A stretch of DNA of 64,000 bases, from NCBI RefSeq assembly GCF_009911645.1, contig NZ_QWKI01000004.1, forward strand, positions 62,001-126,000, given 5' to 3'. The stretch is from Pseudoflavonifractor sp. 60. Its GTDB lineage: Bacteria > Bacillota > Clostridia > Oscillospirales > Oscillospiraceae. The position numbers were made by a program, and so were the translations under genes. The notes beneath the pieces were generated by a model, which had not been told where the DNA came from, did not search any database, and saw only the letters and a program-made list of their open reading frames with translations. Positions 1 through 64,000 of the stretch are shown here, piece after piece. Numbering within the stretch: the stretch's first letter is position 1; every line of letters starts with the position of its first letter.

Positions 1-1
1 G

Positions 2-169
2 ACCGCCGTTCAGGCCGGCCGGGAGCTGGGAGTCTCACGCACCACCTTTACACGCCGGGCGGCGGAGTGGGGGGCGCGCAATGGGCTCCAGCGCAGTCTG
101 GCCTCCCAAAAAGTGGGACGGCCTAAAAAGATAGGGCTTGAACTCTGCCGTAAAATTGAGTTAAAATAG
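2..169 (+). CDS. C-terminal end of a helix-turn-helix-type DNA-binding protein (5' truncated by window edge)
   Basis: An open frame enters from the left edge and stops at 167-169, giving about 55 residues. The stretch AGRELGVSRTTFTRRAAEW looks like a helix-turn-helix, followed by a basic tail with GRPKK. It ends directly before the DHH gene, and that gene's ribosome site lies beyond this stop. The family cannot be named from a fragment; a transposase-type or small regulator HTH is equally possible. Confidence 0.4.
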   Translation, partial: TAVQAGRELGVSRTTFTRRAAEWGARNGLQRSLASQKVGRPKKIGLELCRKIELK

Positions 170-203
170 CATGACCCATTTCTTGCAAAAAGGAGTGTTT
201 CCT

Positions 204-1994
204 TTGATCCTTGAAGAACTTCTCCCCTTTGAGCAAATCACCATCCAGTGCCACGACGCCCCGGACGCCGACGCCATCGCCAGCAGCTACGCGCTGTTTC
301 AATACCTCAAGAGCCAGGGAAAGTCCCCCAGGCTGGTTTACAGCGGGTACGAGATGATCTCCAAACCCGACCTGAAAAAATTGTGCCAGATCTATCACAT
401 CTCCTTCGATTACATCTCCGACCCCCAGAATGAGGAGCCGGTAGAACTGCTGGTAACGGTGGACTGCCACCCCAATTTCCAGTCCAATGAAAACAAGGTC
501 TCCCTCCTGCCGTGCAAAAATATCGCCATCATCGACCACCATGCCGAGCCGGACATGCAGGCCATGCTTGACAAGCTGCGGGAGCGCTGCGGCCCCGACG
601 CCGCCATTTTCTGCGAGTTCCGCACCAGTTACGGGTCCTGCTCCACCATTCTGTGGGATATGCTGTGTAAAGCTGGCTGGGAGCACAATATCTCCACCAA
701 GCTGGCCACCATCCTGTATTTCGGCCTGTACATTGACAGCTGCTACTTCCAGCGTCTGAACGACACGGACAACATGGATATCAACATGATGAAGACGCTC
801 AATTACGACCGCAGCGTCTTTGACCAGCTGAAGTACTCCAACCTCCACCTGGAGGACCTGCGCATCTTCGGCGGCGCCCTGTCCCACCTCCATTGCAGCG
901 AGGAATACCCCTTTGCGATGGCGGAGACCGCGTGCTGCAGCCCAAATCTGCTGGGTACCATCTGCGACATGATTATGGGCGTGGAGGGTCTGGACGCCTG
1001 CATCACCTACTGCAAGCGCCCGGAGGCGGTCAAGCTGTCGGTACGCAGCACCAATCCGGACATTCCGGCGGATAAGCTGGCCGAGTGGATCGCCCGAGAC
1101 CTGGGCAACGGGGGCGGGCGCAACATCAAAGTGGCTGGATGTACCTTAAATCTGAATCAGCTGGAAGCGGTCTGTGAAAGCGACTTCTGGCTTGGGCGCC
1201 GCGAGGCGGTGGGGCAGCTGATTTTCAAGCGGATCACCTCCTACTTTGAGAAGGAGGTCCAGCGTCATGCCGGCGGCGAGGCAGCAGCGGCGGAGGGCAG
1301 CGCCATTGATCTGCTAACCCGTCAGGCCCAGCAGGGCGACGCCAAGGCCCAGTACCAGCTGGGCTCCCATTACGCCCAGGGTGTAGGTGTCGAACAGAGC
1401 TGGACCGAGGCGGCCCTGTGGTACGCCAAGGCGGCAGAGCAGCACCTCCCCGCCGCCCAGCACAGCCTTGGGGTATGCTACGCCTACAAGAGGGGCGTTC
1501 CCAAGGACCTCAAACGGGCAGCAGAGCTGTACCACAGCGCGGCAGAGTCTGGCTATGCCCTGGCCCAGAAGGACCTGGGGGTGTGCTATGCCCGAGGCAG
1601 AGGGGTTGACCAGAGCTGGGAGAAGGCCGTCGAGTGGTACAAAAAGGCGGCGATGAACGGAAACGCCCACGCACAGCACAACCTGGCTCAGCGCTACGCC
1701 AGAAATGAGGGCGTGGAAAATCAGTCCCACGAGCAGGCCTTCTTCTGGTATCACAAGGCGGCGGAACAGGGCTACTCCTGGTCTCAAGAAAAGCTGGGCG
1801 ACTGCTACGCCGGCGGAATGGGAACCGACCAGGACTGGGTTCAGGCCGTTTACTGGTACACCAAGGCGGCAGAGCAGGGAATTGAGGACGCCCAAAAGAA
1901 GCTGGCCGACTGTCTGAAGGAGGGCCGCCCCGGGGTCCCCCAGGATCTGGAACGGGCCGCTTACTGGCGTCAGTGCATCTATCAGCGCTCCTGA
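204..1994 (+). CDS. DHH-family phosphoesterase fused to C-terminal Sel1 repeats
   Basis: The N-terminal part (about residues 10-350) has the motifs of DHH/DHHA1 phosphoesterases (NrnA/RecJ superfamily): HDAPDADAIAS near residue 17, VDCH near 86, the DHH signature IIDHH near 110, and GNGGGR near 303. These normally bind two Mn ions and cleave nanoRNA, pAp or cyclic dinucleotides. From about residue 373 to the end there are six Sel1-like repeats of about 36 residues (A.AQ..LG..Y..G.GV..), a protein-protein scaffold. I place the start at TTG 204 because AAGGAG at 190-195 sits 8 bases upstream; an ATG at 171 lacks a ribosome site. About 596 residues. The substrate is not readable. A terminator follows directly. 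Confidence 0.85.
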   Translation: MILEELLPFEQITIQCHDAPDADAIASSYALFQYLKSQGKSPRLVYSGYEMISKPDLKKLCQIYHISFDYISDPQNEEPVELLVTVDCHPNFQSNENKVSLLPCKNIAIIDHHAEPDMQAMLDKLRERCGPDAAIFCEFRTSYGSCSTILWDMLCKAGWEHNISTKLATILYFGLYIDSCYFQRLNDTDNMDINMMKTLNYDRSVFDQLKYSNLHLEDLRIFGGALSHLHCSEEYPFAMAETACCSPNLLGTICDMIMGVEGLDACITYCKRPEAVKLSVRSTNPDIPADKLAEWIARDLGNGGGRNIKVAGCTLNLNQLEAVCESDFWLGRREAVGQLIFKRITSYFEKEVQRHAGGEAAAAEGSAIDLLTRQAQQGDAKAQYQLGSHYAQGVGVEQSWTEAALWYAKAAEQHLPAAQHSLGVCYAYKRGVPKDLKRAAELYHSAAESGYALAQKDLGVCYARGRGVDQSWEKAVEWYKKAAMNGNAHAQHNLAQRYARNEGVENQSHEQAFFWYHKAAEQGYSWSQEKLGDCYAGGMGTDQDWVQAVYWYTKAAEQGIEDAQKKLADCLKEGRPGVPQDLERAAYWRQCIYQRS

Positions 1995-2012
1995 TATTCC
2001 GTTCCATACATA

Positions 2013-2045
2013 GCCTCTGAACTTTTACAGGGTTCAGGGGCTTTT
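2013..2045 (+). terminator. Intrinsic terminator after the DHH-Sel1 gene
   Basis: Ten-pair stem GCCTCTGAAC / GTTCAGGGGC (one G-T pair) with a short A/T-rich loop, followed by TTTT, 18 bases after the stop codon. Confidence 0.8.
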
Positions 2046-2152
2046 ATGATGAATCGGGGGCCTCCGCAGTGAAGCGCTATGGTTGCTGGTTCCCCCCCTG
2101 GAGAGGGAGGAAATGGGGATAAAATCTCTCCACTCCAAAAACTGGATGAAGC

Positions 2153-2181
2153 TTGCACAGTACTTCGGAAGGTGCTATAAT
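2153..2181 (+). promoter_or_regulatory. Sigma-A promoter of the SLH surface-protein gene
   Basis: TTGCAC (2153-2158), 17-base spacer, perfect TATAAT (2176-2181). It lies 76 bases before the start codon at 2258, which has AGGAGG just upstream. Confidence 0.75.
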
Positions 2182-2257
2182 GCAGTGGGAAAATCTTCCG
2201 CGCTCAGATGGAGAAACCGGAATATGGACCAGAACTATATCATCATAGGAGGCCATT

Positions 2258-3814
2258 ATGAAACACAAAATATCTCGCCGTTTCACCCAAATCCTGTGCG
2301 CACTGGTTCTGCTGCTGTTATCCGCAAACATTGTGGCAGCCGCAGGCGCTTCCAGATTCAGCGATGTCAAGAGCAGCGACTGGTTCTGCGACGCCGTGGT
2401 CTGGGCCGTGGATAACGGCATCACCTCTGGCACCAGCGCTACCACCTTCTCCCCCAACTCCACTTGCAGCAACGCTCAAATTCTTACCTTCCTCTGGCAG
2501 GCCGCCGGAAGACCGTCCGCCTCCATCTCTAATCCCTTCCGCAATGTCTCGGCCAGCGACTATTACTATCAGCCGGCGCTGTGGGCTTACGAGAAGGGCC
2601 TGGTCTCCGGCGACAGCTTCAACGCCGGGGAGGGCTGCACCCGAGCTATGGCGGTGACCTACATCTGGAAGGCAAAGGGAATGCCCGCCTCCTCCTCCCC
2701 GGCCAGCTTTACCGATGTTTCCACGCAGGATGAAACGCTGTCTAAACCGGTTTCCTGGGCGGTGGAGAGCGGCGTCACTTCCGGCACCACCAGCACCACC
2801 TTCTCCCCCGACAGCATCTGCACCCGGGCGCAAATCGTCGCCTTCCTGAGGCGGGCCTACGATGAGAGCGCGTCTCAGCCCTCCGAAACTCCTGCCGCCC
2901 CCCAGGCCACTGACGAGTGCGCCCAGCTTCTCAAGCTGATTAACGTCCGGCGAGTCGAGGCGGGACTGAAGGAGCTGGAGGTCTATGACAGCCTGGCCCA
3001 GGCGGCGAAAATTCGGTCGGAGGATATCTCCAAGGGCTATGTCGAGGTCCGTGCCGACGGTTCCAGCTGGGACAGCGTCATCACCGAACTGCCCAGCACC
3101 ACCGAAAGCCTGTACGAGACCATAACGGGCGGAAGCGGCACGGCGTCGGACATCTACTCCGTGATGATGAACAACCCCAACGCCTCCGCCGCCATGGTGA
3201 GCAGGGACTTTACCCATATTGGTATTGGCTACTACTATAACGCCAATGGCTATGGCGGTTTTCAGGATTTCTGGTCGCTGCTGTACATTGATGCCGGAAC
3301 CCCTGGCGCGCCCTCTGCTCCTTCCACCAATCTCCCCTCCAATGTTCCCTCCGGCGACGATACCGGCAGCTTTGACCCGGTTCCCATGAAGGATCTAGCC
3401 AACCGGAAGAGCCTGCAAAAGAAAGCTACCGATGAGCAGCTGGCTCAGGCCTACGCAGTTGCCCTGGAAATCGTGCGGCCCCTGGCGGGACTGTCTAAAG
3501 AGGAGCAGCTTCAGGGAATTGCCATTGCGATCCGGCAGATTTTTGAAAACGGAATGGAGTACTCCATGTCCGCCGACCACTACAACGACCCCTACGGCTA
3601 CTTTATTCTGGGCTCTGCCTCCTGTGCCGGATGCACCCGCGCAACCGGTCTGTGCCTGAATATTTTGGGGATCCCCTATGAGCATATCAACGAAAACGAG
3701 TACTCCCACCAGTGGTGCCGGGTCAACATTGACGGCACGTACTGGATCTGTGACGCCTATGGCCTCTACTGCGGCCCTGAGCCCGCCCCCTATGCCCATC
3801 CCTTCTTCTCTTAA
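2258..3814 (+). CDS. Secreted surface protein: three SLH domains, CAP-like domain, transglutaminase-like domain
   Basis: 518 residues. A signal peptide (basic start, hydrophobic core, cleavage near residue 30) is followed by three S-layer homology domains, starting near residues 33 (FSDV), 93 (FRNV) and 150 (FTDV). SLH domains anchor proteins to secondary cell-wall polymer. A Ser/Pro linker leads to a CAP/SCP-type segment (about 220-344). The last 90 residues resemble the transglutaminase-like fold, with candidate triad Cys in CAGCTRATG (about 455-460), His in SHQWC (about 484) and Asp in WICDAYG (about 497). The role is probably in cell-wall or peptide processing at the surface. It is monocistronic with its own promoter. 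The CAP call is the least certain. Confidence 0.82.
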   Translation: MKHKISRRFTQILCALVLLLLSANIVAAAGASRFSDVKSSDWFCDAVVWAVDNGITSGTSATTFSPNSTCSNAQILTFLWQAAGRPSASISNPFRNVSASDYYYQPALWAYEKGLVSGDSFNAGEGCTRAMAVTYIWKAKGMPASSSPASFTDVSTQDETLSKPVSWAVESGVTSGTTSTTFSPDSICTRAQIVAFLRRAYDESASQPSETPAAPQATDECAQLLKLINVRRVEAGLKELEVYDSLAQAAKIRSEDISKGYVEVRADGSSWDSVITELPSTTESLYETITGGSGTASDIYSVMMNNPNASAAMVSRDFTHIGIGYYYNANGYGGFQDFWSLLYIDAGTPGAPSAPSTNLPSNVPSGDDTGSFDPVPMKDLANRKSLQKKATDEQLAQAYAVALEIVRPLAGLSKEEQLQGIAIAIRQIFENGMEYSMSADHYNDPYGYFILGSASCAGCTRATGLCLNILGIPYEHINENEYSHQWCRVNIDGTYWICDAYGLYCGPEPAPYAHPFFS

Positions 3815-3846
3815 ATCGGGGAAATGTACCGTTGAGGCCAGCTTGA

Positions 3847-4113
3847 ACACCTCCGGGGAACTCACCCCCTGACGATATCAAGGCGGACGTGGTTTTTCGG
3901 TATGTTGGTGACAGCATTATAAATGCCCATATCTTTAGCGGCGACGTTGTGTTTGTGCGGCTACAGCCGGAGGTTGAGAACGGGCAGATAGCTGTGGTCC
4001 GGGTCGGCAATGAATACACTTTAAAGCGTGTATATTCCCATGAGGACTACGTGGAACTCAGGCCGGAGAATCCGGTGCATAAGGCTATCATCTTGCGCGG
4101 CCACCAAAAATGA
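3847..4113 (+). pseudogene. Remnant of a LexA/phage-repressor-type S24 peptidase domain
   Basis: The frame opens after a stop at 3844 and carries DVVFRYVGDSIINAHIFSGD and later YTLKRVY, matching the S24/LexA C-terminal domain with its catalytic Ser (GDS) and Lys (TLKR). The N-terminal DNA-binding half and the last strands of the fold are absent, and the only candidate start is an internal GTG at 3889 without a ribosome site. I read it as debris of a phage or ICE repressor. The following remnant is in the next frame, and one base less in the A5 run at 4106-4110 would join them. Confidence 0.65.
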
Positions 4114-4495
4114 TGGAACACCGGTACAGCCGGAGCAGGACACGGCCCCATCTTCCGCCCCGCAGCCCGAAAAACCAGCGGCTTCGGATGGACAGCCCAC
4201 TAATTCAACCACAAATACCAAGACGCAGCAGCCAACTACAAATATTTCCCTGTCTAATTTTCCTTCCGCAAATCCAAGCGGCAACACTCAAAGCGTTGGA
4301 AATAGTCAATCCTCCAATCTTAATTGGCCTGAAGGAAAGTTTTTGGCTAGCAAGAATAGAAAAGTGTATCACTGTATGTACTGCGAAAGAGGAATGACTG
4401 GAGCAGTGAATATAAGAGAAGAAAATAAAATATGGTTTGACTCAGAGGCAGAAGCAAAAGCTGCCGGAAAGGAGCGTTGCGGAAACTGTTGGTAA
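4109..4495 (+). pseudogene. Remnant with a Ser/Thr/Gln/Pro linker and Ada-type cysteine-rich C-terminus
   Basis: After an 80-residue low-complexity linker the frame reads FLASKNRKVYH, then CMYC, and ends KAAGKERCGNCW. This is the layout of the small metal-binding module related to the Ada N-terminus (a Cys/His pair, then CGNC) often found at the ends of surface or DNA-processing proteins. There is no convincing start codon in this frame; GTG 4028 would overlap the S24 remnant in another frame. Base composition is clearly more A/T-rich than the surrounding genes, suggesting transferred DNA in decay. Confidence 0.5.
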
Positions 4496-4580
4496 TGGAC
4501 CAATCATAAAAAACCGCCAAGGATATCACGGAGCATTATACCCAGATTGATGTCGATTTTTGAAAACCGAAATTTGCAAA

Positions 4581-4607
4581 ATGGCGTAAGCTTATAGCTT
4601 ACGCCAT
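4581..4607. repeat. Perfect 12-bp inverted repeat
   Basis: ATGGCGTAAGCT (4581-4592), loop TAT, then its exact reverse complement (4596-4607). No T-run follows on either strand. It lies in the A/T-rich, gene-free stretch 4496-4779 that otherwise holds only the marR promoter. It could be a terminator remnant or a protein-binding site. Confidence 0.6.
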
Positions 4608-4717
4608 AAATATGTGCAAAATACAAACGAAAAATCTTATTAAATAATCAGAAACATCAAATGTTTACAATAAAAATTCTGCAAAAAAGTTTACCAGTAT
4701 TAAAGATAGTTTAAAAT

Positions 4718-4756
4718 AACAGCAGGCTATTGACATAAGATAAAAAGCACGCTATT
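4718..4756. promoter_or_regulatory. Two MarR-type operator candidates overlapping the marR promoter
   Basis: Two copies of an imperfect palindrome of form AANAGC-NN-GCTATT: AACAGC-AG-GCTATT at 4718-4731 (over the -35) and AAAAGC-AC-GCTATT at 4743-4756 (over the -10). A third copy lies before the MATE gene at 5244-5257. Position and symmetry fit an autorepressing MarR dimer. Confidence 0.6.
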
Positions 4757-4758
4757 AT
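4730..4758 (+). promoter_or_regulatory. Promoter of the marR-MATE operon
   Basis: TTGACA (4730-4735), 17-base spacer, TATTAT (4753-4758), 21 bases before the marR start codon. Both hexamers are overlapped by the palindromic sites described in the next entry. Confidence 0.8.
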
Positions 4759-4779
4759 TTAAGGCGGGGGGAATGAACG

Positions 4780-5202
4780 ATGGAACAGCGGCAGGACTGC
4801 GGATTACTGATAAAGCAAATTAACGATGAGCTGCGGAAAAACGCCAACAACGCACTTCGGTCACTGAACATGACCTTAACCCAGCTGGACGCCCTGGCAG
4901 CGCTGAACCCGGCTCCGGAGGGGCAGCGGTCGCTCAAGGAGCTGGAACAGATTTTGCACGTGGCCCAGTCCACGGCGGCAGGAATCATGGTGCGGCTGGA
5001 GCAAAAGGGCCTTGTGGAGAGCTTTGGCGATTCTGCCGACCGGCGGATCAAGCGGGTTCGGATCACGCCGGCGGGTATTCAGTGCCTGAGCATCGCCCTG
5101 CATCACCGGGCGGAGGCGGAGGAACAGCTCCTCTCCGGCCTGACGGAAACCGAGCGGGACATCTTCTGTACTCTTCTGAAAAAGGTACGGGATTCCCTGT
5201 AA
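4780..5202 (+). CDS. MarR-family transcriptional repressor
   Basis: 140 residues, the usual MarR length. The winged helix-turn-helix is visible as LKELEQILHVAQSTAAGIMV and the wing as GDSADRRIKRVRIT, with the conserved D-x-R pair. Terminal helices would form the dimer interface. A GGGGGGA ribosome site precedes ATG 4780. It sits 88 bases upstream of a MATE transporter, the arrangement of Staphylococcus MepR-MepA, so it probably represses itself and the pump until a cationic drug binds. The palindromes at 4718-4756 and 5244-5257 support this. The ligand is unknown. Confidence 0.88.
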   Translation: MEQRQDCGLLIKQINDELRKNANNALRSLNMTLTQLDALAALNPAPEGQRSLKELEQILHVAQSTAAGIMVRLEQKGLVESFGDSADRRIKRVRITPAGIQCLSIALHHRAEAEEQLLSGLTETERDIFCTLLKKVRDSL

Positions 5203-5243
5203 AGGGACCGTCGCTAACAGCGTCGGTTGACTTTCCCCAAAAT

Positions 5244-5257
5244 AAAAGCAAGCTATT
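5244..5257. promoter_or_regulatory. Third MarR-type operator candidate, upstream of the MATE gene
   Basis: AAAAGC-AA-GCTATT, sharing 13 of 14 positions with the site at 4743-4756. It lies 33 bases before the MATE start codon and overlaps a weak -10-like TATTAA (5254-5259). Confidence 0.55.
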
Positions 5258-5290
5258 AACAGTATCATTTTGATTAAGGGAGGATTTTTT

Positions 5291-6673
5291 ATGAATGTTG
5301 ACACAGTAACTATTTTCGAAAAAGCGCCAGTTCCCAAAGCGGTACTGAAAAACGCCGTTCCCGCAATGGCAGCTATGCTGATGGTGTTAATCTACAATCT
5401 GGCCGACACCTTCTTTATTGCCCAGACCCACAACGATATCCTGGTGGCCGCAGTCTCCCTGACAACTCCCGTCTTTCTCCTCTTTATGGCAGTAGGCAAC
5501 ATATTTGGTATCGGCGGCACCTCGGTCATCTCTCGTTCCCTAGGCGGAGGCCGGACCGAGTACGCAAAAAAGGTGTGCTCATTCTGTATGTGGGGGTGTG
5601 TGGCGGCAGGGATTGTCATTTCGACCTCCTTCCTGGTTTTTATGGAGCAGATTCTGACCGTAATTGGGGCCAGCGCGGACACCTGGGAGGCTTCAAAGAC
5701 CTACTTGACCATTGTTTCTCTGGGTGGTCCCTTTGTTCTGCTCTCCAACTGCTATTCCAACATTCTCCGGGCAGAGGGGCAATCCAACAGGGCCATGGCC
5801 GGACAGATTTTAGGAAATCTGATAAATGTGGTGCTGGACCCTGTCATGATCCTTGGATTCAACTGGGGCATCGCCGGCGCGGCTGCCGCTACGGTCATTG
5901 GAAATATGGTGGGGGCCGGATACTATTTCTGCTATTTTCTGCGGGGTCAGTCCACCCTCAGCATCCATATCAGGGATTTTTCCTTGAAGGATCGGATATG
6001 TTCCGGGGTCCTGGCCATTGGCGTCCCTGCCTCTCTGAGGTCTTTGATGATGAGCGTGTCCCAAATCATCGTCAACGCACAGATGGCAGCCTATGGAGAT
6101 ATGGCGCTGGCGGGGATGGGCGTAGCCATGAAGGTGACCATGATGACGGGGATGGTCTGCATCGGCTTTGGTCAGGGCGTTCAGCCGCTGCTGGGCTACT
6201 GTGTGGGAGCGCGGCTGTGGGGACGCTTTCAGGGAATCATGCGCTTCTCCATCCTCTTCTCCCTGGGGCTCAGCGCAGCCATGACAGGGCTGTGTTATCT
6301 GCTCCGGGACTCCATCATTCAGATATTTCTGACGGAACCGGCCTCCTTCGACTATGCCACCTCCTTTACCGGCATCCTTCTGACCACCAGTTTCCTGTTC
6401 GGCATATTCTATGTGCTGACCAATGCCCTACAGGCTATGGGGGCGGCGGTTCAGGCACTAATCATCAACCTCAGCCGTCAAGGGATTATTTACATCCCGG
6501 CCCTGTTTCTTTTGCAGGCCGCTCTGGAGGCAAGGGGGCTGGCCTGGGCGCAGCCTGTGGCCGACTTGCTCTCCACGGCCCTGGTCGTACTGCTGTACTG
6601 GTGGACCTCACGCACTTTGATGACGGCAGCCAATGGCCCAAAATTTTTAATTCCATCCTTTTCTTTTAAGTAA
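5291..6673 (+). CDS. MATE-family multidrug efflux transporter (MepA-like)
   Basis: 460 residues with about twelve hydrophobic segments in two homologous halves, the usual size for a MATE pump that exports cationic drugs using a Na+ or H+ gradient. Typical family stretches include MLMVLIYNLADTFFIAQ near residue 30 and LGNLINVVLDPVMI near 177. The start is ATG 5291, since AGGGAGG (5277-5283) sits 7 bases before it; an upstream in-frame TTG lies before the ribosome site. It is probably cotranscribed with marR and controlled by the same repressor. Confidence 0.9.
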   Translation: MNVDTVTIFEKAPVPKAVLKNAVPAMAAMLMVLIYNLADTFFIAQTHNDILVAAVSLTTPVFLLFMAVGNIFGIGGTSVISRSLGGGRTEYAKKVCSFCMWGCVAAGIVISTSFLVFMEQILTVIGASADTWEASKTYLTIVSLGGPFVLLSNCYSNILRAEGQSNRAMAGQILGNLINVVLDPVMILGFNWGIAGAAAATVIGNMVGAGYYFCYFLRGQSTLSIHIRDFSLKDRICSGVLAIGVPASLRSLMMSVSQIIVNAQMAAYGDMALAGMGVAMKVTMMTGMVCIGFGQGVQPLLGYCVGARLWGRFQGIMRFSILFSLGLSAAMTGLCYLLRDSIIQIFLTEPASFDYATSFTGILLTTSFLFGIFYVLTNALQAMGAAVQALIINLSRQGIIYIPALFLLQAALEARGLAWAQPVADLLSTALVVLLYWWTSRTLMTAANGPKFLIPSFSFK

Positions 6674-6771
6674 ATTTTGAGTTGCTCCTCTATACTGGGA
6701 AATGAACCCAACCCCCGGACAGGAGGTACAGCCGCGAAGGGCGGATTGCCTGATTTTCAGGAGGAAACACA

Positions 6772-7438
6772 ATGCGGATTTTAGTTGCGGACGACGAGCC
6801 ACAGATGACCATGGTATTGGAAGCCCTGCTCAAACGGGAGCATTACTCCGTGGATGTGGTCTCCGACGGACAGGAGGCGCTGGACTATGGTCTGGCAGAA
6901 AATTACGACTGCATTATTCTGGACATTATGATGCCCAAGCTGGACGGCCTCCAGGCTCTGCGGGAGCTGCGGGCCAACCACATCGCCACACCGGTGCTGC
7001 TGCTGACGGCAAAAAGCCAGGTGGAGGACCGGGTGGCCGGACTGTACAGCGGGGCGGACGACTATCTGCCCAAGCCCTTTGATAATCGGGAATTTATTGC
7101 CAGAGTCCGGGCCCTGACCCTCAGGAGCTGCAAGTACACCCCCCAACATTCTCACTGCCGGAAATGTGACCCTGGACTGCTCCACCTTTGGACTGAAGTG
7201 CGGCTCTTCCTGCGTCCGGCTGGGCAGCAAGGAATTTCAGCTGTTTATGCGGCAGACAGGGCGGCTGATCTCCACGGAGCAGTTTATGGAGCACATCTGG
7301 GGCTACGACAGCCAGGCTGAGATCAACGTTGTCTGGGCCTATATCTCCTATCTCCGGCGAAAGCTGGAGGCTGTGGGCGGGAACCTTCAAATTACCGTGC
7401 GCCGGGGCCAGGGGTATCTGCTGGAGGTGACCACATGA
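6772..7438 (+). pseudogene. OmpR-type response regulator broken by a one-base frameshift
   Basis: The receiver domain is intact (about residues 1-115): DDE near the start, phospho-acceptor Asp in IILDIMMPK, conserved Thr/Ala in LLLTAK and Lys in LPKPF. The winged-helix DNA-binding domain (KEFQLFMRQTGRLISTEQF through RRGQGYLLEVTT, ending at 7438) is in the next frame. One base removed from the C6 run at 7139-7144 would restore a continuous protein of about 221 residues. The kinase partner overlaps its end and is also damaged, so real decay is more likely than a sequencing error, though a homopolymer error cannot be excluded. Confidence 0.85.
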
Positions 7439-8145
7439 TCCCTTCCATCCGCCGCAAATTTATTGTAATCGCTATGGTCTCCATGATTGGAACCATGACT
7501 GTCCTCTGTGCCGCCATTGGCGCCAGTAATTACTACGCAACTGCAAACCGGATGGACAGGGGCATTTTTATTCTCTATCAGAACGGCGGAACCTTTTTCC
7601 CTCCCGGCTCCCACTCCGACCCCTCCGATTTTAATTTTCAGGTTACGCCGGAGACGGCCTTTGAAACGCGATATTTTATTGGAGACGATTCAAGAGGACG
7701 CGGCAGAGGTATTTTCCATCAGCGAGATTGCCCAAGCCAGTGCGGACACCTTTCAGCCGCTGGCCGAGGCGGATGGAAAATCCCTGACGGCGGAGATCCG
7801 CATCAGGGGCGTTCAAGAGAATTTTTTCCGCCTGTTCTCCATCCTGCTGGACAATGCCGTTAAATACTGTGACCCCGGGGAACAATCCAGCTGTCCCTAT
7901 CCATACGGGGACGGAATATCTGTATCTCCGTCTCCAACCCCTGCGCAGGGGTTGACACAGCCCAGCTCTCCCGCTACTTTGACCGCTTCTACCGGGCAGA
8001 CTCCTCCCGCGCCCGATCCACCGGAGGTTACGGCATCGGCCTGTCTACCGTAAAGGCCATTGTCGCCCGGCACAAGGGCCGTATCTCCAACCGCTATGCG
8101 GACGGGCTAATCACCTTTACTGCGGCAATCCCGCAGATGAGCTGA
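7435..8145 (+). pseudogene. Degenerate sensor histidine kinase (internal deletion and two frame changes)
   Basis: It starts as ATGA overlapping the regulator. The N-terminus has one membrane segment (IVIAMVSMIGTMTVLCAAIG), then the frame changes near 7670 directly into the dimerisation/ATPase boundary (DILLETIQEDAAEVF). Most of the sensor, the second membrane segment, HAMP and the phosphorylated His helix are missing. The ATPase N-box is present (FSILLDNAVKY); a second frame change near 7880 leads to YFDRFYRADSSRA and GGYGIGLSTVKAIV (F and G2 boxes) and a stop at 8143-8145. About 236 codons remain of a usual 400 or more. Confidence 0.85.
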
Positions 8146-8219
8146 CCGCTCCTGTGTTGATATATTGCCGGACGCTCCGGCGGACCCAACAATTTAATTG
8201 CAGAAAGGATGAAAGAACT

Positions 8220-8639
8220 ATGAGCATAACCATCAGCGCAACAAGCTACTTCATTAACCCCCAACAAAGCACACGCACCTCCGGTGAGGAGAAGCAAACT
8301 GCCAAGGCAGGCAAGACTCAGTACAGCGCGGTATCCGCCAGCCTGGACCAGGTAAACATGGGCCAGGAGGGAATTGCCATCGCCGAGGTCAGCCGCCAGC
8401 AGGGCACGGAACAGTCCCACAGAAACAGTCCGCTTTCCCCCAATATGAACACCGTGGAGATCAGTGCGGAGGGCAGAGCCGCCAGCACTAAGCTCCAGAA
8501 GCAGTCCGCTGCGGCAGCGGAGCAGTATGAGCTCGAGGACCTGTCCCAATACACCGATACCGAGTTAAAGCAGATGTATTACAAGGGTGAAATAACCCGC
8601 CAGGAGTATGAGGGGGAAACTGGCATACTGCTGGAGTAA
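8220..8639 (+). CDS. Small hydrophilic protein of unknown function
   Basis: 139 residues, no signal peptide or membrane segment, rich in Gln, Ser, Thr and Glu. The middle reads NTVEISAEGRA and the C-terminus DTELKQMYYKGEITRQEYEGE, a pattern seen at the ends of small Clostridia proteins of unknown role. An AGAAAGGA ribosome site precedes ATG 8220. It follows the two-component remnants by 75 bases on the same strand and may once have been their target. No function can be assigned. Confidence 0.6.
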   Translation: MSITISATSYFINPQQSTRTSGEEKQTAKAGKTQYSAVSASLDQVNMGQEGIAIAEVSRQQGTEQSHRNSPLSPNMNTVEISAEGRAASTKLQKQSAAAAEQYELEDLSQYTDTELKQMYYKGEITRQEYEGETGILLE

Positions 8640-8686
8640 TCCTTTTTGCGGCATATCACCTTGTTTACATGGCCCTCTTCCCTCTC

Positions 8687-8721
8687 AAACGGCAGACGCT
8701 CCCCTGGAGGGTCTGCCGTTT
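8687..8721. repeat. 11-bp perfect inverted repeat
   Basis: AAACGGCAGAC (8687-8697) and GTCTGCCGTTT (8711-8721) with a 13-base loop, 47 bases after the stop of the small plus-strand gene. No T-run follows, so at most a weak terminator. Confidence 0.5.
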
Positions 8722-8794
8722 GCCGTCTTGCAGTATGGCCCTTCCAGGGGCTGTAGGGTTCAGTTGTGCGTATTCCACACCGCCATTTCTCCCA

Positions 8795-8835
8795 CAAAAA
8801 AATCAGGAAGCTCTCCATTTGAAGAGCTTCCTGAT
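8795..8835 (-). terminator. Intrinsic terminator of the uvrC-rsmD-coaD operon
   Basis: 13-bp perfect stem ATCAGGAAGCTCT / AGAGCTTCCTGAT with an 8-base loop. On the minus strand it is followed by seven T (plus-strand A run at 8796-8802), 12 bases after the last stop codon of the operon. Confidence 0.88.
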
Positions 8836-8846
8836 TCTTATGTTAC

Positions 8847-9374
8847 CTAATGCTCATCTGCCGCTGCGTCGTACACAGGCCGCGCCCCTGGAGCCGCAGG
8901 CTTTACCGTTGTGCTCGCCGCCGCAGCAGCCCGGAACCGGGAACGGGACTGCTTGATCTCATTATAGGCCTCGGCCACCGCCTCCTCGGTACGGCGCAGG
9001 GCGTCCTCGCAGTACTCGTTGGCGGAGCGCTTCAACTCCCGGCTGCGCTCCTCGGCCTGGCGCATCAGCTCGTTGGCCCGCTGGCGCGCCTGGAGCGCCA
9101 CCGTATCCGTGGCCAGCATCTGCTTGGCCTGGTCCTGGGCTGTGCGGACAATGGCCTCCGCCTTCCGCTTGGCCTCCTGCTCCATCTCCGCCCGGCGGGC
9201 CATCATTTTCCGGGCCTCGGTCAGCTCCATAGGGAACTGGCTGCGGATATCGTCGATCAGGTCCAGGGCCCGGTCCCGCTCAATGATGCACTTGTCATTG
9301 GTGAAGGGGGCGTTCTTCGCCTCGTCGATTATCTCAAAGAGCATATCCAACAGTTCTTCCACTCCGCTTGCCAT
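8847..9374 (-). CDS. Coiled-coil protein resembling V/F-type ATPase peripheral-stalk subunits
   Basis: 175 residues, almost entirely helical and charged, with heptad-like repeats rich in Ala, Glu, Arg and Gln from about residue 50 to 145, and an Ala/Pro-rich tail. The pattern resembles DivIVA-type or ATPase stalk (subunit B/H) coiled coils; no catalytic motif is seen and the matching ATPase genes are absent. It starts 4 bases after the coaD stop, so it is the last gene of the operon. The function is unknown; a structural or cell-division-related role is only a guess. Confidence 0.6.
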   Translation of the reverse strand: MASGVEELLDMLFEIIDEAKNAPFTNDKCIIERDRALDLIDDIRSQFPMELTEARKMMARRAEMEQEAKRKAEAIVRTAQDQAKQMLATDTVALQARQRANELMRQAEERSRELKRSANEYCEDALRRTEEAVAEAYNEIKQSRSRFRAAAAASTTVKPAAPGARPVYDAAADEH

Positions 9375-9378
9375 CGCT

Positions 9379-9876
9379 TCAGCCTTCCTTTCCTTCCATC
9401 TCTCTCATGCGCCGGTTTACATCGTCCACGATCTCCCGGGGGACCAGCCCTGTCAAGTCCGTCCCATACCGGGCCATCTCCTTTACAATGGTAGAGCTGA
9501 GATAGGTGTATTTTTCGCTGGACGCCAAAAACATGGTCTCCAGCCTGGGGTTCAGGTGCCGGTTGATGACCGCCATCTGCACCTCCTGCTCAAAGTCGGA
9601 TACCGCCCGCAGTCCCTTCACCACCACGTGGGCGCCCCGCCGCTTGGCGTAGGCCGCCAGCAGCTCGCTGGAGAAGTCCACCTCCACGTTGGGAAAGCGC
9701 TCGGTGGACTTCCGCAGAAGCTCCACCCGCTCCTCCGGGCTAAACATCCCCTTCTTCTTGGAGTTTACCATCACACACACGATCACCTTGTCAAAACAGG
9801 CGGCCGCCCGCTTGATGATGTTCAGGTGTCCCAGAGTCACCGGATCAAAGCTGCCCGGATAAATGGCTGCACTCAT
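9379..9876 (-). CDS. coaD: Phosphopantetheine adenylyltransferase
   Basis: 165 residues, the normal CoaD length. It transfers AMP from ATP to 4'-phosphopantetheine to give dephospho-CoA, the penultimate step of CoA synthesis. The nucleotidyltransferase motif is at the start (IYPGSFDPVTLGHLNII), with the TLGH signature, a conserved VVVKGLRAVSDFEQE segment near residue 84-100, and YLSSTIVKE near 122. The start at 9876 overlaps the rsmD stop in an ATGA, and rsmD-coaD adjacency is common in Firmicutes. Confidence 0.96.
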   Translation of the reverse strand: MSAAIYPGSFDPVTLGHLNIIKRAAACFDKVIVCVMVNSKKKGMFSPEERVELLRKSTERFPNVEVDFSSELLAAYAKRRGAHVVVKGLRAVSDFEQEVQMAVINRHLNPRLETMFLASSEKYTYLSSTIVKEMARYGTDLTGLVPREIVDDVNRRMREMEGKEG

Positions 9877-10442
9877 CGATTCACGCTCCCGGCCCGGCGG
9901 CAGACCGTCAGCTTGATCTGTCCATACCGGTACTCCCGCCCCGCCTCGTAAGGGGGCTCCAGCGCGGGGAGGGTCCACTCCATCCCGCTTTCGCACACTA
10001 TTATACCATATTCCCGGAGAATGTCAAATCTCGCAATCTTCTCCAGGCACTGCTTCAGCAGATCGGTTTTATAGGGCGGGTCCAGAAAGACGATATCAAA
10101 CCGCTCCCGGTTCAGGCAGGAGGTGAGAAAGGCCTGGGCCTCCCCCTGGACAAACCGGGACCGGTCCTCAAAGCGGCACAGCTTGATGTTCTCCCGCACC
10201 AGGGCGGCGGACTCCTTCCGCTGGTCCACAAAGGTACAGTGCTCCGCCCCCCGGGACAGGGCCTCCAGACCCAGCTGGCCGGTGCCCGCAAAGAGGTCCA
10301 GAACCCGCCGGCCCTCCAGCTCAAACTGGATGATGTTGAACAGGGATTCCTTCACCTTGTCGGTGGTGGGCCGGGTATCCACGCCCTGAGGCTCCCTTAA
10401 TTTGCGGCCCCTGGCGGAACCGGAGATAATACGCATTTCCAT
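9873..10442 (-). CDS. rsmD: 16S rRNA (guanine-966-N2)-methyltransferase
   Basis: 189 residues. It methylates G966 of 16S rRNA during small-subunit assembly. RIISGSARGRKL at the N-terminus, DTRPTTDKVKESLFN, the SAM-binding VLDLFAGTGQLGLEALSRGA and the catalytic DPPY in IVFLDPPYK are all present. It lies 6 bases downstream of uvrC and overlaps coaD by 4 bases, indicating translational coupling. Confidence 0.95.
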   Translation of the reverse strand: MEMRIISGSARGRKLREPQGVDTRPTTDKVKESLFNIIQFELEGRRVLDLFAGTGQLGLEALSRGAEHCTFVDQRKESAALVRENIKLCRFEDRSRFVQGEAQAFLTSCLNRERFDIVFLDPPYKTDLLKQCLEKIARFDILREYGIIVCESGMEWTLPALEPPYEAGREYRYGQIKLTVCRRAGSVNR

Positions 10443-10448
10443 CCTCCT

Positions 10449-12269
10449 TTACTGATTGGATTGAAAATAGTTGTACACCGCCTGAGCGGTATTTTTCGGC
10501 ACGGCCTCCTGGAGCTGCTCCAGGGTGGCCCCCTTAATGGCCTTCACCGTTTTAAAATGCTTCAACAGCTGCTGGCGGCGCTTCTCCCCCACCCCGGGTA
10601 TTTTGTCCAGGACGGAGGTTTTTACGTGCCCCGCCTGGAGCTGGCGGTGGTACTCAATGGCAAACCGGTGGGTCTCCTCCTGGATCTGTCCCACCAGGGC
10701 GAAAACAGCGGGGACCGACTGGATTCCAATCTCCCTGCCGTCGGGGCTGACCAGGGCCCGGGTGCGGTGGCGGTCGTCCTTCACCATGCCGTAGGCGGGA
10801 ATGTCCAGGTTCAGCGTCTCCAGGACCCGGGCGGCCACCTTCACATGCTCGTGGCCGCCGTCGATGAGGAGCAAATCCGGCTTGTCCGAAAATTTCTCGT
10901 CCCCGTCCAAATACCGGCGGAACCGGCGGGTCAGGACCTGCTCCATGGAGGCGTAGTCGTCGGGGCCGTCCATATCCTTCAGCTTGAACCGGCGGTAGTC
11001 CCGTTTCAGGGGCTTGCCGTCCACATAGACCACCATGGAGGCTACAATGTCGCTGGCCCCCGTGTTGGAAATGTCGTAGGACTCCATCCGCCGGGGGGGC
11101 TGCTCCAGGCCCAGCAGCCGGCCAAAGACCTCCAGCAGCTTGTTGCGCCGCTCCTCCCGGGTCGTGGCCCGCTCCACCTCTTCCCGGGCGTTCTGGTTGG
11201 CCAGCTTGATTAAATCCATTTTTGCCCCCCGCTGAGGGGTCACCAGCTCAACCCGGCAGCCCACCTGCTCTGACAGCATCCGCATCAGGGGCACCTGGTC
11301 GGGCAGCTCGCAGGGTGCCAAAATCTGTCTGGGCAGACGGGTCCGGCCCACGTAGTACTCCCGCAGCAGCGAGGACAGCACCGCCCCCTCCTCCTCCTCC
11401 ATGGGAGTTTCCAGCAGGTCGAAGTCCTTGGCGGCCAGCTCCCCGTCCACATAATGGAGGACCACGAAACAGCTCTTGGCCGTCCCCCGGAAGAAGCCGG
11501 TAACGTCGGTGTCCGCCAGGGAGCCGGCAATCACCTTCTGCCGCTTGCCCAGCAGCTCGATGGCAGCGATCCGGTCCCGGAGCTGGGCGGCCTGCTCAAA
11601 CCGCAGCTCCTCCGCCGCCCGCTCCATCTCTGCCGTCAGGTCCCGCTGCACGTCCTTAAAGCGGCCCTCCAGCAGGGACACCGCCTGGGCAATAGCCTGA
11701 TCGTGCTGCTCGCGCAGCTCCTCACCCCGGCAGTAGCCGTCGCACTTGCCCATGTGGAAATTGAGACAGGGCCGCTCCTTACCAATGTCCCGAGGAAACT
11801 TCTTCCCGCAGGAGGGCAGCCGCAGGGCAGAGCGCAGGGCGTCGATAATGCCCTGAGTACTGTGGCGGCTGGCGTAGGGGCCAAAGTACCGGGCGCCGTC
11901 CTCCGCCGCCTTGGCCGCCAGGGAGAACTTGGGGTAGGCCTCCCGGGACAGGCGGATATAGGGAAAGCCTTTGCTGTCCTTGAGAAGGATATTGTACCGG
12001 GGCTGGTGACGCTTGATGAGAGAGCACTCCAGTACCAGGGCCTCAAATTCGCTGTCGGCAATAATGACGTCGAAGTGGTCGATCTGGGACACCATGGCCC
12101 GGGTCTTCTCGGTGTGAGAGGCAGAGTCCTGAAAGTACTGGCTCACCCGGTTTTTCAGCGCCTTGGCCTTGCCCACATAAATCACGGTGCTCTGGGCGTC
12201 CTGCATGATATAGACACCCGGTTTCAGCGGCAGACTGTGGGCCTTCTCCTTCAATCCGTCAAAGGTCAC
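10449..12269 (-). CDS. uvrC: Excinuclease ABC subunit C
   Basis: 606 residues, full length. UvrC makes both incisions beside a UvrB-bound DNA lesion. The GIY-YIG nuclease domain is at the N-terminus (KPGVYIMQD and YVGKAKALKNRVSQYF, about residues 17-45). A UVR domain lies near residue 200-240, the RNase H-like second nuclease follows (ESYDISNTGASDIVASMV, LLIDGGHEHV), and the C-terminus has the HhH motif (IPGVGEKRRQQLLKHF). It heads an operon with rsmD and coaD. Confidence 0.97.
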   Translation of the reverse strand: MTFDGLKEKAHSLPLKPGVYIMQDAQSTVIYVGKAKALKNRVSQYFQDSASHTEKTRAMVSQIDHFDVIIADSEFEALVLECSLIKRHQPRYNILLKDSKGFPYIRLSREAYPKFSLAAKAAEDGARYFGPYASRHSTQGIIDALRSALRLPSCGKKFPRDIGKERPCLNFHMGKCDGYCRGEELREQHDQAIAQAVSLLEGRFKDVQRDLTAEMERAAEELRFEQAAQLRDRIAAIELLGKRQKVIAGSLADTDVTGFFRGTAKSCFVVLHYVDGELAAKDFDLLETPMEEEEGAVLSSLLREYYVGRTRLPRQILAPCELPDQVPLMRMLSEQVGCRVELVTPQRGAKMDLIKLANQNAREEVERATTREERRNKLLEVFGRLLGLEQPPRRMESYDISNTGASDIVASMVVYVDGKPLKRDYRRFKLKDMDGPDDYASMEQVLTRRFRRYLDGDEKFSDKPDLLLIDGGHEHVKVAARVLETLNLDIPAYGMVKDDRHRTRALVSPDGREIGIQSVPAVFALVGQIQEETHRFAIEYHRQLQAGHVKTSVLDKIPGVGEKRRQQLLKHFKTVKAIKGATLEQLQEAVPKNTAQAVYNYFQSNQ

Positions 12270-12294
12270 GGTACCCCTCCTCTCTTGGGGAATA

Positions 12295-12324
12295 TCAAAA
12301 AAGGCACCGCTGCGCGGCGCCTTT
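12295..12324 (-). terminator. Intrinsic terminator after the HPr gene
   Basis: Minus-strand stem AAAGGCGCCGC / GCGGTGCCTTT followed by a run of T, 16 bases after the HPr stop and before uvrC, separating the two transcripts. Confidence 0.8.
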
Positions 12325-12339
12325 CATGTTTCGCGGTGT

Positions 12340-12603
12340 TTACTCGGAGAAATCGGAAGAAATCATTTTGTAGAGGGCCTCGACCGCTTCCTTCTCATCC
12401 GGACCATCAGCAATCAGCTTGATAGGAGTGCCCTTTACGATGCCAAGAGACAGAACGCCCAGCAGACTCTTTGCGTTGACCCGGCGCTCCTCCTTCTCAA
12501 CCCAGATGGAACTCTTGAACTCGTTGGCCTTCTGGATGAAAAATGTAGCGGGTCTGGCATGGAGACCGACCTGGTTGTTTACGACGGCTTCCTGACTATA
12601 CAT
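12340..12603 (-). CDS. ptsH: HPr phosphocarrier protein
   Basis: 87 residues. It carries phosphate from PEP via enzyme I to the sugar-specific EII proteins of the phosphotransferase system. Phospho-acceptor His15 is in VGLHARPATFF, and Ser46, the HPr-kinase site used in Firmicutes catabolite repression, is in NAKSLLGVLSLG. The start at 12603 is chosen because GGAGG lies 8 bases upstream and this gives the canonical His15/Ser46 numbering. Monocistronic, with its own promoter and terminator. Since both residues are present it should be HPr rather than Crh (which lacks His15). Confidence 0.92.
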   Translation of the reverse strand: MYSQEAVVNNQVGLHARPATFFIQKANEFKSSIWVEKEERRVNAKSLLGVLSLGIVKGTPIKLIADGPDEKEAVEALYKMISSDFSE

Positions 12604-12640
12604 ATCGCGTACCTCCGCCCTATAATTAGGATGTGTGCTT

Positions 12641-12670
12641 AGCATACCAGATTTATCCCGGTTTCGTCAA
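12641..12670 (-). promoter_or_regulatory. Promoter of the HPr gene
   Basis: On the minus strand TTGACG (12670-12665), 18-base spacer, TATGCT (12646-12641), about 38 bases before the start codon. Confidence 0.65.
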
Positions 12671-13006
12671 TGGACAATTGCACAAATATTACTGCAATTT
12701 TAGCTGAATTTTACGGCTGTTCTATGGGATTTCACTCTACTTTTTCCATTTCCCGCCGGAAACAGGCATTGTTTCCAGTATTCCACAGCTTTTTCTCAAC
12801 AAAACGCCGGGGAACATCTCCCCCTGCATTTTCGTCATTTTCACTTCATTTTCACCGCCGTTCCGGTGCGCTTCTGTCCAAAATGGAGGTCCTGTGTTTC
12901 TTTTTGCTGTCTGCTGTGAGAAAATCAAGGGAGGACAAGAAAAAAACTCCCATTTTGTGACCTCTGCCCTGGCGGATTCGTTTTATCTGTGAAAGGAGGT
13001 TGAGTA
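12671..13006. other. Intergenic stretch without a recognisable gene
   Basis: A/T-richer than its neighbours, pyrimidine-rich on the plus strand, with several TTTTC repeats near 12830-12850. A plus-strand frame of 96 codons at 12670 has no ribosome site and no family resemblance. The region should contain the promoter of the downstream ECF sigma gene, but I see no convincing sigma-A or ECF hexamer pair; AAAGGAGG before 13007 is the only clear signal. Confidence 0.5.
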
Positions 13007-13483
13007 ATGAAACAACCCATCAGCCCGTCCCAGCTTGAAGCGGCCTACGACGCCTATGGCGCTGCGGTTTACCGGCTGGCCATGGTCTTTCTCAGGCAGC
13101 ACGCCGATGCGGAGGACATGACTCAGGAGGTCTTTTGCCGCCTGTTTGATCGCTCCCCTGCCTTCACAGATGAGGAGCACAAAAAGCGGTGGCTCCTTCA
13201 AGTGACGGCCAACCTGTGCCGGGACCAGCTGCGGAGCTTCTGGCGCAGACAGGTCACGGAGCTGGAGGACACCCTCCCCGCTGCGCCTCCTCAGGAGCTG
13301 GAAGCCCTTAGTGCGGTGCTGGGCCTGCCGGAAAAGTACCGGCTGCCAATCCATCTCCATTATTACGAGGGCTACTCAGTGGCGGAGATTGGGGAAATCC
13401 TCAAGCTGGGCCAGTCGGCAGTCAAAATGCGGCTGAAGCGGGGCCGTGATTTGCTGAAAATCGAATTGGAGGTGTCCCCATGA
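13007..13483 (+). CDS. ECF-type RNA polymerase sigma factor
   Basis: 158 residues, the length of an extracytoplasmic-function sigma factor. Region 2 is seen as YRLAMVFLRQHADAEDMTQEVFCRLF (DAED-QEVF signature) and region 4 as LPEKYRLPIHLHYYEGYSVAEIGEIL with a helix-turn-helix ending KMRLKRGRDLL. A very good AAAGGAGG ribosome site precedes the ATG. It overlaps the next gene in an ATGA, and that gene encodes a membrane protein that is probably its regulator. The stimulus and regulon are unknown. Confidence 0.92.
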   Translation: MKQPISPSQLEAAYDAYGAAVYRLAMVFLRQHADAEDMTQEVFCRLFDRSPAFTDEEHKKRWLLQVTANLCRDQLRSFWRRQVTELEDTLPAAPPQELEALSAVLGLPEKYRLPIHLHYYEGYSVAEIGEILKLGQSAVKMRLKRGRDLLKIELEVSP

Positions 13484-14925
13484 ACATCAACGACTACCGC
13501 CGGGGAATGGACCACATCGCCCCGGCTCCGGAATTGAAGGAGCGTATTATGAACAACTCAAGCCCAAGAAAACATGTCCCGGTCCGCCGGGCGGTCAACC
13601 TCCTGCTGGCGGCGGCCCTGGCTCTGGCCTGCCTGTGTACCGTGGCTTTGGCCGCCAGCCCGGAGCTGCGCACGGCAGTGCTGTCCTTCTTCCGCATGGA
13701 GGAACGGGAACAGGTGCCCAACAGCAGCGCCAATCCGGAGGGCCCCGACATCAGCCAGGCGGAGATCGGCCAGCTGGTCAAGGCCCAGTATGTCCGTCTG
13801 GATGACTACGGGTACGGCTTCTCCGGCGGCCTGGTCAACTACCTGACCTGGAGCAACGACTTCCAAACTCTTCTGGATGCCAAATTCTGGGAGATCAAAG
13901 GCAACGAGATGGTCCCGGTTGAGGTAGATTTGAAGACCGCTCCCATTGACATCACATTCAAGGGCATCCACTATCAGGGGGAGTTCTGGTGGTTCGTCCG
14001 GGACGGGCAGCTGTGCTACTTTACCGGGGAGAACAACTACAGATACGATGAAAACTCAAAGGCTGGTAGGCCGCTTTGGCAGCTCAATTCTATCCCCGAC
14101 CGCACCGATGCGGTGTTGCTCTATCTAAACCGAGGAGGATGGACGGATCTCGCCAGTTACCCCTTCCTCTATCACCTGGACACCGGGGAGGCGGAAGATA
14201 TTCTGGCGGGCACCGGCGTGGATGAACTGGAGCATTGCGCCAATCCCTATATCTGGAGAGAGGATATGCGGCGAGTATTAATCCAGTCCGGGTCCGGCTT
14301 GGACGAGGATATGAATTGGAACGTCGATACCTTGCTGTGCAACTTGGATGACGGCACGCTGGTCAAACTGGACGAGCTGGCAGGACTGGAAGCCTCCCTC
14401 ACCTTCCTGGAGGGGAACACGCTGCTTGTCTACGACTGCACCCGAAATGAAGAGGGAGTTGTCCAGGAGTTGGCAACCTATACCTATGATATTTCCACGG
14501 GCCACCTGGACCTCCTTTTGGATTGGTCCCCTAATTACATAAGTAAGCGCGAGGGACTGTTCTGTCTCGAGTACGGAGTATGTCTTGACATCTCGAAAAC
14601 GGGGCAGGTCCAGCTCATCGACCTGAGAACCGGGGAACGCACTCCGATAGAGGGTTTCACCTTTCAGGACGGGGACGACTTCATGCCAAATTCCTCCGGA
14701 ACCAAGCTGCTGTATTACTCCCCGGACTACTCCATCGACAGAGGCTTGGGTATCTCCAAACTCGGCGTAATCGACCTGGAAGCACGCACCTTCATCGCCT
14801 TCGACCGGGAGGGCTACGAGAAGCTGGATGAATACACCATTGATTGGTACGACGACAACACAGTGGGCATTCGCGCCCAGACCCAGGACGGCGAGACATA
14901 TTATATGCTTTTGTATCAGTTCTGA
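13480..14925 (+). CDS. Membrane-anchored probable anti-sigma partner with large extracellular domain
   Basis: 481 residues. A short cytoplasmic N-terminus (MNINDYRRGMDHIAPAPELK) precedes one membrane segment (about residues 38-56, VNLLLAAALALACLCTVALA), then about 420 extracellular residues rich in Asp, Tyr and Trp, with repeats such as LLYLNRGGW and YHLDTGEAEDIL that suggest a beta-propeller. There is no zinc anti-sigma motif. Coupling to the sigma gene by ATGA overlap is the main support for an anti-sigma or sensor role. Its 3' end overlaps the convergent gene at 14916 by 10 bases. Confidence 0.7.
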   Translation: MNINDYRRGMDHIAPAPELKERIMNNSSPRKHVPVRRAVNLLLAAALALACLCTVALAASPELRTAVLSFFRMEEREQVPNSSANPEGPDISQAEIGQLVKAQYVRLDDYGYGFSGGLVNYLTWSNDFQTLLDAKFWEIKGNEMVPVEVDLKTAPIDITFKGIHYQGEFWWFVRDGQLCYFTGENNYRYDENSKAGRPLWQLNSIPDRTDAVLLYLNRGGWTDLASYPFLYHLDTGEAEDILAGTGVDELEHCANPYIWREDMRRVLIQSGSGLDEDMNWNVDTLLCNLDDGTLVKLDELAGLEASLTFLEGNTLLVYDCTRNEEGVVQELATYTYDISTGHLDLLLDWSPNYISKREGLFCLEYGVCLDISKTGQVQLIDLRTGERTPIEGFTFQDGDDFMPNSSGTKLLYYSPDYSIDRGLGISKLGVIDLEARTFIAFDREGYEKLDEYTIDWYDDNTVGIRAQTQDGETYYMLLYQF

Positions 14926-15464
14926 GCTTCTGCGGCTTCCTTCCTCCGCCTGCGGAAAGCCCATAGCCCATACGCTCCAATGTAGCACAGCCCAACGCCC
15001 TGTCCAACGAAGGCGATTTTCCGCGCCCGGTCCAGGCCGCGCTGGAACTCCTCCTGGCTCTGGGGTCCCTCTCCCTCCTGGAAAAAGTGATAGCCCGCGT
15101 TCCGGACCATACCCAGGATGAAATTGGGTTTGTCATAGGCCCGGTAGACCTGCCGCCGGACGTGCTCTTTGTTTTCCACCGCCCGCTGAGCCTCCCGCTG
15201 GGACATCCTGCCCTCCCGGAAGCTCAGTCCGCTGCCGTCCACCGCCTCGTAGAACACATAGTGTTTGTCAACGCCCTTTCCCCGGGCTTGACATTTGTAC
15301 GCCTCAAACTCTATGACCCCCAGATCCTCATAGCCCTCTGCGCTGTACCAGGAGCTGGGAACCATAAACAGCAGAATGGTCATGGGAAGGAACAAGCCGA
15401 TGAGGAACGTAATGGCCAGCATTTCCTTTTTGGAATACACTCGTTCCTGTTTCTGTTTTTTCAT
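14916..15464 (-). CDS. Two-segment membrane protein of unknown function
   Basis: About 182 residues. One hydrophobic segment lies near residues 17-36 (AITFLIGLFLPMTILLFMVP), a soluble domain of about 110 residues follows, and a second segment lies near 157-172 (FVGQGVGLCYIGAYGLWAF), then a basic RRRRK tail. The start at 15464 follows a GAAAGAGAG ribosome site; longer in-frame starts lack one. It lies downstream of mutS2 behind a strong hairpin. No family recognised. Confidence 0.65.
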   Translation of the reverse strand: MKKQKQERVYSKKEMLAITFLIGLFLPMTILLFMVPSSWYSAEGYEDLGVIEFEAYKCQARGKGVDKHYVFYEAVDGSGLSFREGRMSQREAQRAVENKEHVRRQVYRAYDKPNFILGMVRNAGYHFFQEGEGPQSQEEFQRGLDRARKIAFVGQGVGLCYIGAYGLWAFRRRRKEAAEAQN

Positions 15465-15485
15465 CCGTTTTCTCTCTTTCAACCC

Positions 15486-15513
15486 AGTTCCCGCCCTGGA
15501 CAGGGCGGGAACT
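15486..15513. repeat. 13-bp perfect inverted repeat between mutS2 and the next gene
   Basis: AGTTCCCGCCCTG and its exact reverse complement separated by only two bases. No T-run follows on either strand. It lies 8 bases after the mutS2 stop and 21 bases before the next start, so it may act as a weak terminator or as an RNA 3'-end stabiliser. Confidence 0.7.
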
Positions 15514-15521
15514 GTCTGCAT

Positions 15522-17891
15522 TTATTTCAGCTCCGCCACGGTGACACCGTCCTCCCCCTCGCCGTAGCGGCCAGGGCGGAAGGACTTTACATAGCGGCTG
15601 CGCTTCAAATAGGTGCGCACGGCGGAACGCACCGCACCGGTGCCCTTGCCGTGGACGATGGTCACCGTCTCCAGCTTGCCCATCATGGCGGTGTCCAGAA
15701 AGCGCTCCAGGACAATGAGGGCCTCGTCGGTCATCATCCCCCGCAGGTCCACCTGGGAGGGAACAGCGGCAGTGCGAATGGTGTGCTCCGCCTTGGCAAT
15801 GATGCGGCGGACGTCCTTCTGGGCCGGGGTCTCCCCCTCCACCACCCGGACCTCCTCCTGCTTGGCGGAAATCTTCAAAATCCCCGCCTGGAGCTGGAGA
15901 ACGCCCTCCTTGTTCACCGACAGCACCGTGGCCCTGGTACCCATGGACACCAGCTCCACCGTGTCCCCCGCCTTGGCGGGACGGGATGGGGGCGGGGCCT
16001 CCACCTCCGGCGCGGAGCCTCCAATGTTCCGCTCCGCCTCGTTGAGCAGCCGCCGCGCCTCCGCCCGACCGTCGTTCACCTGCTGCCAGTCCAGCCGGTC
16101 CTGCTGCTTTTTCAGCTCCTTCAGCTGGGAGATGGCTAGGTCGCTGGCCGCTCTCGCCTCCTCGATGATGGCCCGGGCCTCAGCGTTGGCCTTCTCCACC
16201 ACCTTAGCCCGCTCCGCCTCCAGCTTCTCTCGGTACTCCCGGGCCTTCTCCGCCGACTGCTCCATATCCAGCTTCAGCCGCCGGGCCTCGGCACGCTCCC
16301 GCTCCATCTCCTGGCGCTGCTGGTCCAGGCGGGTGAGTACGTCCTCAAAGCGTACATTCTCCGCGTCCAGCCGGGCGGCGGCTTTTTCGATGATATACTC
16401 CGGCAGACCCAGCCGCCGGGAGATAGCAAAGGCGTTGGATTTGCCCGGGATACCCAGCACCAGGCGGTAGGTGGGGGCCAGGGTCTCCACGTTGAACTCA
16501 CAGCTGGCGTTCTCCACCCCCGGGGTGGTCATGGCGTAGACCTTCAGCTCGGCATAGTGGGTGGTAGCCGCCACCTGAGCCCCCATCCCCCGGGCGGACT
16601 CGATGATGGCGGCGGCCAGAGCGGCCCCCTCCACCGGGTCGGTGCCCGCCCCCAGCTCGTCAAAGAGGATGAGGGTATCGCCGTCCGCCTCGTCCAGAAT
16701 GCCCACGATGTTGGTCATGTGGGAGGAGAAGGTGGACAGAGACTGGGCGATGGACTGCTCGTCTCCGATGTCGGCCAGCACCTTGGAGAAGACCCGCACG
16801 GTGGAGTCGTCCCTGGCGGGGATGTGCAGGCCACACTGGGCCATAAGGGTGATGAGCCCCAGGGTCTTCAGGGTCACCGTCTTGCCGCCGGTGTTGGGGC
16901 CGGTAATGACCAGGGTGTCAAACCGCTCCCCCAACTCCAGGTCGTTGGGGACCGCCTTCTTCTGGTCCAGCAGGGGGTGCCTGGCCCCCCGCAAGTGTAA
17001 ATACTTGTCAGATAATTTCGGCTCGATACACTCCAGCTTCAGCGACAGCTTGGCCCGGGCAAAGATGGCGTCCAGCCAGATCAGCAACTGATAGTCCTCG
17101 GAAATGTCTGTTTTGTGGGCGGCGCACTGGGCGGACAGCTCGGCTAAAATCCGCTCGATCTCCTTCTTCTCCTTGGCCAGCAGCTCCCGCAGCTCATTGT
17201 TGGCCTTCACAACCCCCATGGGCTCGATGAAGAAAGTGGAGCCCGAGGAGGACACATCGTGGACCAGGCCGGGAATGGCGTTTTTATGCTCCGACTTCAC
17301 CGGCACCACATACCGGTCGGATCGGATGGTGATGATGGACTCCTGCAAGTACTTGGACTGGTTGGAGGAGATCAGCTTCTGCAAAATGTCCCGCACCTTG
17401 GACTCGGTAGCCCGCATATGGCGGCGGATGGCGGCCAGCTCGGGACTGGCGGAGTCGGCCAGCTCGTCCTCCCCCACAATGGAGTTGGTAATGGTATCCT
17501 CCAGAAAGCGGTTGGGGGTGAGGGCGTGGAACAGATGGGAGATGGGGGTCTTCTCCTCCCCCGCTCCGTAGTCGGCGGCAGTGCGGGCCGCCCGGAGGAC
17601 CGCGGCAATCTCCAACAGTTCCCGGGTGTTCAGACTGCCCCCCATGTCCGCACGCTGGAGACTGGCAGCTACCGGCTTGATGCCCGCAAAGCCGGGGGTC
17701 CCCCGAAGAACCAGCAGCTTGACCGCGGCGGTGGTCTCCGCCTGGGCCCGCTTCACGTCGTCCATGTCGTCCATGGGACGCAGGGCCAGCGCCCGCTCCC
17801 GACCCTCTTCGGTGACGGCACACCCGCTCAGCAGCTCCAGCACACGGGGCAGCTCCAGGGTTGCCATGGATTTTTCAAATAAATCACTCAT
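15522..17891 (-). CDS. mutS2: MutS2, Smr-domain ATPase
   Basis: 789 residues. Firmicute MutS2 is not a mismatch-repair protein; it is linked to suppression of recombination and, in Bacillus, to rescue of collided ribosomes. Features in order: clamp/lever region, Walker A TGPNTGGKTVTLK near residue 335, Walker B LILFDELGAGTDP, a coiled-coil segment (about 515-620, with KLDMEQSAEKAREY), and the C-terminal Smr nuclease-type domain (VDLRGMMTDEAL, IVHGKGTGAVR). I start at ATG 17891 because GGAG lies 9 bases upstream; an ATG at 17906 overlaps that site. Confidence 0.95.
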   Translation of the reverse strand: MSDLFEKSMATLELPRVLELLSGCAVTEEGRERALALRPMDDMDDVKRAQAETTAAVKLLVLRGTPGFAGIKPVAASLQRADMGGSLNTRELLEIAAVLRAARTAADYGAGEEKTPISHLFHALTPNRFLEDTITNSIVGEDELADSASPELAAIRRHMRATESKVRDILQKLISSNQSKYLQESIITIRSDRYVVPVKSEHKNAIPGLVHDVSSSGSTFFIEPMGVVKANNELRELLAKEKKEIERILAELSAQCAAHKTDISEDYQLLIWLDAIFARAKLSLKLECIEPKLSDKYLHLRGARHPLLDQKKAVPNDLELGERFDTLVITGPNTGGKTVTLKTLGLITLMAQCGLHIPARDDSTVRVFSKVLADIGDEQSIAQSLSTFSSHMTNIVGILDEADGDTLILFDELGAGTDPVEGAALAAAIIESARGMGAQVAATTHYAELKVYAMTTPGVENASCEFNVETLAPTYRLVLGIPGKSNAFAISRRLGLPEYIIEKAAARLDAENVRFEDVLTRLDQQRQEMERERAEARRLKLDMEQSAEKAREYREKLEAERAKVVEKANAEARAIIEEARAASDLAISQLKELKKQQDRLDWQQVNDGRAEARRLLNEAERNIGGSAPEVEAPPPSRPAKAGDTVELVSMGTRATVLSVNKEGVLQLQAGILKISAKQEEVRVVEGETPAQKDVRRIIAKAEHTIRTAAVPSQVDLRGMMTDEALIVLERFLDTAMMGKLETVTIVHGKGTGAVRSAVRTYLKRSRYVKSFRPGRYGEGEDGVTVAELK

Positions 17892-17917
17892 TGGCTTGTT
17901 CTCCATTTTTGATTATT

Positions 17918-18331
17918 CTATGTCTCATCGTCGAGGCTCAAGCTGTGGTCATAATCATCCTCTTTATCCAAAATCTCATTGACCAGCAGTTCAAATAATG
18001 TGGGCCCCTCGCCGTTTTGGGCAGCCCGTATATTCTTCTGGACCCACCCCCGGTTAGTGGGGTGGCACCTCTGCAGAATCCTTTCCCAATACCCCACCGT
18101 CGCCTCATAGCCGAAGTCCTGCCGGCTTTTGGCCGCGTGGGTCCAGGTAAACGCGATCTTCTCGCCGTACTCATGGACCCCGAAGCCGCCCCGCAGCAGG
18201 TCGTGGAAGGCACTCATGTTGTGACCGGTCTTCCAGGTGAGGTCTTTGGTCAGCAGCCGGTCTATCTCATCGTAAAATTCTTCCAGGGTTGAAAAGCGGA
18301 CTCCATCAATTGTGATTTTGATTGCTTCCAT
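17918..18331 (-). CDS. Barstar-family protein
   Basis: 137 residues. The N-terminus ITIDGVRFSTLEEFYDEIDR followed by NMSAFHDLLRGGFGV matches the barstar fold (ribonuclease-inhibitor family), in which an acidic helix blocks the active site of a barnase-type RNase. Here the conserved barstar core is followed by a longer C-terminal half (ATVGYWERILQRCHPTNRGW). AGGGAG lies 8 bases before ATG 18331. It sits between the merR gene (2-base gap) and mutS2. No barnase-type toxin is nearby, so it is an orphan inhibitor or has another partner. Confidence 0.78.
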   Translation of the reverse strand: MEAIKITIDGVRFSTLEEFYDEIDRLLTKDLTWKTGHNMSAFHDLLRGGFGVHEYGEKIAFTWTHAAKSRQDFGYEATVGYWERILQRCHPTNRGWVQKNIRAAQNGEGPTLFELLVNEILDKEDDYDHSLSLDDET

Positions 18332-18333
18332 CT

Positions 18334-18783
18334 TCACTGCTCCCTCTGCCACTCCTCTTTCAGCGCCCGGAAGGACTCCGGGATCTGCTCCGGGGTCAGG
18401 CTGTCGTGGACAGCGCAGGTGCCCGCCTCCTGGGCGGTCTGGTAGTACCAGCGCTTGTAGTCCAGCATCAGGAGGGTCTCCTCCAGCTGCCTCTGCTGCT
18501 CCAGCACCGACTGGCGCTGGTGTTCAATGATCTCCAGGCGGCGGTCGATGGTGGCGTCCCCCTGGCGGGAGTACTCCATAAAGTCCCGAATCTCCTTCAG
18601 CGGCATCCCCGCCTTTTTCAGACAGCCCAGCAGCTTCAGCCACTCCATATCCTCGTCCTTGAACATACGGCTCCCCCCGCTGGACCGCTCCACAAAGGGC
18701 AAAAGGCCCTCTTTATCATAGTAGCGCAGGGTAGATGGGGCCACATTCAGCTTCTGCGCCATCTCTCCAATGGTGTAAAACAT
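18334..18783 (-). CDS. MerR-family transcriptional regulator
   Basis: 149 residues. The winged helix-turn-helix is at the N-terminus (YTIGEMAQKLNVAPSTLRYY), followed by the wing (FKDEDMEWLKLLGCLKKAGM) and a long dimerisation coiled coil rich in Gln and Glu (about 85-115). There is one pair of Cys-like ligands at most, so a metal sensor is not evident. It diverges from an aldo/keto reductase, and the 19-base promoter spacer with a MerR-type palindrome between them (18806-18836) shows the likely target. Confidence 0.9.
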   Translation of the reverse strand: MFYTIGEMAQKLNVAPSTLRYYDKEGLLPFVERSSGGSRMFKDEDMEWLKLLGCLKKAGMPLKEIRDFMEYSRQGDATIDRRLEIIEHQRQSVLEQQRQLEETLLMLDYKRWYYQTAQEAGTCAVHDSLTPEQIPESFRALKEEWQREQ

Positions 18784-18805
18784 GGTAATCTCTCCCCAAA
18801 AGCAC

Positions 18806-18836
18806 TTGACTTCAAGTTTACTTTAAGTTGTATAAT
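18806..18836 (+). promoter_or_regulatory. MerR-type promoter with 19-base spacer and palindromic operator, driving the aldo/keto reductase
   Basis: TTGACT (18806-18811), 19-base spacer, TATAAT (18831-18836). Within it lies the dyad ACTT-CA-AGT-TT-ACT-TT-AAGT (18809-18828). An overlong spacer holding a symmetric site between the hexamers is the mark of MerR-activated promoters, where the regulator twists the DNA to realign the hexamers. Confidence 0.85.
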
Positions 18837-18897
18837 AAGCCTACACAGCTATCATACTCGTTGAAACCCCATCTGTCAACCGAAAGGAAGGCCAACT

Positions 18898-20031
18898 ATG
18901 ATCTACAAATCGTTCCAAGACCTGCGCCTGTCCGCGCTGGGCTTCGGCTGTATGCGCCTGCCCACCGTCGGCGGAGACCTCAACCTCGTCAATGAGGAGG
19001 AGGCCGCCAAAATGGTAGCCCGCGCCATGGAGGCCGGGGTCAACTACTACGACACCGCCTGGGGCTACCACGGCGGCAATTCTGAGCTTGTGATGGGCAA
19101 AATACTAAGCGCCTACCCCCGGAACAGCTTTTATCTGGCCAGCAAATTCCCGGGCTACGACCTGTCCAACATGGACAAGGTGGAGGAGATTTTTGACAAG
19201 CAGCTGGAGAAGTGCCGGGTGGACTATTTCGACTTCTACCTCTTCCACAACATATGCGAAATGAACATTGACGCCTATTTGGACCCTCAATACCATATCT
19301 ATGAGTCCCTCATGGCCCGGAAGGCAGCGGGACAGATCAAGCACCTGGGCTTCTCTGCCCACGGCGACTATGCTACCATGGAGCGCTTCCTGACGGCCTA
19401 TGGCAAGGATATGGAATTTTGCCAGATTCAGCTCAACTGGCTGGACTGGGAATTTCAGAACGCCCGGGACAAGGTGGAGCTGCTGAAGCAGTGGAATATC
19501 CCTATCTGGGTTATGGAGCCCCTGCGGGGCGGCAAGCTTGCCAGCCTCTCCCAGGAGGACGCCGCCAGACTGAACGCGCTGCGCCCCGGCGAGAAGGTCC
19601 CCGCCTGGGCCTTCCGGTTTATCCAGTCCCTGCCGGAGGTGACGGTAACTCTGTCCGGTATGTCCACCATGGAGCAGGTAGAGGACAACCTGAACACCTT
19701 CCAGGAGGAGAAACCCCTGTCCGAGGAGGAACAGACGGCACTGCTGACCATCGCCAGGGAAATGACCGGGCGCACCTCGGTCCCCTGTACCGCCTGCCGC
19801 TACTGTACGTCCCACTGCCCTCAGGGACTGGACATCCCCGACCTGCTGGAGCTGTACAACGAGTTCACCTTCACCGGCGGCGGCTTCATCGCCCCCATGC
19901 GGGTGGGCCAACTGCCCCCGGAGAAAAAACCCAGCGCCTGTGTGGGCTGCCGCAGCTGCGAGGCGGTGTGCCCTCAGCAGATCAAGATCTCCGAAGCTTT
20001 CACGGACTTCTCTCAAAAGCTGGGTCTGTAG
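18898..20031 (+). CDS. Aldo/keto reductase with C-terminal two-[4Fe-4S] ferredoxin domain
   Basis: 377 residues. The reductase part (1-280) has the catalytic set of the superfamily: Asp/Tyr in YYDTAWGYH, Lys in LASKFPG and His in LFHNI. The C-terminus carries two cluster motifs, CTACRYCTSHCPQ (about 298) and CVGCRSCEAVCPQ (about 340). This architecture is common in anaerobes and suggests electron exchange between NAD(P)H or ferredoxin and a carbonyl substrate. GAAAGGAAGG precedes the ATG. It is transcribed divergently from merR under a MerR-type promoter, so an electrophile or aldehyde response is plausible; the substrate is unknown. Confidence 0.93.
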   Translation: MIYKSFQDLRLSALGFGCMRLPTVGGDLNLVNEEEAAKMVARAMEAGVNYYDTAWGYHGGNSELVMGKILSAYPRNSFYLASKFPGYDLSNMDKVEEIFDKQLEKCRVDYFDFYLFHNICEMNIDAYLDPQYHIYESLMARKAAGQIKHLGFSAHGDYATMERFLTAYGKDMEFCQIQLNWLDWEFQNARDKVELLKQWNIPIWVMEPLRGGKLASLSQEDAARLNALRPGEKVPAWAFRFIQSLPEVTVTLSGMSTMEQVEDNLNTFQEEKPLSEEEQTALLTIAREMTGRTSVPCTACRYCTSHCPQGLDIPDLLELYNEFTFTGGGFIAPMRVGQLPPEKKPSACVGCRSCEAVCPQQIKISEAFTDFSQKLGL

Positions 20032-20075
20032 GGCGGAGGCTCCCAAGCCGCCTTAAATTCCTCAACTTCCACACA

Positions 20076-20103
20076 AAAAGACACGCCCTCGGGCGTGTCT
20101 TTT
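20076..20103. terminator. Bidirectional intrinsic terminator
   Basis: AAAAGACACGCCC / GGGCGTGTCTTTT, a 13-pair stem with a two-base loop, symmetric with A/T runs on both sides. It ends the aldo/keto reductase transcript (plus) and the PilZ transcript (minus). Confidence 0.9.
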
Positions 20104-20105
20104 GA

Positions 20106-20804
20106 TTATCGCTGTTTGCGCTGCAAATCGAAGATGATCTGTAAAATGCGCTCCTCATCCGATGAGTTCAGGCGGAGGAACTGACAGCCATACTCGAAAT
20201 AGTCGTGTTTGCGCTCTAAAATGCGCAGAATCTGGCAGAAGATCAGGGAGGACTCCAGCTCCTGCAGCAGCTTGGTCTGGAGGATAAACTTGTCCCCCAC
20301 GTTGTGCCGCTCCTTGGAGCCCACACATACGCCGCCCACACTGAGGTTCAAAATCTTACAGGGTTCCTCCTTATCGCTGAAGCTGCCCATGGCGGTCATT
20401 CCTGCGTCGATATTGGTGTCAACCCGGAAAAAGGCGCGGTCGTTGCTCCGCTTGACCAGCACCAAATTCTCCGCCTGCCACAGTCCGTTGGGCTCGGTGC
20501 GGATGGTCCCCTCCAGCAGCACTGCCTTGTTCTCCAGGCTGCTGTAGCCCCGGAGGATCACCGGCACGGGCCCCTCGGTGCCGGCCAGCAGGTTGCCATC
20601 GCTCTCAGATTGGAGCTGGGCCCGGTCTCCCCGCAGCTCTAACAGCTGGGCGGTGAGGAAAATGCGGCCGTCCTCGGAGGACACCTCCACCCGCATCCCG
20701 GAGTAAATCTCCAAATCCTCCTGCTGGGCCCTGCGCCGGGATTCCTCCGCCCTGCGCTCCTTGGCGCTCTTGCCAAAACCCTTAAAAATTTGAAACAGTC
20801 CCAT
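20106..20804 (-). CDS. PilZ-domain c-di-GMP-binding protein
   Basis: About 232 residues. A basic N-terminus (MGLFQIFKGFGKSAKERR) is followed by a YcgR/DgrA-type N-terminal beta domain (about 30-115) and a PilZ domain (about 120-230), with the ligand motifs RAFFR (R-x3-R) and NLSVGG (N-x-S-x-x-G). It should bind cyclic di-GMP and act on motility or surface machinery. Start at 20804 because GGAGG lies 6 bases upstream; an ATG at 20831 overlaps the previous stop by one base. It lies directly downstream of a diguanylate cyclase, presumably in one transcript. Confidence 0.88.
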   Translation of the reverse strand: MGLFQIFKGFGKSAKERRAEESRRRAQQEDLEIYSGMRVEVSSEDGRIFLTAQLLELRGDRAQLQSESDGNLLAGTEGPVPVILRGYSSLENKAVLLEGTIRTEPNGLWQAENLVLVKRSNDRAFFRVDTNIDAGMTAMGSFSDKEEPCKILNLSVGGVCVGSKERHNVGDKFILQTKLLQELESSLIFCQILRILERKHDYFEYGCQFLRLNSSDEERILQIIFDLQRKQR

Positions 20805-20830
20805 AGGGCCCCTCCGGTTTTCAGATTTCA

Positions 20831-21763
20831 TCAGACACCAGCGCCGGACTTCTCCCGCAGCTGTTCCATATGTTCGTTGGACCAGACCACTTGATTGCGT
20901 CCAAACCGTTTGGCGTCATACAGCATGGTATCCGCGATTTGCAGGTAAGTATCATAGGAATCACTGTTTTGGGGAATGATAGTGACCCCACCCACGCTGA
21001 TGGTGACCCAGGGGGATACCTCTGGATTGTGGGGAATGTGCCGCGCCTCCACCGCCTTACACACATCCTTCAAGTGCTTATAGGCGGAGAAGGAGTCGTT
21101 GCCCAGCAGGATCGCTACAAACTCCTCCCCGCCATAGCGGGCAAAGAAGTCGGTGTTGCGCCGGAGCATTCCGTTGACCGTTTGGGCCACCTCCAGAATG
21201 ACCTTATCTCCAGCGGGGTGGCCGAAGGTATCATTGTAGACCTTAAACTTGTCAATGTCGAACATGCACAGGGAGATGGGAACCCCCAGCCGAATGGCAT
21301 CCTGCCACTTAGTGCGGCAGCACAAATCATACCGCCGCCGGTTGGCCACGCCAGTCAGCTGGTCCACCATGGCCATCCGCTCCACCTGAAGCCGGTACTG
21401 ATACAGCTTGATATGGGTGTTCACCCGGGCCCGGATGATGGCGTCCCGGAAGGGCTTTCTGATATAGTCCACCGCCCCCAGGGCCAGCCCCCGCTCCTCG
21501 CTCTCCAGGTCTGACAGACTGGTAATCAGGATGACCGGTGTATTCCGGGTCAGGACCTCCTCCCGCAGTTTCTTCAGCAAAGAAAAACCGTCCATCTCCG
21601 GCATGACCACGTCCAGCAGGATCAGGGAAAAATCCCCCCTCCTGACCAGCCGCAGGCCCTCCTCCGCGCTGTGGGTCACCGTAACGTCATGCTCCCCTGC
21701 CAATATGGATTTCAGCACATCGGCTTGGGTCATACTGTCGTCAATAATCAATATTCTTTCCAT
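20831..21763 (-). CDS. Response regulator receiver fused to a diguanylate cyclase (GGDEF)
   Basis: 310 residues. The receiver domain (1-120) has ILIIDDS, phospho-acceptor Asp in LILLDVVMPE, and ILITS. The cyclase domain (about 145-305) has the active-site form RYGGEEF, preceded at the usual five-residue distance by an RNTD sequence that fits the RxxD inhibitory site, so product feedback is likely. It makes cyclic di-GMP from GTP when phosphorylated. AAGGAG lies 7 bases before ATG 21763. No cognate histidine kinase is adjacent. The downstream PilZ gene is the likely receptor. Confidence 0.93.
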   Translation of the reverse strand: MERILIIDDSMTQADVLKSILAGEHDVTVTHSAEEGLRLVRRGDFSLILLDVVMPEMDGFSLLKKLREEVLTRNTPVILITSLSDLESEERGLALGAVDYIRKPFRDAIIRARVNTHIKLYQYRLQVERMAMVDQLTGVANRRRYDLCCRTKWQDAIRLGVPISLCMFDIDKFKVYNDTFGHPAGDKVILEVAQTVNGMLRRNTDFFARYGGEEFVAILLGNDSFSAYKHLKDVCKAVEARHIPHNPEVSPWVTISVGGVTIIPQNSDSYDTYLQIADTMLYDAKRFGRNQVVWSNEHMEQLREKSGAGV

Positions 21764-22018
21764 GTTGCCACTCCTTAAGCGGTACGGCTGCCCGCACACA
21801 CTTTTTCTTGGGACCGCAGTTTCCATCCGCTCTTCCGGCGGTGGAAAGGAATGGAACATCCATAGATGCTCCAGTATACTCGTTAATACATTATATCAAA
21901 TTTTTCACAAAAGCGAAAGCCCATTTTTCCATTTTGTCCCGCATCTTGTAAATTTTCTCTTTTATGCCCGTTTTTCCGGAAAACGGCCAAAAAATATCCA
22001 ATGCCTGTACGGAAACTG

Positions 22019-22052
22019 TAAAAATACCGGACCCCCCAGTCAGGGCGTCCGG
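22019..22052 (-). terminator. Intrinsic terminator after the D-amino acid aminotransferase gene
   Basis: On the minus strand CCGGAC / GTCCGG, with further C/G pairing inside, followed by TATTTTTAC, 12 bases after the stop codon at 22065. Confidence 0.75.
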
Positions 22053-22064
22053 CAAATGGTTGAA

Positions 22065-22913
22065 TTATTTGGCCGTCTCGCGCTGGAATTTGGCCAGATA
22101 GGCGTCCTGGAGCAGCTTCAGCCGCTGGGGATCCTTCCCGCCCACGGGGATGCCGTCGATGGACTCCACCCGCATACACAGGGCGCTGGAGCTGGTGACA
22201 ATGGCCTCGTCCGCGTTCATCAGCTCCACCATGGAGAAGGGCAGCTCCAGTGTGGGAATGCCGTGCTCCTTGGCCAGAGCCAGCAGGTGCTTGCGGGTGA
22301 TGCCGGGGAGAATCAGCTCATCGGTGGGGGCGGTGCGCAGGACGCCGTCCTTCAGAATGGAGATGTTGCTGTGGGCGCACTCGGTGACCCGACTGCCCCG
22401 GTGAAGCACCGCCTCGTCACAGCCCGCCTCCGCCGCCCGCTGGTTGGCCAGCACGCTGGGGATCAGGTTCAGGGTCTTAATGTTGCACAGCTTAAAGCGG
22501 TTGTCCTCCATGGAGATCAGCTTATAGGGGATGTCCATGGGCTTCATGGTGTGGGGCTTGACAAAGATCATCAGCGAGGGCTCCACCCCCTGGGGGAATA
22601 CGTGGTTGCGGGGGCCGTTGCCCCGGGTGATCTGCCAGTAGAGGAAATGGATCGGGGCCTCTTCCGCCGCGTCCAGCACCTTTTGCAGCTCCCCCTTCAC
22701 CTGCTCCCGCTCCATCTGGAAGGGAATCTCCAGCAGCCGCAGGCTGTTGTACATCCGGTCCAGGTGGTCGTCAATGGCGAAGGGGATGCGGTTGGCCGCA
22801 CAGGTGGCCTCGTAGATGCCATCGCCGAAGTAGAGGGCCCGATCCCCCATGGGCACCTCCATCTCCTCCAAGGGACCCATTTTCCCATTGTAATAGCCAA
22901 CATTCTTCCACAT
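22065..22913 (-). CDS. dat: Class IV aminotransferase, probably D-amino acid aminotransferase
   Basis: 282 residues. Fold-type IV PLP enzymes include D-alanine and branched-chain aminotransferases. The N-terminus (YYNGKM..., ALYFGDGIYEAT) and the Lys-containing stretch NIKTLNLIPSVLANQRAAEA followed by TECAHSNISILKDGVL and ILPGITRKHLL fit D-amino acid aminotransferase best, which supplies D-Glu or D-Ala for peptidoglycan. The PLP Lys is in IKTLN. Start at 22913 after GGAAGAGAG. It lies 64 bases downstream of a PAP2 gene. Assignment between D-Ala and other class IV substrates remains open. Confidence 0.8.
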   Translation of the reverse strand: MWKNVGYYNGKMGPLEEMEVPMGDRALYFGDGIYEATCAANRIPFAIDDHLDRMYNSLRLLEIPFQMEREQVKGELQKVLDAAEEAPIHFLYWQITRGNGPRNHVFPQGVEPSLMIFVKPHTMKPMDIPYKLISMEDNRFKLCNIKTLNLIPSVLANQRAAEAGCDEAVLHRGSRVTECAHSNISILKDGVLRTAPTDELILPGITRKHLLALAKEHGIPTLELPFSMVELMNADEAIVTSSSALCMRVESIDGIPVGGKDPQRLKLLQDAYLAKFQRETAK

Positions 22914-22977
22914 TGTTCTCTCTTCCTTCATTTTATATTTCACACACACCGGTGCGTGACATACAGTTGAGGTCTCG

Positions 22978-23562
22978 CTACTTATTGCCGCCCGGCCCAG
23001 AGCGACCGCCCCGGCGAAGTTCATATAACTTCAGAACAAACCCGGCACAATATATCTGCCAGACCAGCCAGGCGCACAGACTTCCAATGACCGCCCCCGC
23101 CAGCACATCGGTGGGGTAGTGGACCCCCACGTACAGCCGGGACAGCCCCATACACACCGCCAGCACCGGGGCGGCGTTCCTCCCCCATTTCCAGGGCAGC
23201 GCCCGCAGCCAGATCATTCCAGCGGCAAAGGCGGCGCAGGTGTGGCCCGAGGGGAAGGAGTGGGGGTCCCGCTCGGTCACCAGAGGAACAATGGGCCAGT
23301 CCAGCCAGGGCCGGGCCCGCTCCACCAGGGGCTTAATGGTCATATTGGTCACCAGCAGCCCCAACCCCATGGCGCACAGCGCCAGCGCCCCTGCCTTTCG
23401 GGTCGGCCGGTATGCCAGCATGAGGACAGACAGGACAATCCACAAAAGACCCGCGTCCCCCAGCTTGGTATAAACACTTACAACAGGGTCCAGCCAGGAC
23501 TGGTGCAGCCCCTGGATTGCCACCAGCAGCTGACCGTCCAATTGAAGCAATCCGTCTAACAT
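22978..23562 (-). CDS. PAP2-family membrane phosphatase
   Basis: 194 residues, with about five membrane segments. The three phosphatase motifs are clear: KPLVERARP (C1, near 85), PSGH (C2, near 112) and SRLYVGVHYPTDV (C3, near 150). Candidate substrates are undecaprenyl pyrophosphate (BacA-independent recycling) or phosphatidyl phosphates. GGAGGGAAGG precedes ATG 23562. Its partner on the same transcript is the D-amino acid aminotransferase, which makes a peptidoglycan-related role attractive but unproven. Confidence 0.9.
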   Translation of the reverse strand: MLDGLLQLDGQLLVAIQGLHQSWLDPVVSVYTKLGDAGLLWIVLSVLMLAYRPTRKAGALALCAMGLGLLVTNMTIKPLVERARPWLDWPIVPLVTERDPHSFPSGHTCAAFAAGMIWLRALPWKWGRNAAPVLAVCMGLSRLYVGVHYPTDVLAGAVIGSLCAWLVWQIYCAGFVLKLYELRRGGRSGPGGNK

Positions 23563-23694
23563 GAAAGCCTTCCCTCCGGAAATTTTTGGAGGGCGCGCCC
23601 TAGGAGATACGCCTTGACCCCTCCTGAAATCTATACTATAATAATAGAGGAATTTTTCCACAAGTCAACACTATTTTTTCGGAGGTCCATTTCC

Positions 23695-24786
23695 TTGAAG
23701 CAAATCCTCTGTCTGGCGAATGAGCCCTGGTCCACCCGGCTTCCAAGCCGCACACAACAATTGCTCTCCCGTATGCGGGATATTCATATTTTATACTTCT
23801 CCCCTGCCCAAAGTCCCAAGGACAGATCGTTTCGACAGCGGGGAGCCCAGGTCCGCCCCAATGTAACCGCCTTTACTCTGCCCCCCATCCCCTTCCCCAT
23901 TCCGGAGCGGCACCACCTGCTGTTCCAGATGGCCTGGAACAAAATAGGCCGGTTCATTCGAAACACTGCCGACCGTCGCCGCTTCTCTGAGCCCCTGCTG
24001 TGGACAACCCATCCCCGGCACATCCACCTGCTGGATCAGTTGGAGTACAGCGCCCTGGTCTACGACTGCGACCGCGCCTGGGACGGCCCACCGCCCGCCT
24101 GGGAGGGCAGTCTGGCCCAAGCGGCAGATGTGGTCTTTGCTGCCTCCCCCCTGCTGGCCGACCGGCTGTCCCCCTGCAGCGCCAACATCGCTCTGCTGCC
24201 CAACGGCATCAATCTGCCCCTCTTCGACCCGAATATCCACCGCTTCGACCCCATGCCGGGGGTCACCGCCCCCATTCTTGGCTGGGCGGGCACCATCTGG
24301 GCCGACCTGGACCTGTCGCCGGTACTGTATGCCGCCCAGACCCGGCCCGACTGGGGCTTTCTGCTGCTGGGGGCGGTAGAGAAGGGAAATCCCTTCCTGC
24401 GCCCGCTGAACAAGCTGTCCAACGTGTATCTGCCCGGCCCCTGCCCCGCCGCCGAGGTGGCCGACTGGCTGTATCGCTGCCAGGTGCTGCTGGACCTCCA
24501 GCGTACCGAGCAGCCCTTTGACGAGGTGGTCTCTCCCCGGCTGTACGAGTACTTCGCCACAGGAAAGCCGGTGGTGTCTATGCTGTGGCCCGACCAGGTG
24601 GAGACCTTCCCGGATGTGGTCTACGCCGCCCACGAGCTGGAGGAGTTTGTCACCCTGTGTGCGCACGCTATGGAGGAAGCGCCCCATTTTGTCTCCCAAC
24701 GGCGGATGGACCGCGCCGCTGAGGCCGCCTGGCCCTGCAGAAGCCTGACGGCGGAGCGCATCCTCACCACTGCGGGCCTTCTTTAG
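23695..24786 (+). CDS. GT4-type glycosyltransferase
   Basis: About 363 residues. There is no ATG near the 5' end; TTG 23695 lies 9 bases after GGAGG (23681-23685) and is chosen as the start. The protein has a GT-B layout: an N-terminal acceptor domain with ALVYDCDRAWDG, a central LLPNGINLPLFDP loop typical of GT4 enzymes, GWAGTIWADLDL at the start of the donor domain, and YEYFATGKPVVSM with the donor-binding Glu near the end. It transfers a sugar from a nucleotide donor; acceptor and donor are unknown. It diverges from PAP2 and precedes the purine operon. Confidence 0.82.
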   Translation: MKQILCLANEPWSTRLPSRTQQLLSRMRDIHILYFSPAQSPKDRSFRQRGAQVRPNVTAFTLPPIPFPIPERHHLLFQMAWNKIGRFIRNTADRRRFSEPLLWTTHPRHIHLLDQLEYSALVYDCDRAWDGPPPAWEGSLAQAADVVFAASPLLADRLSPCSANIALLPNGINLPLFDPNIHRFDPMPGVTAPILGWAGTIWADLDLSPVLYAAQTRPDWGFLLLGAVEKGNPFLRPLNKLSNVYLPGPCPAAEVADWLYRCQVLLDLQRTEQPFDEVVSPRLYEYFATGKPVVSMLWPDQVETFPDVVYAAHELEEFVTLCAHAMEEAPHFVSQRRMDRAAEAAWPCRSLTAERILTTAGLL

Positions 24787-24848
24787 ACAACTTTTTCAGC
24801 TCCTTTCCGCTCCTTTCTTGTACAAGCCTACAAAAATGCGTTTTCCTC

Positions 24849-24877
24849 TTGCAACACGCCGGCCTTTCCTATAAAAT
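24849..24877 (+). promoter_or_regulatory. Promoter of the purine operon leader
   Basis: TTGCAA (24849-24854) with TAAAAT (24872-24877) at a 17-base spacing; TATAAA (24870-24875) is an alternative -10 at 15 bases. Transcription would start about 24884, 215 bases before purE. Confidence 0.6.
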
Positions 24878-24909
24878 GGGAGCTGAATTACCAGAAAGGG
24901 GTCCACACT

Positions 24910-24978
24910 ATGCTCCACTGTTCCGGCTTCCGATTTCAGGAGTACGACGGCCCCAATCTGCCCAAAATCATCCCCTAA
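24910..24978 (+). CDS. 22-codon leader ORF upstream of purE
   Basis: Starts with ATG 24910 after GAAAGGGG (about 7 bases away) and stops with TAA at 24976-24978, 7 bases before a terminator hairpin. The peptide begins MLHCSGFRFQEYDG and ends LPKIIP. It has no membrane segment or known family. Position between a promoter and a terminator, and ahead of a biosynthetic operon, fits a leader peptide in an attenuator, but there is no run of a regulatory codon. It may instead be part of an RNA structure. Confidence 0.45.
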   Translation: MLHCSGFRFQEYDGPNLPKIIP

Positions 24979-24985
24979 TCATCTA

Positions 24986-25023
24986 TCAGGCTGTCTGGAC
25001 CCTCAGATAGCCTGAAACTTTTT
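24986..25023 (+). terminator. Leader terminator / attenuator before purE
   Basis: Imperfect stem TCAGGCTGTCTG / CAGATAGCCTGA with a short loop, followed by AACTTTTTC. It lies 75 bases before the purE start with no second promoter seen between, so read-through control of the whole operon is likely. Confidence 0.65.
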
Positions 25024-25098
25024 CTCGCCCCTTTCCCTCCGGCAGGGCGAGGATGGAACCGTCCCCTAAGCTTATTATTTTAATAAAGGAGTGCTCTT

Positions 25099-25593
25099 AT
25101 GAAAAAAGTGGCCGTGATTATGGGTTCTGACAGCGACTGGCCGGTGGTCCAGGGGGCCTGCAAGCAGCTGGATGAGTTCGGCATCCCCTACGAGGCCCAC
25201 ATCCTCAGCGCCCACCGCACCCCCGCCGCCGCCGCAGAGTTTGCCAAAAACGCCCGGGCCAACGGCTTCGGCGTGCTCATCTGCGCCGCCGGTATGGCTG
25301 CCCATCTGGCCGGAGCCTTTGCCGGCAATTCCACCCTGCCCGTCATTGGCATCCCCATGAAGGGGGGGGCTATGGACGGTCTGGACGCTCTGCTGGCCAC
25401 CGTCCAAATGCCCAGCGGCATCCCCGTAGCCACTGTGGCCATCAACGGGGCCAAGAACGCCGCCGTGCTGGCCGCCCAGATCCTGGCCGTATCCGACGAC
25501 GCTCTGGCCGCCAGGCTGGACCAGGCCCGGGAGGAAATGGCGAAGCAGATCGCCGCAAAGGAGGCCAAGCTTCAGGCGGAGCTGCACGCATGA
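25099..25593 (+). CDS. purE: N5-carboxyaminoimidazole ribonucleotide mutase (PurE class I)
   Basis: 164 residues. PurE converts N5-CAIR to CAIR in step six of purine synthesis. GSDSDWPV at the N-terminus, SAHRTP near 41, AGMAAHLAG near 69 and [12 protein letters not shown] near 102 are the class I signatures. AAAGGAG precedes the ATG. No purK (N5-CAIR synthetase) is in the window; it may lie elsewhere or the enzyme may depend on high CO2. It is the first enzyme gene of the operon and overlaps the next gene in an ATGA. Confidence 0.96.
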
Positions 25594-26066
25594 TCGACCT
25601 GGAGAGAGGGACTGTCTCCCTGCGCATGAGCCGGCTTACGCTGGGGCCGGAGCTGACCCTGGAGGAATTTCAGGCTGGCTTTCCCTGTGAGCAAATCTGG
25701 CGCAGCTGGCGGCCCTCCACCGGCTACACCTGGTTTTATCTATGTGACAGGGTCTTTGCCGGAGACAAGCCCTTTCTCATCGACCTGTGCTTTACGCCAG
25801 ACGGACAGCTGTCCATGGTCGACCTCTACCCCCACCTGCCCCGGGACGCCCCTAAAGGGGAGCCGGGCTGGTCGCCAGAGGCCGGACAGAGAAACAAACA
25901 GCTGTGTGACCGGTGGCTGGAACAGCACTGCGGGCCGGTCCTCACCCAGCACCGCCTGCACACCGACAGCCGCGCCTATCTCTGGGGAGAGCTCACCACC
26001 TACTGGGACCCCAGGGGCGGCAGCAGCGGCATCTGTCTTGGATACCACAATACAACAACATTTTAA
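25590..26066 (+). CDS. Protein of unknown function coupled to purE
   Basis: 158 residues, soluble, no signal peptide, rich in Trp, Tyr and Leu. It reads GYTWFYLCDRVFAGDKP then LIDLCFTPDGQLSMVDLYP in the middle and ends in a short Gly/Thr-rich tail. The start codon overlaps the purE stop (ATGA), so it is translationally coupled. Size and acidic, aromatic character resemble immunity-type proteins such as those later in the operon, but I cannot match a family. A role in purine synthesis is not supported by any motif. Confidence 0.65.
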   Translation: MIDLERGTVSLRMSRLTLGPELTLEEFQAGFPCEQIWRSWRPSTGYTWFYLCDRVFAGDKPFLIDLCFTPDGQLSMVDLYPHLPRDAPKGEPGWSPEAGQRNKQLCDRWLEQHCGPVLTQHRLHTDSRAYLWGELTTYWDPRGGSSGICLGYHNTTTF

Positions 26067-26089
26067 TCATTTGAAAGGATGTATTTGCC

Positions 26090-26800
26090 ATGAAGAAACT
26101 GGAACAGCTCTACGAGGGCAAGGCCAAGAAGGTCTTTTCCACCGAGGACCCCAACGTGGTCATTGTGGACTACAAGGACGACGCCACCGCCTTTGACGGA
26201 ACCAAGAAGGGCACCATCGTGGGCAAGGGGGCCATCAACAACCAGATGACCAACTTCCTCATGCAGCAGCTGGAGAAGGCCGGTGTGCCCACCCACTTTG
26301 TGGAGGAGCTGAGCCAGCGGGAGACCGCCGTGAAGAAGGTGACCATCGTCCCCCTGGAGGTCATCATCCGCAACATCTCCGCCGGCTCCTTCGCCAAGCG
26401 GTACGGCGTGGAGGAGGGCATCGTCTTTGACGCCCCCACGGTGGAGTTCTCCTACAAGGACGACGACCTCCATGACCCCCTCATCAACGACTACCACGCC
26501 GTGGCCCTGAAGCTGGCCACCTGGGAGGAAATCGAGCTCATTAAGAAGTACGCCTTCCAGGTCAACGACTTCCTGAAAAAGACTCTGGCCGAGTGCGGCG
26601 TCACTCTGGTGGACTTCAAGCTGGAGTTTGGCAAGACCGCCGACGGCACCATCATCCTGGCCGACGAGATCTCCCCCGACACCTGCCGCTTCTGGGACGC
26701 CAAGACCGGAGAGAAGCTGGACAAGGACCGCTTCCGCCGGGACCTGGGCAACGTGGAGGGGGCCTATCAGGAGATGAGCCGCCGCCTCATAGGGAAATAA
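26090..26800 (+). CDS. purC: SAICAR synthetase
   Basis: 236 residues, the size of monofunctional bacterial PurC. It joins aspartate to CAIR with [13 protein letters not shown] at the N-terminus, the conserved [18 protein letters not shown]-type segment near residue 90 (here [14 protein letters not shown]), and [15 protein letters not shown] near 190 identify it. GAAAGGA precedes the ATG. It sits between an unknown gene and a very small membrane protein gene in the operon. Confidence 0.97.
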
Positions 26801-26803
26801 GGG

Positions 26804-26950
26804 ATGGATTTTGGTATCATCGGCGGGCAGGACGGCCCCACGGCCACTCTCGTCGGGGGCGACCCCGTGGGGGCTGCCCTTATGCTGTTGCTGGCCGCGG
26901 CTGTAATTGGTGGGGCAGTCTGGCTTTTTTGGCGCAGACATAAAAAATAA
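26804..26950 (+). CDS. 48-residue membrane protein with the IGG-DGPT motif of sodium-pump decarboxylase beta subunits
   Basis: Starts 4 bases after the purC stop and ends 11 bases before purF. The sequence MDFGIIGGQDGPTATLVGG followed by one hydrophobic segment (about residues 22-41) and a basic RRHKK end matches the short N-terminal motif (IGGADGPT) of OadB/GcdB, the membrane beta subunits of Na+-translocating decarboxylases, but is far too short to be one (those have about 375 residues). Such micro-proteins occur in Clostridia next to metabolic genes. The ribosome site (AGGG) is weak, and it is probably coupled to purC. Function unknown. Confidence 0.65.
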   Translation: MDFGIIGGQDGPTATLVGGDPVGAALMLLLAAAVIGGAVWLFWRRHKK

Positions 26951-26961
26951 GGAGGTACCAC

Positions 26962-28386
26962 ATGGGTGGTTTTTTCGGCGCCGTCTCCCAGCGGGACGTG
27001 ACGCTTGACATTTTCTTCGGAGTGGACTACCACTCCCATCTGGGGACCCGCCGGGGCGGTATGATTATCCACGACGCCAGGGACGGCTTCCAGCGGCAGA
27101 TTCACTCCATCGAGAATACTCCCTTCCGCACCAAGTTTGAGAAGGACCTCTCCTCCTTCCACGGCACCTCCGGCATCGGCTGCATCAGCGACACCGACCC
27201 CCAGCCCCTGCTGGTGCGCTCCCACCTGGGGCTGTACGCCATCACCACGGTGGGCATCATCAACAACGCCGAGGAGCTGGTGGAGCGGTACTTCTCCGAC
27301 CACGGCCACCAGTTTATGGCCATGAGCTCCGGCAAGGTCAACTCCACCGAGCTGGCCGCCGCCCTTATCAACCAGAAGGGTGACCTGGTCTCCGGCATCC
27401 TCCACGCCCAACAGGCCGTTGACGGCTCCCTCACCCTGCTCATTCTCACCGGCCAGGGGGAGATCATTGCCGCTCGGGACCGGGTTGGCCGTCTGCCCGT
27501 CCTCATCGGCAAAAACGATCAGGGGCACTGCGTCTCCTTCGAGTCCTTCGCCTACCACAAGCTGGGCTACGAAAACGCCTACGAGCTAGGCCCCCGGGAG
27601 ATCGTCCGCATTACCGCTGACGGCTTCCAGGTCCTCTCCCCCGCCGGGGAAGAGATGAAAATTTGTGCCTTCCTCTGGAGCTACTATGGCTACCCCAACT
27701 CCAACTATGAAGGCATCAATGTGGAGGTCATGCGCTACAAAAACGGGGCGGTCATGGCCCGGGACGAGGGCAGCCGGGACACCCTGCCCCAGGTGGACTA
27801 TGTTGCCGGTGTCCCCGACTCCGGCCTGCCCCACGCCATCGGCTACGCCAATGAGAGCGGCATCCCCTTCGCCCGTCCCTTTATCAAATACACCCCCACC
27901 TGGCCTCGGTCCTTTATGCCGGAAAACCAGGAGGTGCGCAACCAGGTGGCCAAGATGAAGCAGATTCCTGTCCCGGAGCTGATTCAGGACAAGAAGCTGC
28001 TCTTCGTAGACGACTCCATTGTCCGGGGCACCCAGCTGCGGGAGACGGTGGAATTTCTCTACGAATCCGGGGCCCGGGAGGTCCATATGCGCTCCGCCTG
28101 CCCCCCCATCATGTACAGCTGTAAGTACCTGAACTTCTCCCGGGGCAACTCGGACATGGACCTTCTCGCCCGGCGCACCATCCAGGAGCTGGAGGGAGAC
28201 GAGGGCCAGAAGCACCTGGAGGAGTACGCCGACCCCACCTCTCATCGGGGCCAGTGTATGCTCAAGACCATCTGTGAGCGCTTCGGCTTTGACTCCCTGG
28301 GCTACCAGTCCCTGGACGGCCTCCTGGAGGCCATCGGCATCGACCGGGACAAGGTATGTACCTACTGCTGGAACGGGAAAGAATAA
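26962..28386 (+). CDS. purF: PurF-like amidophosphoribosyltransferase lacking the glutaminase active site
   Basis: 474 residues. PurF makes phosphoribosylamine from PRPP and glutamine. The C-terminal phosphoribosyltransferase is intact (PRPP loop LLFVDDSIVRGTQLRE near residue 350). The N-terminal Ntn-hydrolase domain is not: the start MGGFFGAVS has Gly where the nucleophilic Cys must be residue 2, the HVRYPT Arg region reads GIGCISDTD, and the glutamine-pocket HNGN reads TTVGIINN. Candidate [4Fe-4S] ligands remain (ICAF, CPPIMYSC, CTYC at the end). It probably uses free ammonia or a partner. AAGGAGG precedes the ATG. Confidence 0.9.
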   Translation: MGGFFGAVSQRDVTLDIFFGVDYHSHLGTRRGGMIIHDARDGFQRQIHSIENTPFRTKFEKDLSSFHGTSGIGCISDTDPQPLLVRSHLGLYAITTVGIINNAEELVERYFSDHGHQFMAMSSGKVNSTELAAALINQKGDLVSGILHAQQAVDGSLTLLILTGQGEIIAARDRVGRLPVLIGKNDQGHCVSFESFAYHKLGYENAYELGPREIVRITADGFQVLSPAGEEMKICAFLWSYYGYPNSNYEGINVEVMRYKNGAVMARDEGSRDTLPQVDYVAGVPDSGLPHAIGYANESGIPFARPFIKYTPTWPRSFMPENQEVRNQVAKMKQIPVPELIQDKKLLFVDDSIVRGTQLRETVEFLYESGAREVHMRSACPPIMYSCKYLNFSRGNSDMDLLARRTIQELEGDEGQKHLEEYADPTSHRGQCMLKTICERFGFDSLGYQSLDGLLEAIGIDRDKVCTYCWNGKE

Positions 28387-28518
28387 TCCCTTACTGTAGG
28401 GCGTGACGGTCCGGCACGCCGTTTGACACAGGTATTTCCCTTTATGGCGGCGGGCCGTGGTCGTCCTGCCCTGCATACACAATTTCCAATATTTTCAATG
28501 ATTGGAGGTCTTCCCCCC

Positions 28519-29586
28519 ATGGAAAACTCTCATTCCGCCTCCTACGCCGCCGCCGGCGTGGACATTGAGGCCGGTTACAAGGGCGTACAGCTGATGAAGA
28601 AACATGTGGCCCGCACCATGATCCCCGGCGTGGTCAGCGGCATTGGCGGCTTCGGCGGCCTGTTCGCCCCCGACCTGACCGGGATGAAGGAGCCGGTGCT
28701 GGTCTCGGGCACCGACGGCGTGGGCACCAAAATCCGCCTGGCCCAGCTGCTGGACCGGCACGACACCATCGGCATCGACTGCGTGGCTATGTGCGTCAAC
28801 GACGTGATCTGCTGCGGTGCGAAACCCCTGTTCTTCCTGGACTACATCGCCATCGGCAAGAATAAGCCGGAAAAAGTGGCCACTATCGTCTCCGGCGTGG
28901 CCGAGGGCTGCGTCCAGGCGGGCTGCGCCCTCATCGGCGGCGAGACGGCCGAGCACCCCGGGGTTATGGCCCCCGAGGACTACGACCTGGCCGGCTTCAC
29001 CGTGGGCATCGTGGACCGGGAAAAGATCATCGACAGCGCCAAAATCCAAAAGGGCGACTCCCTTATCGGTTTGGCCTCCTCCGGGGGCCACTCCAACGGC
29101 TTCTCTCTGGTGCGCAAGGTCTTTGACATCGAACACGCTGACCTCACCTCCCCCATGGAGGAGCTGGAGGGAAAATCCCTGGGCGAGGCTCTGCTGGCCC
29201 CCACCAGAATCTATGTCAAGTCCGTCCTGGCCCTTATCGATGGCGGCGTGGACCTCCACGGGGCCAGCCACATCACTGGCGGCGGCTTCTATGAGAACAT
29301 CCCCAGAATGCTCCCCGAGGGCCTGTCCGCCGCCCTCTGGGAGAAGGAGCTGCCCCGCCTGCCCATCTTTGAGCTGATTCAGAAGACGGGAAACATCCCG
29401 GAGCGGGATATGTACAACACCTTTAACATGGGCGTCGGCATGGTGCTGGCCGTCCCGGCGGAGCAGGAACAGCAGGCCCTGGACATCCTCCGGGCCGCCG
29501 GGGAGAACGCCAGCGTCATCGGCATTGTGGCCAAGGGTGATTATGGCGTTGCCATCAACCCACCACCTGCGGAGATCATCGAATGA
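28519..29586 (+). CDS. purM: Phosphoribosylformylglycinamidine cyclo-ligase (AIR synthetase)
   Basis: 355 residues. It closes the imidazole ring of AIR using ATP. YAAAGVDIEAGYKGV at the N-terminus, LVSGTDGVGTKI near residue 57, CVNDVICCGAKPLFFLDYI near 92, ALIGGETAEHPGV near 135 and ITGGGFYENIPR near 252 are family signatures. Start at 28519, after GGAGG (10 bases). The 132-base gap after purF contains a short intergenic repeat copy (28398-28422). Confidence 0.96.
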   Translation: MENSHSASYAAAGVDIEAGYKGVQLMKKHVARTMIPGVVSGIGGFGGLFAPDLTGMKEPVLVSGTDGVGTKIRLAQLLDRHDTIGIDCVAMCVNDVICCGAKPLFFLDYIAIGKNKPEKVATIVSGVAEGCVQAGCALIGGETAEHPGVMAPEDYDLAGFTVGIVDREKIIDSAKIQKGDSLIGLASSGGHSNGFSLVRKVFDIEHADLTSPMEELEGKSLGEALLAPTRIYVKSVLALIDGGVDLHGASHITGGGFYENIPRMLPEGLSAALWEKELPRLPIFELIQKTGNIPERDMYNTFNMGVGMVLAVPAEQEQQALDILRAAGENASVIGIVAKGDYGVAINPPPAEIIE

Positions 29587-30224
29587 AAAACATCGCTGTT
29601 TTAGTGTCCGGGGGCGGGACCAATCTACAGGCCCTCATCGACGCCCAGGCCCGGGGAGAATTCCTCTGCGGGGAAATCGGTATGGTGGTTTCCTCCAATC
29701 CGGACGCCTACGCCCTGGAGCGTGCCAAACAGGCAAATATTCCTGGCTACATCCTGCCCAGAAAGAATTGGGACTCCAGTCAAGCCTACACCCACGCCCT
29801 GGTGAGCCTCCTCCAGGAGATGGGCGCGGACGTGGTGGTGCTGGCCGGGTTCATGGTCATCCTCACCGATGAAATCGTCCAGGCCTACTCCAACAAAATC
29901 CTCAACGTCCACCCCGCCTTGATCCCCTCCTTCTGCGGCAAGGGCGCTTACGGACTCCACGTCCATGAACAGGCCCTGGCCTACGGCGTCAAGGTCACCG
30001 GCGCTACTGTCCACCTGGTCACCGCTGAGCCCGACGGTGGTCCCATCGTGCTGCAAAAGGCCATCGACGTCCTGCCCTGGGACACCCCAGAGAGCCTCCA
30101 GCGCCGGGTCATGGAGGAATGCGAGTGGGAACTTCTTCCGAAGGCGGTGGACCTGCTGTGCCGGGACAATTTGAAGGTGGAAGGGCGCACTGTACAAATC
30201 ATAGGAGGACGTGTGATTGTATGA
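29583..30224 (+). CDS. purN: Phosphoribosylglycinamide formyltransferase
   Basis: 213 residues. It transfers formyl from 10-formyl-tetrahydrofolate to GAR. VLVSGGGTNLQALID at the start, the catalytic Asn-His in ILNVHPALIPSF near residue 107, and TGATVHLV / DGGPIV further on are diagnostic. Its start overlaps the purM stop by 4 bases and its stop overlaps the next gene by 4 bases, so three genes are translationally coupled. Confidence 0.96.
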   Translation: MKNIAVLVSGGGTNLQALIDAQARGEFLCGEIGMVVSSNPDAYALERAKQANIPGYILPRKNWDSSQAYTHALVSLLQEMGADVVVLAGFMVILTDEIVQAYSNKILNVHPALIPSFCGKGAYGLHVHEQALAYGVKVTGATVHLVTAEPDGGPIVLQKAIDVLPWDTPESLQRRVMEECEWELLPKAVDLLCRDNLKVEGRTVQIIGGRVIV

Positions 30225-30952
30225 TTGACTTAAATGACCCTATCTGGAGCGCCATCCGCAGTGCTGGAGGCTGTGTAGATCAACAACTGCGCCGTCTGCT
30301 GGCGGGAGAGGGCGATTTTCGGGAAAATATGGACGAACTGGCCGAAAATCTGGCCCACCAGCTCAGCTGGTACGACGCTACTGCCTACGTCCTGCCCCAC
30401 CTGGCCCGGCTGTGCGAGACACTGAAGGCGGAGGACAAGCTCTACCTGGTCGCCCAGATCGGCCCGGCTGTCGCTGCTGAGTCACAGGTGTCCCTCTCCC
30501 CGGACACCCAGGCGTACCAGGAGTTCCACGAGGGTCTGGCCCCTCTGGCCCAGGTGGCCCGGGAGCTCTTGGAGCACCATACGGATCAGATCAAGGCGCT
30601 CCCCAAGGACCTGCCTCTGTTCTTTTCCAACTCCGCTCTGGCTCTGCTGTGGGACCAGAAACACGCCTATTACCTCTACCTCTTTGCCCCCTGGGATGAG
30701 TTTCCCGCCCTGTGCCCGGAGTGCGATTGGTACGAGGAGTGCATGGATTTCTCCCTGGAGGAGGAGCCAGAGTTTGTAACCCCGGGAGAGCTGGACGAGG
30801 AGGGCGTTTGGCTCCAGAAGCTGCTCATCGAACTGGGCGACCAGATACTGTTGCCCCGGCTGCCCTATCTCTATGGGACCTGTACCTGCCCGGAGTGCGG
30901 CGCCAGCGGTCCCCTCTGGGAGTGGATCGACCGCGCATTTGAGGAGGATTAA
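30221..30952 (+). CDS. Acidic protein of unknown function coupled to purN
   Basis: 243 residues, soluble and strongly acidic (about residues 175-200 are rich in Glu), with a helical N-terminal half. Two cysteine pairs are present, CPECDWYEEC near 165 and CTCPECG near 227, which could bind zinc. No family recognised. The start overlaps the purN stop (ATGA). Together with other inserted genes of this operon it resembles an accessory cargo rather than a purine enzyme. Confidence 0.65.
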   Translation: MIDLNDPIWSAIRSAGGCVDQQLRRLLAGEGDFRENMDELAENLAHQLSWYDATAYVLPHLARLCETLKAEDKLYLVAQIGPAVAAESQVSLSPDTQAYQEFHEGLAPLAQVARELLEHHTDQIKALPKDLPLFFSNSALALLWDQKHAYYLYLFAPWDEFPALCPECDWYEECMDFSLEEEPEFVTPGELDEEGVWLQKLLIELGDQILLPRLPYLYGTCTCPECGASGPLWEWIDRAFEED

Positions 30953-30955
30953 GAT

Positions 30956-31660
30956 ATGGAAGATTTGTTTCAGATTTTGAAGGAAAATCCCTATCCCGGA
31001 CGGGGTATTGTCATGGGCCGCACCTCCAACAACAAGGCGGTGGCCGCCTACTTCATCATGGGCCGCAGCGAGAACAGCCGCAACCGAGTCTTTGAGAACA
31101 CCGAGGACGGCATCCGCACCCGGGCCTTTGACGAGTCCAAAATGACTGACTCCTCTCTGATTATCTACCACCCCGTCCGGCTGCTGCCCAACAACCTGCT
31201 GGTGGTGACCAACGGGGACCAGACCGACACCATCCAGGACGCCATCGCGGAGGGCCACTGCTACCGCCACGCCCTGAATACCCGGAAGTTCGAGCCGGAC
31301 GGTCCCAACTGGACCCCCCGCATCTCCGGTGTGATGAAGCCGGATGGGAGCTATAACCTGTCCATCCTCAAGAGCATGGACGGCGATCCCGCCTGCTGCT
31401 GCCGGTACTTCTTTGAGTACGACTGTCCCGTTCCCGGCACGGGCCACTTTATCCACACCTACCAGAGTGACGGCGATCCCCTCCCCTCCTTCCAGGGGGA
31501 GCCCCGGCGGGTGAAAATTGGTGATCTGGACCATCCTGACGACCTGGCGGACCCCATCTGGGACAGCCTGAACGAGGACAACAAGGTCTCCTTATACGTC
31601 TGGCTCAAGGACCTGGAGACAGGCGATTGGAACTCTCTCATCATCAATAAGCACAACTGA
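30956..31660 (+). CDS. purO: IMP cyclohydrolase, archaeal type
   Basis: 234 residues. PurO closes the purine ring, turning FAICAR into IMP, the step done by the N-terminal half of bifunctional PurH in most bacteria. The family signature is strong: NPYPGRGIVMGRT at the start, YFIMGRSENSRNRVF near residue 32, LIIYHPVR near 69 and VVTNGDQTDTI near 81. AGGAGG precedes the ATG inside the end of the previous gene. It pairs logically with the short purH 1.9 kb downstream. Confidence 0.93.
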   Translation: MEDLFQILKENPYPGRGIVMGRTSNNKAVAAYFIMGRSENSRNRVFENTEDGIRTRAFDESKMTDSSLIIYHPVRLLPNNLLVVTNGDQTDTIQDAIAEGHCYRHALNTRKFEPDGPNWTPRISGVMKPDGSYNLSILKSMDGDPACCCRYFFEYDCPVPGTGHFIHTYQSDGDPLPSFQGEPRRVKIGDLDHPDDLADPIWDSLNEDNKVSLYVWLKDLETGDWNSLIINKHN

Positions 31661-31675
31661 AAGAAGGGTATCACC

Positions 31676-32887
31676 ATGGGTCTCTTTGACCGCTTCAAGA
31701 AACAAGGCCGGGCTGACCCTCAGCCGGAGCCCCCCGCTCCGCCGGAGGTCCCCTCCCCCGGGCTGACCGACTTCCACCCCTATGACACCGGGCTGGCCCA
31801 GTCCGTCCAGACGCTGGAGCAGGACCTTCGTAAGCTGAACACCAACAGCCGCCGCCCCTGTGAACGGGACCAGTTCATCGCTCTGCTGTCGGGCATCGCC
31901 GCCCTGCGGAAAACCCCCGGCATCCCCGGCCCCGGTGAGTCCGGCCCCAACTACTTCATCACCCTGCCCAAGTGCGCCGCCCCCGAGGATGAAAGGGCCT
32001 GCCGGGAGCACCTGGAAAAGGTCTTCGGCATCACAGACAAGGAGTCCATGCTGGATTTCTGCAACCAGGAAATCCGCTGCCACAACAACTACCTGGACTT
32101 TGAGGGCTTCTGGGAGGGCCGTCCCCCCTTCTCCCTGGAGGAATTGGGCCAGAAGAACAAGGACGCCCTGGAGTTCTTTCAGGTGGCCCGGGACTTCTCC
32201 GCCCAGTTCTACCCCATTGTGGGCCACAAGGGCTACCTGGCCTGGGATATCAGTGAGTGCGTGGGCCACCTGCGCAGCGGCTATGCCTGCGGCCTGCTCA
32301 CCCGGGAGGAGCTGGACGAGATGGCGGAGCACTGGATCGTCCAGGCCCAGATCTTTCAGGATTGGACTGACTTCGCCGTCAGCCTGGTATGTGGTGAGCT
32401 GTACTGGGACTTCCGCCACGGCTCCAAGCTGCCCGAGCTGAACAAGGGGCTGGAGCTGTGGACCAAGCTGATACACATCCTTCTGGAGGATGGGGCTGCC
32501 TGGGCCAGCGGATTGTGGTACGTCCCGCCCCGGAGCAAGGAATTCAAGCTGTGGGCTCCGGAATTTAAGCTGTACCTCCCCGATTGGGAGGGCCCCAACG
32601 GCTGTCTCGCCACCGACCATATCACCGTCCTGGGCAGGAAGGTGGGCTGGTGCTACCGGGAACAACCCAGCGAGGGCTACCCGGACAGCGGCTGGCGGTT
32701 CTTCTCCGGCGAGGAGGACGAGGCATACACCAGCGACCCCCAAAACACCGGGGTCTACGACCTGAACACCATCTGCAACTACGACCCGGACATTCTCCCC
32801 CTGCTCAGCGCCCCCATCGGCACCGCCTATGCCCGGGGTGAGGACGGAAAATTTTATGCGGAGCCCTTCACTCCACCGGAGGATTGA
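31676..32887 (+). CDS. DUF1266 - DUF2185 (Imm33-like) two-domain protein
   Basis: 403 residues. The N-terminus MGLFDRFKKQG is followed by a Pro-rich linker. The middle (about 175-275) has KGYLAWDISECVGHLRSGYA, the pattern of DUF1266. The C-terminal 90 residues (CLATDHITVLGRKVGWCYRE, SGWRFFSGEEDEAY, GVYDLNTICNYDPDI) match DUF2185, a family listed among immunity proteins of polymorphic toxins (Imm33). No toxin gene is near. It is tightly packed in the purine operon (15 bases after purO, 4 bases before the next gene). The immunity role is an inference from family membership. Confidence 0.78.
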   Translation: MGLFDRFKKQGRADPQPEPPAPPEVPSPGLTDFHPYDTGLAQSVQTLEQDLRKLNTNSRRPCERDQFIALLSGIAALRKTPGIPGPGESGPNYFITLPKCAAPEDERACREHLEKVFGITDKESMLDFCNQEIRCHNNYLDFEGFWEGRPPFSLEELGQKNKDALEFFQVARDFSAQFYPIVGHKGYLAWDISECVGHLRSGYACGLLTREELDEMAEHWIVQAQIFQDWTDFAVSLVCGELYWDFRHGSKLPELNKGLELWTKLIHILLEDGAAWASGLWYVPPRSKEFKLWAPEFKLYLPDWEGPNGCLATDHITVLGRKVGWCYREQPSEGYPDSGWRFFSGEEDEAYTSDPQNTGVYDLNTICNYDPDILPLLSAPIGTAYARGEDGKFYAEPFTPPED

Positions 32888-32891
32888 TGTG

Positions 32892-33509
32892 ATGTCTACT
32901 GGAAAAGAACTGGCAAAAGCCTACTTTGACGGCCTGAAAGAGGCCTATTACAGCTATGACGGCCAGGAGGCCTGGGACCGCTTCGCCTCCACCGTCCAGG
33001 GGGCGGACCAGCGGGATCTGGACCGGCTCATTGCCCTCTACCCCGACGCCCCGGACAGCCTGATTGAGCTGCTGAAGCTGGCGGACGGCACCTACTACCG
33101 GGAGTACCCCAAGGACAAGGTCCTCTTCTACTTCCTGGGCTCCGACTATGAGGGCTACCCCTACTACCTCCTGTCCGCCCGGCAAATGGTGGAGACCCGC
33201 CACCAGGCCAGAGAGTTTTTCGACTACATCGTAACCCGGGAGTTTGACGACCTGCCGGTGGACGAGGGGGTCTGTGACGACCTGGACAAGCTGGACTGGC
33301 TCCACTTCTCCGACTGCTGCAACAACGGCGGCAGTTCCCAGCTGTTCATCGACTTCTCCCCCTCCGCCAAGGGCAAAAAGGGCCAGGTCCTGCGCTTCCT
33401 CCACGACCCGGACGAGATGGTCGTCGCGGCGGACAGCTTTGACGAATACCTGCAAATGCTCATAGATGACAACTACCCATTCATCAACGAGGACTCTATA
33501 GAAGAATAA
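32892..33509 (+). CDS. SMI1/KNR4 (SUKH)-family protein
   Basis: 205 residues. The region DRLIALYPDAPDSLIELLKLADG, then LFYFLGSDYEGYPYYLLS and SQLFIDFSPSAKGKKGQVLRF fits the SUKH superfamily (SMI1/KNR4), many members of which neutralise polymorphic toxins. GGAGG lies 9 bases before ATG 32892, inside the end of the previous gene. As with its neighbours, no cognate toxin is seen. A hairpin-rich 79-base gap separates it from purH. Confidence 0.82.
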   Translation: MSTGKELAKAYFDGLKEAYYSYDGQEAWDRFASTVQGADQRDLDRLIALYPDAPDSLIELLKLADGTYYREYPKDKVLFYFLGSDYEGYPYYLLSARQMVETRHQAREFFDYIVTREFDDLPVDEGVCDDLDKLDWLHFSDCCNNGGSSQLFIDFSPSAKGKKGQVLRFLHDPDEMVVAADSFDEYLQMLIDDNYPFINEDSIEE

Positions 33510-33511
33510 GA

Positions 33512-33568
33512 GGAAAAACGAAGTTTTTCCAAAAAGTTCTTTCGCTTCCTTTCTTACAAGAAAGGAAG
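33512..33568. repeat. Two adjacent inverted repeats in the gap before purH
   Basis: GGAAAAAC-GAA-GTTTTTCC (33512-33530) and CTTCCTTTCTT-AC-AAGAAAGGAAG (33545-33568). Together they fill most of the 79-base gap between the SMI1 gene and purH. There is no following T-run, so they look like RNA-processing or stabilising hairpins, or a copy of an interspersed palindromic element. Confidence 0.7.
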
Positions 33569-33588
33569 AAAAAAGAAAGGAGCAGACC

Positions 33589-34701
33589 ATGACCGAATTA
33601 GAACTGAAATACGGCTGCAACCCCAACCAGAAGCCGGCCCGCATCTTTATGGAGCAGGGCCAGCTCCCCCTGGAGGTGCTCAACGGCAGGCCGGGCTATA
33701 TCAACTTCATGGACGCGCTGAACTCCTGGCAGCTGGTAAAGGCCCTGAAACAGGCCACTGGACTGCCCGCTGCCGCCTCCTTCAAGCACGTCTCCCCCGC
33801 CGGGGCTGCACTAGGTCTGCCTCTCAGCGAGGTGGAGCGGAACATCTACTTTGCCCCCCAGGGGGACCTCTCCCCCATTGCCTGCGCCTACATCCGGGCC
33901 CGGGGCACCGACCGACTGTGCTCCTTTGGGGACTGGGCCGCCCTGTCCGACCCCTGCGACGGCGACACCGCCCGCTTCCTGGCTCTGGAGGTATCCGACG
34001 GCGTCATTGCCCCGGACTACACCCCGGAGTCCCTGGAGATTTTGAAAACCAAGCGCAAGGGCGGCTACAACGTGGTCAAGATCGATCCCGACTACTCCCC
34101 CGCCCCCATTGAGCGGCGGAGCATCTTCGGCATCACCTTTGAACAGGGCTACAACGACCTGGCTGTGGACGAGTCCATGCTGGAGAACATCGTAACCCAA
34201 AACAAGGACCTGCCTCAGGGGGCAAAAAATGATATGCTCCTGGCCCTGATTACCCTGAAATACACCCAGTCCAACTCGGTCTGCTATGTAAAAAACGGTC
34301 AGACCCTGGGGGTAGGTGCCGGCCAGCAGAGCCGCATCCACTGCACCCGTCTGGCGGGGAACAAGGCGGATATCTGGTGGCTGCGCCAGCACCCCAAGAC
34401 GCTGACCCTCTCCTTCCCGGAAACCATTCGCCGCCCCGACCGGGACAACGCCATTGACGCCTTCATCGCCGACAGCCTCACCCGGGAGGAGAAGGCGGAG
34501 TGGATCGCCCAGTTGGAGGGCGTCACCCTAGGCTCCGACGCCTTCTTCCCCTTCGGTGACAACGTGGAGCGGGCCCGCCAGTCCGGCGTGAAGTACATCG
34601 CCCAGCCCGGTGGCTCCATCCGGGACGACCTGGTGATTGAGACCGCCAACAAATTCGGCATGGTGATGGCCTTCACCGGAATGCGGCTGTTCCACCATTG
34701 A
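33589..34701 (+). CDS. purH: AICAR transformylase, stand-alone (short PurH)
   Basis: 370 residues. It formylates AICAR with 10-formyl-tetrahydrofolate. The protein begins directly with the transformylase domain (ELKYGCNPNQKPARIF) and lacks the N-terminal MGS-like cyclohydrolase domain of the usual 510-530-residue PurH. The catalytic Lys-His is in AASFKHVSPAGAALG near residue 65, and the C-terminus has SDAFFPFGDNVERARQ and YIAQPGGSIRDD. AAAGGAG precedes the ATG. The missing cyclohydrolase is supplied by purO upstream. Confidence 0.95.
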   Translation: MTELELKYGCNPNQKPARIFMEQGQLPLEVLNGRPGYINFMDALNSWQLVKALKQATGLPAAASFKHVSPAGAALGLPLSEVERNIYFAPQGDLSPIACAYIRARGTDRLCSFGDWAALSDPCDGDTARFLALEVSDGVIAPDYTPESLEILKTKRKGGYNVVKIDPDYSPAPIERRSIFGITFEQGYNDLAVDESMLENIVTQNKDLPQGAKNDMLLALITLKYTQSNSVCYVKNGQTLGVGAGQQSRIHCTRLAGNKADIWWLRQHPKTLTLSFPETIRRPDRDNAIDAFIADSLTREEKAEWIAQLEGVTLGSDAFFPFGDNVERARQSGVKYIAQPGGSIRDDLVIETANKFGMVMAFTGMRLFHH

Positions 34702-34717
34702 CGGAAAAGGGGAAACC

Positions 34718-35284
34718 ATGGGAATTTTTGACCGTTTTAAGAAAGAAGCCGCAGCTTCAAAACAGGGCGCAGAGCCTCACGAGCCCGCGCTGGCGGGGAT
34801 TGCGCGGGTGATTTCCGACGGAGACGAAACCGTTCTTGGTGGGGTTGCCGCCTGTATGGAGCGCCCCGCAGGCTGGTTTGCGGAACACCAGGACCGGTAC
34901 CAGGAGCGGGGTGTCGATTCCGCTGAGGACGCGGATTTGGTCCAGTGGCTGGGTCTGGTGGATATCCTGGAGGAGCACGGCTGGGTCTGTGAACGGGACT
35001 GGAAGGACGAGCTGGAGGATTTTACCTATTTTGTCCAAAACCTTCACGGCTTCCAGAAGCTGGGACTGGAGCTGAACCCGGACTGGCTTACCGAGGATGA
35101 GGACATTTCCGCCTGGTGCGGCATCCTGGCGGAAAAGTGGGCCGCCCAGGGGGTGTGTCTGGCCGCAATCGATATCGACAGTGACAGCTATGTCCTCTTC
35201 CCCGTTTCTGTCGCTCAGCTTGCCGATTTGCAGCGGTTGGCCAGTGAAATCGGTCACCGCATCGATGCTGCGGAACGTATGTAA
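34718..35284 (+). CDS. DUF6630-like acidic protein with an MG-FDRFKK start
   Basis: 188 residues. The N-terminus MGIFDRFKKEAA closely resembles that of the DUF1266-DUF2185 protein at 31676. The rest (ACMERPAGWFAEHQ, LVQWLGLVDILEEHGWV, DWKDELEDFTYFVQNL) recalls DUF6630, a family of unknown function. No catalytic motif or membrane segment. It lies 16 bases after purH and 15 before purD, each with its own ribosome site. A role beside the immunity-like genes of this operon is likely but untested. Confidence 0.6.
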   Translation: MGIFDRFKKEAAASKQGAEPHEPALAGIARVISDGDETVLGGVAACMERPAGWFAEHQDRYQERGVDSAEDADLVQWLGLVDILEEHGWVCERDWKDELEDFTYFVQNLHGFQKLGLELNPDWLTEDEDISAWCGILAEKWAAQGVCLAAIDIDSDSYVLFPVSVAQLADLQRLASEIGHRIDAAERM

Positions 35285-35299
35285 AAGGAGGTCCCACAT

Positions 35300-36559
35300 A
35301 TGAAAGTTTTAGTGGTTGGCGGAGGCGGGCGGGAGCACGCTATCTGCTGGAAGCTGGCCCAGTCGCCCAAGGTGACCCAGCTCTACTGCGCCCCGGGCAA
35401 CGGGGGCATTGCTCAGGTGGCTGCCTGCGTACCCATTAAGGCCACCGACGTGGATGGCATGGTGAAATGGGCCAAGGAGAACGCCATGGACTTTGTCATG
35501 GTGGCCCCCGACGACCCCCTGGCTCTGGGCATGGTGGACGCCCTGGAGGCGGCAGGCATCCCCGCTTTCGGTCCCCGGGCCAACGCCGCTATCATTGAGG
35601 CCAGCAAGGCATTTTCCAAGGAATTGATGAAAAAATACCATATTCCCACCGCCAAGTACGAGACCTTTACCGACCTGGAAAAGGCCCTCGCCTATATTCA
35701 GGAGCAGGGCGCACCCATTGTGGTCAAGGCCGACGGTCTGGCCCTGGGCAAGGGGGTTGTGGTGGCCTCCACCGTGGAGGAGGCTAAAACCGCCGCCCGG
35801 GAGATGATGGAGGATAAGAAGTTCGGGGAGAGCGGCTCCACCGTGGTTATTGAGGAGTGCATGGTGGGACCTGAAGTGACGGTGCTGGCCTTTTGCGACG
35901 GGGAGCACCTGGTACCTATGTTGTCCAGCCAGGACCACAAGCGGGCCTATGACGGCAACCAGGGTCCCAACACCGGAGGCATGGGGGCCTTCTGCCCCTC
36001 CCCCAAGTACACCCCTGATATCGCCCAGCGGTGTATGAAGGAGATCTTCCTGCCCACCGTTGCCGCCCTGAAAGCGGAGGGCCGGCCCTTCAAGGGGGTC
36101 ATCTACTTTGGTCTGATGCTGACCAAGGACGGCCCAAAAGTGGTGGAGTACAACGCCCGGTTCGGCGACCCGGAGACCCAGCCCATTCTGTCCATGCTGG
36201 AGACCGACCTGATGGACATTTTCCAGGCCTGTGTGGACGGGACTCTGGACAAGGTGGACATCAGATGGAAGGACGGGGCCGCCTGCTGTCTGGTGCTGGC
36301 CTCCGGCGGCTACCCTGTCAGCTACAAGAGCGGCTACCCCATCTCCGGTCTGGAGGAGGCCGCCGCTCTGGGAGCTACAGTATTTCACGCCGGGACCAAG
36401 CAGGGGGAGCAGAAAGAAGTCCTCACCGCCGGCGGACGAGTACTGGGTGTCACCGCTTTGGGAAACTCCCTGGAGGAGGCCATCGACAAGGCCTACTCCG
36501 CCGCAAAGCCTATCTCCTTCCAGGATATGCACTTCCGCACCGATATTGGAACGGTTTAA
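35300..36559 (+). CDS. purD: Phosphoribosylamine-glycine ligase
   Basis: 419 residues. It joins glycine to phosphoribosylamine with ATP. KVLVVGGGGREHAICWKLAQ at the N-terminus, the ATP-grasp PIVVKADGLALGKGVVVA near residue 138 and GPNTGGMGAFCPSP near 222 are typical. AAAAGGAGG precedes the ATG. It is the last recognised purine gene of the operon; its unstable substrate is made by the purF homologue 8 kb upstream. Confidence 0.97.
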   Translation: MKVLVVGGGGREHAICWKLAQSPKVTQLYCAPGNGGIAQVAACVPIKATDVDGMVKWAKENAMDFVMVAPDDPLALGMVDALEAAGIPAFGPRANAAIIEASKAFSKELMKKYHIPTAKYETFTDLEKALAYIQEQGAPIVVKADGLALGKGVVVASTVEEAKTAAREMMEDKKFGESGSTVVIEECMVGPEVTVLAFCDGEHLVPMLSSQDHKRAYDGNQGPNTGGMGAFCPSPKYTPDIAQRCMKEIFLPTVAALKAEGRPFKGVIYFGLMLTKDGPKVVEYNARFGDPETQPILSMLETDLMDIFQACVDGTLDKVDIRWKDGAACCLVLASGGYPVSYKSGYPISGLEEAAALGATVFHAGTKQGEQKEVLTAGGRVLGVTALGNSLEEAIDKAYSAAKPISFQDMHFRTDIGTV

Positions 36560-36607
36560 ACTGTGCGGTTGCTGAAATACCGGGCTCAGAGAAGGAGATG
36601 ATCTGTT

Positions 36608-36820
36608 TTGGGGCTTGCGGCTTTTATGCTTTTTCTGATGGTCCTAGGTCTGGCGGGACTGGCAGCAGTCTGCTTTCGCATGGGCAGGAGACTGCGGAGG
36701 AACCCAAAGCTGCCGCTGCAGGTCCTGGCCATCCTCTTCTTCCTGGCGGGGCTGGTCAGCGCAGCAGCAGCCCTCTGGATAGCCTCTCTCACCTGGGAAT
36801 TCCTCCATTTTTGGGGATAA
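36608..36820 (+). CDS. Small two-segment membrane protein
   Basis: 70 residues with two hydrophobic segments (about 2-24 and 38-58) separated by a basic loop MGRRLRRNPK. The likely start is TTG 36608, 10 bases after AAGGAG. It lies 48 bases downstream of purD and is probably the last gene of the operon. Function unknown. Confidence 0.55.
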   Translation: MGLAAFMLFLMVLGLAGLAAVCFRMGRRLRRNPKLPLQVLAILFFLAGLVSAAAALWIASLTWEFLHFWG

Positions 36821-36824
36821 AAAC

Positions 36825-36873
36825 AACAAACGTCCCCCGATGCAGCGCCTGTGAGCACTGCTTCGGGGGACGT
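36825..36873 (-). terminator. Terminator of the sulP gene, also able to end the purine operon
   Basis: 11-bp perfect stem ACGTCCCCCGA (36830-36840) / TCGGGGGACGT (36863-36873), loop 22 bases. On the minus strand the T-rich TTGTTGTTTTTA follows. It lies between the convergent ends of the purine operon and sulP. Confidence 0.75.
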
Positions 36874-36889
36874 TGTCTATGGAGCGGCG

Positions 36890-38524
36890 TTACACTTTTA
36901 ATGCCGCTGCCCGGTCCAGGGCGGCATCAATGTTGGGGACAAAGCTCTCCTCCCCTACCAAGTCGTACAGTCCGGACTTCCGGAACACCGACATAGGCTG
37001 CTCGTTGACGTGGGAGAAGAGGACCCGGATATCCTTCGACTGGCACTCCTCATAGAGCCGCCGCAGGCTGTTCATCGCGGTAATGTCCATGGCGGGCACG
37101 GAGCGCATCCGCAGGATCAGCACATTGCGCCCGGTATTGCGTTCCATGTGAGGGATCTTGTCCGCCGCGCCAAAGAACAGCGGCCCGGTGAACTCATAAA
37201 CCATCACGTGGGCGGGCACCGCTTTCAGGCGGCCCTGGTCGTCCTGGGTATCCTCCACATAGTTCCACTCCTTTACAGAAGCCACATCGGCCATCCGCTT
37301 CATAAACAGCAGGCAGGCCAGCGACAGACCCACTGCAATGGCCACCACCAGATCGAAGACCACGGTGAGCAGGAAGGTGACCACCAGCACCGCCACATCG
37401 CTCTTGGGGGAGTGGTTGACCACCTTGATGACGGTGCGCCAGCCGCTCATGTTGTAGGCCACCTGGAACAAAATGGCGGCAATGCAGGGCATGGGAATGA
37501 GGGCGGCATAGGGCATCAGCAGGACCAGCACCAGAAGAAGCACAACCCCGTGGACCATACCCGCAACGGGAGACCTCCCCCCGTTTTTGATGTTGGCCGC
37601 CGTCCGGGCAATGGCGCCGGTGGCGGGGATGCCTCCAAAGAGGGCGGAGGCGGCGTTGCCAACCCCCTGGGCCACCAGCTCCATGTTGGAGTTGTGCCGG
37701 GAGCCAATCATCTCGTCGGCCACCACGGCGGACAGCAGAGACTCGATGGCCGCCAGCACCGCAATGGTGAAGGCGTCAGGCAGCACCGCCGAAACGGTCC
37801 CATAGGAAATGGCGGGCAGGGTGAACCGGGGCAGGGCGCTGGAAATAGAATACAGGTCCCCGATGGTATTCACTGGCAGGGACATCAGCTTTACAGCTCC
37901 TGCGGTAAGTATGACAGCGATGAGCGACGCGGGGACCTTTTTGAAAAACTTAGGCCACACAATCAAAACGGCCAAGGCCAGGACCCCTACCCCCACGGCA
38001 GCCAGATTCACCGTATGGAAGGTGTGGATCACCTCCTCCACCTTCTCCATGGTCTCCACCGGGGAACGTGGGAAGGTGAGGCCAAAGAAATCCTTCAGCT
38101 GTCCAATTAGAATGGTCACCGCAATACCGGCGGTAAAGCCAGTGGTAATAGTGTAGGGGATGAATTTAATCATGCTGCCCATGCGCAGAACGCCCATAAG
38201 AATCAGCATAAGCCCCGCCAAAATGGTAGCCACAGCCAGGCCGTCCATGCCGTTCCGCGCCACAATTCCCGCCACGATGGTGGCAAAGGCGGCGGTGGGA
38301 CCGGCAATCTGTACCTTACTCCCGCCCAGGGCGGAGATGAGGAAGCCAGCCACAATGGCGGTGTATAAGCCCTGCTCCGGGGACACCCCCGAGGCCAGGG
38401 CCAGGGCGATGGACAGCGGCAGAGCGATGATAGCGACAATCACGCCGGAGGTCAGGTCCTTTATAAAATCTTCCTTGGAATAGTGTTTCAGTGAGTGTAT
38501 CAGCTGGGGTGTCAGCTCTTTCAT
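36890..38524 (-). CDS. SulP-family anion transporter with C-terminal STAS domain
   Basis: 544 residues. The first 420 form the 14-segment SulP transporter (family stretch VIVAIIALPLSIALALASG near residue 28, and MELVAQGVGNAASALFGGIP near 255). The C-terminal STAS domain (about 430-540) has ILRMRSVPAMDITAMNSL. Substrates of the family include sulfate, bicarbonate and dicarboxylates; none can be chosen here. AAGGAG lies upstream of ATG 38524. Monocistronic, with its own promoter and terminator. Confidence 0.92.
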   Translation of the reverse strand: MKELTPQLIHSLKHYSKEDFIKDLTSGVIVAIIALPLSIALALASGVSPEQGLYTAIVAGFLISALGGSKVQIAGPTAAFATIVAGIVARNGMDGLAVATILAGLMLILMGVLRMGSMIKFIPYTITTGFTAGIAVTILIGQLKDFFGLTFPRSPVETMEKVEEVIHTFHTVNLAAVGVGVLALAVLIVWPKFFKKVPASLIAVILTAGAVKLMSLPVNTIGDLYSISSALPRFTLPAISYGTVSAVLPDAFTIAVLAAIESLLSAVVADEMIGSRHNSNMELVAQGVGNAASALFGGIPATGAIARTAANIKNGGRSPVAGMVHGVVLLLVLVLLMPYAALIPMPCIAAILFQVAYNMSGWRTVIKVVNHSPKSDVAVLVVTFLLTVVFDLVVAIAVGLSLACLLFMKRMADVASVKEWNYVEDTQDDQGRLKAVPAHVMVYEFTGPLFFGAADKIPHMERNTGRNVLILRMRSVPAMDITAMNSLRRLYEECQSKDIRVLFSHVNEQPMSVFRKSGLYDLVGEESFVPNIDAALDRAAALKV

Positions 38525-38560
38525 AGGGGTCTCTCCTTCCTGTTTCAAACACACATCTTC

Positions 38561-38589
38561 ATCATACCTGAGTATGGGAGAGATTGCAA
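38561..38589 (-). promoter_or_regulatory. Promoter of the sulP gene
   Basis: On the minus strand TTGCAA (38589-38584), 17-base spacer, TATGAT (38566-38561), about 37 bases before the start codon. Confidence 0.7.
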
Positions 38590-38603
38590 GTTTTTTCCGC
38601 AGA

Positions 38604-38637
38604 AAAGAGTGGGAGCGCGAAATTTTTTCGCGCTCCC
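38604..38637 (-). terminator. Intrinsic terminator after the MerR-TipAS gene
   Basis: 12-bp perfect stem GGGAGCGCGAAA / TTTCGCGCTCCC with a three-base loop, followed on the minus strand by ACTCTTTTCT, 6 bases after the stop codon. Confidence 0.8.
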
Positions 38638-38643
38638 GCTGTG

Positions 38644-39402
38644 TTATTTGGCCCAGAACAGCACCGCATCCCGGAGGAACCGGGCGCAGCCGGGCCGCTC
38701 CTGGTCGTAGTAGGCGGTAAACCGCTGGTCCTGCACATACAGCTCTGCCAGACCCCGGTGGCGCTGAACGTCATAGGCGTTCCCGGTAATGGTAAGCCAG
38801 CGGCGGTGGAGGGCAGTAATCTCCTCCCCCACCTCCTCCTGGGGGGCGGCCCCGGCAGCCACAGCGGCGGCCAGCTTGTCCAGGATCTCCCTGCCCAGGC
38901 GTTCCCACTCCTGGTATTGCTCCTGGGTCAGACCCATGATCTGGGCGTTGGCGGCGTCCACCTCCGCGTCGCCGTACTGCTCCCGAATCTCGCTGCCGTA
39001 CCGCTTCTCGTTTTCCTCCACCGTATGGCGCTTGAAGGCCTCAAATTTCTTTTCGTCCGACATGATCTCATTCCTTTCCTGTGTAAAGATGGTTTCCTTT
39101 ACAGCATAAATCAGTCCCTGGACCCGCTCCAGCTCCGCCTCCAGGGCGGTCAGATGGCTGCGCAGGGCGGCCAGGCGGTCATAGGAGGGATTGTCCAGAA
39201 ATGCTTTCACCTGGGCCAGCTCCACCCCGAGGGCCCGGTAGTACAAAATGTCCTGGAGCCGGTCCACCTCCGCCGGGCCGTAGCAGCGGTAGCCGTTTTC
39301 CGCCCTGCGGCTGGGTTTCAGCAGACCGATCTTGTCATACCAGCGCAGGGCTCGGGTGGTAACCCCGGACAGGCGCGACAGCTCTTGAATGGTGTATTCC
39401 AT
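38644..39402 (-). CDS. MerR-family regulator with TipAS antibiotic-recognition domain
   Basis: 252 residues. The N-terminal winged helix (YTIQELSRLSGVTTRALRWY) and coiled coil (about 80-105) are followed by a TipAS-type helical domain (about 130-250) with EMERYGSE-like and DQRFTAYYD segments. Proteins of this build (TipA, Mta, SkgA) bind hydrophobic drugs and activate efflux or their own gene. GAGGAGGTGATT precedes the ATG. The promoter carries a 19-base spacer with a perfect palindrome, so autoactivation is likely. No efflux pump is adjacent. Confidence 0.9.
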   Translation of the reverse strand: MEYTIQELSRLSGVTTRALRWYDKIGLLKPSRRAENGYRCYGPAEVDRLQDILYYRALGVELAQVKAFLDNPSYDRLAALRSHLTALEAELERVQGLIYAVKETIFTQERNEIMSDEKKFEAFKRHTVEENEKRYGSEIREQYGDAEVDAANAQIMGLTQEQYQEWERLGREILDKLAAAVAAGAAPQEEVGEEITALHRRWLTITGNAYDVQRHRGLAELYVQDQRFTAYYDQERPGCARFLRDAVLFWAK

Positions 39403-39423
39403 CCAATCACCTCCTCAAACAGG

Positions 39424-39454
39424 ATACTATCACTTGACGCAGCGTCAAAGTCAA
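39424..39454 (-). promoter_or_regulatory. Autoregulated MerR-type promoter of the TipAS regulator
   Basis: On the minus strand TTGACT (39454-39449), 19-base spacer, TAGTAT (39429-39424). The spacer holds the perfect dyad TTGACGC-T-GCGTCAA (39434-39448), centred between the hexamers as MerR activators need. Confidence 0.8.
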
Positions 39455-39462
39455 GGGATTTT

Positions 39463-39494
39463 TAAAAATAATTTAGGCGGCCCGGAGACCGCCC
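39463..39494 (-). terminator. Intrinsic terminator after the DUF4349 gene
   Basis: Minus-strand stem GGCGG / CCGCC extended by further G-C pairs, followed by TAAATTATTTTT, 9 bases after the stop codon. It lies just upstream of the next gene's promoter. Confidence 0.7.
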
Positions 39495-39502
39495 AAACAG
39501 GG

Positions 39503-40435
39503 TCACTCGTCAGATTTTTTGTCCGGTTCATTCTGCCTCTTCATCTTTTTCAGCTCCCGTTTTCCCACCACGACGGCCACAGCGGCTGCCACGGCCAGAA
39601 TCACCAGCAGGAAGATGTTGTAGGAGGCCCAGACCAGGAAATCCTGGAGGCCCTGGCCCAGGTTACGGAAGCTGGCCTGGAAGCCCGCCGCCATCCGCGC
39701 CCCCAGGGAGGCGGTCTCCCCCACCTCCTGGGTGACCCGGCCCACCTCGTCGAGATAGACCTGGAAGGTAGCAAAGCTGATTAGGGCATCGTAGCGGTTC
39801 AGCTTGGAGGAGTACTGTTCAATCTGATACTCTACATCACTGAGGGCGCTCTCCAGGGCAATGATGTCCTCCATGGATTCCGCCTTCTCCAGCAGGGCCA
39901 GCAGCCGCTCCTGCTTGGTGCGCTGGGTCTTCAGGCGGGCCTCGGTGTCATAGTACCGCTCACCCACGTCCTCGCTGCTCTCGTTCTTGCTGGTCACATA
40001 GCCCAGGTCTCCGGTGCCGGACAAAAACTGGTCGTACTTCTCCGCCGGAACCCGGACAGTGTAATCCCCGCTGCGGCTGGAATAGGCATCCCGTCGGCTT
40101 CCGCCGTAGAGGTTGGCCGTCTCAAAGTAGCCGCCGCAGCTGTTCACCAGCTGGTTCAATGCCTCTAGGCTCTGGTCAAACTGCTCCGTCTGGATGTTCA
40201 GCTCCGCCCGGCGGATCAGCTTGGCCCGGGGGTTTTGGTAGACATCTCCGGAAAGTTGGCTCTCCGACTCCATAGGGAATTCCATCTCCCAGCTGTCCTG
40301 GCCGTTCCAGTCCAGCTCCGCACTGGGCGCGGACATATCGGCAGCCGCCCCGCCGCTGGCCATGGAGTTGCCTCCCCCGCACCCCGCCAGCAGCAGCATC
40401 GCCGCCATACACAATGCAAAGAGCTTCTTTTTCAT
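39503..40435 (-). CDS. DUF4349-containing lipoprotein
   Basis: About 310 residues. A lipoprotein signal peptide ends in LLLAGC with the lipid-modified Cys near residue 19. The extracytoplasmic DUF4349 region has KLIRRAELNIQTEQFDQSLE, GGYFETANLYGG and a coiled coil (about 165-215, TKQERLLALLEKAESMEDI). A single C-terminal membrane segment (about 265-285) and a charged tail follow. Two ATG codons are adjacent; the second (40435) is better spaced from GGGAGG. The biological role of DUF4349 proteins is unknown. Confidence 0.88.
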   Translation of the reverse strand: MKKKLFALCMAAMLLLAGCGGGNSMASGGAAADMSAPSAELDWNGQDSWEMEFPMESESQLSGDVYQNPRAKLIRRAELNIQTEQFDQSLEALNQLVNSCGGYFETANLYGGSRRDAYSSRSGDYTVRVPAEKYDQFLSGTGDLGYVTSKNESSEDVGERYYDTEARLKTQRTKQERLLALLEKAESMEDIIALESALSDVEYQIEQYSSKLNRYDALISFATFQVYLDEVGRVTQEVGETASLGARMAAGFQASFRNLGQGLQDFLVWASYNIFLLVILAVAAAVAVVVGKRELKKMKRQNEPDKKSDE

Positions 40436-40584
40436 CATAATCCTCCCTTTCTTTTCTGTGTGCAGGGCGGTAACGGCGCTCTGCACAATGTCTCTTCCTC
40501 TGTATAGACGCAAAAGTCTGGAGAAAGTTGCACCAATTAGAAATTATATTCATAGGATGGGTAAAATTTTGGAGGTGCATCACT

Positions 40585-41325
40585 ATGCCCATCATATATT
40601 TGTCCCCATCCACACAAGACTGGAATCCCTACGTCAACGGAGGCACCGAAGAGGAGTGGATGAATCTTCTGGCCGACAAAATGGTCCCCATGTTGGACGC
40701 CTCCGGCATCCGGTACGCCCGCAACACACCGGACATGACCGCCGCTTCCTCTATCGCCGCCTCTAACGCGGGGAACTACGACCTCCACCTGGCCCTCCAC
40801 TCCAACGCCGCCGCCGGCGACCAGGCGGGCAAGGCCCGGGGCTCCATCGTCTTCTACTACCCCGGCAGCGCCGACGGCCAGCGGGCGGCCAATCTTATCG
40901 CCGACGGTCTGAAAACCATCTACCCCGACCCCAACAAGGTGCGCACCGAGGCCACCACAACCCTGGGTGAGGTGGCCCAGGTCAGGGCCCCCGCCGTCCT
41001 CATCGAGCTGGCCTTTCACGACAACGTGGAGGACGCCAATTGGATCAAAGCCAACCTGGACAACGCCGCCCGGGTCATCGTCCTGGCCCTGACCGAGTAC
41101 TTCGGCATCCCCTTCTTCGAGACGGAGCACCGCCGCTCCGGCGTGGTGGACGTAGAGTGGGGCAATCTCAACGTCCGCGCCCGGCCCAACACCTCCGCCG
41201 CCATTGTGGCCCAGGCTCCCGACGGCGCTCCCATCACCATCCTCAACTCCGCCAACGGCTGGCATCTGGTGAACTACAACGGCACTATTGGATATGTGAG
41301 CGACGAATTTGTCACGCTGACCTGA
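40585..41325 (+). CDS. N-acetylmuramoyl-L-alanine amidase with C-terminal SH3 domain
   Basis: 246 residues. The amidase_3 domain (about 1-175) reads IYLSPSTQDWNPYVNGGTEE, LHLALHSNAA with the zinc-binding His, and the catalytic Glu in APAVLIELAFHDN. The C-terminus (about 185-246) is a bacterial SH3 (LNVRARPNTSAAIVAQAPDG). There is no signal peptide, as with several spore-cortex hydrolases deposited from the mother cell. GGAGG precedes ATG 40585. It is followed 15 bases later by a LysM-GH18 gene with a matching role. Confidence 0.9.
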   Translation: MPIIYLSPSTQDWNPYVNGGTEEEWMNLLADKMVPMLDASGIRYARNTPDMTAASSIAASNAGNYDLHLALHSNAAAGDQAGKARGSIVFYYPGSADGQRAANLIADGLKTIYPDPNKVRTEATTTLGEVAQVRAPAVLIELAFHDNVEDANWIKANLDNAARVIVLALTEYFGIPFFETEHRRSGVVDVEWGNLNVRARPNTSAAIVAQAPDGAPITILNSANGWHLVNYNGTIGYVSDEFVTLT

Positions 41326-41340
41326 AAGGAGGGGGTTTTC

Positions 41341-42618
41341 ATGGACATCCATGTTGTCCAGCCCGGCGACACTATATACCGGTTGGCCCAGCAGTACGGC
41401 GTTCCCATGGAGCGGCTGCTCCAGGACAACCAGCTCCCTGATCCCTCCCGCCTAGTGGTAGGGCAGACCATTGTAGTCCAGTACCCGGAGCTGACTCATA
41501 CCGTCAAGTCCGGCGACTCGCTGTACTCCATCGCTCAGATGCACGGTGTCACTGTCAGCCAGCTGTTCCGCAACAACCCCGTTCTCCAGGGCCGGGACCT
41601 GATCTATCCCGGCCAGGTCATTGTGGTGCGGTACCAGGGAGAGCCCCGGGGGGGCCTCACCGTCAACGCCTACGCCTACCCCTACATCGATCGCAGCCTG
41701 TTCCGCTCCACCCTGCCCTATCTGTCCCAGCTCACCCCCTTCACCTACCGCTTCGACGGGGACGATCTCATCCCCCTTCAGGACGAATTTTTAGTGAACA
41801 CCGCCCTTCAGAGCCGGGTTGTCCCTGTTTTCCACCTGTCCAACCTGGATGACCAGGAACAATTCTCCGGGGAGCTGGCCCACGAGCTGCTGACAGACCC
41901 GGAGGACCAACGGGATCTGATTGAGGAAATTTTGGAGACGGTGGACCGGCGGGGCTACCGATGGGTTGATGTGGACTTCGAGGGCGTCCGCCCCGAGGAT
42001 TCCACCGCCTATGCCCAGTTCCTGGCCCGGCTGCGCCAGGCGCTCACCTCCCGTGGACTGCCCCTCACCGCCGCTCTAGTCGCCAAGACCTCCGCCAACC
42101 AACCCGGACGGCTATATGAGGGCATCGACTACCGCCTCATCTCCCAGTCGGTGGATTTTGCCCTGCTGATGACCTACGACTGGGGCAATCTCAGCGGTCC
42201 CCCCATGGCGGTGGCCCCCCTGCCCCAGGTGCGCCAGGTGGTACAGTACGCCCTCACCGAGTTCTCCCCCAACCAGCTCTTCCTGGGCATCCCCAACTAT
42301 GGCTACGACTGGACCCTCCCCTACCGTCCGGGGAGCCGGGCCAGGTCCGTCAGCAATGTGGAGGCCGTCCAGCTGGCCTGGAACAGGCGGGTCTCCATCC
42401 GCTACGATGAACAGGCTCAGGCCCCCTGGTTCCGGTATGTGGACGACCAGGGCGCAGAGCACGAGGTGTGGTTCGAGGATGCTCGGTCCATCCAGGCCAA
42501 ATTGAATCTGGCCTTTGATTCCAACCTGTACGGCGTGGGCTACTGGAATTTGGACCGGCCTTTCCCGCAAAACTGGGTAGTACTCAATTCTATGGCCCAG
42601 ATCCGCAGTGAGATGTAG
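41341..42618 (+). CDS. Spore peptidoglycan hydrolase: two LysM domains and GH18 (SleL/YaaH-like)
   Basis: 425 residues. Two LysM repeats (HVVQPGDTIYRLAQQYGV and HTVKSGDSLYSIAQMHGV, about 1-95) bind peptidoglycan. A glycoside hydrolase 18 domain (about 105-420) has its catalytic D-x-D-x-E as WVDVDFEGV. This is the layout of SleL/YaaH, which cuts cortex peptidoglycan during spore germination. AAAGGAGGGGG precedes the ATG. It is probably cotranscribed with the amidase upstream. Confidence 0.93.
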   Translation: MDIHVVQPGDTIYRLAQQYGVPMERLLQDNQLPDPSRLVVGQTIVVQYPELTHTVKSGDSLYSIAQMHGVTVSQLFRNNPVLQGRDLIYPGQVIVVRYQGEPRGGLTVNAYAYPYIDRSLFRSTLPYLSQLTPFTYRFDGDDLIPLQDEFLVNTALQSRVVPVFHLSNLDDQEQFSGELAHELLTDPEDQRDLIEEILETVDRRGYRWVDVDFEGVRPEDSTAYAQFLARLRQALTSRGLPLTAALVAKTSANQPGRLYEGIDYRLISQSVDFALLMTYDWGNLSGPPMAVAPLPQVRQVVQYALTEFSPNQLFLGIPNYGYDWTLPYRPGSRARSVSNVEAVQLAWNRRVSIRYDEQAQAPWFRYVDDQGAEHEVWFEDARSIQAKLNLAFDSNLYGVGYWNLDRPFPQNWVVLNSMAQIRSEM

Positions 42619-42644
42619 ATTTTATCCCTCCGCTGTGGTATAAT
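42616..42644 (+). promoter_or_regulatory. Promoter of the thioesterase gene
   Basis: TAGATT (weak -35, 42616-42621), 17-base spacer, perfect TATAAT (42639-42644), 33 bases before the start codon, which has AAAGGAGG. Confidence 0.6.
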
Positions 42645-42676
42645 GAGAAAATCAATTCACAAAGGAGGACATTGAT

Positions 42677-43069
42677 ATGTCTGTTACAGTGGGCCTAAAA
42701 GGCCGGGCCGAGACCGTGGTCAGCGAGCACAATACCGCTCAGGCGGCCTGTTCCGGAGCTCTGCCTGTGTTCGGCACTCCCTTTATGTGCGCCCTGATGG
42801 AAGAGGCATCCTGGAAATCCATCGCCCCCCATCTGGAGGCGGGCCAGAGCACCGTGGGCACCAAGCTGAATATCTCCCACGACAGCGCAACTCCCGTGGG
42901 GATGAAAATCTGGGCAGAGAGCGAGGTCATCCAGGTGGATGGCAAGCGCATTGTGCTCAAGGTGACCGCCTATGACGGGGAGGGTCTCATCGGCCAGGGG
43001 ACCCATGAGCGGTTTATCATCACCGACAACCGCTTTTTGGCAAAAACTGCTCAAAAGCTGGAGGGCTGA
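42677..43069 (+). CDS. Hotdog-fold thioesterase (FlK-like)
   Basis: 130 residues. The sequence VFGTPFMCALMEEASWKS near residue 33 and VGTKLNISHDSATPVGMKIW near 62 fit the FlK-like branch of hotdog thioesterases, with the Thr, Glu and His positions of the fluoroacetyl-CoA thioesterase active site. Most members are general acyl-CoA thioesterases of unknown substrate. Monocistronic with its own promoter and a hairpin behind it. Confidence 0.85.
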   Translation: MSVTVGLKGRAETVVSEHNTAQAACSGALPVFGTPFMCALMEEASWKSIAPHLEAGQSTVGTKLNISHDSATPVGMKIWAESEVIQVDGKRIVLKVTAYDGEGLIGQGTHERFIITDNRFLAKTAQKLEG

Positions 43070-43103
43070 GGCCGGAAAATATCCAAAGCCGCTTTCACTT
43101 CCG

Positions 43104-43156
43104 CAACACGAAAGGGCCTGCTGTCTGCCATTCACAGACTGCAAGCCCTTTCGTTG
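43104..43156. terminator. Long inverted repeat acting as terminator for convergent genes
   Basis: CAACACGAAAGGGC and GCCCTTTCGTTG pair over at least 10 perfect bases (43108-43117 with 43145-43154), with a further GCAGTCTG-type pairing inside. It lies between the thioesterase stop and the convergent ATPase stop; T-runs are weak. Confidence 0.55.
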
Positions 43157-43204
43157 GGTTGATCGCTCTTCCGCAGCAAAGCTGTCTAATGTTTCAAAAA
43201 TCCT

Positions 43205-44080
43205 TCAGCAGAACTCTCCGCTGTGCGCCTGGAAGAATTTCCAATAGGTCTGAATGTGCTCCAGCTCGGTCCAGCGGCAGGCTTGGACGGGCACACGGTC
43301 CAGGTCGTATAGTTTCGCCCCCCGCATGGCCAGCAAAAAGGGCGAATGGGTGGAGATGACAAACTGACAGCGGTAAAACCGTGCGGAGTCCTCCAGAAAG
43401 GAGCACAGCTCTTCCTGGAGCTTGGGAGACAGGCTGTTCTCCGGCTCGTCCAGCAGGTACAGGCCGTCCTCCTGAATCTCCTTGGTGAAAAAGGCGAAAG
43501 CGCTCTCCCCGTTGGACTTCTCCACCACGTCGTTCATAACCCGGTCCCGGACGTAGCGGGAACCGGTATGCCGCTGGGCGTCCACCACCTGGCGCAGCCG
43601 GTCGTAGTCCTCCATGGAGCGCATCTGGAAGCTGGCGTATTTGGCATCGGTGTACTCCTCCAGCAGCTCCCGGCGGCGCAGGGAGATGTTCTCGTTTAGG
43701 TACCGCAGGTCCAGGAGATAGTCGAACACATCATCGCTGGTGATGACCCGGCTGTTTTCCTTGGCCCGCTGAAATCCGGGGGCGGTCTCCGCCCCACATC
43801 GCTCCAGATAGTCCCCGAAAAAGGAGCTGCGGTTGAACACCGTCCCCCGGCGCAGGCCCAGCTTCTCCCCCATCAGATTCAGAATGGTGGTCTTGCCGCT
43901 GCCGTTGCCGCCGCAGAGGATGGTAATGGGCTCCAGCTCCAGTGTGGGCACCGCCCGGTTGAGAAAGACACCGAAGGGGTAGCGGCTGGTGTAGCAGGTG
44001 CGCTTATTTTCAAAATTGCGGGCCAGAAAGTTGGCCTCCTGACCCACGCCGGGGAGAGAAAAGCGGCGCAGATAGATCAT
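43205..44080 (-). CDS. AAA-type ATP-binding protein (ABC-like fold)
   Basis: 291 residues. Walker A is GGNGSGKTTILNL near residue 58, Walker B with its Glu is GLYLLDEPENSLSP near 208, and a His switch is in FVISTHSPFLLAM near 245. This is the layout of stand-alone predicted ATPases (AAA_21/AAA_23) of prokaryotes. No nuclease domain or neighbouring nuclease gene is present, so a defence role is not supported. AAAGGAG precedes the ATG. Confidence 0.85.
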   Translation of the reverse strand: MIYLRRFSLPGVGQEANFLARNFENKRTCYTSRYPFGVFLNRAVPTLELEPITILCGGNGSGKTTILNLMGEKLGLRRGTVFNRSSFFGDYLERCGAETAPGFQRAKENSRVITSDDVFDYLLDLRYLNENISLRRRELLEEYTDAKYASFQMRSMEDYDRLRQVVDAQRHTGSRYVRDRVMNDVVEKSNGESAFAFFTKEIQEDGLYLLDEPENSLSPKLQEELCSFLEDSARFYRCQFVISTHSPFLLAMRGAKLYDLDRVPVQACRWTELEHIQTYWKFFQAHSGEFC

Positions 44081-44093
44081 AGCGGCTCCTTTA

Positions 44094-44129
44094 AAACCAT
44101 GACCGCCTCCAACCCGCGGAGGCGGTCAT
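44094..44129 (-). terminator. Intrinsic terminator of nfnAB
   Basis: 12-bp perfect stem ATGACCGCCTCC / GGAGGCGGTCAT with a seven-base loop, followed on the minus strand by GGTTTTAAAGG, 6 bases after the nfnB stop. Confidence 0.75.
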
Positions 44130-44135
44130 GTTTAC

Positions 44136-45527
44136 TTACTTCTTGCTCTTGATATACTCGTCAATGGACTTGGCGGCAGACTTACCGGCGCCCATGGCCA
44201 GAATGACGGTGGCAGCGCCGGTGGCGGCATCGCCGCCGGCGAAGATGGCGGGGCAGGAGGTACAGCCGTTCTCGTCGGCGGCCACACAGCCCTTCCTGTT
44301 CTTCTCCAGGCCGGGAGTTCCCTCATAGCTCATGGGGTTGGGCTGGGTGCCCAGGGACATGATGACGGCGTCTACCTCCATCTTGAACTCGCTGCCGGGC
44401 ACCGCCATGGGACGGCGGCGGCCGGAGGCGTCGGGCTCGCCCAGCTCCATCTTCACGCAGGTGATGGACTGGACCTGGCCCTTCTCGTCCCCCTCGATGG
44501 ACACAGGATTGGTAAGCAGGTCGAAGATGATGCCCTCCTGCTTGGCGTGGTGGACCTCCTCGGCACGGGCGGGCAGCTCCGCCTCGGAGCGGCGGTAGAC
44601 GATGTGGACCTCGGCCCCCAGCCGCTTGGCGCAGCGGGCGGCATCCATAGCCACGTTGCCGCCGCCTACCACGGCCACCTTCTTGTTGTGGAGCACGGGG
44701 GTTGGGGCGTCGTCCTTGTAGGCCTTCATCAGGTTGATGCGGGTCAGGTACTCGTTGGCGGAGTACACGCCAATCAGGGACTCGCCGGGGATCTTCATGA
44801 ACATGGGCAGGCCCGCGCCGGAGCCGATGAAGACGGCCTCGAAGCCGTGCTCCTCGAACAGCTCGGTGATGGTGAGCACCTTGCCGATGACCATATTCAG
44901 CTCAATCTTCACGCCCATCTTCTCCAGCTTCTCCACTTCCCGCTTAACCACCGCCTTGGGCAGACGGAACTCGGGGATGCCGTAGCTCAGCACGCCTCCG
45001 GCCACATGGAAGGCCTCAAAGACGGTGACCTCATAGCCGAAACGGGCCAACTCGCCGGCGCAGGTCAGGCCGGCGGGGCCGGAGCCGATGACCGCTACCT
45101 TGTGACCGTTGCTGGGGACAGCCTCGATCTTTTCGTTGTAGCCCCGGAGGTAGGCCCAGTCCGCAACAAAGCGCTCGATGCGGCCGATAGCGATGGGCTC
45201 ACCCTTGATGCCCCGGACGCACATACCCTCGCACTGGGTCTCCTGGGGACAGACACGGCCCGAGATGGAGGGCAAAGCGTTGGCGGCGGAGAGGATCTCG
45301 TAGGCCCCGTTGATGTCGCCGTCGGCCACCTTGCGCAGAAAGTCGGGGATGGGGATACCCACCGGGCAGCCGCTGACGCAGGGACGGTTCTTGCAGTTCA
45401 GGCAGCGGTCGGCCTCGTTCATAGCCGCGCCGGTGGAGTAGCCCAGCGCCACCTCTTTGAAATTCTTGACCCGGTTGGCGGGGTCCTGGTCCCCCATGAG
45501 GGTCCGTACATTTTGCATATTAGCCAT
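44136..45527 (-). CDS. nfnB: NfnB: large subunit of NADH-dependent ferredoxin:NADP oxidoreductase
   Basis: 463 residues. It is homologous to the glutamate synthase small subunit: an N-terminal Cys-rich domain (CLNCKNRPCVSGCPVG, near residue 43) for [4Fe-4S] clusters, an FAD-binding site (VAVIGSGPAGLTCAGELARFG near 150), and an NADPH site (VAVVGGGNVAMDAARCA near 288). Paired with NfnA, it forms the electron-bifurcating complex that reduces NADP+ with NADH and reduced ferredoxin. No glutamate synthase large subunit is present. It overlaps nfnA by 8 bases. Confidence 0.92.
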   Translation of the reverse strand: MANMQNVRTLMGDQDPANRVKNFKEVALGYSTGAAMNEADRCLNCKNRPCVSGCPVGIPIPDFLRKVADGDINGAYEILSAANALPSISGRVCPQETQCEGMCVRGIKGEPIAIGRIERFVADWAYLRGYNEKIEAVPSNGHKVAVIGSGPAGLTCAGELARFGYEVTVFEAFHVAGGVLSYGIPEFRLPKAVVKREVEKLEKMGVKIELNMVIGKVLTITELFEEHGFEAVFIGSGAGLPMFMKIPGESLIGVYSANEYLTRINLMKAYKDDAPTPVLHNKKVAVVGGGNVAMDAARCAKRLGAEVHIVYRRSEAELPARAEEVHHAKQEGIIFDLLTNPVSIEGDEKGQVQSITCVKMELGEPDASGRRRPMAVPGSEFKMEVDAVIMSLGTQPNPMSYEGTPGLEKNRKGCVAADENGCTSCPAIFAGGDAATGAATVILAMGAGKSAAKSIDEYIKSKK

Positions 45528-46368
45528 TCATGGCACCTCCTCCCAGGCGGCAGAGGTGGTCCTCTCTCGCCTTGGTCTCCTGTTCCAGATAGGTCGCGTT
45601 GCGGGCAATGACCTCGTCGAAGTCAACCCTGTGGCCGTCGAAGTCGGGGCCGTCCACGCAGGCGAACTTCACCTCGCCGTCCACGGTGAGGCGGCAGCAG
45701 CCGCACATGCCCGTACCGTCGATCATGATGGGGTTCATGCTCACTGTGGTGGGGATATCGTACTTCTTAGTGAGCTTGCAGGCAAACTTCATCATCATCA
45801 GAGGGCCGATGGCAAAGACATGGTCAAACTTCACCCCGCTGTTAATCAGCGCCTCCAGCTTGCCGGTGACAAAGCCGTGGTAGCCGTAGGAGCCGTCGTC
45901 AGTGCAGATGTGCAGGTCGGTGCAGGCCTCAGACATCTCCTCCTCCAGGATAACAATTTCCTGGGTTTTAAAGCCGCCGATCAGGTCCACCTGATTGCCG
46001 GCCTGGTGCAGCGCGCGGGCCACGGGCAGGGCGATGGCGCAGCCCAGGCCGCCGCCCAGAACGGCAACCCGGCCCAGGTTTTCCACCTCGGTGGGCAGAC
46101 CCAGGGGGCCCACAAAATCCTGGAGGCAATCGCCCTCGTTCAGCTCATCCAGGGCCATGGTGGTGCCGCCAATCTTCTGGAAAATCACGGTAACCAGGCC
46201 GTCCGCCGTGCTGGAGATGGTCAGAGGAATCCGCTCTCCCTCTTCATCAACCCGCAGAATGATAAACTGGCCCGCCTTAGCCTTGGCGGCCACCAGGGGC
46301 GCATACACCGAGATTTGACTGATCTCAGGGGTCAGCGCCTTTTTTTTGGCAATTTCGTATTTCTTCAC
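45520..46368 (-). CDS. nfnA: NfnA: small subunit of NADH-dependent ferredoxin:NADP oxidoreductase
   Basis: 282 residues. A ferredoxin-reductase-like subunit with an FAD-binding barrel (about 1-95, GERIPLTISS), an NAD-binding domain (VAVLGGGLGCAIALPVARAL near 105) and a C-terminal [2Fe-2S] site (GTGMCGCCRLTVDG, near 220, with FACVDGPDFDGH). The start is GTG 46368 after GGAGGAG. The subunit order nfnA-nfnB and their overlap are as in Clostridia. The same family includes sulfide dehydrogenase beta subunits. Confidence 0.92.
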   Translation of the reverse strand: MKKYEIAKKKALTPEISQISVYAPLVAAKAKAGQFIILRVDEEGERIPLTISSTADGLVTVIFQKIGGTTMALDELNEGDCLQDFVGPLGLPTEVENLGRVAVLGGGLGCAIALPVARALHQAGNQVDLIGGFKTQEIVILEEEMSEACTDLHICTDDGSYGYHGFVTGKLEALINSGVKFDHVFAIGPLMMMKFACKLTKKYDIPTTVSMNPIMIDGTGMCGCCRLTVDGEVKFACVDGPDFDGHRVDFDEVIARNATYLEQETKAREDHLCRLGGGAMNG

Positions 46369-46478
46369 TGTTTCTCCTCCTGTCAGAGTTCTTCCTTTTT
46401 CATCAAACTATTTGCCGCGGGAACAAAACCCTTCCATTCCCTTGGCTATCAAGCGGCCCTGCCGCGCAGATCACAATA

Positions 46479-48467
46479 TTACCACTTTTTCCGCCGGTAG
46501 CTGCCGTTGTAGCGCCGGCGTTTTCGGGCCGCCTTGACCCATTTCACCAAGAATCCCACCAGCACCAGGGCCAGGACCACCAGCACCAGGGCGGCTACGC
46601 CAATCCAGTTGAGGCTCTTCAGCAGTTCAACGGGGTTCCAGCTGCGGCTCACCACCTTGCGCCCATCTCCGGCGGGCCTGGAGTAGCGGGCTGGAATCCC
46701 CTCCTCCCCGAAGGACTGGAGGTAGGCGGCCAGGGCGTACCACTCCTTGATCTCATTTCCGTTTTGGTCCCGGAGGATGCAGGTCTCAAAGTCGGTGACC
46801 GGACTGCCGTCCGCCAGCTTGGGCTCCAGGGACAGCAAGCCCAGGGATTTGCCCTTCACCGTGCCCAGCATCTGGGCGGAGTACATGCCGGTGACCACCC
46901 GGTAGAGCTGGTCGTCCTCGATCTCTTCATACCAATCTATGATATCGGCAGGCACAGGCACGGCACTGCCCTCAGCGTCAACGACTTCCACGTCAGGTGC
47001 GGCGTTTACGACCTGATGCAGCTGGATATCCATAACCCGGTTGAAGAACATCCGGTGGGTGTTGAAGGAGTAGTGCAGCCCCGACACATACAGCTGGGCG
47101 GCGGGCATAATGGGCGTCACAGAGGCGTCCACCTCGGCAATGGCCTTCAGCTCCCTGCCTGTGAGGTACACCCCCACCAGAGGGAAGCCGGAGGTGCCGT
47201 CGCTGCCCACTCCCATGGACAGCACGTCAAAGGCCATGGAAGTGGTAATCTCCCCCGAGGACAGGGGTGCGCGGAGCACTCCGTCGGCGGTTACAGACAC
47301 CGTGAATACATCCGGGCTGTCCGCCTCCAGATTCTGCGTGGCCCAGAGGAAGGCGTCCGCCACCAGCTCCCCCAGGGAACTGCCCTGCTGAACTCCGGAT
47401 TCCGGCGTGGGCAGGTCGAAATCGGTGTGGGTGAGCACCTTATCATAGGTCAGGCCGTAGCGGCCCAGGTAGGTCCCCCCCACCAGCCCCTTCCACCGCT
47501 CCACTATGGCGGCAATGTCCGGGTCCTCCGGCAGGGTCTCGTCAATGGGGGTCAGGTGGTAGTCCGTCAGCTTTTTTTCGCCGTTCTCCGACCACTCCAG
47601 GGTTATAGACCCCAGATTCTGGCAGTAGGGCCCGGCGGAGATGATATAGGTATTGTTGACAAGGATGGGCTCGGTCAGCGTCGTATGGGTGTGACCGGAG
47701 ACAATCAAATCAATCCCGCTCACCTTCTCCGCCAGCCGCTCATCCTCCGACAGCTTCTTTTTCTCATTCGTCCCCGAGTGGGACAGACAGATGATGAACT
47801 GGGCCCCTTTCTCCTTGAGGGCGTCCACACACCGCTGGGCATTGCTCACCATATCCCCCAGCTCAAAGCCGGAGGAGGGAGCGCAGGCGTGGGAGTCCTC
47901 CCCCATCAGGCCAAAAATGCCGTAGGTGACGTCCCCCCGCTCCAGCAGGATATAGTCCTCCACGTCGTAGGCAGCCATAGCGCGCTGGATGTCCAGCCGG
48001 TCCGGATTACTGGCGCTGGGTTTGTAGTTGGCCATCACCAGGGCCGGGGTCTTGTCGCCGCTGTCCAGCGCGGCGCTGAGCATACTGGCAAAGCCGGTGC
48101 CGGTGTGGTCAAACTCGTGGTTGCCGGCGGTCACCACGTCGTAGCCCATGGCGCCCATGGTGCGCAGCTCCGCCGCCTGGGTCGTATACAGGGTCTGAAT
48201 CAGCGAACCGATGGAGAAGTCGCCACCGTCCACCGTCAGGGCGTCCGGGTGGGCCCGGCGCTCCCAGTCCAAGGCGACCCTCAGGCGGGCGTAGCCCCCC
48301 GACTCGCCCCCCTCCCCGTCCGCCTGGGGCAGAAAATGGGAGTGGAGATCGTGGGTAAACAAAACGGTGGTACTGTAACGCCCGGACTCCGCCGCTACAG
48401 CGGGCAGCAGAGAGAGCAGCAGCAAAACCGCCAGAAAAAACGCAGAAATTGGGCGCGAACGCTTCAT
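46479..48467 (-). CDS. Secreted, membrane-anchored 5'-nucleotidase-type phosphoesterase
   Basis: 662 residues. A signal peptide (FFLAVLLLLSLLPAVAA, about 8-26) precedes a calcineurin-like metallophosphoesterase domain with FTHDLHSHF, DGGDF, AGNHEFDHTG, and SGHTHTT. The 5'-nucleotidase C-terminal domain (about 350-560) follows with a substrate-binding region. A C-terminal membrane segment (about 613-638) and a basic tail anchor it. It probably releases phosphate and nucleosides from nucleotides outside the cell. GGAGG lies before ATG 48467. Confidence 0.92.
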   Translation of the reverse strand: MKRSRPISAFFLAVLLLLSLLPAVAAESGRYSTTVLFTHDLHSHFLPQADGEGGESGGYARLRVALDWERRAHPDALTVDGGDFSIGSLIQTLYTTQAAELRTMGAMGYDVVTAGNHEFDHTGTGFASMLSAALDSGDKTPALVMANYKPSASNPDRLDIQRAMAAYDVEDYILLERGDVTYGIFGLMGEDSHACAPSSGFELGDMVSNAQRCVDALKEKGAQFIICLSHSGTNEKKKLSEDERLAEKVSGIDLIVSGHTHTTLTEPILVNNTYIISAGPYCQNLGSITLEWSENGEKKLTDYHLTPIDETLPEDPDIAAIVERWKGLVGGTYLGRYGLTYDKVLTHTDFDLPTPESGVQQGSSLGELVADAFLWATQNLEADSPDVFTVSVTADGVLRAPLSSGEITTSMAFDVLSMGVGSDGTSGFPLVGVYLTGRELKAIAEVDASVTPIMPAAQLYVSGLHYSFNTHRMFFNRVMDIQLHQVVNAAPDVEVVDAEGSAVPVPADIIDWYEEIEDDQLYRVVTGMYSAQMLGTVKGKSLGLLSLEPKLADGSPVTDFETCILRDQNGNEIKEWYALAAYLQSFGEEGIPARYSRPAGDGRKVVSRSWNPVELLKSLNWIGVAALVLVVLALVLVGFLVKWVKAARKRRRYNGSYRRKKW

Positions 48468-48499
48468 CGGGGCCTCCATTCAGTCTTAAAAATTCCAAA

Positions 48500-48793
48500 T
48501 TACTCTTGTCTCATTGCTTGCCACTTTTTCCAATTGGACAGGCTTCCCCAAACCAGGGCAGCAATGTACACAGCCGCAAATAGACAGAAAACCACCTTAT
48601 CTCCCCAATTCACCTGGCTGGTAAACACATCTCTGACTCCCAGCGTCATTAAAATGACAACAAACAGGCTCAGAATACTAAGAAAAACATTAACGGGCAG
48701 CTGAATTTTTTTCCACAGTGGTGGATTCATCTTCTTTAACATAGCATCGCCCGCTATCAATAAAATCACAGCACCTACTGATATCCAATTCAT
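48500..48793 (-). CDS. Small membrane protein of unknown function
   Basis: 97 residues with three hydrophobic segments (about 5-18, 33-52, 65-83) and a basic C-terminus. Codon use is more A/T-rich than that of its neighbours, which may indicate later acquisition. It lies between the asparaginase and nucleotidase genes on the same strand. No family recognised. Confidence 0.6.
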   Translation of the reverse strand: MNWISVGAVILLIAGDAMLKKMNPPLWKKIQLPVNVFLSILSLFVVILMTLGVRDVFTSQVNWGDKVVFCLFAAVYIAALVWGSLSNWKKWQAMRQE

Positions 48794-48813
48794 AACCCCC
48801 CTCCACAGGCCTG

Positions 48814-49815
48814 TCAGCGAATCAAATCACACTGGACCGGGCGGTAAAACAGCTCCCGTACCTGTTCCGGCTCTCTGGTCTGGCCCAGGACCCACATCAG
48901 CTTGGCGGCGGCGGCCTCCAAGGTCATATTGTAGGCCTCAATCAGAGGAAACTTCTCCTTCACCTGCTGGCCCACCTGGTAGACCGACATATCACTGCCC
49001 TCATAGGGCACCTGAGTCATCATTACAATGGTCTTGCCCGCCTCCAGCCACTCGCTCATGGCCTGAGCCAGGGGACCGCTCCCCCCGCCGGGCAGCCCGC
49101 CAACCCCGAAGGACTGGAGGATCACCGCCTGGTAGCTGTCCTTCAGCAGGCCCAGGGCCTCCGCTCCCATGCCCGGAATCAACGTGAGCAGCAGGACCTT
49201 GTCCTCCAGACTATCGTAAAACACCGGCTCCGCCCCGTAGGAGTAGGCCCGGGGCGCCAGATAGCGGATCAGCTTCCGATCCCGGATGACAGCAATCTCC
49301 GGATAGTCCACGCTTGAGAAGGCGTTAAAGCTCTTGCTGCGCTCCTTCCGCGCACGGGTCCCCAAAATGACCCGGCCGTCAAAAACCAGGCTCACGTCAT
49401 GGGACTGGCGGTCGGCGGCGTAGAGGACACTTTGAAACAGGTTGCGCCGGGCATCGGTGTCGTCCAAGCAGATGGATTTTTGGGAGCCGGTGATGACAAT
49501 AGGCTTGGGAGAATCCTGAATCAGGTAGGACAGGGCGGCGGCGGTATAGGCCATGGTGTCAGTGCCATGGGTGATGACAAACCCGTCATAGTCCTCATAG
49601 TGCTCCCGAATGGCCGCTGCAATTTTCAGCCAGTGACTGGGCCCCACGTTGGTGCTGTCCAGATTCATCAGCTGGACCGCCTCCATCCGGCACAGCTCTC
49701 CCACCGCCGGCACGTAGCTCAAAATTTCCTCCGATGTAATGGCCGGGCTAAGTCCCTGTCCGCTCTCCTTGGAGGCGATGGTGCCCCCGGTAGCCAACAG
49801 CAGAATCCGTCTCAT
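48814..49815 (-). CDS. ansA: Type I L-asparaginase
   Basis: 333 residues. It hydrolyses asparagine to aspartate and ammonia. The first catalytic Thr is in LLATGGTIASKE, and the second active-site group in VITHGTDTMAYTAAAL near residue 80. There is no signal peptide, so it is the cytoplasmic type I enzyme. It lies 19 bases downstream of rfbA and probably shares its transcript. Confidence 0.93.
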   Translation of the reverse strand: MRRILLLATGGTIASKESGQGLSPAITSEEILSYVPAVGELCRMEAVQLMNLDSTNVGPSHWLKIAAAIREHYEDYDGFVITHGTDTMAYTAAALSYLIQDSPKPIVITGSQKSICLDDTDARRNLFQSVLYAADRQSHDVSLVFDGRVILGTRARKERSKSFNAFSSVDYPEIAVIRDRKLIRYLAPRAYSYGAEPVFYDSLEDKVLLLTLIPGMGAEALGLLKDSYQAVILQSFGVGGLPGGGSGPLAQAMSEWLEAGKTIVMMTQVPYEGSDMSVYQVGQQVKEKFPLIEAYNMTLEAAAAKLMWVLGQTREPEQVRELFYRPVQCDLIR

Positions 49816-49834
49816 TTGTCCTGTCCCGCCTTTC

Positions 49835-50692
49835 TCACAGACACTGTAAATATTTCCCGTACAGGGTCATGGACAGCTCCGCTCCAATGGCGTGGACCTG
49901 CTCCTCGCTGACCCAGCCCTCATAAAGAGCCAGCTCCTCCAGACAGCCCACATAGCGGCCGGTGGTGTCCTGAATTTTCTTGATGGTCTCCCCCGCCACC
50001 AGCAGACTGTCAGCTGTGCCGGCGTCCAGCCAGGTAAAATTGCGCTCCAGGGGGATCACCTGAAGCTGGCCCCGGCGCAGATACTCCAAATTCACATCGG
50101 TAATCTCCAGTTCCCCCCGGGGAGAGGGCTTCAAGTGGTTGGCAATTTCCATCACCTGGTGGTCATAGAAGTACAGACCGGGGATGATGTAATTGGATTT
50201 GGGGTAGCGGGGCTTCTCCTCAATGGAGATGGCCTTGCCCTCCTTATCAAACTCCACCACACCAAAGGGGCGGGGGTCCTCCACCCAGTAACCGAATACG
50301 GTGGAGCCCCGGTCATTTGCGGCAGCCCGCTTTAAGGTGGCGGCCAAGGTGGGGGCGTGGAAGATATTGTCCCCCAGCACCAGGCACACCCGGTCGCCGC
50401 CCACAAATTCCTCGCCGATGAGCAGGGCGTCGGCGATGCCCCGGGCCACCGGCTGTTCGGCGTACTGAATGGACAGCCCATACTGACTGCCGTCCCCCAG
50501 CAGAGCCCGGAAGGTGGCCGTCTCCTCCGGCGGAACGATAATCAGAATCTCCGAGATGCCCGCCTGCATCAGGATAGCGATGGGGTAGTAAATCAGCGGC
50601 TTATCATACACCGGCAGCAGGGGCTTGCACACCGGTTTTGTCATAGGGTACAGGCGGGTCCCCTTCCCCGCCGCCAAAACAATACCTTTCAT
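49835..50692 (-). CDS. rfbA: Glucose-1-phosphate thymidylyltransferase-type nucleotidyltransferase
   Basis: 285 residues, the size of RmlA/RfbA. It forms dTDP-glucose from dTTP and glucose 1-phosphate. GIVLAAGKGTRLYPMTKPVC at the start (usually GGxGTRLxPxT), DKPLIYYPI, LVLGDNIFHAP near 110 and EEKPRYPKSNYIIPGLYFYD near 160 are typical. No rfbB, rfbC or rfbD genes are nearby. GGAGG precedes the ATG. Confidence 0.92.
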   Translation of the reverse strand: MKGIVLAAGKGTRLYPMTKPVCKPLLPVYDKPLIYYPIAILMQAGISEILIIVPPEETATFRALLGDGSQYGLSIQYAEQPVARGIADALLIGEEFVGGDRVCLVLGDNIFHAPTLAATLKRAAANDRGSTVFGYWVEDPRPFGVVEFDKEGKAISIEEKPRYPKSNYIIPGLYFYDHQVMEIANHLKPSPRGELEITDVNLEYLRRGQLQVIPLERNFTWLDAGTADSLLVAGETIKKIQDTTGRYVGCLEELALYEGWVSEEQVHAIGAELSMTLYGKYLQCL

Positions 50693-50749
50693 ATGACCCT
50701 CCGTCTGGCCCTCATGCCTGCCTTACAGGATTACAGCCGATTTTCATTT

Positions 50750-50778
50750 ATTTTAACATAGAACCCATCTCTTTTCAA
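50750..50778 (-). promoter_or_regulatory. Promoter of rfbA-ansA
   Basis: On the minus strand TTGAAA (50778-50773), 17-base spacer, TAAAAT (50755-50750), 57 bases before the rfbA start. Confidence 0.65.
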
Positions 50779-50799
50779 GGGAAAGTGTTCCCTAACTAT

Positions 50800-50836
50800 A
50801 ACAACCGACGGGGCATAACAGCCCCGCCGGTTTGTT
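50800..50836 (-). terminator. Terminator-like hairpin after the TRAP transporter operon
   Basis: AACAACCGACGGGGC / GCCCCGCCGGTTTGTT, a 15-pair stem with one bulge and one mismatch. The following minus-strand sequence TATAGTTA is only moderately T-rich. It lies 33 bases after the permease stop. Confidence 0.6.
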
Positions 50837-50868
50837 GGATTTATCAAATTGGAAGGAAGATACCGTCC

Positions 50869-52896
50869 TCAGGCGGCGGTGATATGTTTTGCACCCATGC
50901 GCTGGAAAATGACCACACCGGCCACGACCACCAGGCCAATCACGTCGGTGAGCTCACCGGGGATCATCATGCACAGGCCACCGGCGGCAATCAGAATCCG
51001 GAACAGGGGGTTGATGGGCCGGTAGAGATAGCCGTTCAGCGCAGAGGCCACGCCGAAAAGTCCGGCCAGAGAGGTGACAATAATGAGGACAGCCTGAACG
51101 ATCTTCATAGTCATGGTAGTGCCCTCCTCAAACTGGAAGAGCATGGTGGGATTCAGCGCGAAGATATAGGGCACCACAAAGGCGGCAATGGCCAGCTTTG
51201 TGGCGTTGAAAGCCGTCTTCATCGGAGTAGACTTGGCGATGGCGGAGCCGGCGTAGGCGGCCAGAGCCACAGGGGGCGTAATATCGGCCACGATGCCAAA
51301 GTAGAAGACGAAGAAGTGGGCCGCAATCATGGGCACGCCGATCTGCTCGCTCATCAGGATGGGGGCGCAGGTGGCAGCCATGATGCAGTAGTTGGCGGTG
51401 GTGGGCACGCCCATGCCCAACACGATACAGCACAGCATGGTGAGGAACAGGGCGATGATGGTCACGCCGCCGGAGACAGACACAATGGTCCGCAGCAGGA
51501 TATTGGCCAGACCAGTGGTGGTGATGCACCCGGCCACCAGACCCGCCATAGCGCAGGCGGCGGCCACGGTGATGGTGCCCTTGGCGCCCGCCTCCAGGGA
51601 GTCCAGCACCTTCATAAAGCTGATGTTGTCCGTCTTGTCCTCGTTCCCGGTCAGGTGGTTCACCACATTGTTGATGAGACCCACCACAATGGTGACCAGG
51701 ATGGCAATGGCAGCGGAGAACTGCATGGTCCGGGTACCGCTGGACACCATCGCCACCAGGATAATCAGGGGCAGCAGCAGATAGATCTTGGGCAGCAGCT
51801 TCGTGAATTTCGGCAGCTGCTCCTTGGGGATGCCCTTCAGACCCAGCTTCTTGGCCTCCAGATGGACGGCGATAAAGATGCCGGTGAAGTACAGCAGAGC
51901 AGGCAGAACGGCCAGCAGAGCGATCTGGGCATAGGGGAAACCGGTGTACTCAGACATGAGGAAGGCGGCGGCGCCCATGATGGGGGGCATGATCTGACCG
52001 CCGGTAGAGGCGGCGGCCTCCACCGCACCGGCAAACTCGCCCTTGTAGCCGGTCTTCTTCATCATGGGGATGGTGACAGAGCCGGTAGTGACGGTATTGC
52101 CCACTGAGGAGCCGGACACCATGCCGCACAGGGCGGAGGAGATAACGGCCACCTTGGCCGGGCCGCCGGAGGCAGAGCCGGCCACACAGTTGGCTAGGTT
52201 GATAAAGAAGGCGGAGATTCCGGTGCGCTCCAAAAACGCGCCAAAAATGATGAACACCACGATAAACTTCTGGCAGGTGGCGATGGGGGTTCCGATGATG
52301 CCGCTGGTGGTGTAGAACAGGTCATAGATGACCTTGCCGAAACGGACCTGGGTAAAGGCGTAGATCAGCAGCACGCCCACCACGCACAGGATGGGGATGC
52401 CCACACTGCGGCGGCACAGCTCGATCATGGCCAGTGCGCCCAAAATCGCCAGGGTCAGCATCATGGGGTCCTTGGAGGCGGCTACCGCGCTGGTAGTCTT
52501 GATGGTGGAGGCATTGATGGCGAAGTAGAAGAAGGGAGCGGAGCCCACCACCATAATGATAATATCATACCAGGGCAGGCTGTTGGGCTTGACATTGCCC
52601 TTGCGCATGGGGAAATTCAGGTATCCAATCACAACCACCAGGCCCACAAACATGGCCAGGCGGAATTCAGGCAGACGGGTGTCCCACAGGGTCAGGTACA
52701 GGCAGAAGAGGGAGAAGCCGATAAAAATGCACTTGACCGCCCACTTCTGCCAGCCCTCCCATATGCGCACGTTGGACTCCCGGTCATACTTTTTCATGAC
52801 CTCTTCCAGGTCAGCGGCACTGCCAGTGTCCTGGCTGTCCACAGCCGCCTCGCTCACTGGAGGAGCAGATCCCTTTTCTTTCTTCCAAAAGCTCAC
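50869..52896 (-). CDS. TAXI-TRAP transporter fused permease (DctQ-DctM type)
   Basis: About 675 residues with around 16-18 hydrophobic segments. The N-terminal part carries the small-permease (4-segment) domain, and the main part the large permease, with SGSSVGNTVTTGSVTIPMMK near residue 270 and GGQIMPPIMGAAAFLMSEYTG near 305, which are typical of fused TAXI-type permeases. Start GTG 52896 lies 8 bases after AAAGGAG. It works with the binding lipoprotein encoded upstream to import a carboxylate using Na+ or H+. Family members take glutamate, 2-oxoglutarate and similar acids; the substrate is not readable. Confidence 0.92.
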   Translation of the reverse strand: MSFWKKEKGSAPPVSEAAVDSQDTGSAADLEEVMKKYDRESNVRIWEGWQKWAVKCIFIGFSLFCLYLTLWDTRLPEFRLAMFVGLVVVIGYLNFPMRKGNVKPNSLPWYDIIIMVVGSAPFFYFAINASTIKTTSAVAASKDPMMLTLAILGALAMIELCRRSVGIPILCVVGVLLIYAFTQVRFGKVIYDLFYTTSGIIGTPIATCQKFIVVFIIFGAFLERTGISAFFINLANCVAGSASGGPAKVAVISSALCGMVSGSSVGNTVTTGSVTIPMMKKTGYKGEFAGAVEAAASTGGQIMPPIMGAAAFLMSEYTGFPYAQIALLAVLPALLYFTGIFIAVHLEAKKLGLKGIPKEQLPKFTKLLPKIYLLLPLIILVAMVSSGTRTMQFSAAIAILVTIVVGLINNVVNHLTGNEDKTDNISFMKVLDSLEAGAKGTITVAAACAMAGLVAGCITTTGLANILLRTIVSVSGGVTIIALFLTMLCCIVLGMGVPTTANYCIMAATCAPILMSEQIGVPMIAAHFFVFYFGIVADITPPVALAAYAGSAIAKSTPMKTAFNATKLAIAAFVVPYIFALNPTMLFQFEEGTTMTMKIVQAVLIIVTSLAGLFGVASALNGYLYRPINPLFRILIAAGGLCMMIPGELTDVIGLVVVAGVVIFQRMGAKHITAA

Positions 52897-52986
52897 ATTC
52901 TTCTCTCCTTTCAATCTTTTCCTTCCAACCCGCCCAGCGGCCTAATCCCTCCCAGGAGGACAGGGACAAATTTGGAAGCTCCTTTC

Positions 52987-53096
52987 CTTCCGATCCTGTT
53001 TCCTGCTCCCCGCCTCTCCCCCGGCGCCGGGAACACGAAACAGGATCGGAAGCCTGATAACAGATGGACTGCGGCGGAACAAATCCACCGCAGTCC
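52987..53096. repeat. Two strong hairpins between the TAXI binding-protein and permease genes
   Basis: A 16-bp perfect inverted repeat, CTTCCGATCCTGTTTC (52987-53002) with its complement at 53037-53052, enclosing a G/C-rich loop, and GGACTGCGG / CCGCAGTCC (53066-53074 with 53088-53096). Neither is followed by a T-run. They lie 26 bases after the binding-protein stop, where they could protect its mRNA and raise its level relative to the permease. Confidence 0.75.
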
Positions 53097-53122
53097 GATG
53101 GCTGCTCGAAAAATTTAATGGG

Positions 53123-54130
53123 TTAATTGGTGGGAACAGTGAAGCCCTTTTCGCTGAAGTACTTGGCAGCGCCGGAATGATAGGGCACAGCGGTAACGCT
53201 GGCGGCAAACTCCAGGCTCAGCTCGCTCTTCTTGTCGTGGCTCAGCGTATCGATGCTGTCAAAGATGCCAGCGCAGACGTTGTAGATGTCGTCCTCGGTG
53301 CAGTCGTTCCGGGCGATGATAACGGCGCCCACGGCCACGGTGGTGGCGTCAGCGTCCAGGTTATAGGCGTCCTTAGAGATGACATTCTTAGTGTAGTAGG
53401 GGGAGGCGGCGATCAGCTTGTCGATGTGCTCGTCGTCCAGCTCCACCACATAGACGTCGCGGGTGGCGGCCAGAGCGGTGACGGCGGTGGTGGGCGCACC
53501 GGCCACGATGAACGCGGCGTCGATCTTGCCGTCCTGGAGGGCGTCAGCGCTGTCGCCGAAGGACTGGTAGGTGGGGTTGATATCGTCCAGGGTCAGGTCG
53601 TAGGCGGTGAGCACGTCAATGGCGTTGAAGTAAACGCCGGAGCCGTTCTCGCCCACGGAGACGTTCTTGCCGGCCAGGTCGGCAACTGTCTTGATCTCGG
53701 GGTTCAGGGTGATGATCTGGACCTGCTCCATGTACAGGGCGGCCACGGTGGAGAAGCTGTCGATCTTCTCGGTGAACAGGCTGGTGCCCTCATAGGCGTA
53801 GGCCATAACGTCGGACTGGACGAAGCCCAGCTGAGCGTCGTTGGCGTCCATGTTCTCGATGTTGCCCTTGGAGCCGGCCCCCACAATGGCGTTGACGGTG
53901 GTGCCGGTCTTGTCGCTGATCTGGCCGGCAATGACGCTGCCGAAAGCGTAGTAGGTGCCGGACTCGCCGCCGGTGGTGAAGGTGAGGGTGCCGCCCTTGG
54001 CGCTGTTGGAGGGCTGGCTGCCGCCGCCGGCACTTCCGCCGCCGTCTTGGCTGTTATTGCCGCCGCAGGCGGTCAGCGCCAGGCCCATGGTCATCACCAG
54101 GGCGAGGGCAAATGCAAGTTTTTTCTTCAT
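53123..54130 (-). CDS. TAXI-family TRAP transporter solute-binding lipoprotein
   Basis: 335 residues. A lipoprotein signal ends in LALTAC (Cys about 22), then a Gly/Ser-rich linker. The binding domain starts GTLTFTTGGESGTYYAFGSV, the family signature, with VGAGSKGNIENMDANDAQLG near 95 and VSVGENGSGVYFNAIDVL near 155. It captures the substrate for the fused permease downstream. GGAGG lies 7 bases before ATG 54130. Confidence 0.93.
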   Translation of the reverse strand: MKKKLAFALALVMTMGLALTACGGNNSQDGGGSAGGGSQPSNSAKGGTLTFTTGGESGTYYAFGSVIAGQISDKTGTTVNAIVGAGSKGNIENMDANDAQLGFVQSDVMAYAYEGTSLFTEKIDSFSTVAALYMEQVQIITLNPEIKTVADLAGKNVSVGENGSGVYFNAIDVLTAYDLTLDDINPTYQSFGDSADALQDGKIDAAFIVAGAPTTAVTALAATRDVYVVELDDEHIDKLIAASPYYTKNVISKDAYNLDADATTVAVGAVIIARNDCTEDDIYNVCAGIFDSIDTLSHDKKSELSLEFAASVTAVPYHSGAAKYFSEKGFTVPTN

Positions 54131-54160
54131 ACTCTTTCCTCCATATTTCAAATTGGCGTT

Positions 54161-54235
54161 GCTCTCACCTTTATAAGGTGAGAGCAAAAAGCGCTAGCGC
54201 TTTTTGCCGTTATCCGCGGGCACCCCTGCCCGCAG
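54161..54235 (-). promoter_or_regulatory. Leader of the TAXI-TRAP operon with three successive hairpins
   Basis: In transcript order: GCGGGC-x-GCCCGC (54233-54216), a 24-base perfect palindrome built of GCAAAAAGCGCT and its complement (54207-54184), and GCTCTCACCTT-ATA-AAGGTGAGAGC (54185-54161). The last two share two bases, so their full forms exclude each other. The ribosome site follows 17 bases later. Confidence 0.6.
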
Positions 54236-54239
54236 CTAC

Positions 54240-54268
54240 AGTATACTACATCTTACCCAAAAATGCAA
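54240..54268 (-). promoter_or_regulatory. Promoter of the TAXI-TRAP operon
   Basis: On the minus strand TTGCAT (54268-54263), 17-base spacer, TATACT (54245-54240). The predicted leader is about 100 bases. Confidence 0.7.
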
Positions 54269-54538
54269 GATACTTTTTCGCTCCGCCCCTGGGCCCGAGC
54301 CTGTAAATAAGTTTTCATATAACTCAGAAAGTATCACCCGGTACAAAACAGCAGAGGGATATAAAGCCGAGACCAGAGGAGCCGCCCAAGGTATCAGGGC
54401 ATTCCGCCAGTCTGCTTCTGCATTTCGGTTAAAAGGGGGCTCACTGCACTGGAAGTTCCAATAAAATCACATCCTGCCGCTAAATTCGGCCCAGCACCCC
54501 ATCCTCTCCTCGTGATGAATTTGTTTACACTTTGGACG
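54269..54538. other. Intergenic stretch without a recognisable gene
   Basis: Separates the TAXI-TRAP promoter (minus) from the promoter of the rhomboid-like gene (plus). No open frame with a ribosome site, RNA motif or strong repeat seen. Confidence 0.5.
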
Positions 54539-54567
54539 TAGACTTTTCCCGAAAAATTGGTTACAAT
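54539..54567 (+). promoter_or_regulatory. Promoter of the rhomboid-like gene
   Basis: TAGACT (54539-54544), 17-base spacer, TACAAT (54562-54567), 36 bases before the ATG, which has AAAAGGAGG. Confidence 0.55.
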
Positions 54568-54602
54568 GAAAAGTACGATATTAAGTAAAAGGAGGCTCAG
54601 CC

Positions 54603-55469
54603 ATGAGAACTCTGTCCCGCTGGCTGTCCCGCTTCAGCTATAACCACCCCAACCTGCGTGTGGAAGGGCTGATCCGCTACATCATTGCCGGCAATCTGTT
54701 GGTCTTTATGCTGGACCTGTTTACCCACGGCGCGTCCACCTACTGGCTGTACTTTGTCCCCAGCCTCATTTTCCGGGGACAGGTTTGGCGGCTAATCACC
54801 TTCATTTTTGTCCCCATGAGCTTCAGCCCCCTGAACTTTGTGCTGTCCACCGCTTTCTTCTACTTCATGGGGACCCGGCTGGAGGCCGCCTGGGGCGCCG
54901 CCCGGTTCACCGTCTACTATGGCCTGGGGGTTATCCTGAACATCGTGGTGGGCCTGCTGCTGGCCCTGATTAACCCCGCCTACCGGGCTTTTGTCACCGC
55001 CGATATGCAGTACCTCCACCTGTCCCTCTTCTTTGCCTATGCAACCCTCTACCCCGACCTCCAGGTGCTGGCCCTCTTCTTCATCCCCATCCGCATCAAG
55101 TGGCTGGCCCTGCTGGACGCCGCCTTGTTTGCCTATGAGATTCTGGTCTACCTCTCCTACGGACAGTTTGCCATGGCACTGCTGCCCATTATCTCCATTT
55201 TTAACTACCTGATCTTCTTCTGGGATGATCTGATGGATTACCTGAACCGCGGGAGGGCCAGGGTCCAGCACCAGCGCTCCTCCCAGACCATCAACTTCAA
55301 AAAGGCCCAGCGGGAGCTCCAGCAGCGCCGGGGCTATCTGCACAAGTGCTCTGTGTGCGGCGTCACCGACCGGGACAACCCGGATATGGAATTTCGCTAC
55401 TGCTCCAAGTGCAACGGCTACTACTGCTACTGCGCCAATCACATTAACAACCACACCCATGTGCAGTGA
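54603..55469 (+). CDS. Rhomboid-like membrane protein with C-terminal zinc-ribbon-like domain
   Basis: 288 residues. Five to six hydrophobic segments (about 25-205) in rhomboid order, with ...WRLITFIFVPMSF and FFYFMGTRLEAAWGAARFTV recalling rhomboid helices 1-2 and the loop. The catalytic GxSG Ser motif is not present where the fourth helix should carry it (TADMQYLHLSLFFAY), so it is probably an inactive or derlin-like member. The C-terminus has CSVCG, YCSKCNGYYCYC and HINNHTH, a likely metal-binding ribbon facing the cytoplasm. Monocistronic. Function unknown. Confidence 0.75.
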   Translation: MRTLSRWLSRFSYNHPNLRVEGLIRYIIAGNLLVFMLDLFTHGASTYWLYFVPSLIFRGQVWRLITFIFVPMSFSPLNFVLSTAFFYFMGTRLEAAWGAARFTVYYGLGVILNIVVGLLLALINPAYRAFVTADMQYLHLSLFFAYATLYPDLQVLALFFIPIRIKWLALLDAALFAYEILVYLSYGQFAMALLPIISIFNYLIFFWDDLMDYLNRGRARVQHQRSSQTINFKKAQRELQQRRGYLHKCSVCGVTDRDNPDMEFRYCSKCNGYYCYCANHINNHTHVQ

Positions 55470-55500
55470 CAATCCTCCAGTTCCCCGTCTCCATAACACA

Positions 55501-55537
55501 TCCCCCCTGATTTTGTACTCATCAGGGGGGATTTTTT
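55501..55537 (+). terminator. Intrinsic terminator after the rhomboid-like gene
   Basis: TCCCCCCTGAT / ATCAGGGGGGA stem (11 bp) with a nine-base loop and six T, 31 bases after the stop. Confidence 0.9.
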
Positions 55538-55564
55538 CCTATGTCCAGTTTTACGGCGGATGTC

Positions 55565-56641
55565 TTAGAGAATATGGACCGACTCCGGGTCGAAGACCAG
55601 GGAACACTGCTCGCCCACCTGGTAAATACGCTTGTTCTTGGGATTATAGTCGGTGAGCTTCACCAGAGTATTGCCCACCTTCACATGGTAGTTCTGATAA
55701 GAGCCCATAAAGCAGGACAGGGTCACCTGGCAGGGCAGTCCCCCCTGGTCCCGCAGCACGGCGGACTCGGGCCGCAGTACCACGGTGTACTCTGTGCCCG
55801 CTGTCATGCCGGCCTTGGCGGGGACCCGGGTGGGAGAGCCCTCCACCTTCAAAATGGCGTGGTCGCCGTCCATCCGTTCCAGGGTCCCCTTGAGAAAGTT
55901 GGCCTCGCCGATGAAGTCGGCCACAAATTCGCTGTTGGGATGGTAGTAGATCTCCTGGGGGGAGCCCATCTGGGCCACCACACCCTTGTTCATGATAATA
56001 ATGTTGTCGCTGAGGGCCATTGCCTCGCTCTGGTCATGGGTCACGTAGATGGCGGTGATGCCCACCTCCTGCTGGATGCGGCGGATCTCGGTGCGCATGG
56101 ATACCCGCAGCTTGGCATCCAGATTGGACAGGGGCTCGTCAAAGAGGAGGACGGAGGGCTCGATCACCAGCGCCCGGGCCAAGGCAACCCGCTGCTGCTG
56201 GCCGCCGGAGAGCTGGTTGGTCATGCGGCCCTCCATGCCAGTGAGCTCCACCAGGTCCAGAATGCGCATGACCCGCTTTTGAATCTCCTCCTTAGACACC
56301 TTACGCAGCTTCAGTCCGTAGGCCACGTTGTCAAACACGTTGTAGTGAGGCAGCAGGGCGTAGCTCTGGAAGACCATGGCCGTATCCCGCTTGTTGGGGG
56401 TGAGGGCGTTGATGGCCTGGTCCCCCAGGTAGATCTCCCCCTCGTCCGGGCTCTCAAAGCCGGCAATCATACGCAGGGTCGTGGTCTTGCCGCAGCCGGA
56501 GGGGCCCAGCAGCGTGACAAAGGAGCCCGGCTCGATGGTCAGGGAGGTGTCCTTCACCGCGTAAAAGTCCTTACCGGTTTTGGGGTCCTGGTAGATTTTG
56601 GAGATGTGGTCCAGCCGGACCCCCTTTTTCACTTTGGACAT
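55565..56641 (-). CDS. ABC transporter ATPase of the ferric/polyamine (FbpC/PotA) type
   Basis: 358 residues. Walker A is LLGPSGCGKTTTLRM near residue 46, Q-loop FQSYALLPH, signature LSGGQQQRVALARAL near 143, Walker B LLFDEPLSNLDAKLR and His switch THDQSEAMAL. The C-terminal 115 residues form a TOBE domain. It is the third gene of the operon binding protein-permease-ATPase, with a 3-base gap after the permease. Confidence 0.93.
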   Translation of the reverse strand: MSKVKKGVRLDHISKIYQDPKTGKDFYAVKDTSLTIEPGSFVTLLGPSGCGKTTTLRMIAGFESPDEGEIYLGDQAINALTPNKRDTAMVFQSYALLPHYNVFDNVAYGLKLRKVSKEEIQKRVMRILDLVELTGMEGRMTNQLSGGQQQRVALARALVIEPSVLLFDEPLSNLDAKLRVSMRTEIRRIQQEVGITAIYVTHDQSEAMALSDNIIIMNKGVVAQMGSPQEIYYHPNSEFVADFIGEANFLKGTLERMDGDHAILKVEGSPTRVPAKAGMTAGTEYTVVLRPESAVLRDQGGLPCQVTLSCFMGSYQNYHVKVGNTLVKLTDYNPKNKRIYQVGEQCSLVFDPESVHIL

Positions 56642-56644
56642 GGT

Positions 56645-58417
56645 TTAGCCCTCCTTGATTTTTTTGCTGGTGCCAAAATACTTGATAAACAGATTCATCA
56701 GCCGCACTGAGCCGTAGGTAATGAGAATCAGGATGGTGGCAAAGGCGCAGGCGATGGAGTAGGCGCCCTTCTCGGCAAACTCGTTGATCTGGACGGTGAT
56801 GAGGTAGACGCTGGGGGTCACCAGCAGGATGATGGCGGAAATGGCGGTAATGGACCGGACAAAGGCGGTCACCAGGCCGCTGAGGAAGGAGTCCTTGATG
56901 AGGGGCAGGGTCACCGTCATAAACACCTTAAAACTGTCCGCCCCCATGTCGTAGGCCGACTCCTCAATGGACTTGTCAATCTGCCGCAGGGCGGAGATGC
57001 CGCTGCGGGTTCCGGTGGGCAGGGAGCGGACCACAAACACGATAATTAGAATGGCGGCGCTGCCGTAGAGCCCCTGGAGGAAGCCGGTGTGGAACACGCC
57101 CCCGGAGAAGCCCCGGATGTAGCCCACGCCCAGCACCGTCCCGGGCACCGCCATAGCCAGCATGGACACCGCCTCAATAAAGCCCTTGGCCTTGAACCTG
57201 CGCTTGACCACCAGGTAGGAGATAATCATGGACAGCAGGGCGGTGATGGGGGAGGCAATGAGGGACAGGACGAAGGAGTCCCGGAAAGCCTGGAAGCCGT
57301 GGTAGCGGGTAAACACCTGGCTGAACCACTTGAAGGTGAGGGGGGTGAACTTGTAGCCCCAGGTGGGGAACAGGGCGCCGATTGGGACACAGGCGTACAT
57401 CAGAATGACGAAGAAGGCCGCCAGGGAGCAGAGAAGAGTCAGGGGGATGGTGACGCTCTTGTCCTCAATGAGCATCCGGCCCCGGGAGGCCTTACCAGTG
57501 AGTGTGGCGGCGGTTTTCGCCTCTAAATAGTATTTTTGGACAATGAACATCCCCAACGTAATACAGAGCAGCACCACAGCCATAGCCGCTGCACCCGCCT
57601 TGTCATAGGCGCCCGTAATCTGGAGGTAGATGGTGGTGGCCAGGGTGTCGTAGGAGCCGCCGATAATCATGGGGTTGGCAAAGTCGGCGATGGACTCAAT
57701 AAAGGTCACCAAAAAAGCGTTGCCCAGGCCGGGGAGAAGCAGGGGCAGAGTCACGGTAGTGAAAACGGTCCACCGGCTGGCCCCCATGTCCCGGGCGGCC
57801 TCCTCCAGAGAGGGGTCGATGTTCTTCAGTAGGCCCTTGAGCATCATGTAGCACACCGGGAAGAAGGTGAGGGTCTGAACAATAACAATACCCCAGAAGC
57901 CATAGACGCTGTTGTCATAAATGCCCAGCAGAAAACGGGTTATGATGCCTGCCTTGCCGAAGAGCATAATCATAGACAGGGACAACACAAAGGGAGGCGA
58001 CACCACGGGCAGCATGGACACCACCTTAAACAGACCGCCCATAATATTGGGAGTAAAGCGGACAGCCTTCCAGCCGACGGGCATGGGAATCAGGAACACG
58101 GAATCGGAACCGGGCACCTTGACATAGACCTCCACATAGGCAAAGAGCAGCCCCACAATGGTGGACAGAACACCAACCAGAAAGCCCACCTTCAAGGTGT
58201 TGCCAATCGCGGTGCGGAAGGTGGGCATGGCCATTACCTTTTGGAAGGTGGCTGTGGTAAAGCCCTCTCCGCCATAGAAGCTGTCCACCAGCAGAATGGC
58301 CAGAGGATAGAGGATGAACAGGGTCAGAAATGTGATAAGGACTACAATGGTGCCCACCAGAATGGGATCGGCCATCAGCTTTTTTCGGTCCAGAACCGCG
58401 CTCTGACTTCTTGCCAT
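56645..58417 (-). CDS. Fused two-domain ABC permease (FbpB type)
   Basis: 590 residues with about twelve membrane segments in two BPD_transp_1 halves. EAA-type cytoplasmic loops are seen near residue 213 (SLEEAARDMGASRWTVFTTV) and near 495 (SIEESAYDMGADSFKVFMTV). This fused form is typical of Fe(III) permeases but also occurs for 2-aminoethylphosphonate and spermidine. AAGGAGGGG precedes the ATG. Confidence 0.93.
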   Translation of the reverse strand: MARSQSAVLDRKKLMADPILVGTIVVLITFLTLFILYPLAILLVDSFYGGEGFTTATFQKVMAMPTFRTAIGNTLKVGFLVGVLSTIVGLLFAYVEVYVKVPGSDSVFLIPMPVGWKAVRFTPNIMGGLFKVVSMLPVVSPPFVLSLSMIMLFGKAGIITRFLLGIYDNSVYGFWGIVIVQTLTFFPVCYMMLKGLLKNIDPSLEEAARDMGASRWTVFTTVTLPLLLPGLGNAFLVTFIESIADFANPMIIGGSYDTLATTIYLQITGAYDKAGAAAMAVVLLCITLGMFIVQKYYLEAKTAATLTGKASRGRMLIEDKSVTIPLTLLCSLAAFFVILMYACVPIGALFPTWGYKFTPLTFKWFSQVFTRYHGFQAFRDSFVLSLIASPITALLSMIISYLVVKRRFKAKGFIEAVSMLAMAVPGTVLGVGYIRGFSGGVFHTGFLQGLYGSAAILIIVFVVRSLPTGTRSGISALRQIDKSIEESAYDMGADSFKVFMTVTLPLIKDSFLSGLVTAFVRSITAISAIILLVTPSVYLITVQINEFAEKGAYSIACAFATILILITYGSVRLMNLFIKYFGTSKKIKEG

Positions 58418-58535
58418 AGGAACCCCTCCTTATTTCAGAGTAAATCGCCGGGAAACAGGGCGTGACGGCCTGCCGCGCCGTCTTCGGGCGGGTCCGCCGC
58501 GCCGGGGCGTCGCGCCCTGTGGGATGAAAAGCAGC

Positions 58536-58566
58536 GCGGAGGACGGCGCATACCGCCGTCCTCCGC
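58536..58566. repeat. 13-bp perfect hairpin between the ABC binding-protein and permease genes
   Basis: GCGGAGGACGGCG / CGCCGTCCTCCGC with a five-base loop, 13 bases after the binding-protein stop and without a T-run. A second, larger imperfect inverted repeat built on ACAGGGCG / CGCCCTGT fills 58456-58520. Confidence 0.75.
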
Positions 58567-58579
58567 TGTTTGCGGTATG

Positions 58580-59755
58580 TTACTCGGTCTGGAAGCGGCC
58601 GGTATCGCCAGTGTTGGCGCCGGCAGAAGCCAGGGCGGTCATAACCTCTTCGATATAGGTGCTGATGTTGGCGGTAGCATCCTCGAAGTCGTAGTCCATC
58701 ACGTTGTTGGGGTCCAGCCCGAAGTCATAGGCGGCCTGGGGCTGCTCGGCGTTGTCCAGAACCAGGAACTGGTAGGAACCCACCTCATCGGCCTGGTTCA
58801 CGCAGTCGGGAGACAGGGCATATTCAATCCACAGCTTGGCGGCGTTGGGATGGGCAGCGCCCTTGAAGATGGCAGTGGCACCAATCTCGCAGGAGGTGCC
58901 GCTGGAGGGGATAATCAGCTCGATGTTCTCATAGCCGTTGTCCAGAATCTGAGTAATGCCGTCGTGGAGGAAGCCGATGCCGATAACGCACTCGCCGGTG
59001 CCCACGTTTTTGGAGGGGCCGGAACCGGACTTGGTGTAGACCTCGATATTCTTATCCAGGTCCACCAGGTACTGGATGCCTTCGTCGTGGCCGTACTTCT
59101 GGATCATGGTGTTGATGACCAGTTTGGCGGTGCCGGCGGTGTTGTAGTTGGACAGCCAAATCAGTCCCTGGTACTCGGGCTTGAGCAGGTCGGGCCAATC
59201 CTGGGGGGCCTCCAGATTCATCCGGGCCAGCTCGTCCTTGTTGACCATGAAGCCCAGAATGCCGGTGTAGATGCCGTGCCACATATTGTCGGAGTGCTTA
59301 TACACATCCTTGGTGATGTGGGAGGCGTTGATGGCCTCATAGGGCTCCAGCAGACCCTCGGCAGCCACCACATTGTAGGGATCGGTGGTGCCGCCAAACC
59401 AGACGTCGGCGGAGGGATTGCCGTTCTCCTCCTCAATCTTGGCCTGGACCTCGCCGGTGGACAGGCGCTGGAAGGTGGTCTTGATGCCGTACATCTGCTC
59501 AAACTTCTCACAGGCTGCGGCCAGGTAGTCCTCCTCGCAGGAGCCGTAAACCACCAGCTCGCCCTCGGCCTTGGCGGCCTCGATCAGCGCGTCCATCCCG
59601 TCGGTGGGAGCAGGAGTGCTGGAGCCGCCCTGGGAAGAGCCGCCCTGACTGCCGCCGCTGGACTGACCGCCTTGATTCCCTGAGTTTCCTCCGCCGCAGG
59701 CAGCCAGAGACAGAACCATGGCCGACGCCAGCAGTATGGATAGTACTTTCTTCAC
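58580..59755 (-). CDS. ABC transporter substrate-binding lipoprotein (FbpA-like)
   Basis: 391 residues. The lipoprotein signal ends in LSLAAC (Cys about 20), followed by a Gly/Ser-rich spacer. The mature part has VYGSCEEDYLAAACEKFEQM and ADVWFGGTTDPYNVVAAEGLL, the layout of the ferric/thiamine/AEP class of binding proteins. GTG 59755 follows GGAGGAATG by a short spacing. It is the first gene of the operon under a clear promoter. Iron is a reasonable guess, not a demonstration. Confidence 0.88.
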   Translation of the reverse strand: MKKVLSILLASAMVLSLAACGGGNSGNQGGQSSGGSQGGSSQGGSSTPAPTDGMDALIEAAKAEGELVVYGSCEEDYLAAACEKFEQMYGIKTTFQRLSTGEVQAKIEEENGNPSADVWFGGTTDPYNVVAAEGLLEPYEAINASHITKDVYKHSDNMWHGIYTGILGFMVNKDELARMNLEAPQDWPDLLKPEYQGLIWLSNYNTAGTAKLVINTMIQKYGHDEGIQYLVDLDKNIEVYTKSGSGPSKNVGTGECVIGIGFLHDGITQILDNGYENIELIIPSSGTSCEIGATAIFKGAAHPNAAKLWIEYALSPDCVNQADEVGSYQFLVLDNAEQPQAAYDFGLDPNNVMDYDFEDATANISTYIEEVMTALASAGANTGDTGRFQTE

Positions 59756-59828
59756 GTTTCATTCCTCCATTTTCGTTTTCATCCCTTGACTTGCAGGGGG
59801 TGCTGCCCCTGTTCCGCAGGACTCCCTT

Positions 59829-59856
59829 ATTGTAGAACGCTAAGGAAAAAAGTCAA
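59829..59856 (-). promoter_or_regulatory. Promoter of the FbpA-like ABC operon
   Basis: On the minus strand TTGACT (59856-59851), 16-base spacer, TACAAT (59834-59829). The predicted 70-base leader contains the small hairpin CAGGGG / CCCCTG near 59795-59811. Confidence 0.75.
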
Positions 59857-59979
59857 GGAATATGCAGCATTTTCCCTGTAAAACTCTTGTAAAGACTCCC
59901 GGTCAATGGGCATTATGACTAATTTTTCTTCCTTAAATTTCCTGGACACGTTTCAATTAGCAAAGAACGAAAAAAGGTC

Positions 59980-60007
59980 TTTACATTTTGAAAAAATCTG
60001 CTATAAT
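59980..60007 (+). promoter_or_regulatory. Promoter reading toward the tRNA-Ala gene
   Basis: TTTACA (59980-59985), 16-base spacer, perfect TATAAT (60002-60007). No other promoter is seen before the tRNA at 60262, so the precursor would have a leader of about 250 bases. Confidence 0.7.
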
Positions 60008-60013
60008 AAAGGA

Positions 60014-60165
60014 GCTGCGGCTGAGGTGAATTAGGTCTGACACGTTGCCGGAAGTACAAGCGTGCCAGCTGTATGCAGCGCATTTTGGAGCGTAACTCGA
60101 ATGGTTGCCATTCGGTTTACATCCGCAATTTCTGATTTGTCGTTATTACCACCAAAATTTCATAC
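60014..60165 (+). other. Transcribed, structured region of unknown nature before the tRNA genes
   Basis: Contains no open frame with a ribosome site. Nested complementary segments suggest RNA structure: GCTGC (60014) with GCAGC (60075-60079), CACG / CGTG flanking GTTGCCGGAAGTACAAG, and AATGG / CCATT near 60098-60111. I could not match it to 6S, SRP, RNase P, tmRNA, a T-box or a known riboswitch. Confidence 0.35.
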
Positions 60166-60187
60166 GGGCTCGTAGCTCAGTTGGGAG
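60166..60187 (+). pseudogene. Truncated 5' end of a tRNA gene
   Basis: Matches the first 22 bases of the tRNA-Ala gene at 60262 with two substitutions (acceptor and most of the D arm), then diverges; no anticodon or T arm follows. It may be a tRNA lost by recombination or an old integration scar. Confidence 0.6.
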
Positions 60188-60261
60188 CCTGCGGGCTTCG
60201 TTTAGCAGACCCTAAGCAAGTGGCAGCAGCACCTTACAAAATGGAATAATTGAAAAAATTT

Positions 60262-60337
60262 GGGCTTGTAGCTCAGCTGGGAGAGCGTTCGGTTCGCATC
60301 CGAGAGGTCGAGGGTTCGAGTCCCTTCAAGTCCACCA
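60262..60337 (+). tRNA. tRNA-Ala, anticodon CGC
   Basis: 76 bases including an encoded CCA. Acceptor GGGCTTG / CAAGTCC with the G3-U70 pair that marks alanine tRNAs, D arm GCTC / GAGC, anticodon stem TTCGG / CCGAG with loop TTCGCAT (anticodon CGC, reading GCG), variable loop AGGTC, and T arm GAGGG-TTCGAGT-CCCTT. Followed closely by CGCAAAA / TTTTGCG, a terminator-like hairpin with TTTTT at about 60344-60372. Confidence 0.93.
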
Positions 60338-60441
60338 AATCCCGCAAAATCACATGGTTTTGCGGGATTTTTATAAGCAGATTTCAATTCGATCATGGGC
60401 ATCCATCTTCCATGATGCCGGAAAACTGGAGAGAACGAATT

Positions 60442-61272
60442 ATGGCGGGATCGGAAAAGAAGCCACCGAATCCGGATGTTAAGACGATCCAGTCCGTGGA
60501 CCGGGCGCTGGACATTCTGGAATGTCTCTGCTTTCAAAACAGCTACAGGCTAGGTGAGCTGGCGGAGCGGTGTCACTTGAACAAAACAACGGCCTTTCAC
60601 ATCCTGAAGACGCTGGAGAGCCGGGGATACGTGGAGAAAAGCTATGACACCTCGGTCTATAAGTTGGGCTGGCGGATCTTCGAGGTCTTCGCGGCCATCT
60701 ACCAGAGCATTGACATCAAGCCCATCATCCTGCCCTATATGGAGCGAATCCGGGAGCAGACCAACGAGACCGTCAACCTCAACTACTTTGCCAAGATGGA
60801 GAACTACTACGCCAGCATCAATTTTATTCAGCTGGAGTCCTCCCACTCCCTGAAATACTCGGCGGACATCGGGACCCACACTCCCATCCACTGTACCGCC
60901 GCCGGAAAGGTCCGTTTTCTGGGATACTCCCAGGCCATGCTGGAGGAGCAGCTCCAGTACACCCCCTTTGACCGCTATACCGAGCACACTGTCACAGACC
61001 CGGAGGTGTTCCGCGCACAGCTGGATGAGATCCGGAAGCAGGGCTTCTGCATTGAAAAGGAGGAGTATCTGCCGGGGATCTGTTCCGTGGCGGTGCCCCT
61101 GTTCAAATACACGGGCCGGGTGATCTACGCCGTCTCTGTTTCGGTGCCCACCTTCCGCGCCTCGGACCAGCGGCTGCGGGAGATTGCCGTCGGGATGATG
61201 GATGTGCTGAGCAGCTCCACAACCTGCCCGGATTTGTTATTCAAAGGGGCCCCTATTCCCCCCTGCCCATAA
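60442..61272 (+). CDS. IclR-family transcriptional regulator
   Basis: 276 residues. The N-terminal winged helix (VDRALDILECL, LGELAERCHLNKTTAFHIL, about 18-75) is followed by the IclR effector domain (about 85-255) with HCTAAGKV near 150. GGAGAG lies 10 bases before ATG 60442. It is followed by a terminator and then by an M20 peptidase and GltS-type transporter, in front of which tandem palindromes are found. Most IclR regulators act on adjacent catabolic genes, so these are the likely targets; the ligand is unknown. Confidence 0.93.
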   Translation: MAGSEKKPPNPDVKTIQSVDRALDILECLCFQNSYRLGELAERCHLNKTTAFHILKTLESRGYVEKSYDTSVYKLGWRIFEVFAAIYQSIDIKPIILPYMERIREQTNETVNLNYFAKMENYYASINFIQLESSHSLKYSADIGTHTPIHCTAAGKVRFLGYSQAMLEEQLQYTPFDRYTEHTVTDPEVFRAQLDEIRKQGFCIEKEEYLPGICSVAVPLFKYTGRVIYAVSVSVPTFRASDQRLREIAVGMMDVLSSSTTCPDLLFKGAPIPPCP

Positions 61273-61289
61273 CATTATACATGAAAAAC

Positions 61290-61325
61290 GGCCTGTCCGC
61301 TGTCTGCGGGCAGGTTCTTTTTTAC
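61290..61325 (+). terminator. Intrinsic terminator after the IclR gene
   Basis: CCTGTCCGC / GCGGGCAGG (one G-T pair), five-base loop, then TTCTTTTTT. Confidence 0.85.
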
Positions 61326-61334
61326 TCCTCCATA

Positions 61335-61369
61335 TTTTATATTATAAAACAATAATTTATATTATAAAA
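61335..61369. promoter_or_regulatory. Tandem palindromic operator candidates for the IclR regulator
   Basis: TTTTATA-T-TATAAAA (61335-61349) and TTTATA-T-TATAAA (61356-61368). Their centres are exactly 20 bases apart, two helical turns, and they end 7 bases before the -35 of the next promoter. Confidence 0.6.
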
Positions 61370-61375
61370 TTTTTC

Positions 61376-61404
61376 TTGACAAGCACCGGGATTTATGGTA
61401 CTAA
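61376..61404 (+). promoter_or_regulatory. Promoter of the M20 peptidase-GltS operon
   Basis: Perfect TTGACA (61376-61381), 17-base spacer, TACTAA (61399-61404). The start would lie near 61411, giving a leader of about 90 bases. Confidence 0.8.
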
Positions 61405-61503
61405 TGAAATGAAGCTTGGTCCAAGAAGATTTTCAATGGCAGTCCATACTCCACTAGCGCTGGTGGAGAATAACCTGCCGCGGCAAAGAAAGGAGCGTGA
61501 AAG

Positions 61504-62718
61504 GTGATTACACCTCAACAGATCATTCATATGGTGGACGCCTGTCAGGACGAGGCAATTCAATGCCTACAGGAGGCGGTCCAAACGCCCAGCCCCACTG
61601 GGGAGGAACTGGCCATCAGCCGGCTGTTCACCAGATGGATAGCGGACTGCGGGCTGACCGTGGAACAGTACGAAGCGGAGCCGGGCCGTCCCAACCTCAT
61701 CGCCCAATGGCATGGCAGCCGGCCGGGGAAGCGTTTTCTGTTCAACGGACACCTGGATGTATTTCCCCCGTCGGATGGGGATGGCGGCTGGTACGGCCCC
61801 TGGTCCGGCAAAATCGCGGACGGCTTTCTGTATGGACGCGGGGCGGTGGATATGAAGGGCGGAGACTGCGCAGCCCTGATGGCGGTGCGGCTGCTGCGCA
61901 GGATGAACTTTGATCCCAAAGGCAGTGTGATACTCAGCTACATGGTGGACGAGGAGAACGGCGGCTGGAAGGGCGTGCGGTATCTCATCGACCAGGGACT
62001 GCTCAAAGCGGACGTTGGCCTGTGCATGGAGCCAACCAACGGTCGCATTCTCCACCGGCACCGGGGGATTCTGAGGATGAAGTTCACCTACCGGGCTCAG
62101 CCCCACCACGCCAGCACTCCCCACCCCACCTGCGATGCCCTGCAAAAGGCGGTCACCGCTATCCAGCGGCTCTACGCCCTGAACGAAACCCTCCGCGACC
62201 GGACCGACGAGTTTGGCGCCCCGTCCCGGTGCCTGTCTGTCACAATGCTCCACGCGGGGAACACGCCCAATGTTCAGCCCGGCCTGGCGGAATTTGTGGT
62301 GGACCGCCGGGTGGATTTGGACGAGGACCCGGAGCGCGTCAAAGGGGAAATTCTAGATATCTTTGACGGGCTGGAACGGGCGGACCCGGAGTATCACTAC
62401 GCGTACTCCATCCTGTCTGACCGCCCTGTGCTGACGGTGCCGGCGGACGACCCCTTTATCCTGAGCGCCGCCCGCTCCTATGAGAAAATCATGGGCCGGC
62501 CCGCAAAGCTGTACACCCGGGCCGGCGGCTCCGACGCCGCTTCTCTCTACCAGGCGTACCGGCTGCCCATCCCTAACTTGGGGGCAGCCCCAGACTTTGA
62601 CGAGCGAGGCGCGGCTGACCCCTTCGGCAGCGGGACGCCCAATGAGCGGCTGCGGCTGAGCGACTATTTAGACTCCATCAAGTACTACATGATGATTGTT
62701 GCCGACACCCTTTCCTGA
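61504..62718 (+). CDS. M20-family metallopeptidase / deacylase (ArgE/DapE/ACY1 type)
   Basis: 404 residues. The catalytic fold is clear: FNGHLDVFPP (metal His) near residue 80, GRGAVDMKGGD (bridging Asp) near 112, VDEENGGWKG (Glu pair) near 142, and CMEPTN near 175. The last metal ligand, a His in the usual H-x-P-N-E near the C-terminus, is replaced: the sequence reads GSGTPNERLRL. The enzyme may use one metal or another ligand. The start is GTG 61504 after AAAGGAG. Such enzymes cleave N-acyl amino acids or dipeptides. It is probably cotranscribed with the symporter. Confidence 0.88.
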   Translation: MITPQQIIHMVDACQDEAIQCLQEAVQTPSPTGEELAISRLFTRWIADCGLTVEQYEAEPGRPNLIAQWHGSRPGKRFLFNGHLDVFPPSDGDGGWYGPWSGKIADGFLYGRGAVDMKGGDCAALMAVRLLRRMNFDPKGSVILSYMVDEENGGWKGVRYLIDQGLLKADVGLCMEPTNGRILHRHRGILRMKFTYRAQPHHASTPHPTCDALQKAVTAIQRLYALNETLRDRTDEFGAPSRCLSVTMLHAGNTPNVQPGLAEFVVDRRVDLDEDPERVKGEILDIFDGLERADPEYHYAYSILSDRPVLTVPADDPFILSAARSYEKIMGRPAKLYTRAGGSDAASLYQAYRLPIPNLGAAPDFDERGAADPFGSGTPNERLRLSDYLDSIKYYMMIVADTLS

Positions 62719-62738
62719 TATAATTTGGAGGTGGTTCT

Positions 62739-64000
62739 ATGACAAACGCAGAAATCAATATTTTTTTCCAGACGGTGGCCATCCTGGCGGCGCTCCTGCT
62801 GCTGGGGACCTTTCTCCGCGCGAAAGTGAAACTCTTCCAAACGCTGTTCCTGCCGGCCTGTGTAATCGGCGGTGTAATCGGGCTGATCCTGGGCCCCAGA
62901 GTGCTGGGCCTGCTGCCCATCTCTGAGGAGATCATGACCACGGCGTCCAACCTGCCCGGACGGCTGTTCGGCGTGATCATCGCCGCCCTGCCTATGTGCG
63001 CCCAAAAGCTGAAAAAAGAGGACCTGATGAATCAGACAGACGGTGTACAGCTTGGAATCATCATCACACTGATCTCCGCCTTGCAGTTTGTAGTTGGATT
63101 CGCAGTCAATGTGGTATCCAACGCCATGGGACTGGAGCTCTACGACGGCTACGGCGCCGAAATGATGCTGGGCTTCTGCGGCGGACACGGCACCGCGTCC
63201 ACCATCGGTACAAACTTCCAAAACCTTGGGATGGACTACTGGGAGCTGGCCCAGGGCTGCGGCATGACTTTTGCCACGCTGGGCATGGTGGGCGGCATCC
63301 TGGCCGGCATCTACATCATCAACCGGTACGCCAGAAAGGGCCTGACCAACTATGTGACCAACCCCAAGGACCTGCCCAGGGAGATGAAAACCGGTCTGTA
63401 CAGCGAGCCGGAGGAGTGCCCCAGCGCCGGGCGGCAGACCACCGCCGGAGGCTCAATTGATACCCTGGGCCTGCACTTCGCGCTGATTATGTTCGCGGTG
63501 GGCGCCGGATACCTCATCAGCAGGCTGATCAAAACCTATCAGATCCCTCTGCTGATCTATATGGCCGACTGGTTCTGGATGCTCATCGCCATGTACATTA
63601 TTTGGCCGGTCATCCGCCTACTGGGATGGGATAAATATTTCGACCCCAGCATCAAGAGTAAAATTCAGGGCTGCTGCACCGATTTTGTGGTGGCCTCCGC
63701 CATTATGAGTATGCCGATCTCCATGGTGCTGGAGCTCTGGCTGCCTATCCTGGTCAGCGCCGTGCTGGGCTTCCTGGTCACCGTCCCCGTCGTCCTGATC
63801 CTATGCAGGCACTATATGCACGAGGACTGGGTGGAGAAGTCCATGGGCCCCATCGGTATGCTGACGGGGGACTTTATCACCGGCGTTCTGCTCACCCGGA
63901 TGCTGGACCCGGACTTCAAATCCACCGCCATGGGCGACTTCTCCATCGCCTACTCCCTGAACACCTTCTACTGCGTGGTCCTGGCGGCGGTGATCTTCCC
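62739..64000 (+). CDS. GltS-type sodium/glutamate symporter (3' end beyond the window)
   Basis: The frame is open from ATG 62739 to the window edge, 420 codons. GGAG lies 9 bases upstream. About ten hydrophobic segments; LFLPACVIGGVIGLILGPRV near residue 37 and the two-fold motif GFCGGHGTASTIGTNF near 147 identify the GltS family. A longer cytoplasmic loop (about 200-240) separates the halves. It probably imports the amino acid or acid released by the M20 enzyme upstream. Usual GltS proteins have about 400 residues, so only a short end or an extension is missing. Confidence 0.88.
   Translation, partial: MTNAEINIFFQTVAILAALLLLGTFLRAKVKLFQTLFLPACVIGGVIGLILGPRVLGLLPISEEIMTTASNLPGRLFGVIIAALPMCAQKLKKEDLMNQTDGVQLGIIITLISALQFVVGFAVNVVSNAMGLELYDGYGAEMMLGFCGGHGTASTIGTNFQNLGMDYWELAQGCGMTFATLGMVGGILAGIYIINRYARKGLTNYVTNPKDLPREMKTGLYSEPEECPSAGRQTTAGGSIDTLGLHFALIMFAVGAGYLISRLIKTYQIPLLIYMADWFWMLIAMYIIWPVIRLLGWDKYFDPSIKSKIQGCCTDFVVASAIMSMPISMVLELWLPILVSAVLGFLVTVPVVLILCRHYMHEDWVEKSMGPIGMLTGDFITGVLLTRMLDPDFKSTAMGDFSIAYSLNTFYCVVLAAVIF

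Follow-up and report, generated by a model that had tools for sequence, protein, structure and literature searches.

Transporters commonly require more of their binding protein than of the permease with which it works. In Escherichia coli, the 5′ UTR of ompA is built of a 5′-terminal hairpin, a single-stranded linker, a second structured element and a single-stranded Shine-Dalgarno region. Together with ompA, the aprE and vacA leaders are given as precedents of 5′ leader stabilisers in the accessible part of PMC7509114. According to PMC3997798, long regions of a Bacillus subtilis message can be stabilised by a hairpin that stands upstream of them, at the 5′ end or close to it, and the pyrophosphohydrolase BsRppH requires at least 2 unpaired 5′ bases. 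In Clostridium, intergenic stem-loops set the stoichiometry of operons, according to the accessible sections of PMC8219983. Here, we analyse a leader with three successive hairpins, found in a stretch of 64,000 nucleotides from Pseudoflavonifractor sp. 60 (the whole of which is called the window hereafter), and ask how it compares with these systems.

The leader of the TAXI-TRAP operon

The binding-protein gene of a TAXI-TRAP operon starts at 54130 on the minus strand, and the hairpins stand between its start codon and a predicted promoter upstream. The features of the locus, in the direction of transcription, are the following:

54240..54268 (−): predicted promoter, read from the sequence, with −35 TTGCAT at 54268-54263, a 17-base spacer and −10 TATACT at 54245-54240
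54216..54233 (−): H1, 5′-terminal hairpin GCGGGCA-GGGG-TGCCCGC, 7 bp with a loop of 4
54184..54207 (−): H2, 24-base perfect palindrome GCAAAAAGCGCTAGCGCTTTTTGC, with A5/T5 arms
54159..54187 (−): H3, TTGCTCTCACCTT-ATA-AAGGTGAGAGCAA, core of 11 bp and maximum of 13 bp, with a loop of 3
54155..54208 (−): three-way junction closed by P1 (GGC 54208-54206 with GCC 54157-54155), in the minimum-energy and centroid folds
54138..54142 (−): Shine-Dalgarno GGAGG of the binding-protein gene, read from the sequence
53123..54130 (−): gene of a TAXI-type TRAP solute-binding lipoprotein of 335 aa (Pfam PF16868, E 1.3e-67)
53066..53096 (−): intergenic hairpin of 13 bp, after the binding-protein gene and before the permease gene, −26 kcal/mol, terminator-like in the scan, with ATCTGTTATC after the stem
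50869..52914 (−): gene of a TRAP permease (DctM domain), next downstream (Pfam PF06808, E 2.5e-88)

The initial annotation had assigned the leader to a TAXI-TRAP operon, and the succession of a PF16868 binding lipoprotein and a DctM permease bears this out; solved relatives of the binding protein (e.g. 8s4j, 9ibo, 1us4) are named TAXI TRAP subunits. The divergent neighbour, at 54603, is rhomboid-like, barely over the Pfam cut-off. The hairpins had also been taken as leader elements, in agreement with a predicted promoter that lies upstream of all three. In 21/21 hairpin-bearing leaders, a TATAAT-like −10 is preceded, at a spacer of 17, by a TTG-type −35; the search made TTG obligatory, accepted spacers of 16 to 18 and favoured 17. 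From these boxes, we infer a transcript start around 54233, at the foot of H1. Elsewhere in the window (59755-59840, minus strand), a CAGGGG/CCCCTG hairpin stands alone near the predicted transcript start of a second binding-protein-like gene, which has a GTG start.

All three inverted repeats described at the outset were recovered, with the lengths listed above. Of the perfect palindromes in the window, only two reach 18 bases; H2, with 24, is longer than the other, with 20. Three separate stems of at least 7 bp within 110 bases are found, window-wide, only in the stretch starting at 54131, and none were found in ten block-shuffled windows. The window leader RNA is predicted to fold at −47.3 kcal/mol, compared to −29.8 ± 3.2 in shuffles (z −5.4, 0/200), and the leader folds of four relatives gave z values of −4.5, −4.8, −2.4 and −4.7. 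As noted initially, H2 and H3 share bases (4 of them, 54184-54187), but the mutual exclusion that had been proposed on this ground did not hold: in the minimum-energy structure of the window the two co-fold as a three-way junction, at the cost of the three outer pairs of H2 and one pair of H3.

Distribution and covariation of the module

A protein scan of GTDB genomes yielded 38 loci. With a threshold of E 1e-40, the binding protein was found in 51 of the 64 genomes of the genus, many of the matches having 30-45% identity. Among the 33 same-genus loci that were read, 21 have the three-hairpin layout (the module) ahead of the orthologous gene, and 12 carry the gene without it, meaning that the module is dispensable. 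L074 is a diverged carrier, with a weak covariance-model match (E 0.0025), and for L070 the count as a carrier comes from inspection by eye only. The carriers that bear a name are Flintibacter muris (L008, the leader of which is identical to L054) and MAGs labelled Lawsonibacter, Bacillota and uncultured Firmicutes.

A covariance model of P1, H2 and H3, built from 7 sequences and giving rough E-values, produced one match at E<1e-9 in each of 19 of the 64 genus genomes, and all 19 strong matches stand before the binding-protein gene. A second, weak match was present in 13 of these 19 genomes, and in 8 cases its coordinates were those of the same place on the opposite strand. At E 0.05 or better, some match was obtained in 33/64 genomes, the 19 strong ones included. 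Among the weak matches, L104 (G057) is a TAXI leader module, the locus of L108 is cut by a contig end, and several matches without an extracted locus are, by coordinates, the opposite strand of a strong match. On viewing, L102, L103, L105-L107 and L109-L112 proved to be unrelated hairpins and were rejected as copies of the module. A draw of 400 genomes of the family was scanned with strict filters, the rows shown having 12 scored candidates per genome, and E 0.001 or better was reached in 6 genomes. Three of these matches are TAXI leaders (G000, G007, G047), and the other three, weak and from other genera (G140, G149, G153), are unlike copies of the module. No strong match lies ahead of another gene in the 64 genus and 400 family genomes scanned, and within these genomes the module is gene-specific. 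A dispersed repeat was discarded as well, the 160-base leader being single in its own genome besides its own inverted self-matches.

The Rfam search returned no family at gathering score in the leader, which fits the earlier view that it corresponds to no known riboswitch; the best match over the window leader was rli32, on the opposite strand, with 26.6 bits for a cut-off of 100. Word searches of the main texts of two structured-RNA surveys (PMC8040213 and PMC11109978) met no description of the motif, and none was found in the titles and abstract openings of the papers listed on TRAP leaders and on these genera. It is thus a gene-specific structured leader, with no earlier description found within the literature covered. 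Near the leader of one relative (L091 1741-1827, plus strand, G009), a weak tmRNA-like match was seen (26.9 bits, cut-off 47, E 4.9e-7).

Other leaders with hairpins were met in these genomes. The leader of a binding-protein gene from another genus (L083 1501-1607, G140), a gene which we take to be OppA-like, has three successive hairpins after a promoter-like TATAAT, with two perfect palindromes. A recurrent element is shared by six genomes (L102, L105, L106, L107, L109, L110), and consists of a hairpin around GAAGCCCCGCCGGGCTTC, TTTTGA and a conserved TTTTGTGAGAAGGAAGGAATGGAAAATCGAG. Rfam gave no family at gathering score in L083, L105, L106 and L109. On G007:C1, two genes, near 2184402 and 2003080, one of them presumably gyrA, are preceded by like hairpins with GTTCGGCTTCGCCGAAC and CTCCTTTCAAAAGGAG units, which are probably a dispersed repeat. 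In a census of leader hairpins over 209 genes, made with a crude ORF caller, 11 had two or more; the TAXI gene itself was missing from this census.

Covariation in orthologous leaders had been set in advance as the check on the hairpins, and it was observed. On the 18 model-fitted rows of alignment A4, 95.9% of the 338 cells of H2, H3 and P1 are standard pairs. Both sides changed in 12 of the 19 pairs (7/8 in H3, 4/8 in H2 and 1/3 in P1), for a total of 32 double-change cells, which do not amount to independent events, since A4 is fitted to the structure and leans towards it, 7 of its 18 rows built the model, and its rows are related (L056 and L057 are close). L070 and L074, which are diverged, and L053, a near-copy, are not part of this alignment. 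None of 500 column shuffles matched any of the five measures, and when the partners were slid by 1-3 columns, pairing fell to 38-58% of cells. P1 is paired in 98% of the A4 cells, with little variation. For H1, 98.9% of the cells on 19 rows are paired, with 22 double-change cells and 0/1000 shuffles as good, in a count where the stem was chosen for each leader, which favours the figure, where those of L051 and L059 were set by eye, and from which L053 and L095 were omitted. MAFFT misplaces H2 and H3 by one base in alignment A1, on which RNAalifold consequently detected only 6 pairs; A4 was used instead. A competing pairing, between the GGGC of H2 and the 3′ strand of P1, is inseparable from P1 by covariation as both are nearly invariant; the loss of the GGC/GCC match in L054 and L059 would weakly favour P1. 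We conclude that the leader holds genuine and unusual hairpins, the structure of which is conserved.

The module is also repeatedly present or absent among close relatives: 8 changes of state are needed on a tree of 42 binding proteins, of which 21 have the module and 21 lack it, and at least 6 of the changes are forced by well-supported branches. Repeated loss is likelier than repeated gain, as the element is complex. In L072 and L065, the end of H1 runs directly into CCAAACTT before the Shine-Dalgarno, as if the module had been cleanly excised. The binding-protein gene of the window itself looks mosaic over 53066-54290: the segment 53066-54000 has 89% DNA identity to L007, a module-less MAG labelled Oscillibacter, and 54059-54282, comprising the signal peptide and the leader, aligns at 75.5% to the genus member L057 and not to L007. 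Either the mature part may have been exchanged while leader and signal peptide stayed, or the transfer may have gone the reverse way.

Termination, ribosome access and the symmetry of H2

The geometry of the leader had first been taken for that of a switch acting on early termination or on ribosome access. In such a regulatory switch, the junction or H2 would sense a ligand, a protein or an RNA, and control termination at H2 or entry of the ribosome. A gene-specific leader RNA, with one strong match per carrier genome, a junction, and an H3 that directly abuts H2 in most rows, speaks in its favour. H2 ends in 2-5 U, and its median terminator score of 2.95 is above that of 97% of in-gene controls, from which weak termination at H2 may take place. 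However, four leaders (L055, L060, L077, L095) have an interrupted U run, TTTCGCTC. The best terminator form in 16/21 leaders is a 4-bp G/C core of −3.5 to −5.9 kcal/mol, with 2-5 U directly after it; in 4 others, that of the window among them, the full stem with 3 U in 8 scores best. H2 does not show the intrinsic terminator shape of a G/C stem of at least 5 bp followed by a U run, and the window H2 was not flagged by the consensus terminator scan. Among 252 putative convergent gene ends of G007, which were obtained with the crude ORF caller and include false ones, 17% outscore the leader median, and H2 is not among the strong ones.

Access to the Shine-Dalgarno was followed in the same leaders. 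GGAGG precedes the start in 21/21 of them, as the search pattern required. Its pairing with upstream bases, which would suit a switch, is predicted in some leaders: with CCUC in L052 and L053, and, as a local CUCU/GGAG pairing over the Shine-Dalgarno, in the three related leaders L077, L095 and L098. In the predicted folds, Shine-Dalgarno pairing is 0.51, against 0.65 in shuffles (p 0.024), and reaches at least 0.7 in 5/21 leaders. No Shine-Dalgarno-hiding helix common to the leaders appears in these folds, where the partners differ, and no conserved anti-terminator or alternative helix was found in the leaders. The 5′ strand of H3 was considered as an anti-Shine-Dalgarno and rejected: by eye the pairing is possible with CTCTTCC and GGAAGAG only, and predicted folds do not use it. 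Nor did inspection by eye reveal a conserved start codon for a small upstream ORF in the leaders.

The loops of H2 and H3 vary freely, and conservation outside the stems lies mainly in the A-rich spacer and the Shine-Dalgarno. Near-invariant unpaired residues, as in a riboswitch aptamer, were not seen in alignments A1 and A4, and no pairing with a terminator or an anti-Shine-Dalgarno that would make an expression platform is common to the leaders. A riboswitch or attenuator was therefore set aside as best reading, being unsupported in view of the variable loops, the poor terminator at H2 and the missing shared Shine-Dalgarno helix. The initial proposal of mutually exclusive structures finds no support, given the predicted co-folding of H2 and H3, a U run that is short and often broken, and the lack of a common partner of the Shine-Dalgarno. 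Altogether, we consider a regulatory switch unlikely.

H2 shows a further property. Among the 18 rows with a four-base H2 loop, the centre is, by eye, self-complementary in 14, which are not 14 events as the rows are related; the outer pair is complementary in 18/18. Counted as distinct centres, 7 of 10 are self-complementary (CTAG, GATC, GGCC, AGCT, CATG, AATT and TATA, the others being GACC, GGTC and GTTC). The loop has three bases in L044, L054 and L056. In a sample of 800 kb of G007, hairpins with a stem of at least 7 and a four-base loop have a self-complementary centre in 15/233 cases, and a complementary outer pair in 74/233. A palindromic centre is a constraint that a plain RNA hairpin does not need. 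It could come from symmetry at the DNA level, from RNA pairing in trans, or from a local mutational process.

With symmetry at the DNA level, H2 would be an operator, bound by a dimeric protein that represses or activates, and its RNA hairpin would be a by-product. H2 is indeed a DNA palindrome without mismatch; self-complementary centres occur in 14/18 rows against 15/233 of the G007 hairpins, and its arm AAAAGCCC is better conserved than H3. However, one repressor would hardly tolerate a centre that changes freely together with an altered arm in the window (AAAAAGCG), and the exact 18-base core of H2 occurs once in the draft genome. In addition, P1 encloses H2 together with the covarying, abutting H3, an arrangement that suits an RNA better. 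We regard an operator as very unlikely.

As to a local mutational process, the leader could be a neutral structure, maintained by palindrome-perfecting template switching and often lost. Perfect palindromes are a signature of template switching, and the 8 changes on the binding-protein tree, with the module repeatedly present or absent among close relatives, speak in the same sense. Yet H1, H2 and H3 are retained, and in the same order from promoter to Shine-Dalgarno, in leaders of strongly divergent sequence. Moreover, the G007 sample shows no excess of perfect centres like that of H2, so that the process would have to be local. Neutrality appears improbable to us.

It is also conceivable, though we would not expect it, that the leader represents a novel, gene-specific class of leader RNAs, in which the H2 arm of a three-way junction is obliged to stay self-complementary through its centre. 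If this were true, two messages could pair through H2, or a dimeric protein could grip the RNA or the DNA, and the abundance of the message, or a regulator, would feed back on its own life or translation.

Predicted burial of the 5′ end and a proposed effect on message stability

The automatic pick of H1 begins 3-7 bases past the −10 in 19/21 leaders. In L051 and L059 it took an inner stem, and the folds of both show a stem at the predicted 5′ end. Thus, a hairpin lies at or next to the predicted 5′ end, as in 5′-terminal stem-loop stabilisers. Pairing of the 5′ end was computed with a predicted start set 7 bases past the −10, the placement of H1 resting on the promoter prediction. The first six bases of the predicted transcript are paired at a mean of 0.91, compared to 0.52 in dinucleotide shuffles, and 21/21 leaders are above the shuffle mean, L051 barely so (0.59). 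Among 75 promoter-gene pairs, taken from 800 kb of G007 and from the window with both TAXI leaders included, the median was 0.30, and the window and G007 TAXI leaders rank 1 and 2. For orthologous leaders without the module, 26 of the 44 loci were run (omitted were L017, which is the same as L061, L026-L033 and L035-L043). Their mean pairing was 0.52, and 4 exceeded 0.8 (L019, L020, L034, L073). Compared to the 0.91 of carriers, this means that burial of the 5′ end mostly goes with the module.

One of these module-less orthologs, L073 (G053), has a different leader of 116 bases, with a large 5′-paired structure of −42.8 kcal/mol. In 5 of the 21 leaders with the module (L052, L053, L062, L064, L077), the GCAAG of H1 is complementary to the CTTGC contained in AAA-CTT-GC codons of the signal peptide, and in the predicted fold of L062 this pairing replaces H1.

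Beyond the stop codon of the binding-protein gene, a hairpin of −20 kcal/mol or lower is present in 30 of the 36 loci examined. Most of these hairpins have a CTGCGG/CCGCAG theme, mostly with no U run after, and in the window no clean U tract follows the stem. In the remaining six loci, a weaker hairpin is found three times (−9.3, −9.3 and −11.3), and no notable one in L070, L076 and L079. The intergenic hairpin occurs in carriers and non-carriers of the leader module.

The reading that we prefer, and to which we give about an even chance of being right, is that the leader is a structured 5′ UTR acting in cis, which would prolong the life of the binding-protein mRNA while keeping the ribosome site usable. 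Transcription would start at the foot of H1 and produce a base-paired 5′ end, hard to engage for the pyrophosphohydrolase (RppH) and for the 5′-to-3′ RNase J. A linker would come next, then the compact three-way junction of P1, H2 and H3 as a further obstacle close to the ribosome site, and finally a short A-rich segment that contains the Shine-Dalgarno. The intergenic hairpin would guard the 3′ side, leader and hairpin together bracketing the binding-protein cistron. Such a bracketing would be expected where the binding protein is wanted in large excess over the permease.

We count in favour of a stabiliser the covariation, the pairing of the 5′ end, the absence of a common anti-Shine-Dalgarno helix in the predicted folds, the weak terminator score and the intergenic hairpin. 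On the other side, a stabiliser has no need for P1, for a flush H2/H3 junction or for a palindromic H2 centre, 12/33 genus loci do without the module, and Shine-Dalgarno pairing is just modestly below that of shuffles. P1 ends some 12 bases ahead of the Shine-Dalgarno. In B. subtilis, a stem-loop too near the Shine-Dalgarno lowered the stability of the ermC mRNA, as stated in the accessible part of PMC7509114, and stabilisation was rated slightly lower in view of this case. If it is correct, the leader and the intergenic hairpin offer a testable picture of gut Clostridia setting the binding-protein/permease ratio by message stability. For testing it, a natural presence/absence set exists within one genus, with 21 loci with and 12 without the module among the 33 read.

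Compared to known systems, the TAXI leader has a predicted 5′-terminal hairpin, linker, second structured element and Shine-Dalgarno region in the same order as the ompA 5′ UTR. The second element is a three-way junction here, and the likeness lies in the layout. The aprE and ermC leaders of Bacillus subtilis have a simpler hairpin than the TAXI leader. What they have in common with it is a 5′ hairpin which, with ribosome binding, protects a message in a Firmicute, according to the accessible parts of PMC7509114 and PMC3997798; their function was measured, whereas we infer that of the TAXI leader. The nucleases differ from those of the ompA case, Firmicutes using RNase J and E. coli RNase E (same part of PMC3997798). 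With the operons of Clostridium under selective RNA processing and stabilisation (SRPS), as presented in the available sections of PMC8219983, the locus shares an operon stem-loop, in the form of the hairpin after the binding-protein gene in 30/36 loci; SRPS concerns the 3′ stem-loops of selected genes, whereas the module is a 5′ leader. Riboswitches and other cis-regulatory leaders of Rfam are likewise conserved, covarying leader RNAs with a junction before a transporter gene, but the TAXI leader has no Rfam match at gathering score, and no conserved ligand-pocket residues or conserved expression platform were found in it. By its likely function, the TAXI leader would thus belong with the 5′ UTR stabilisers, with one odd constraint, the symmetry of H2.
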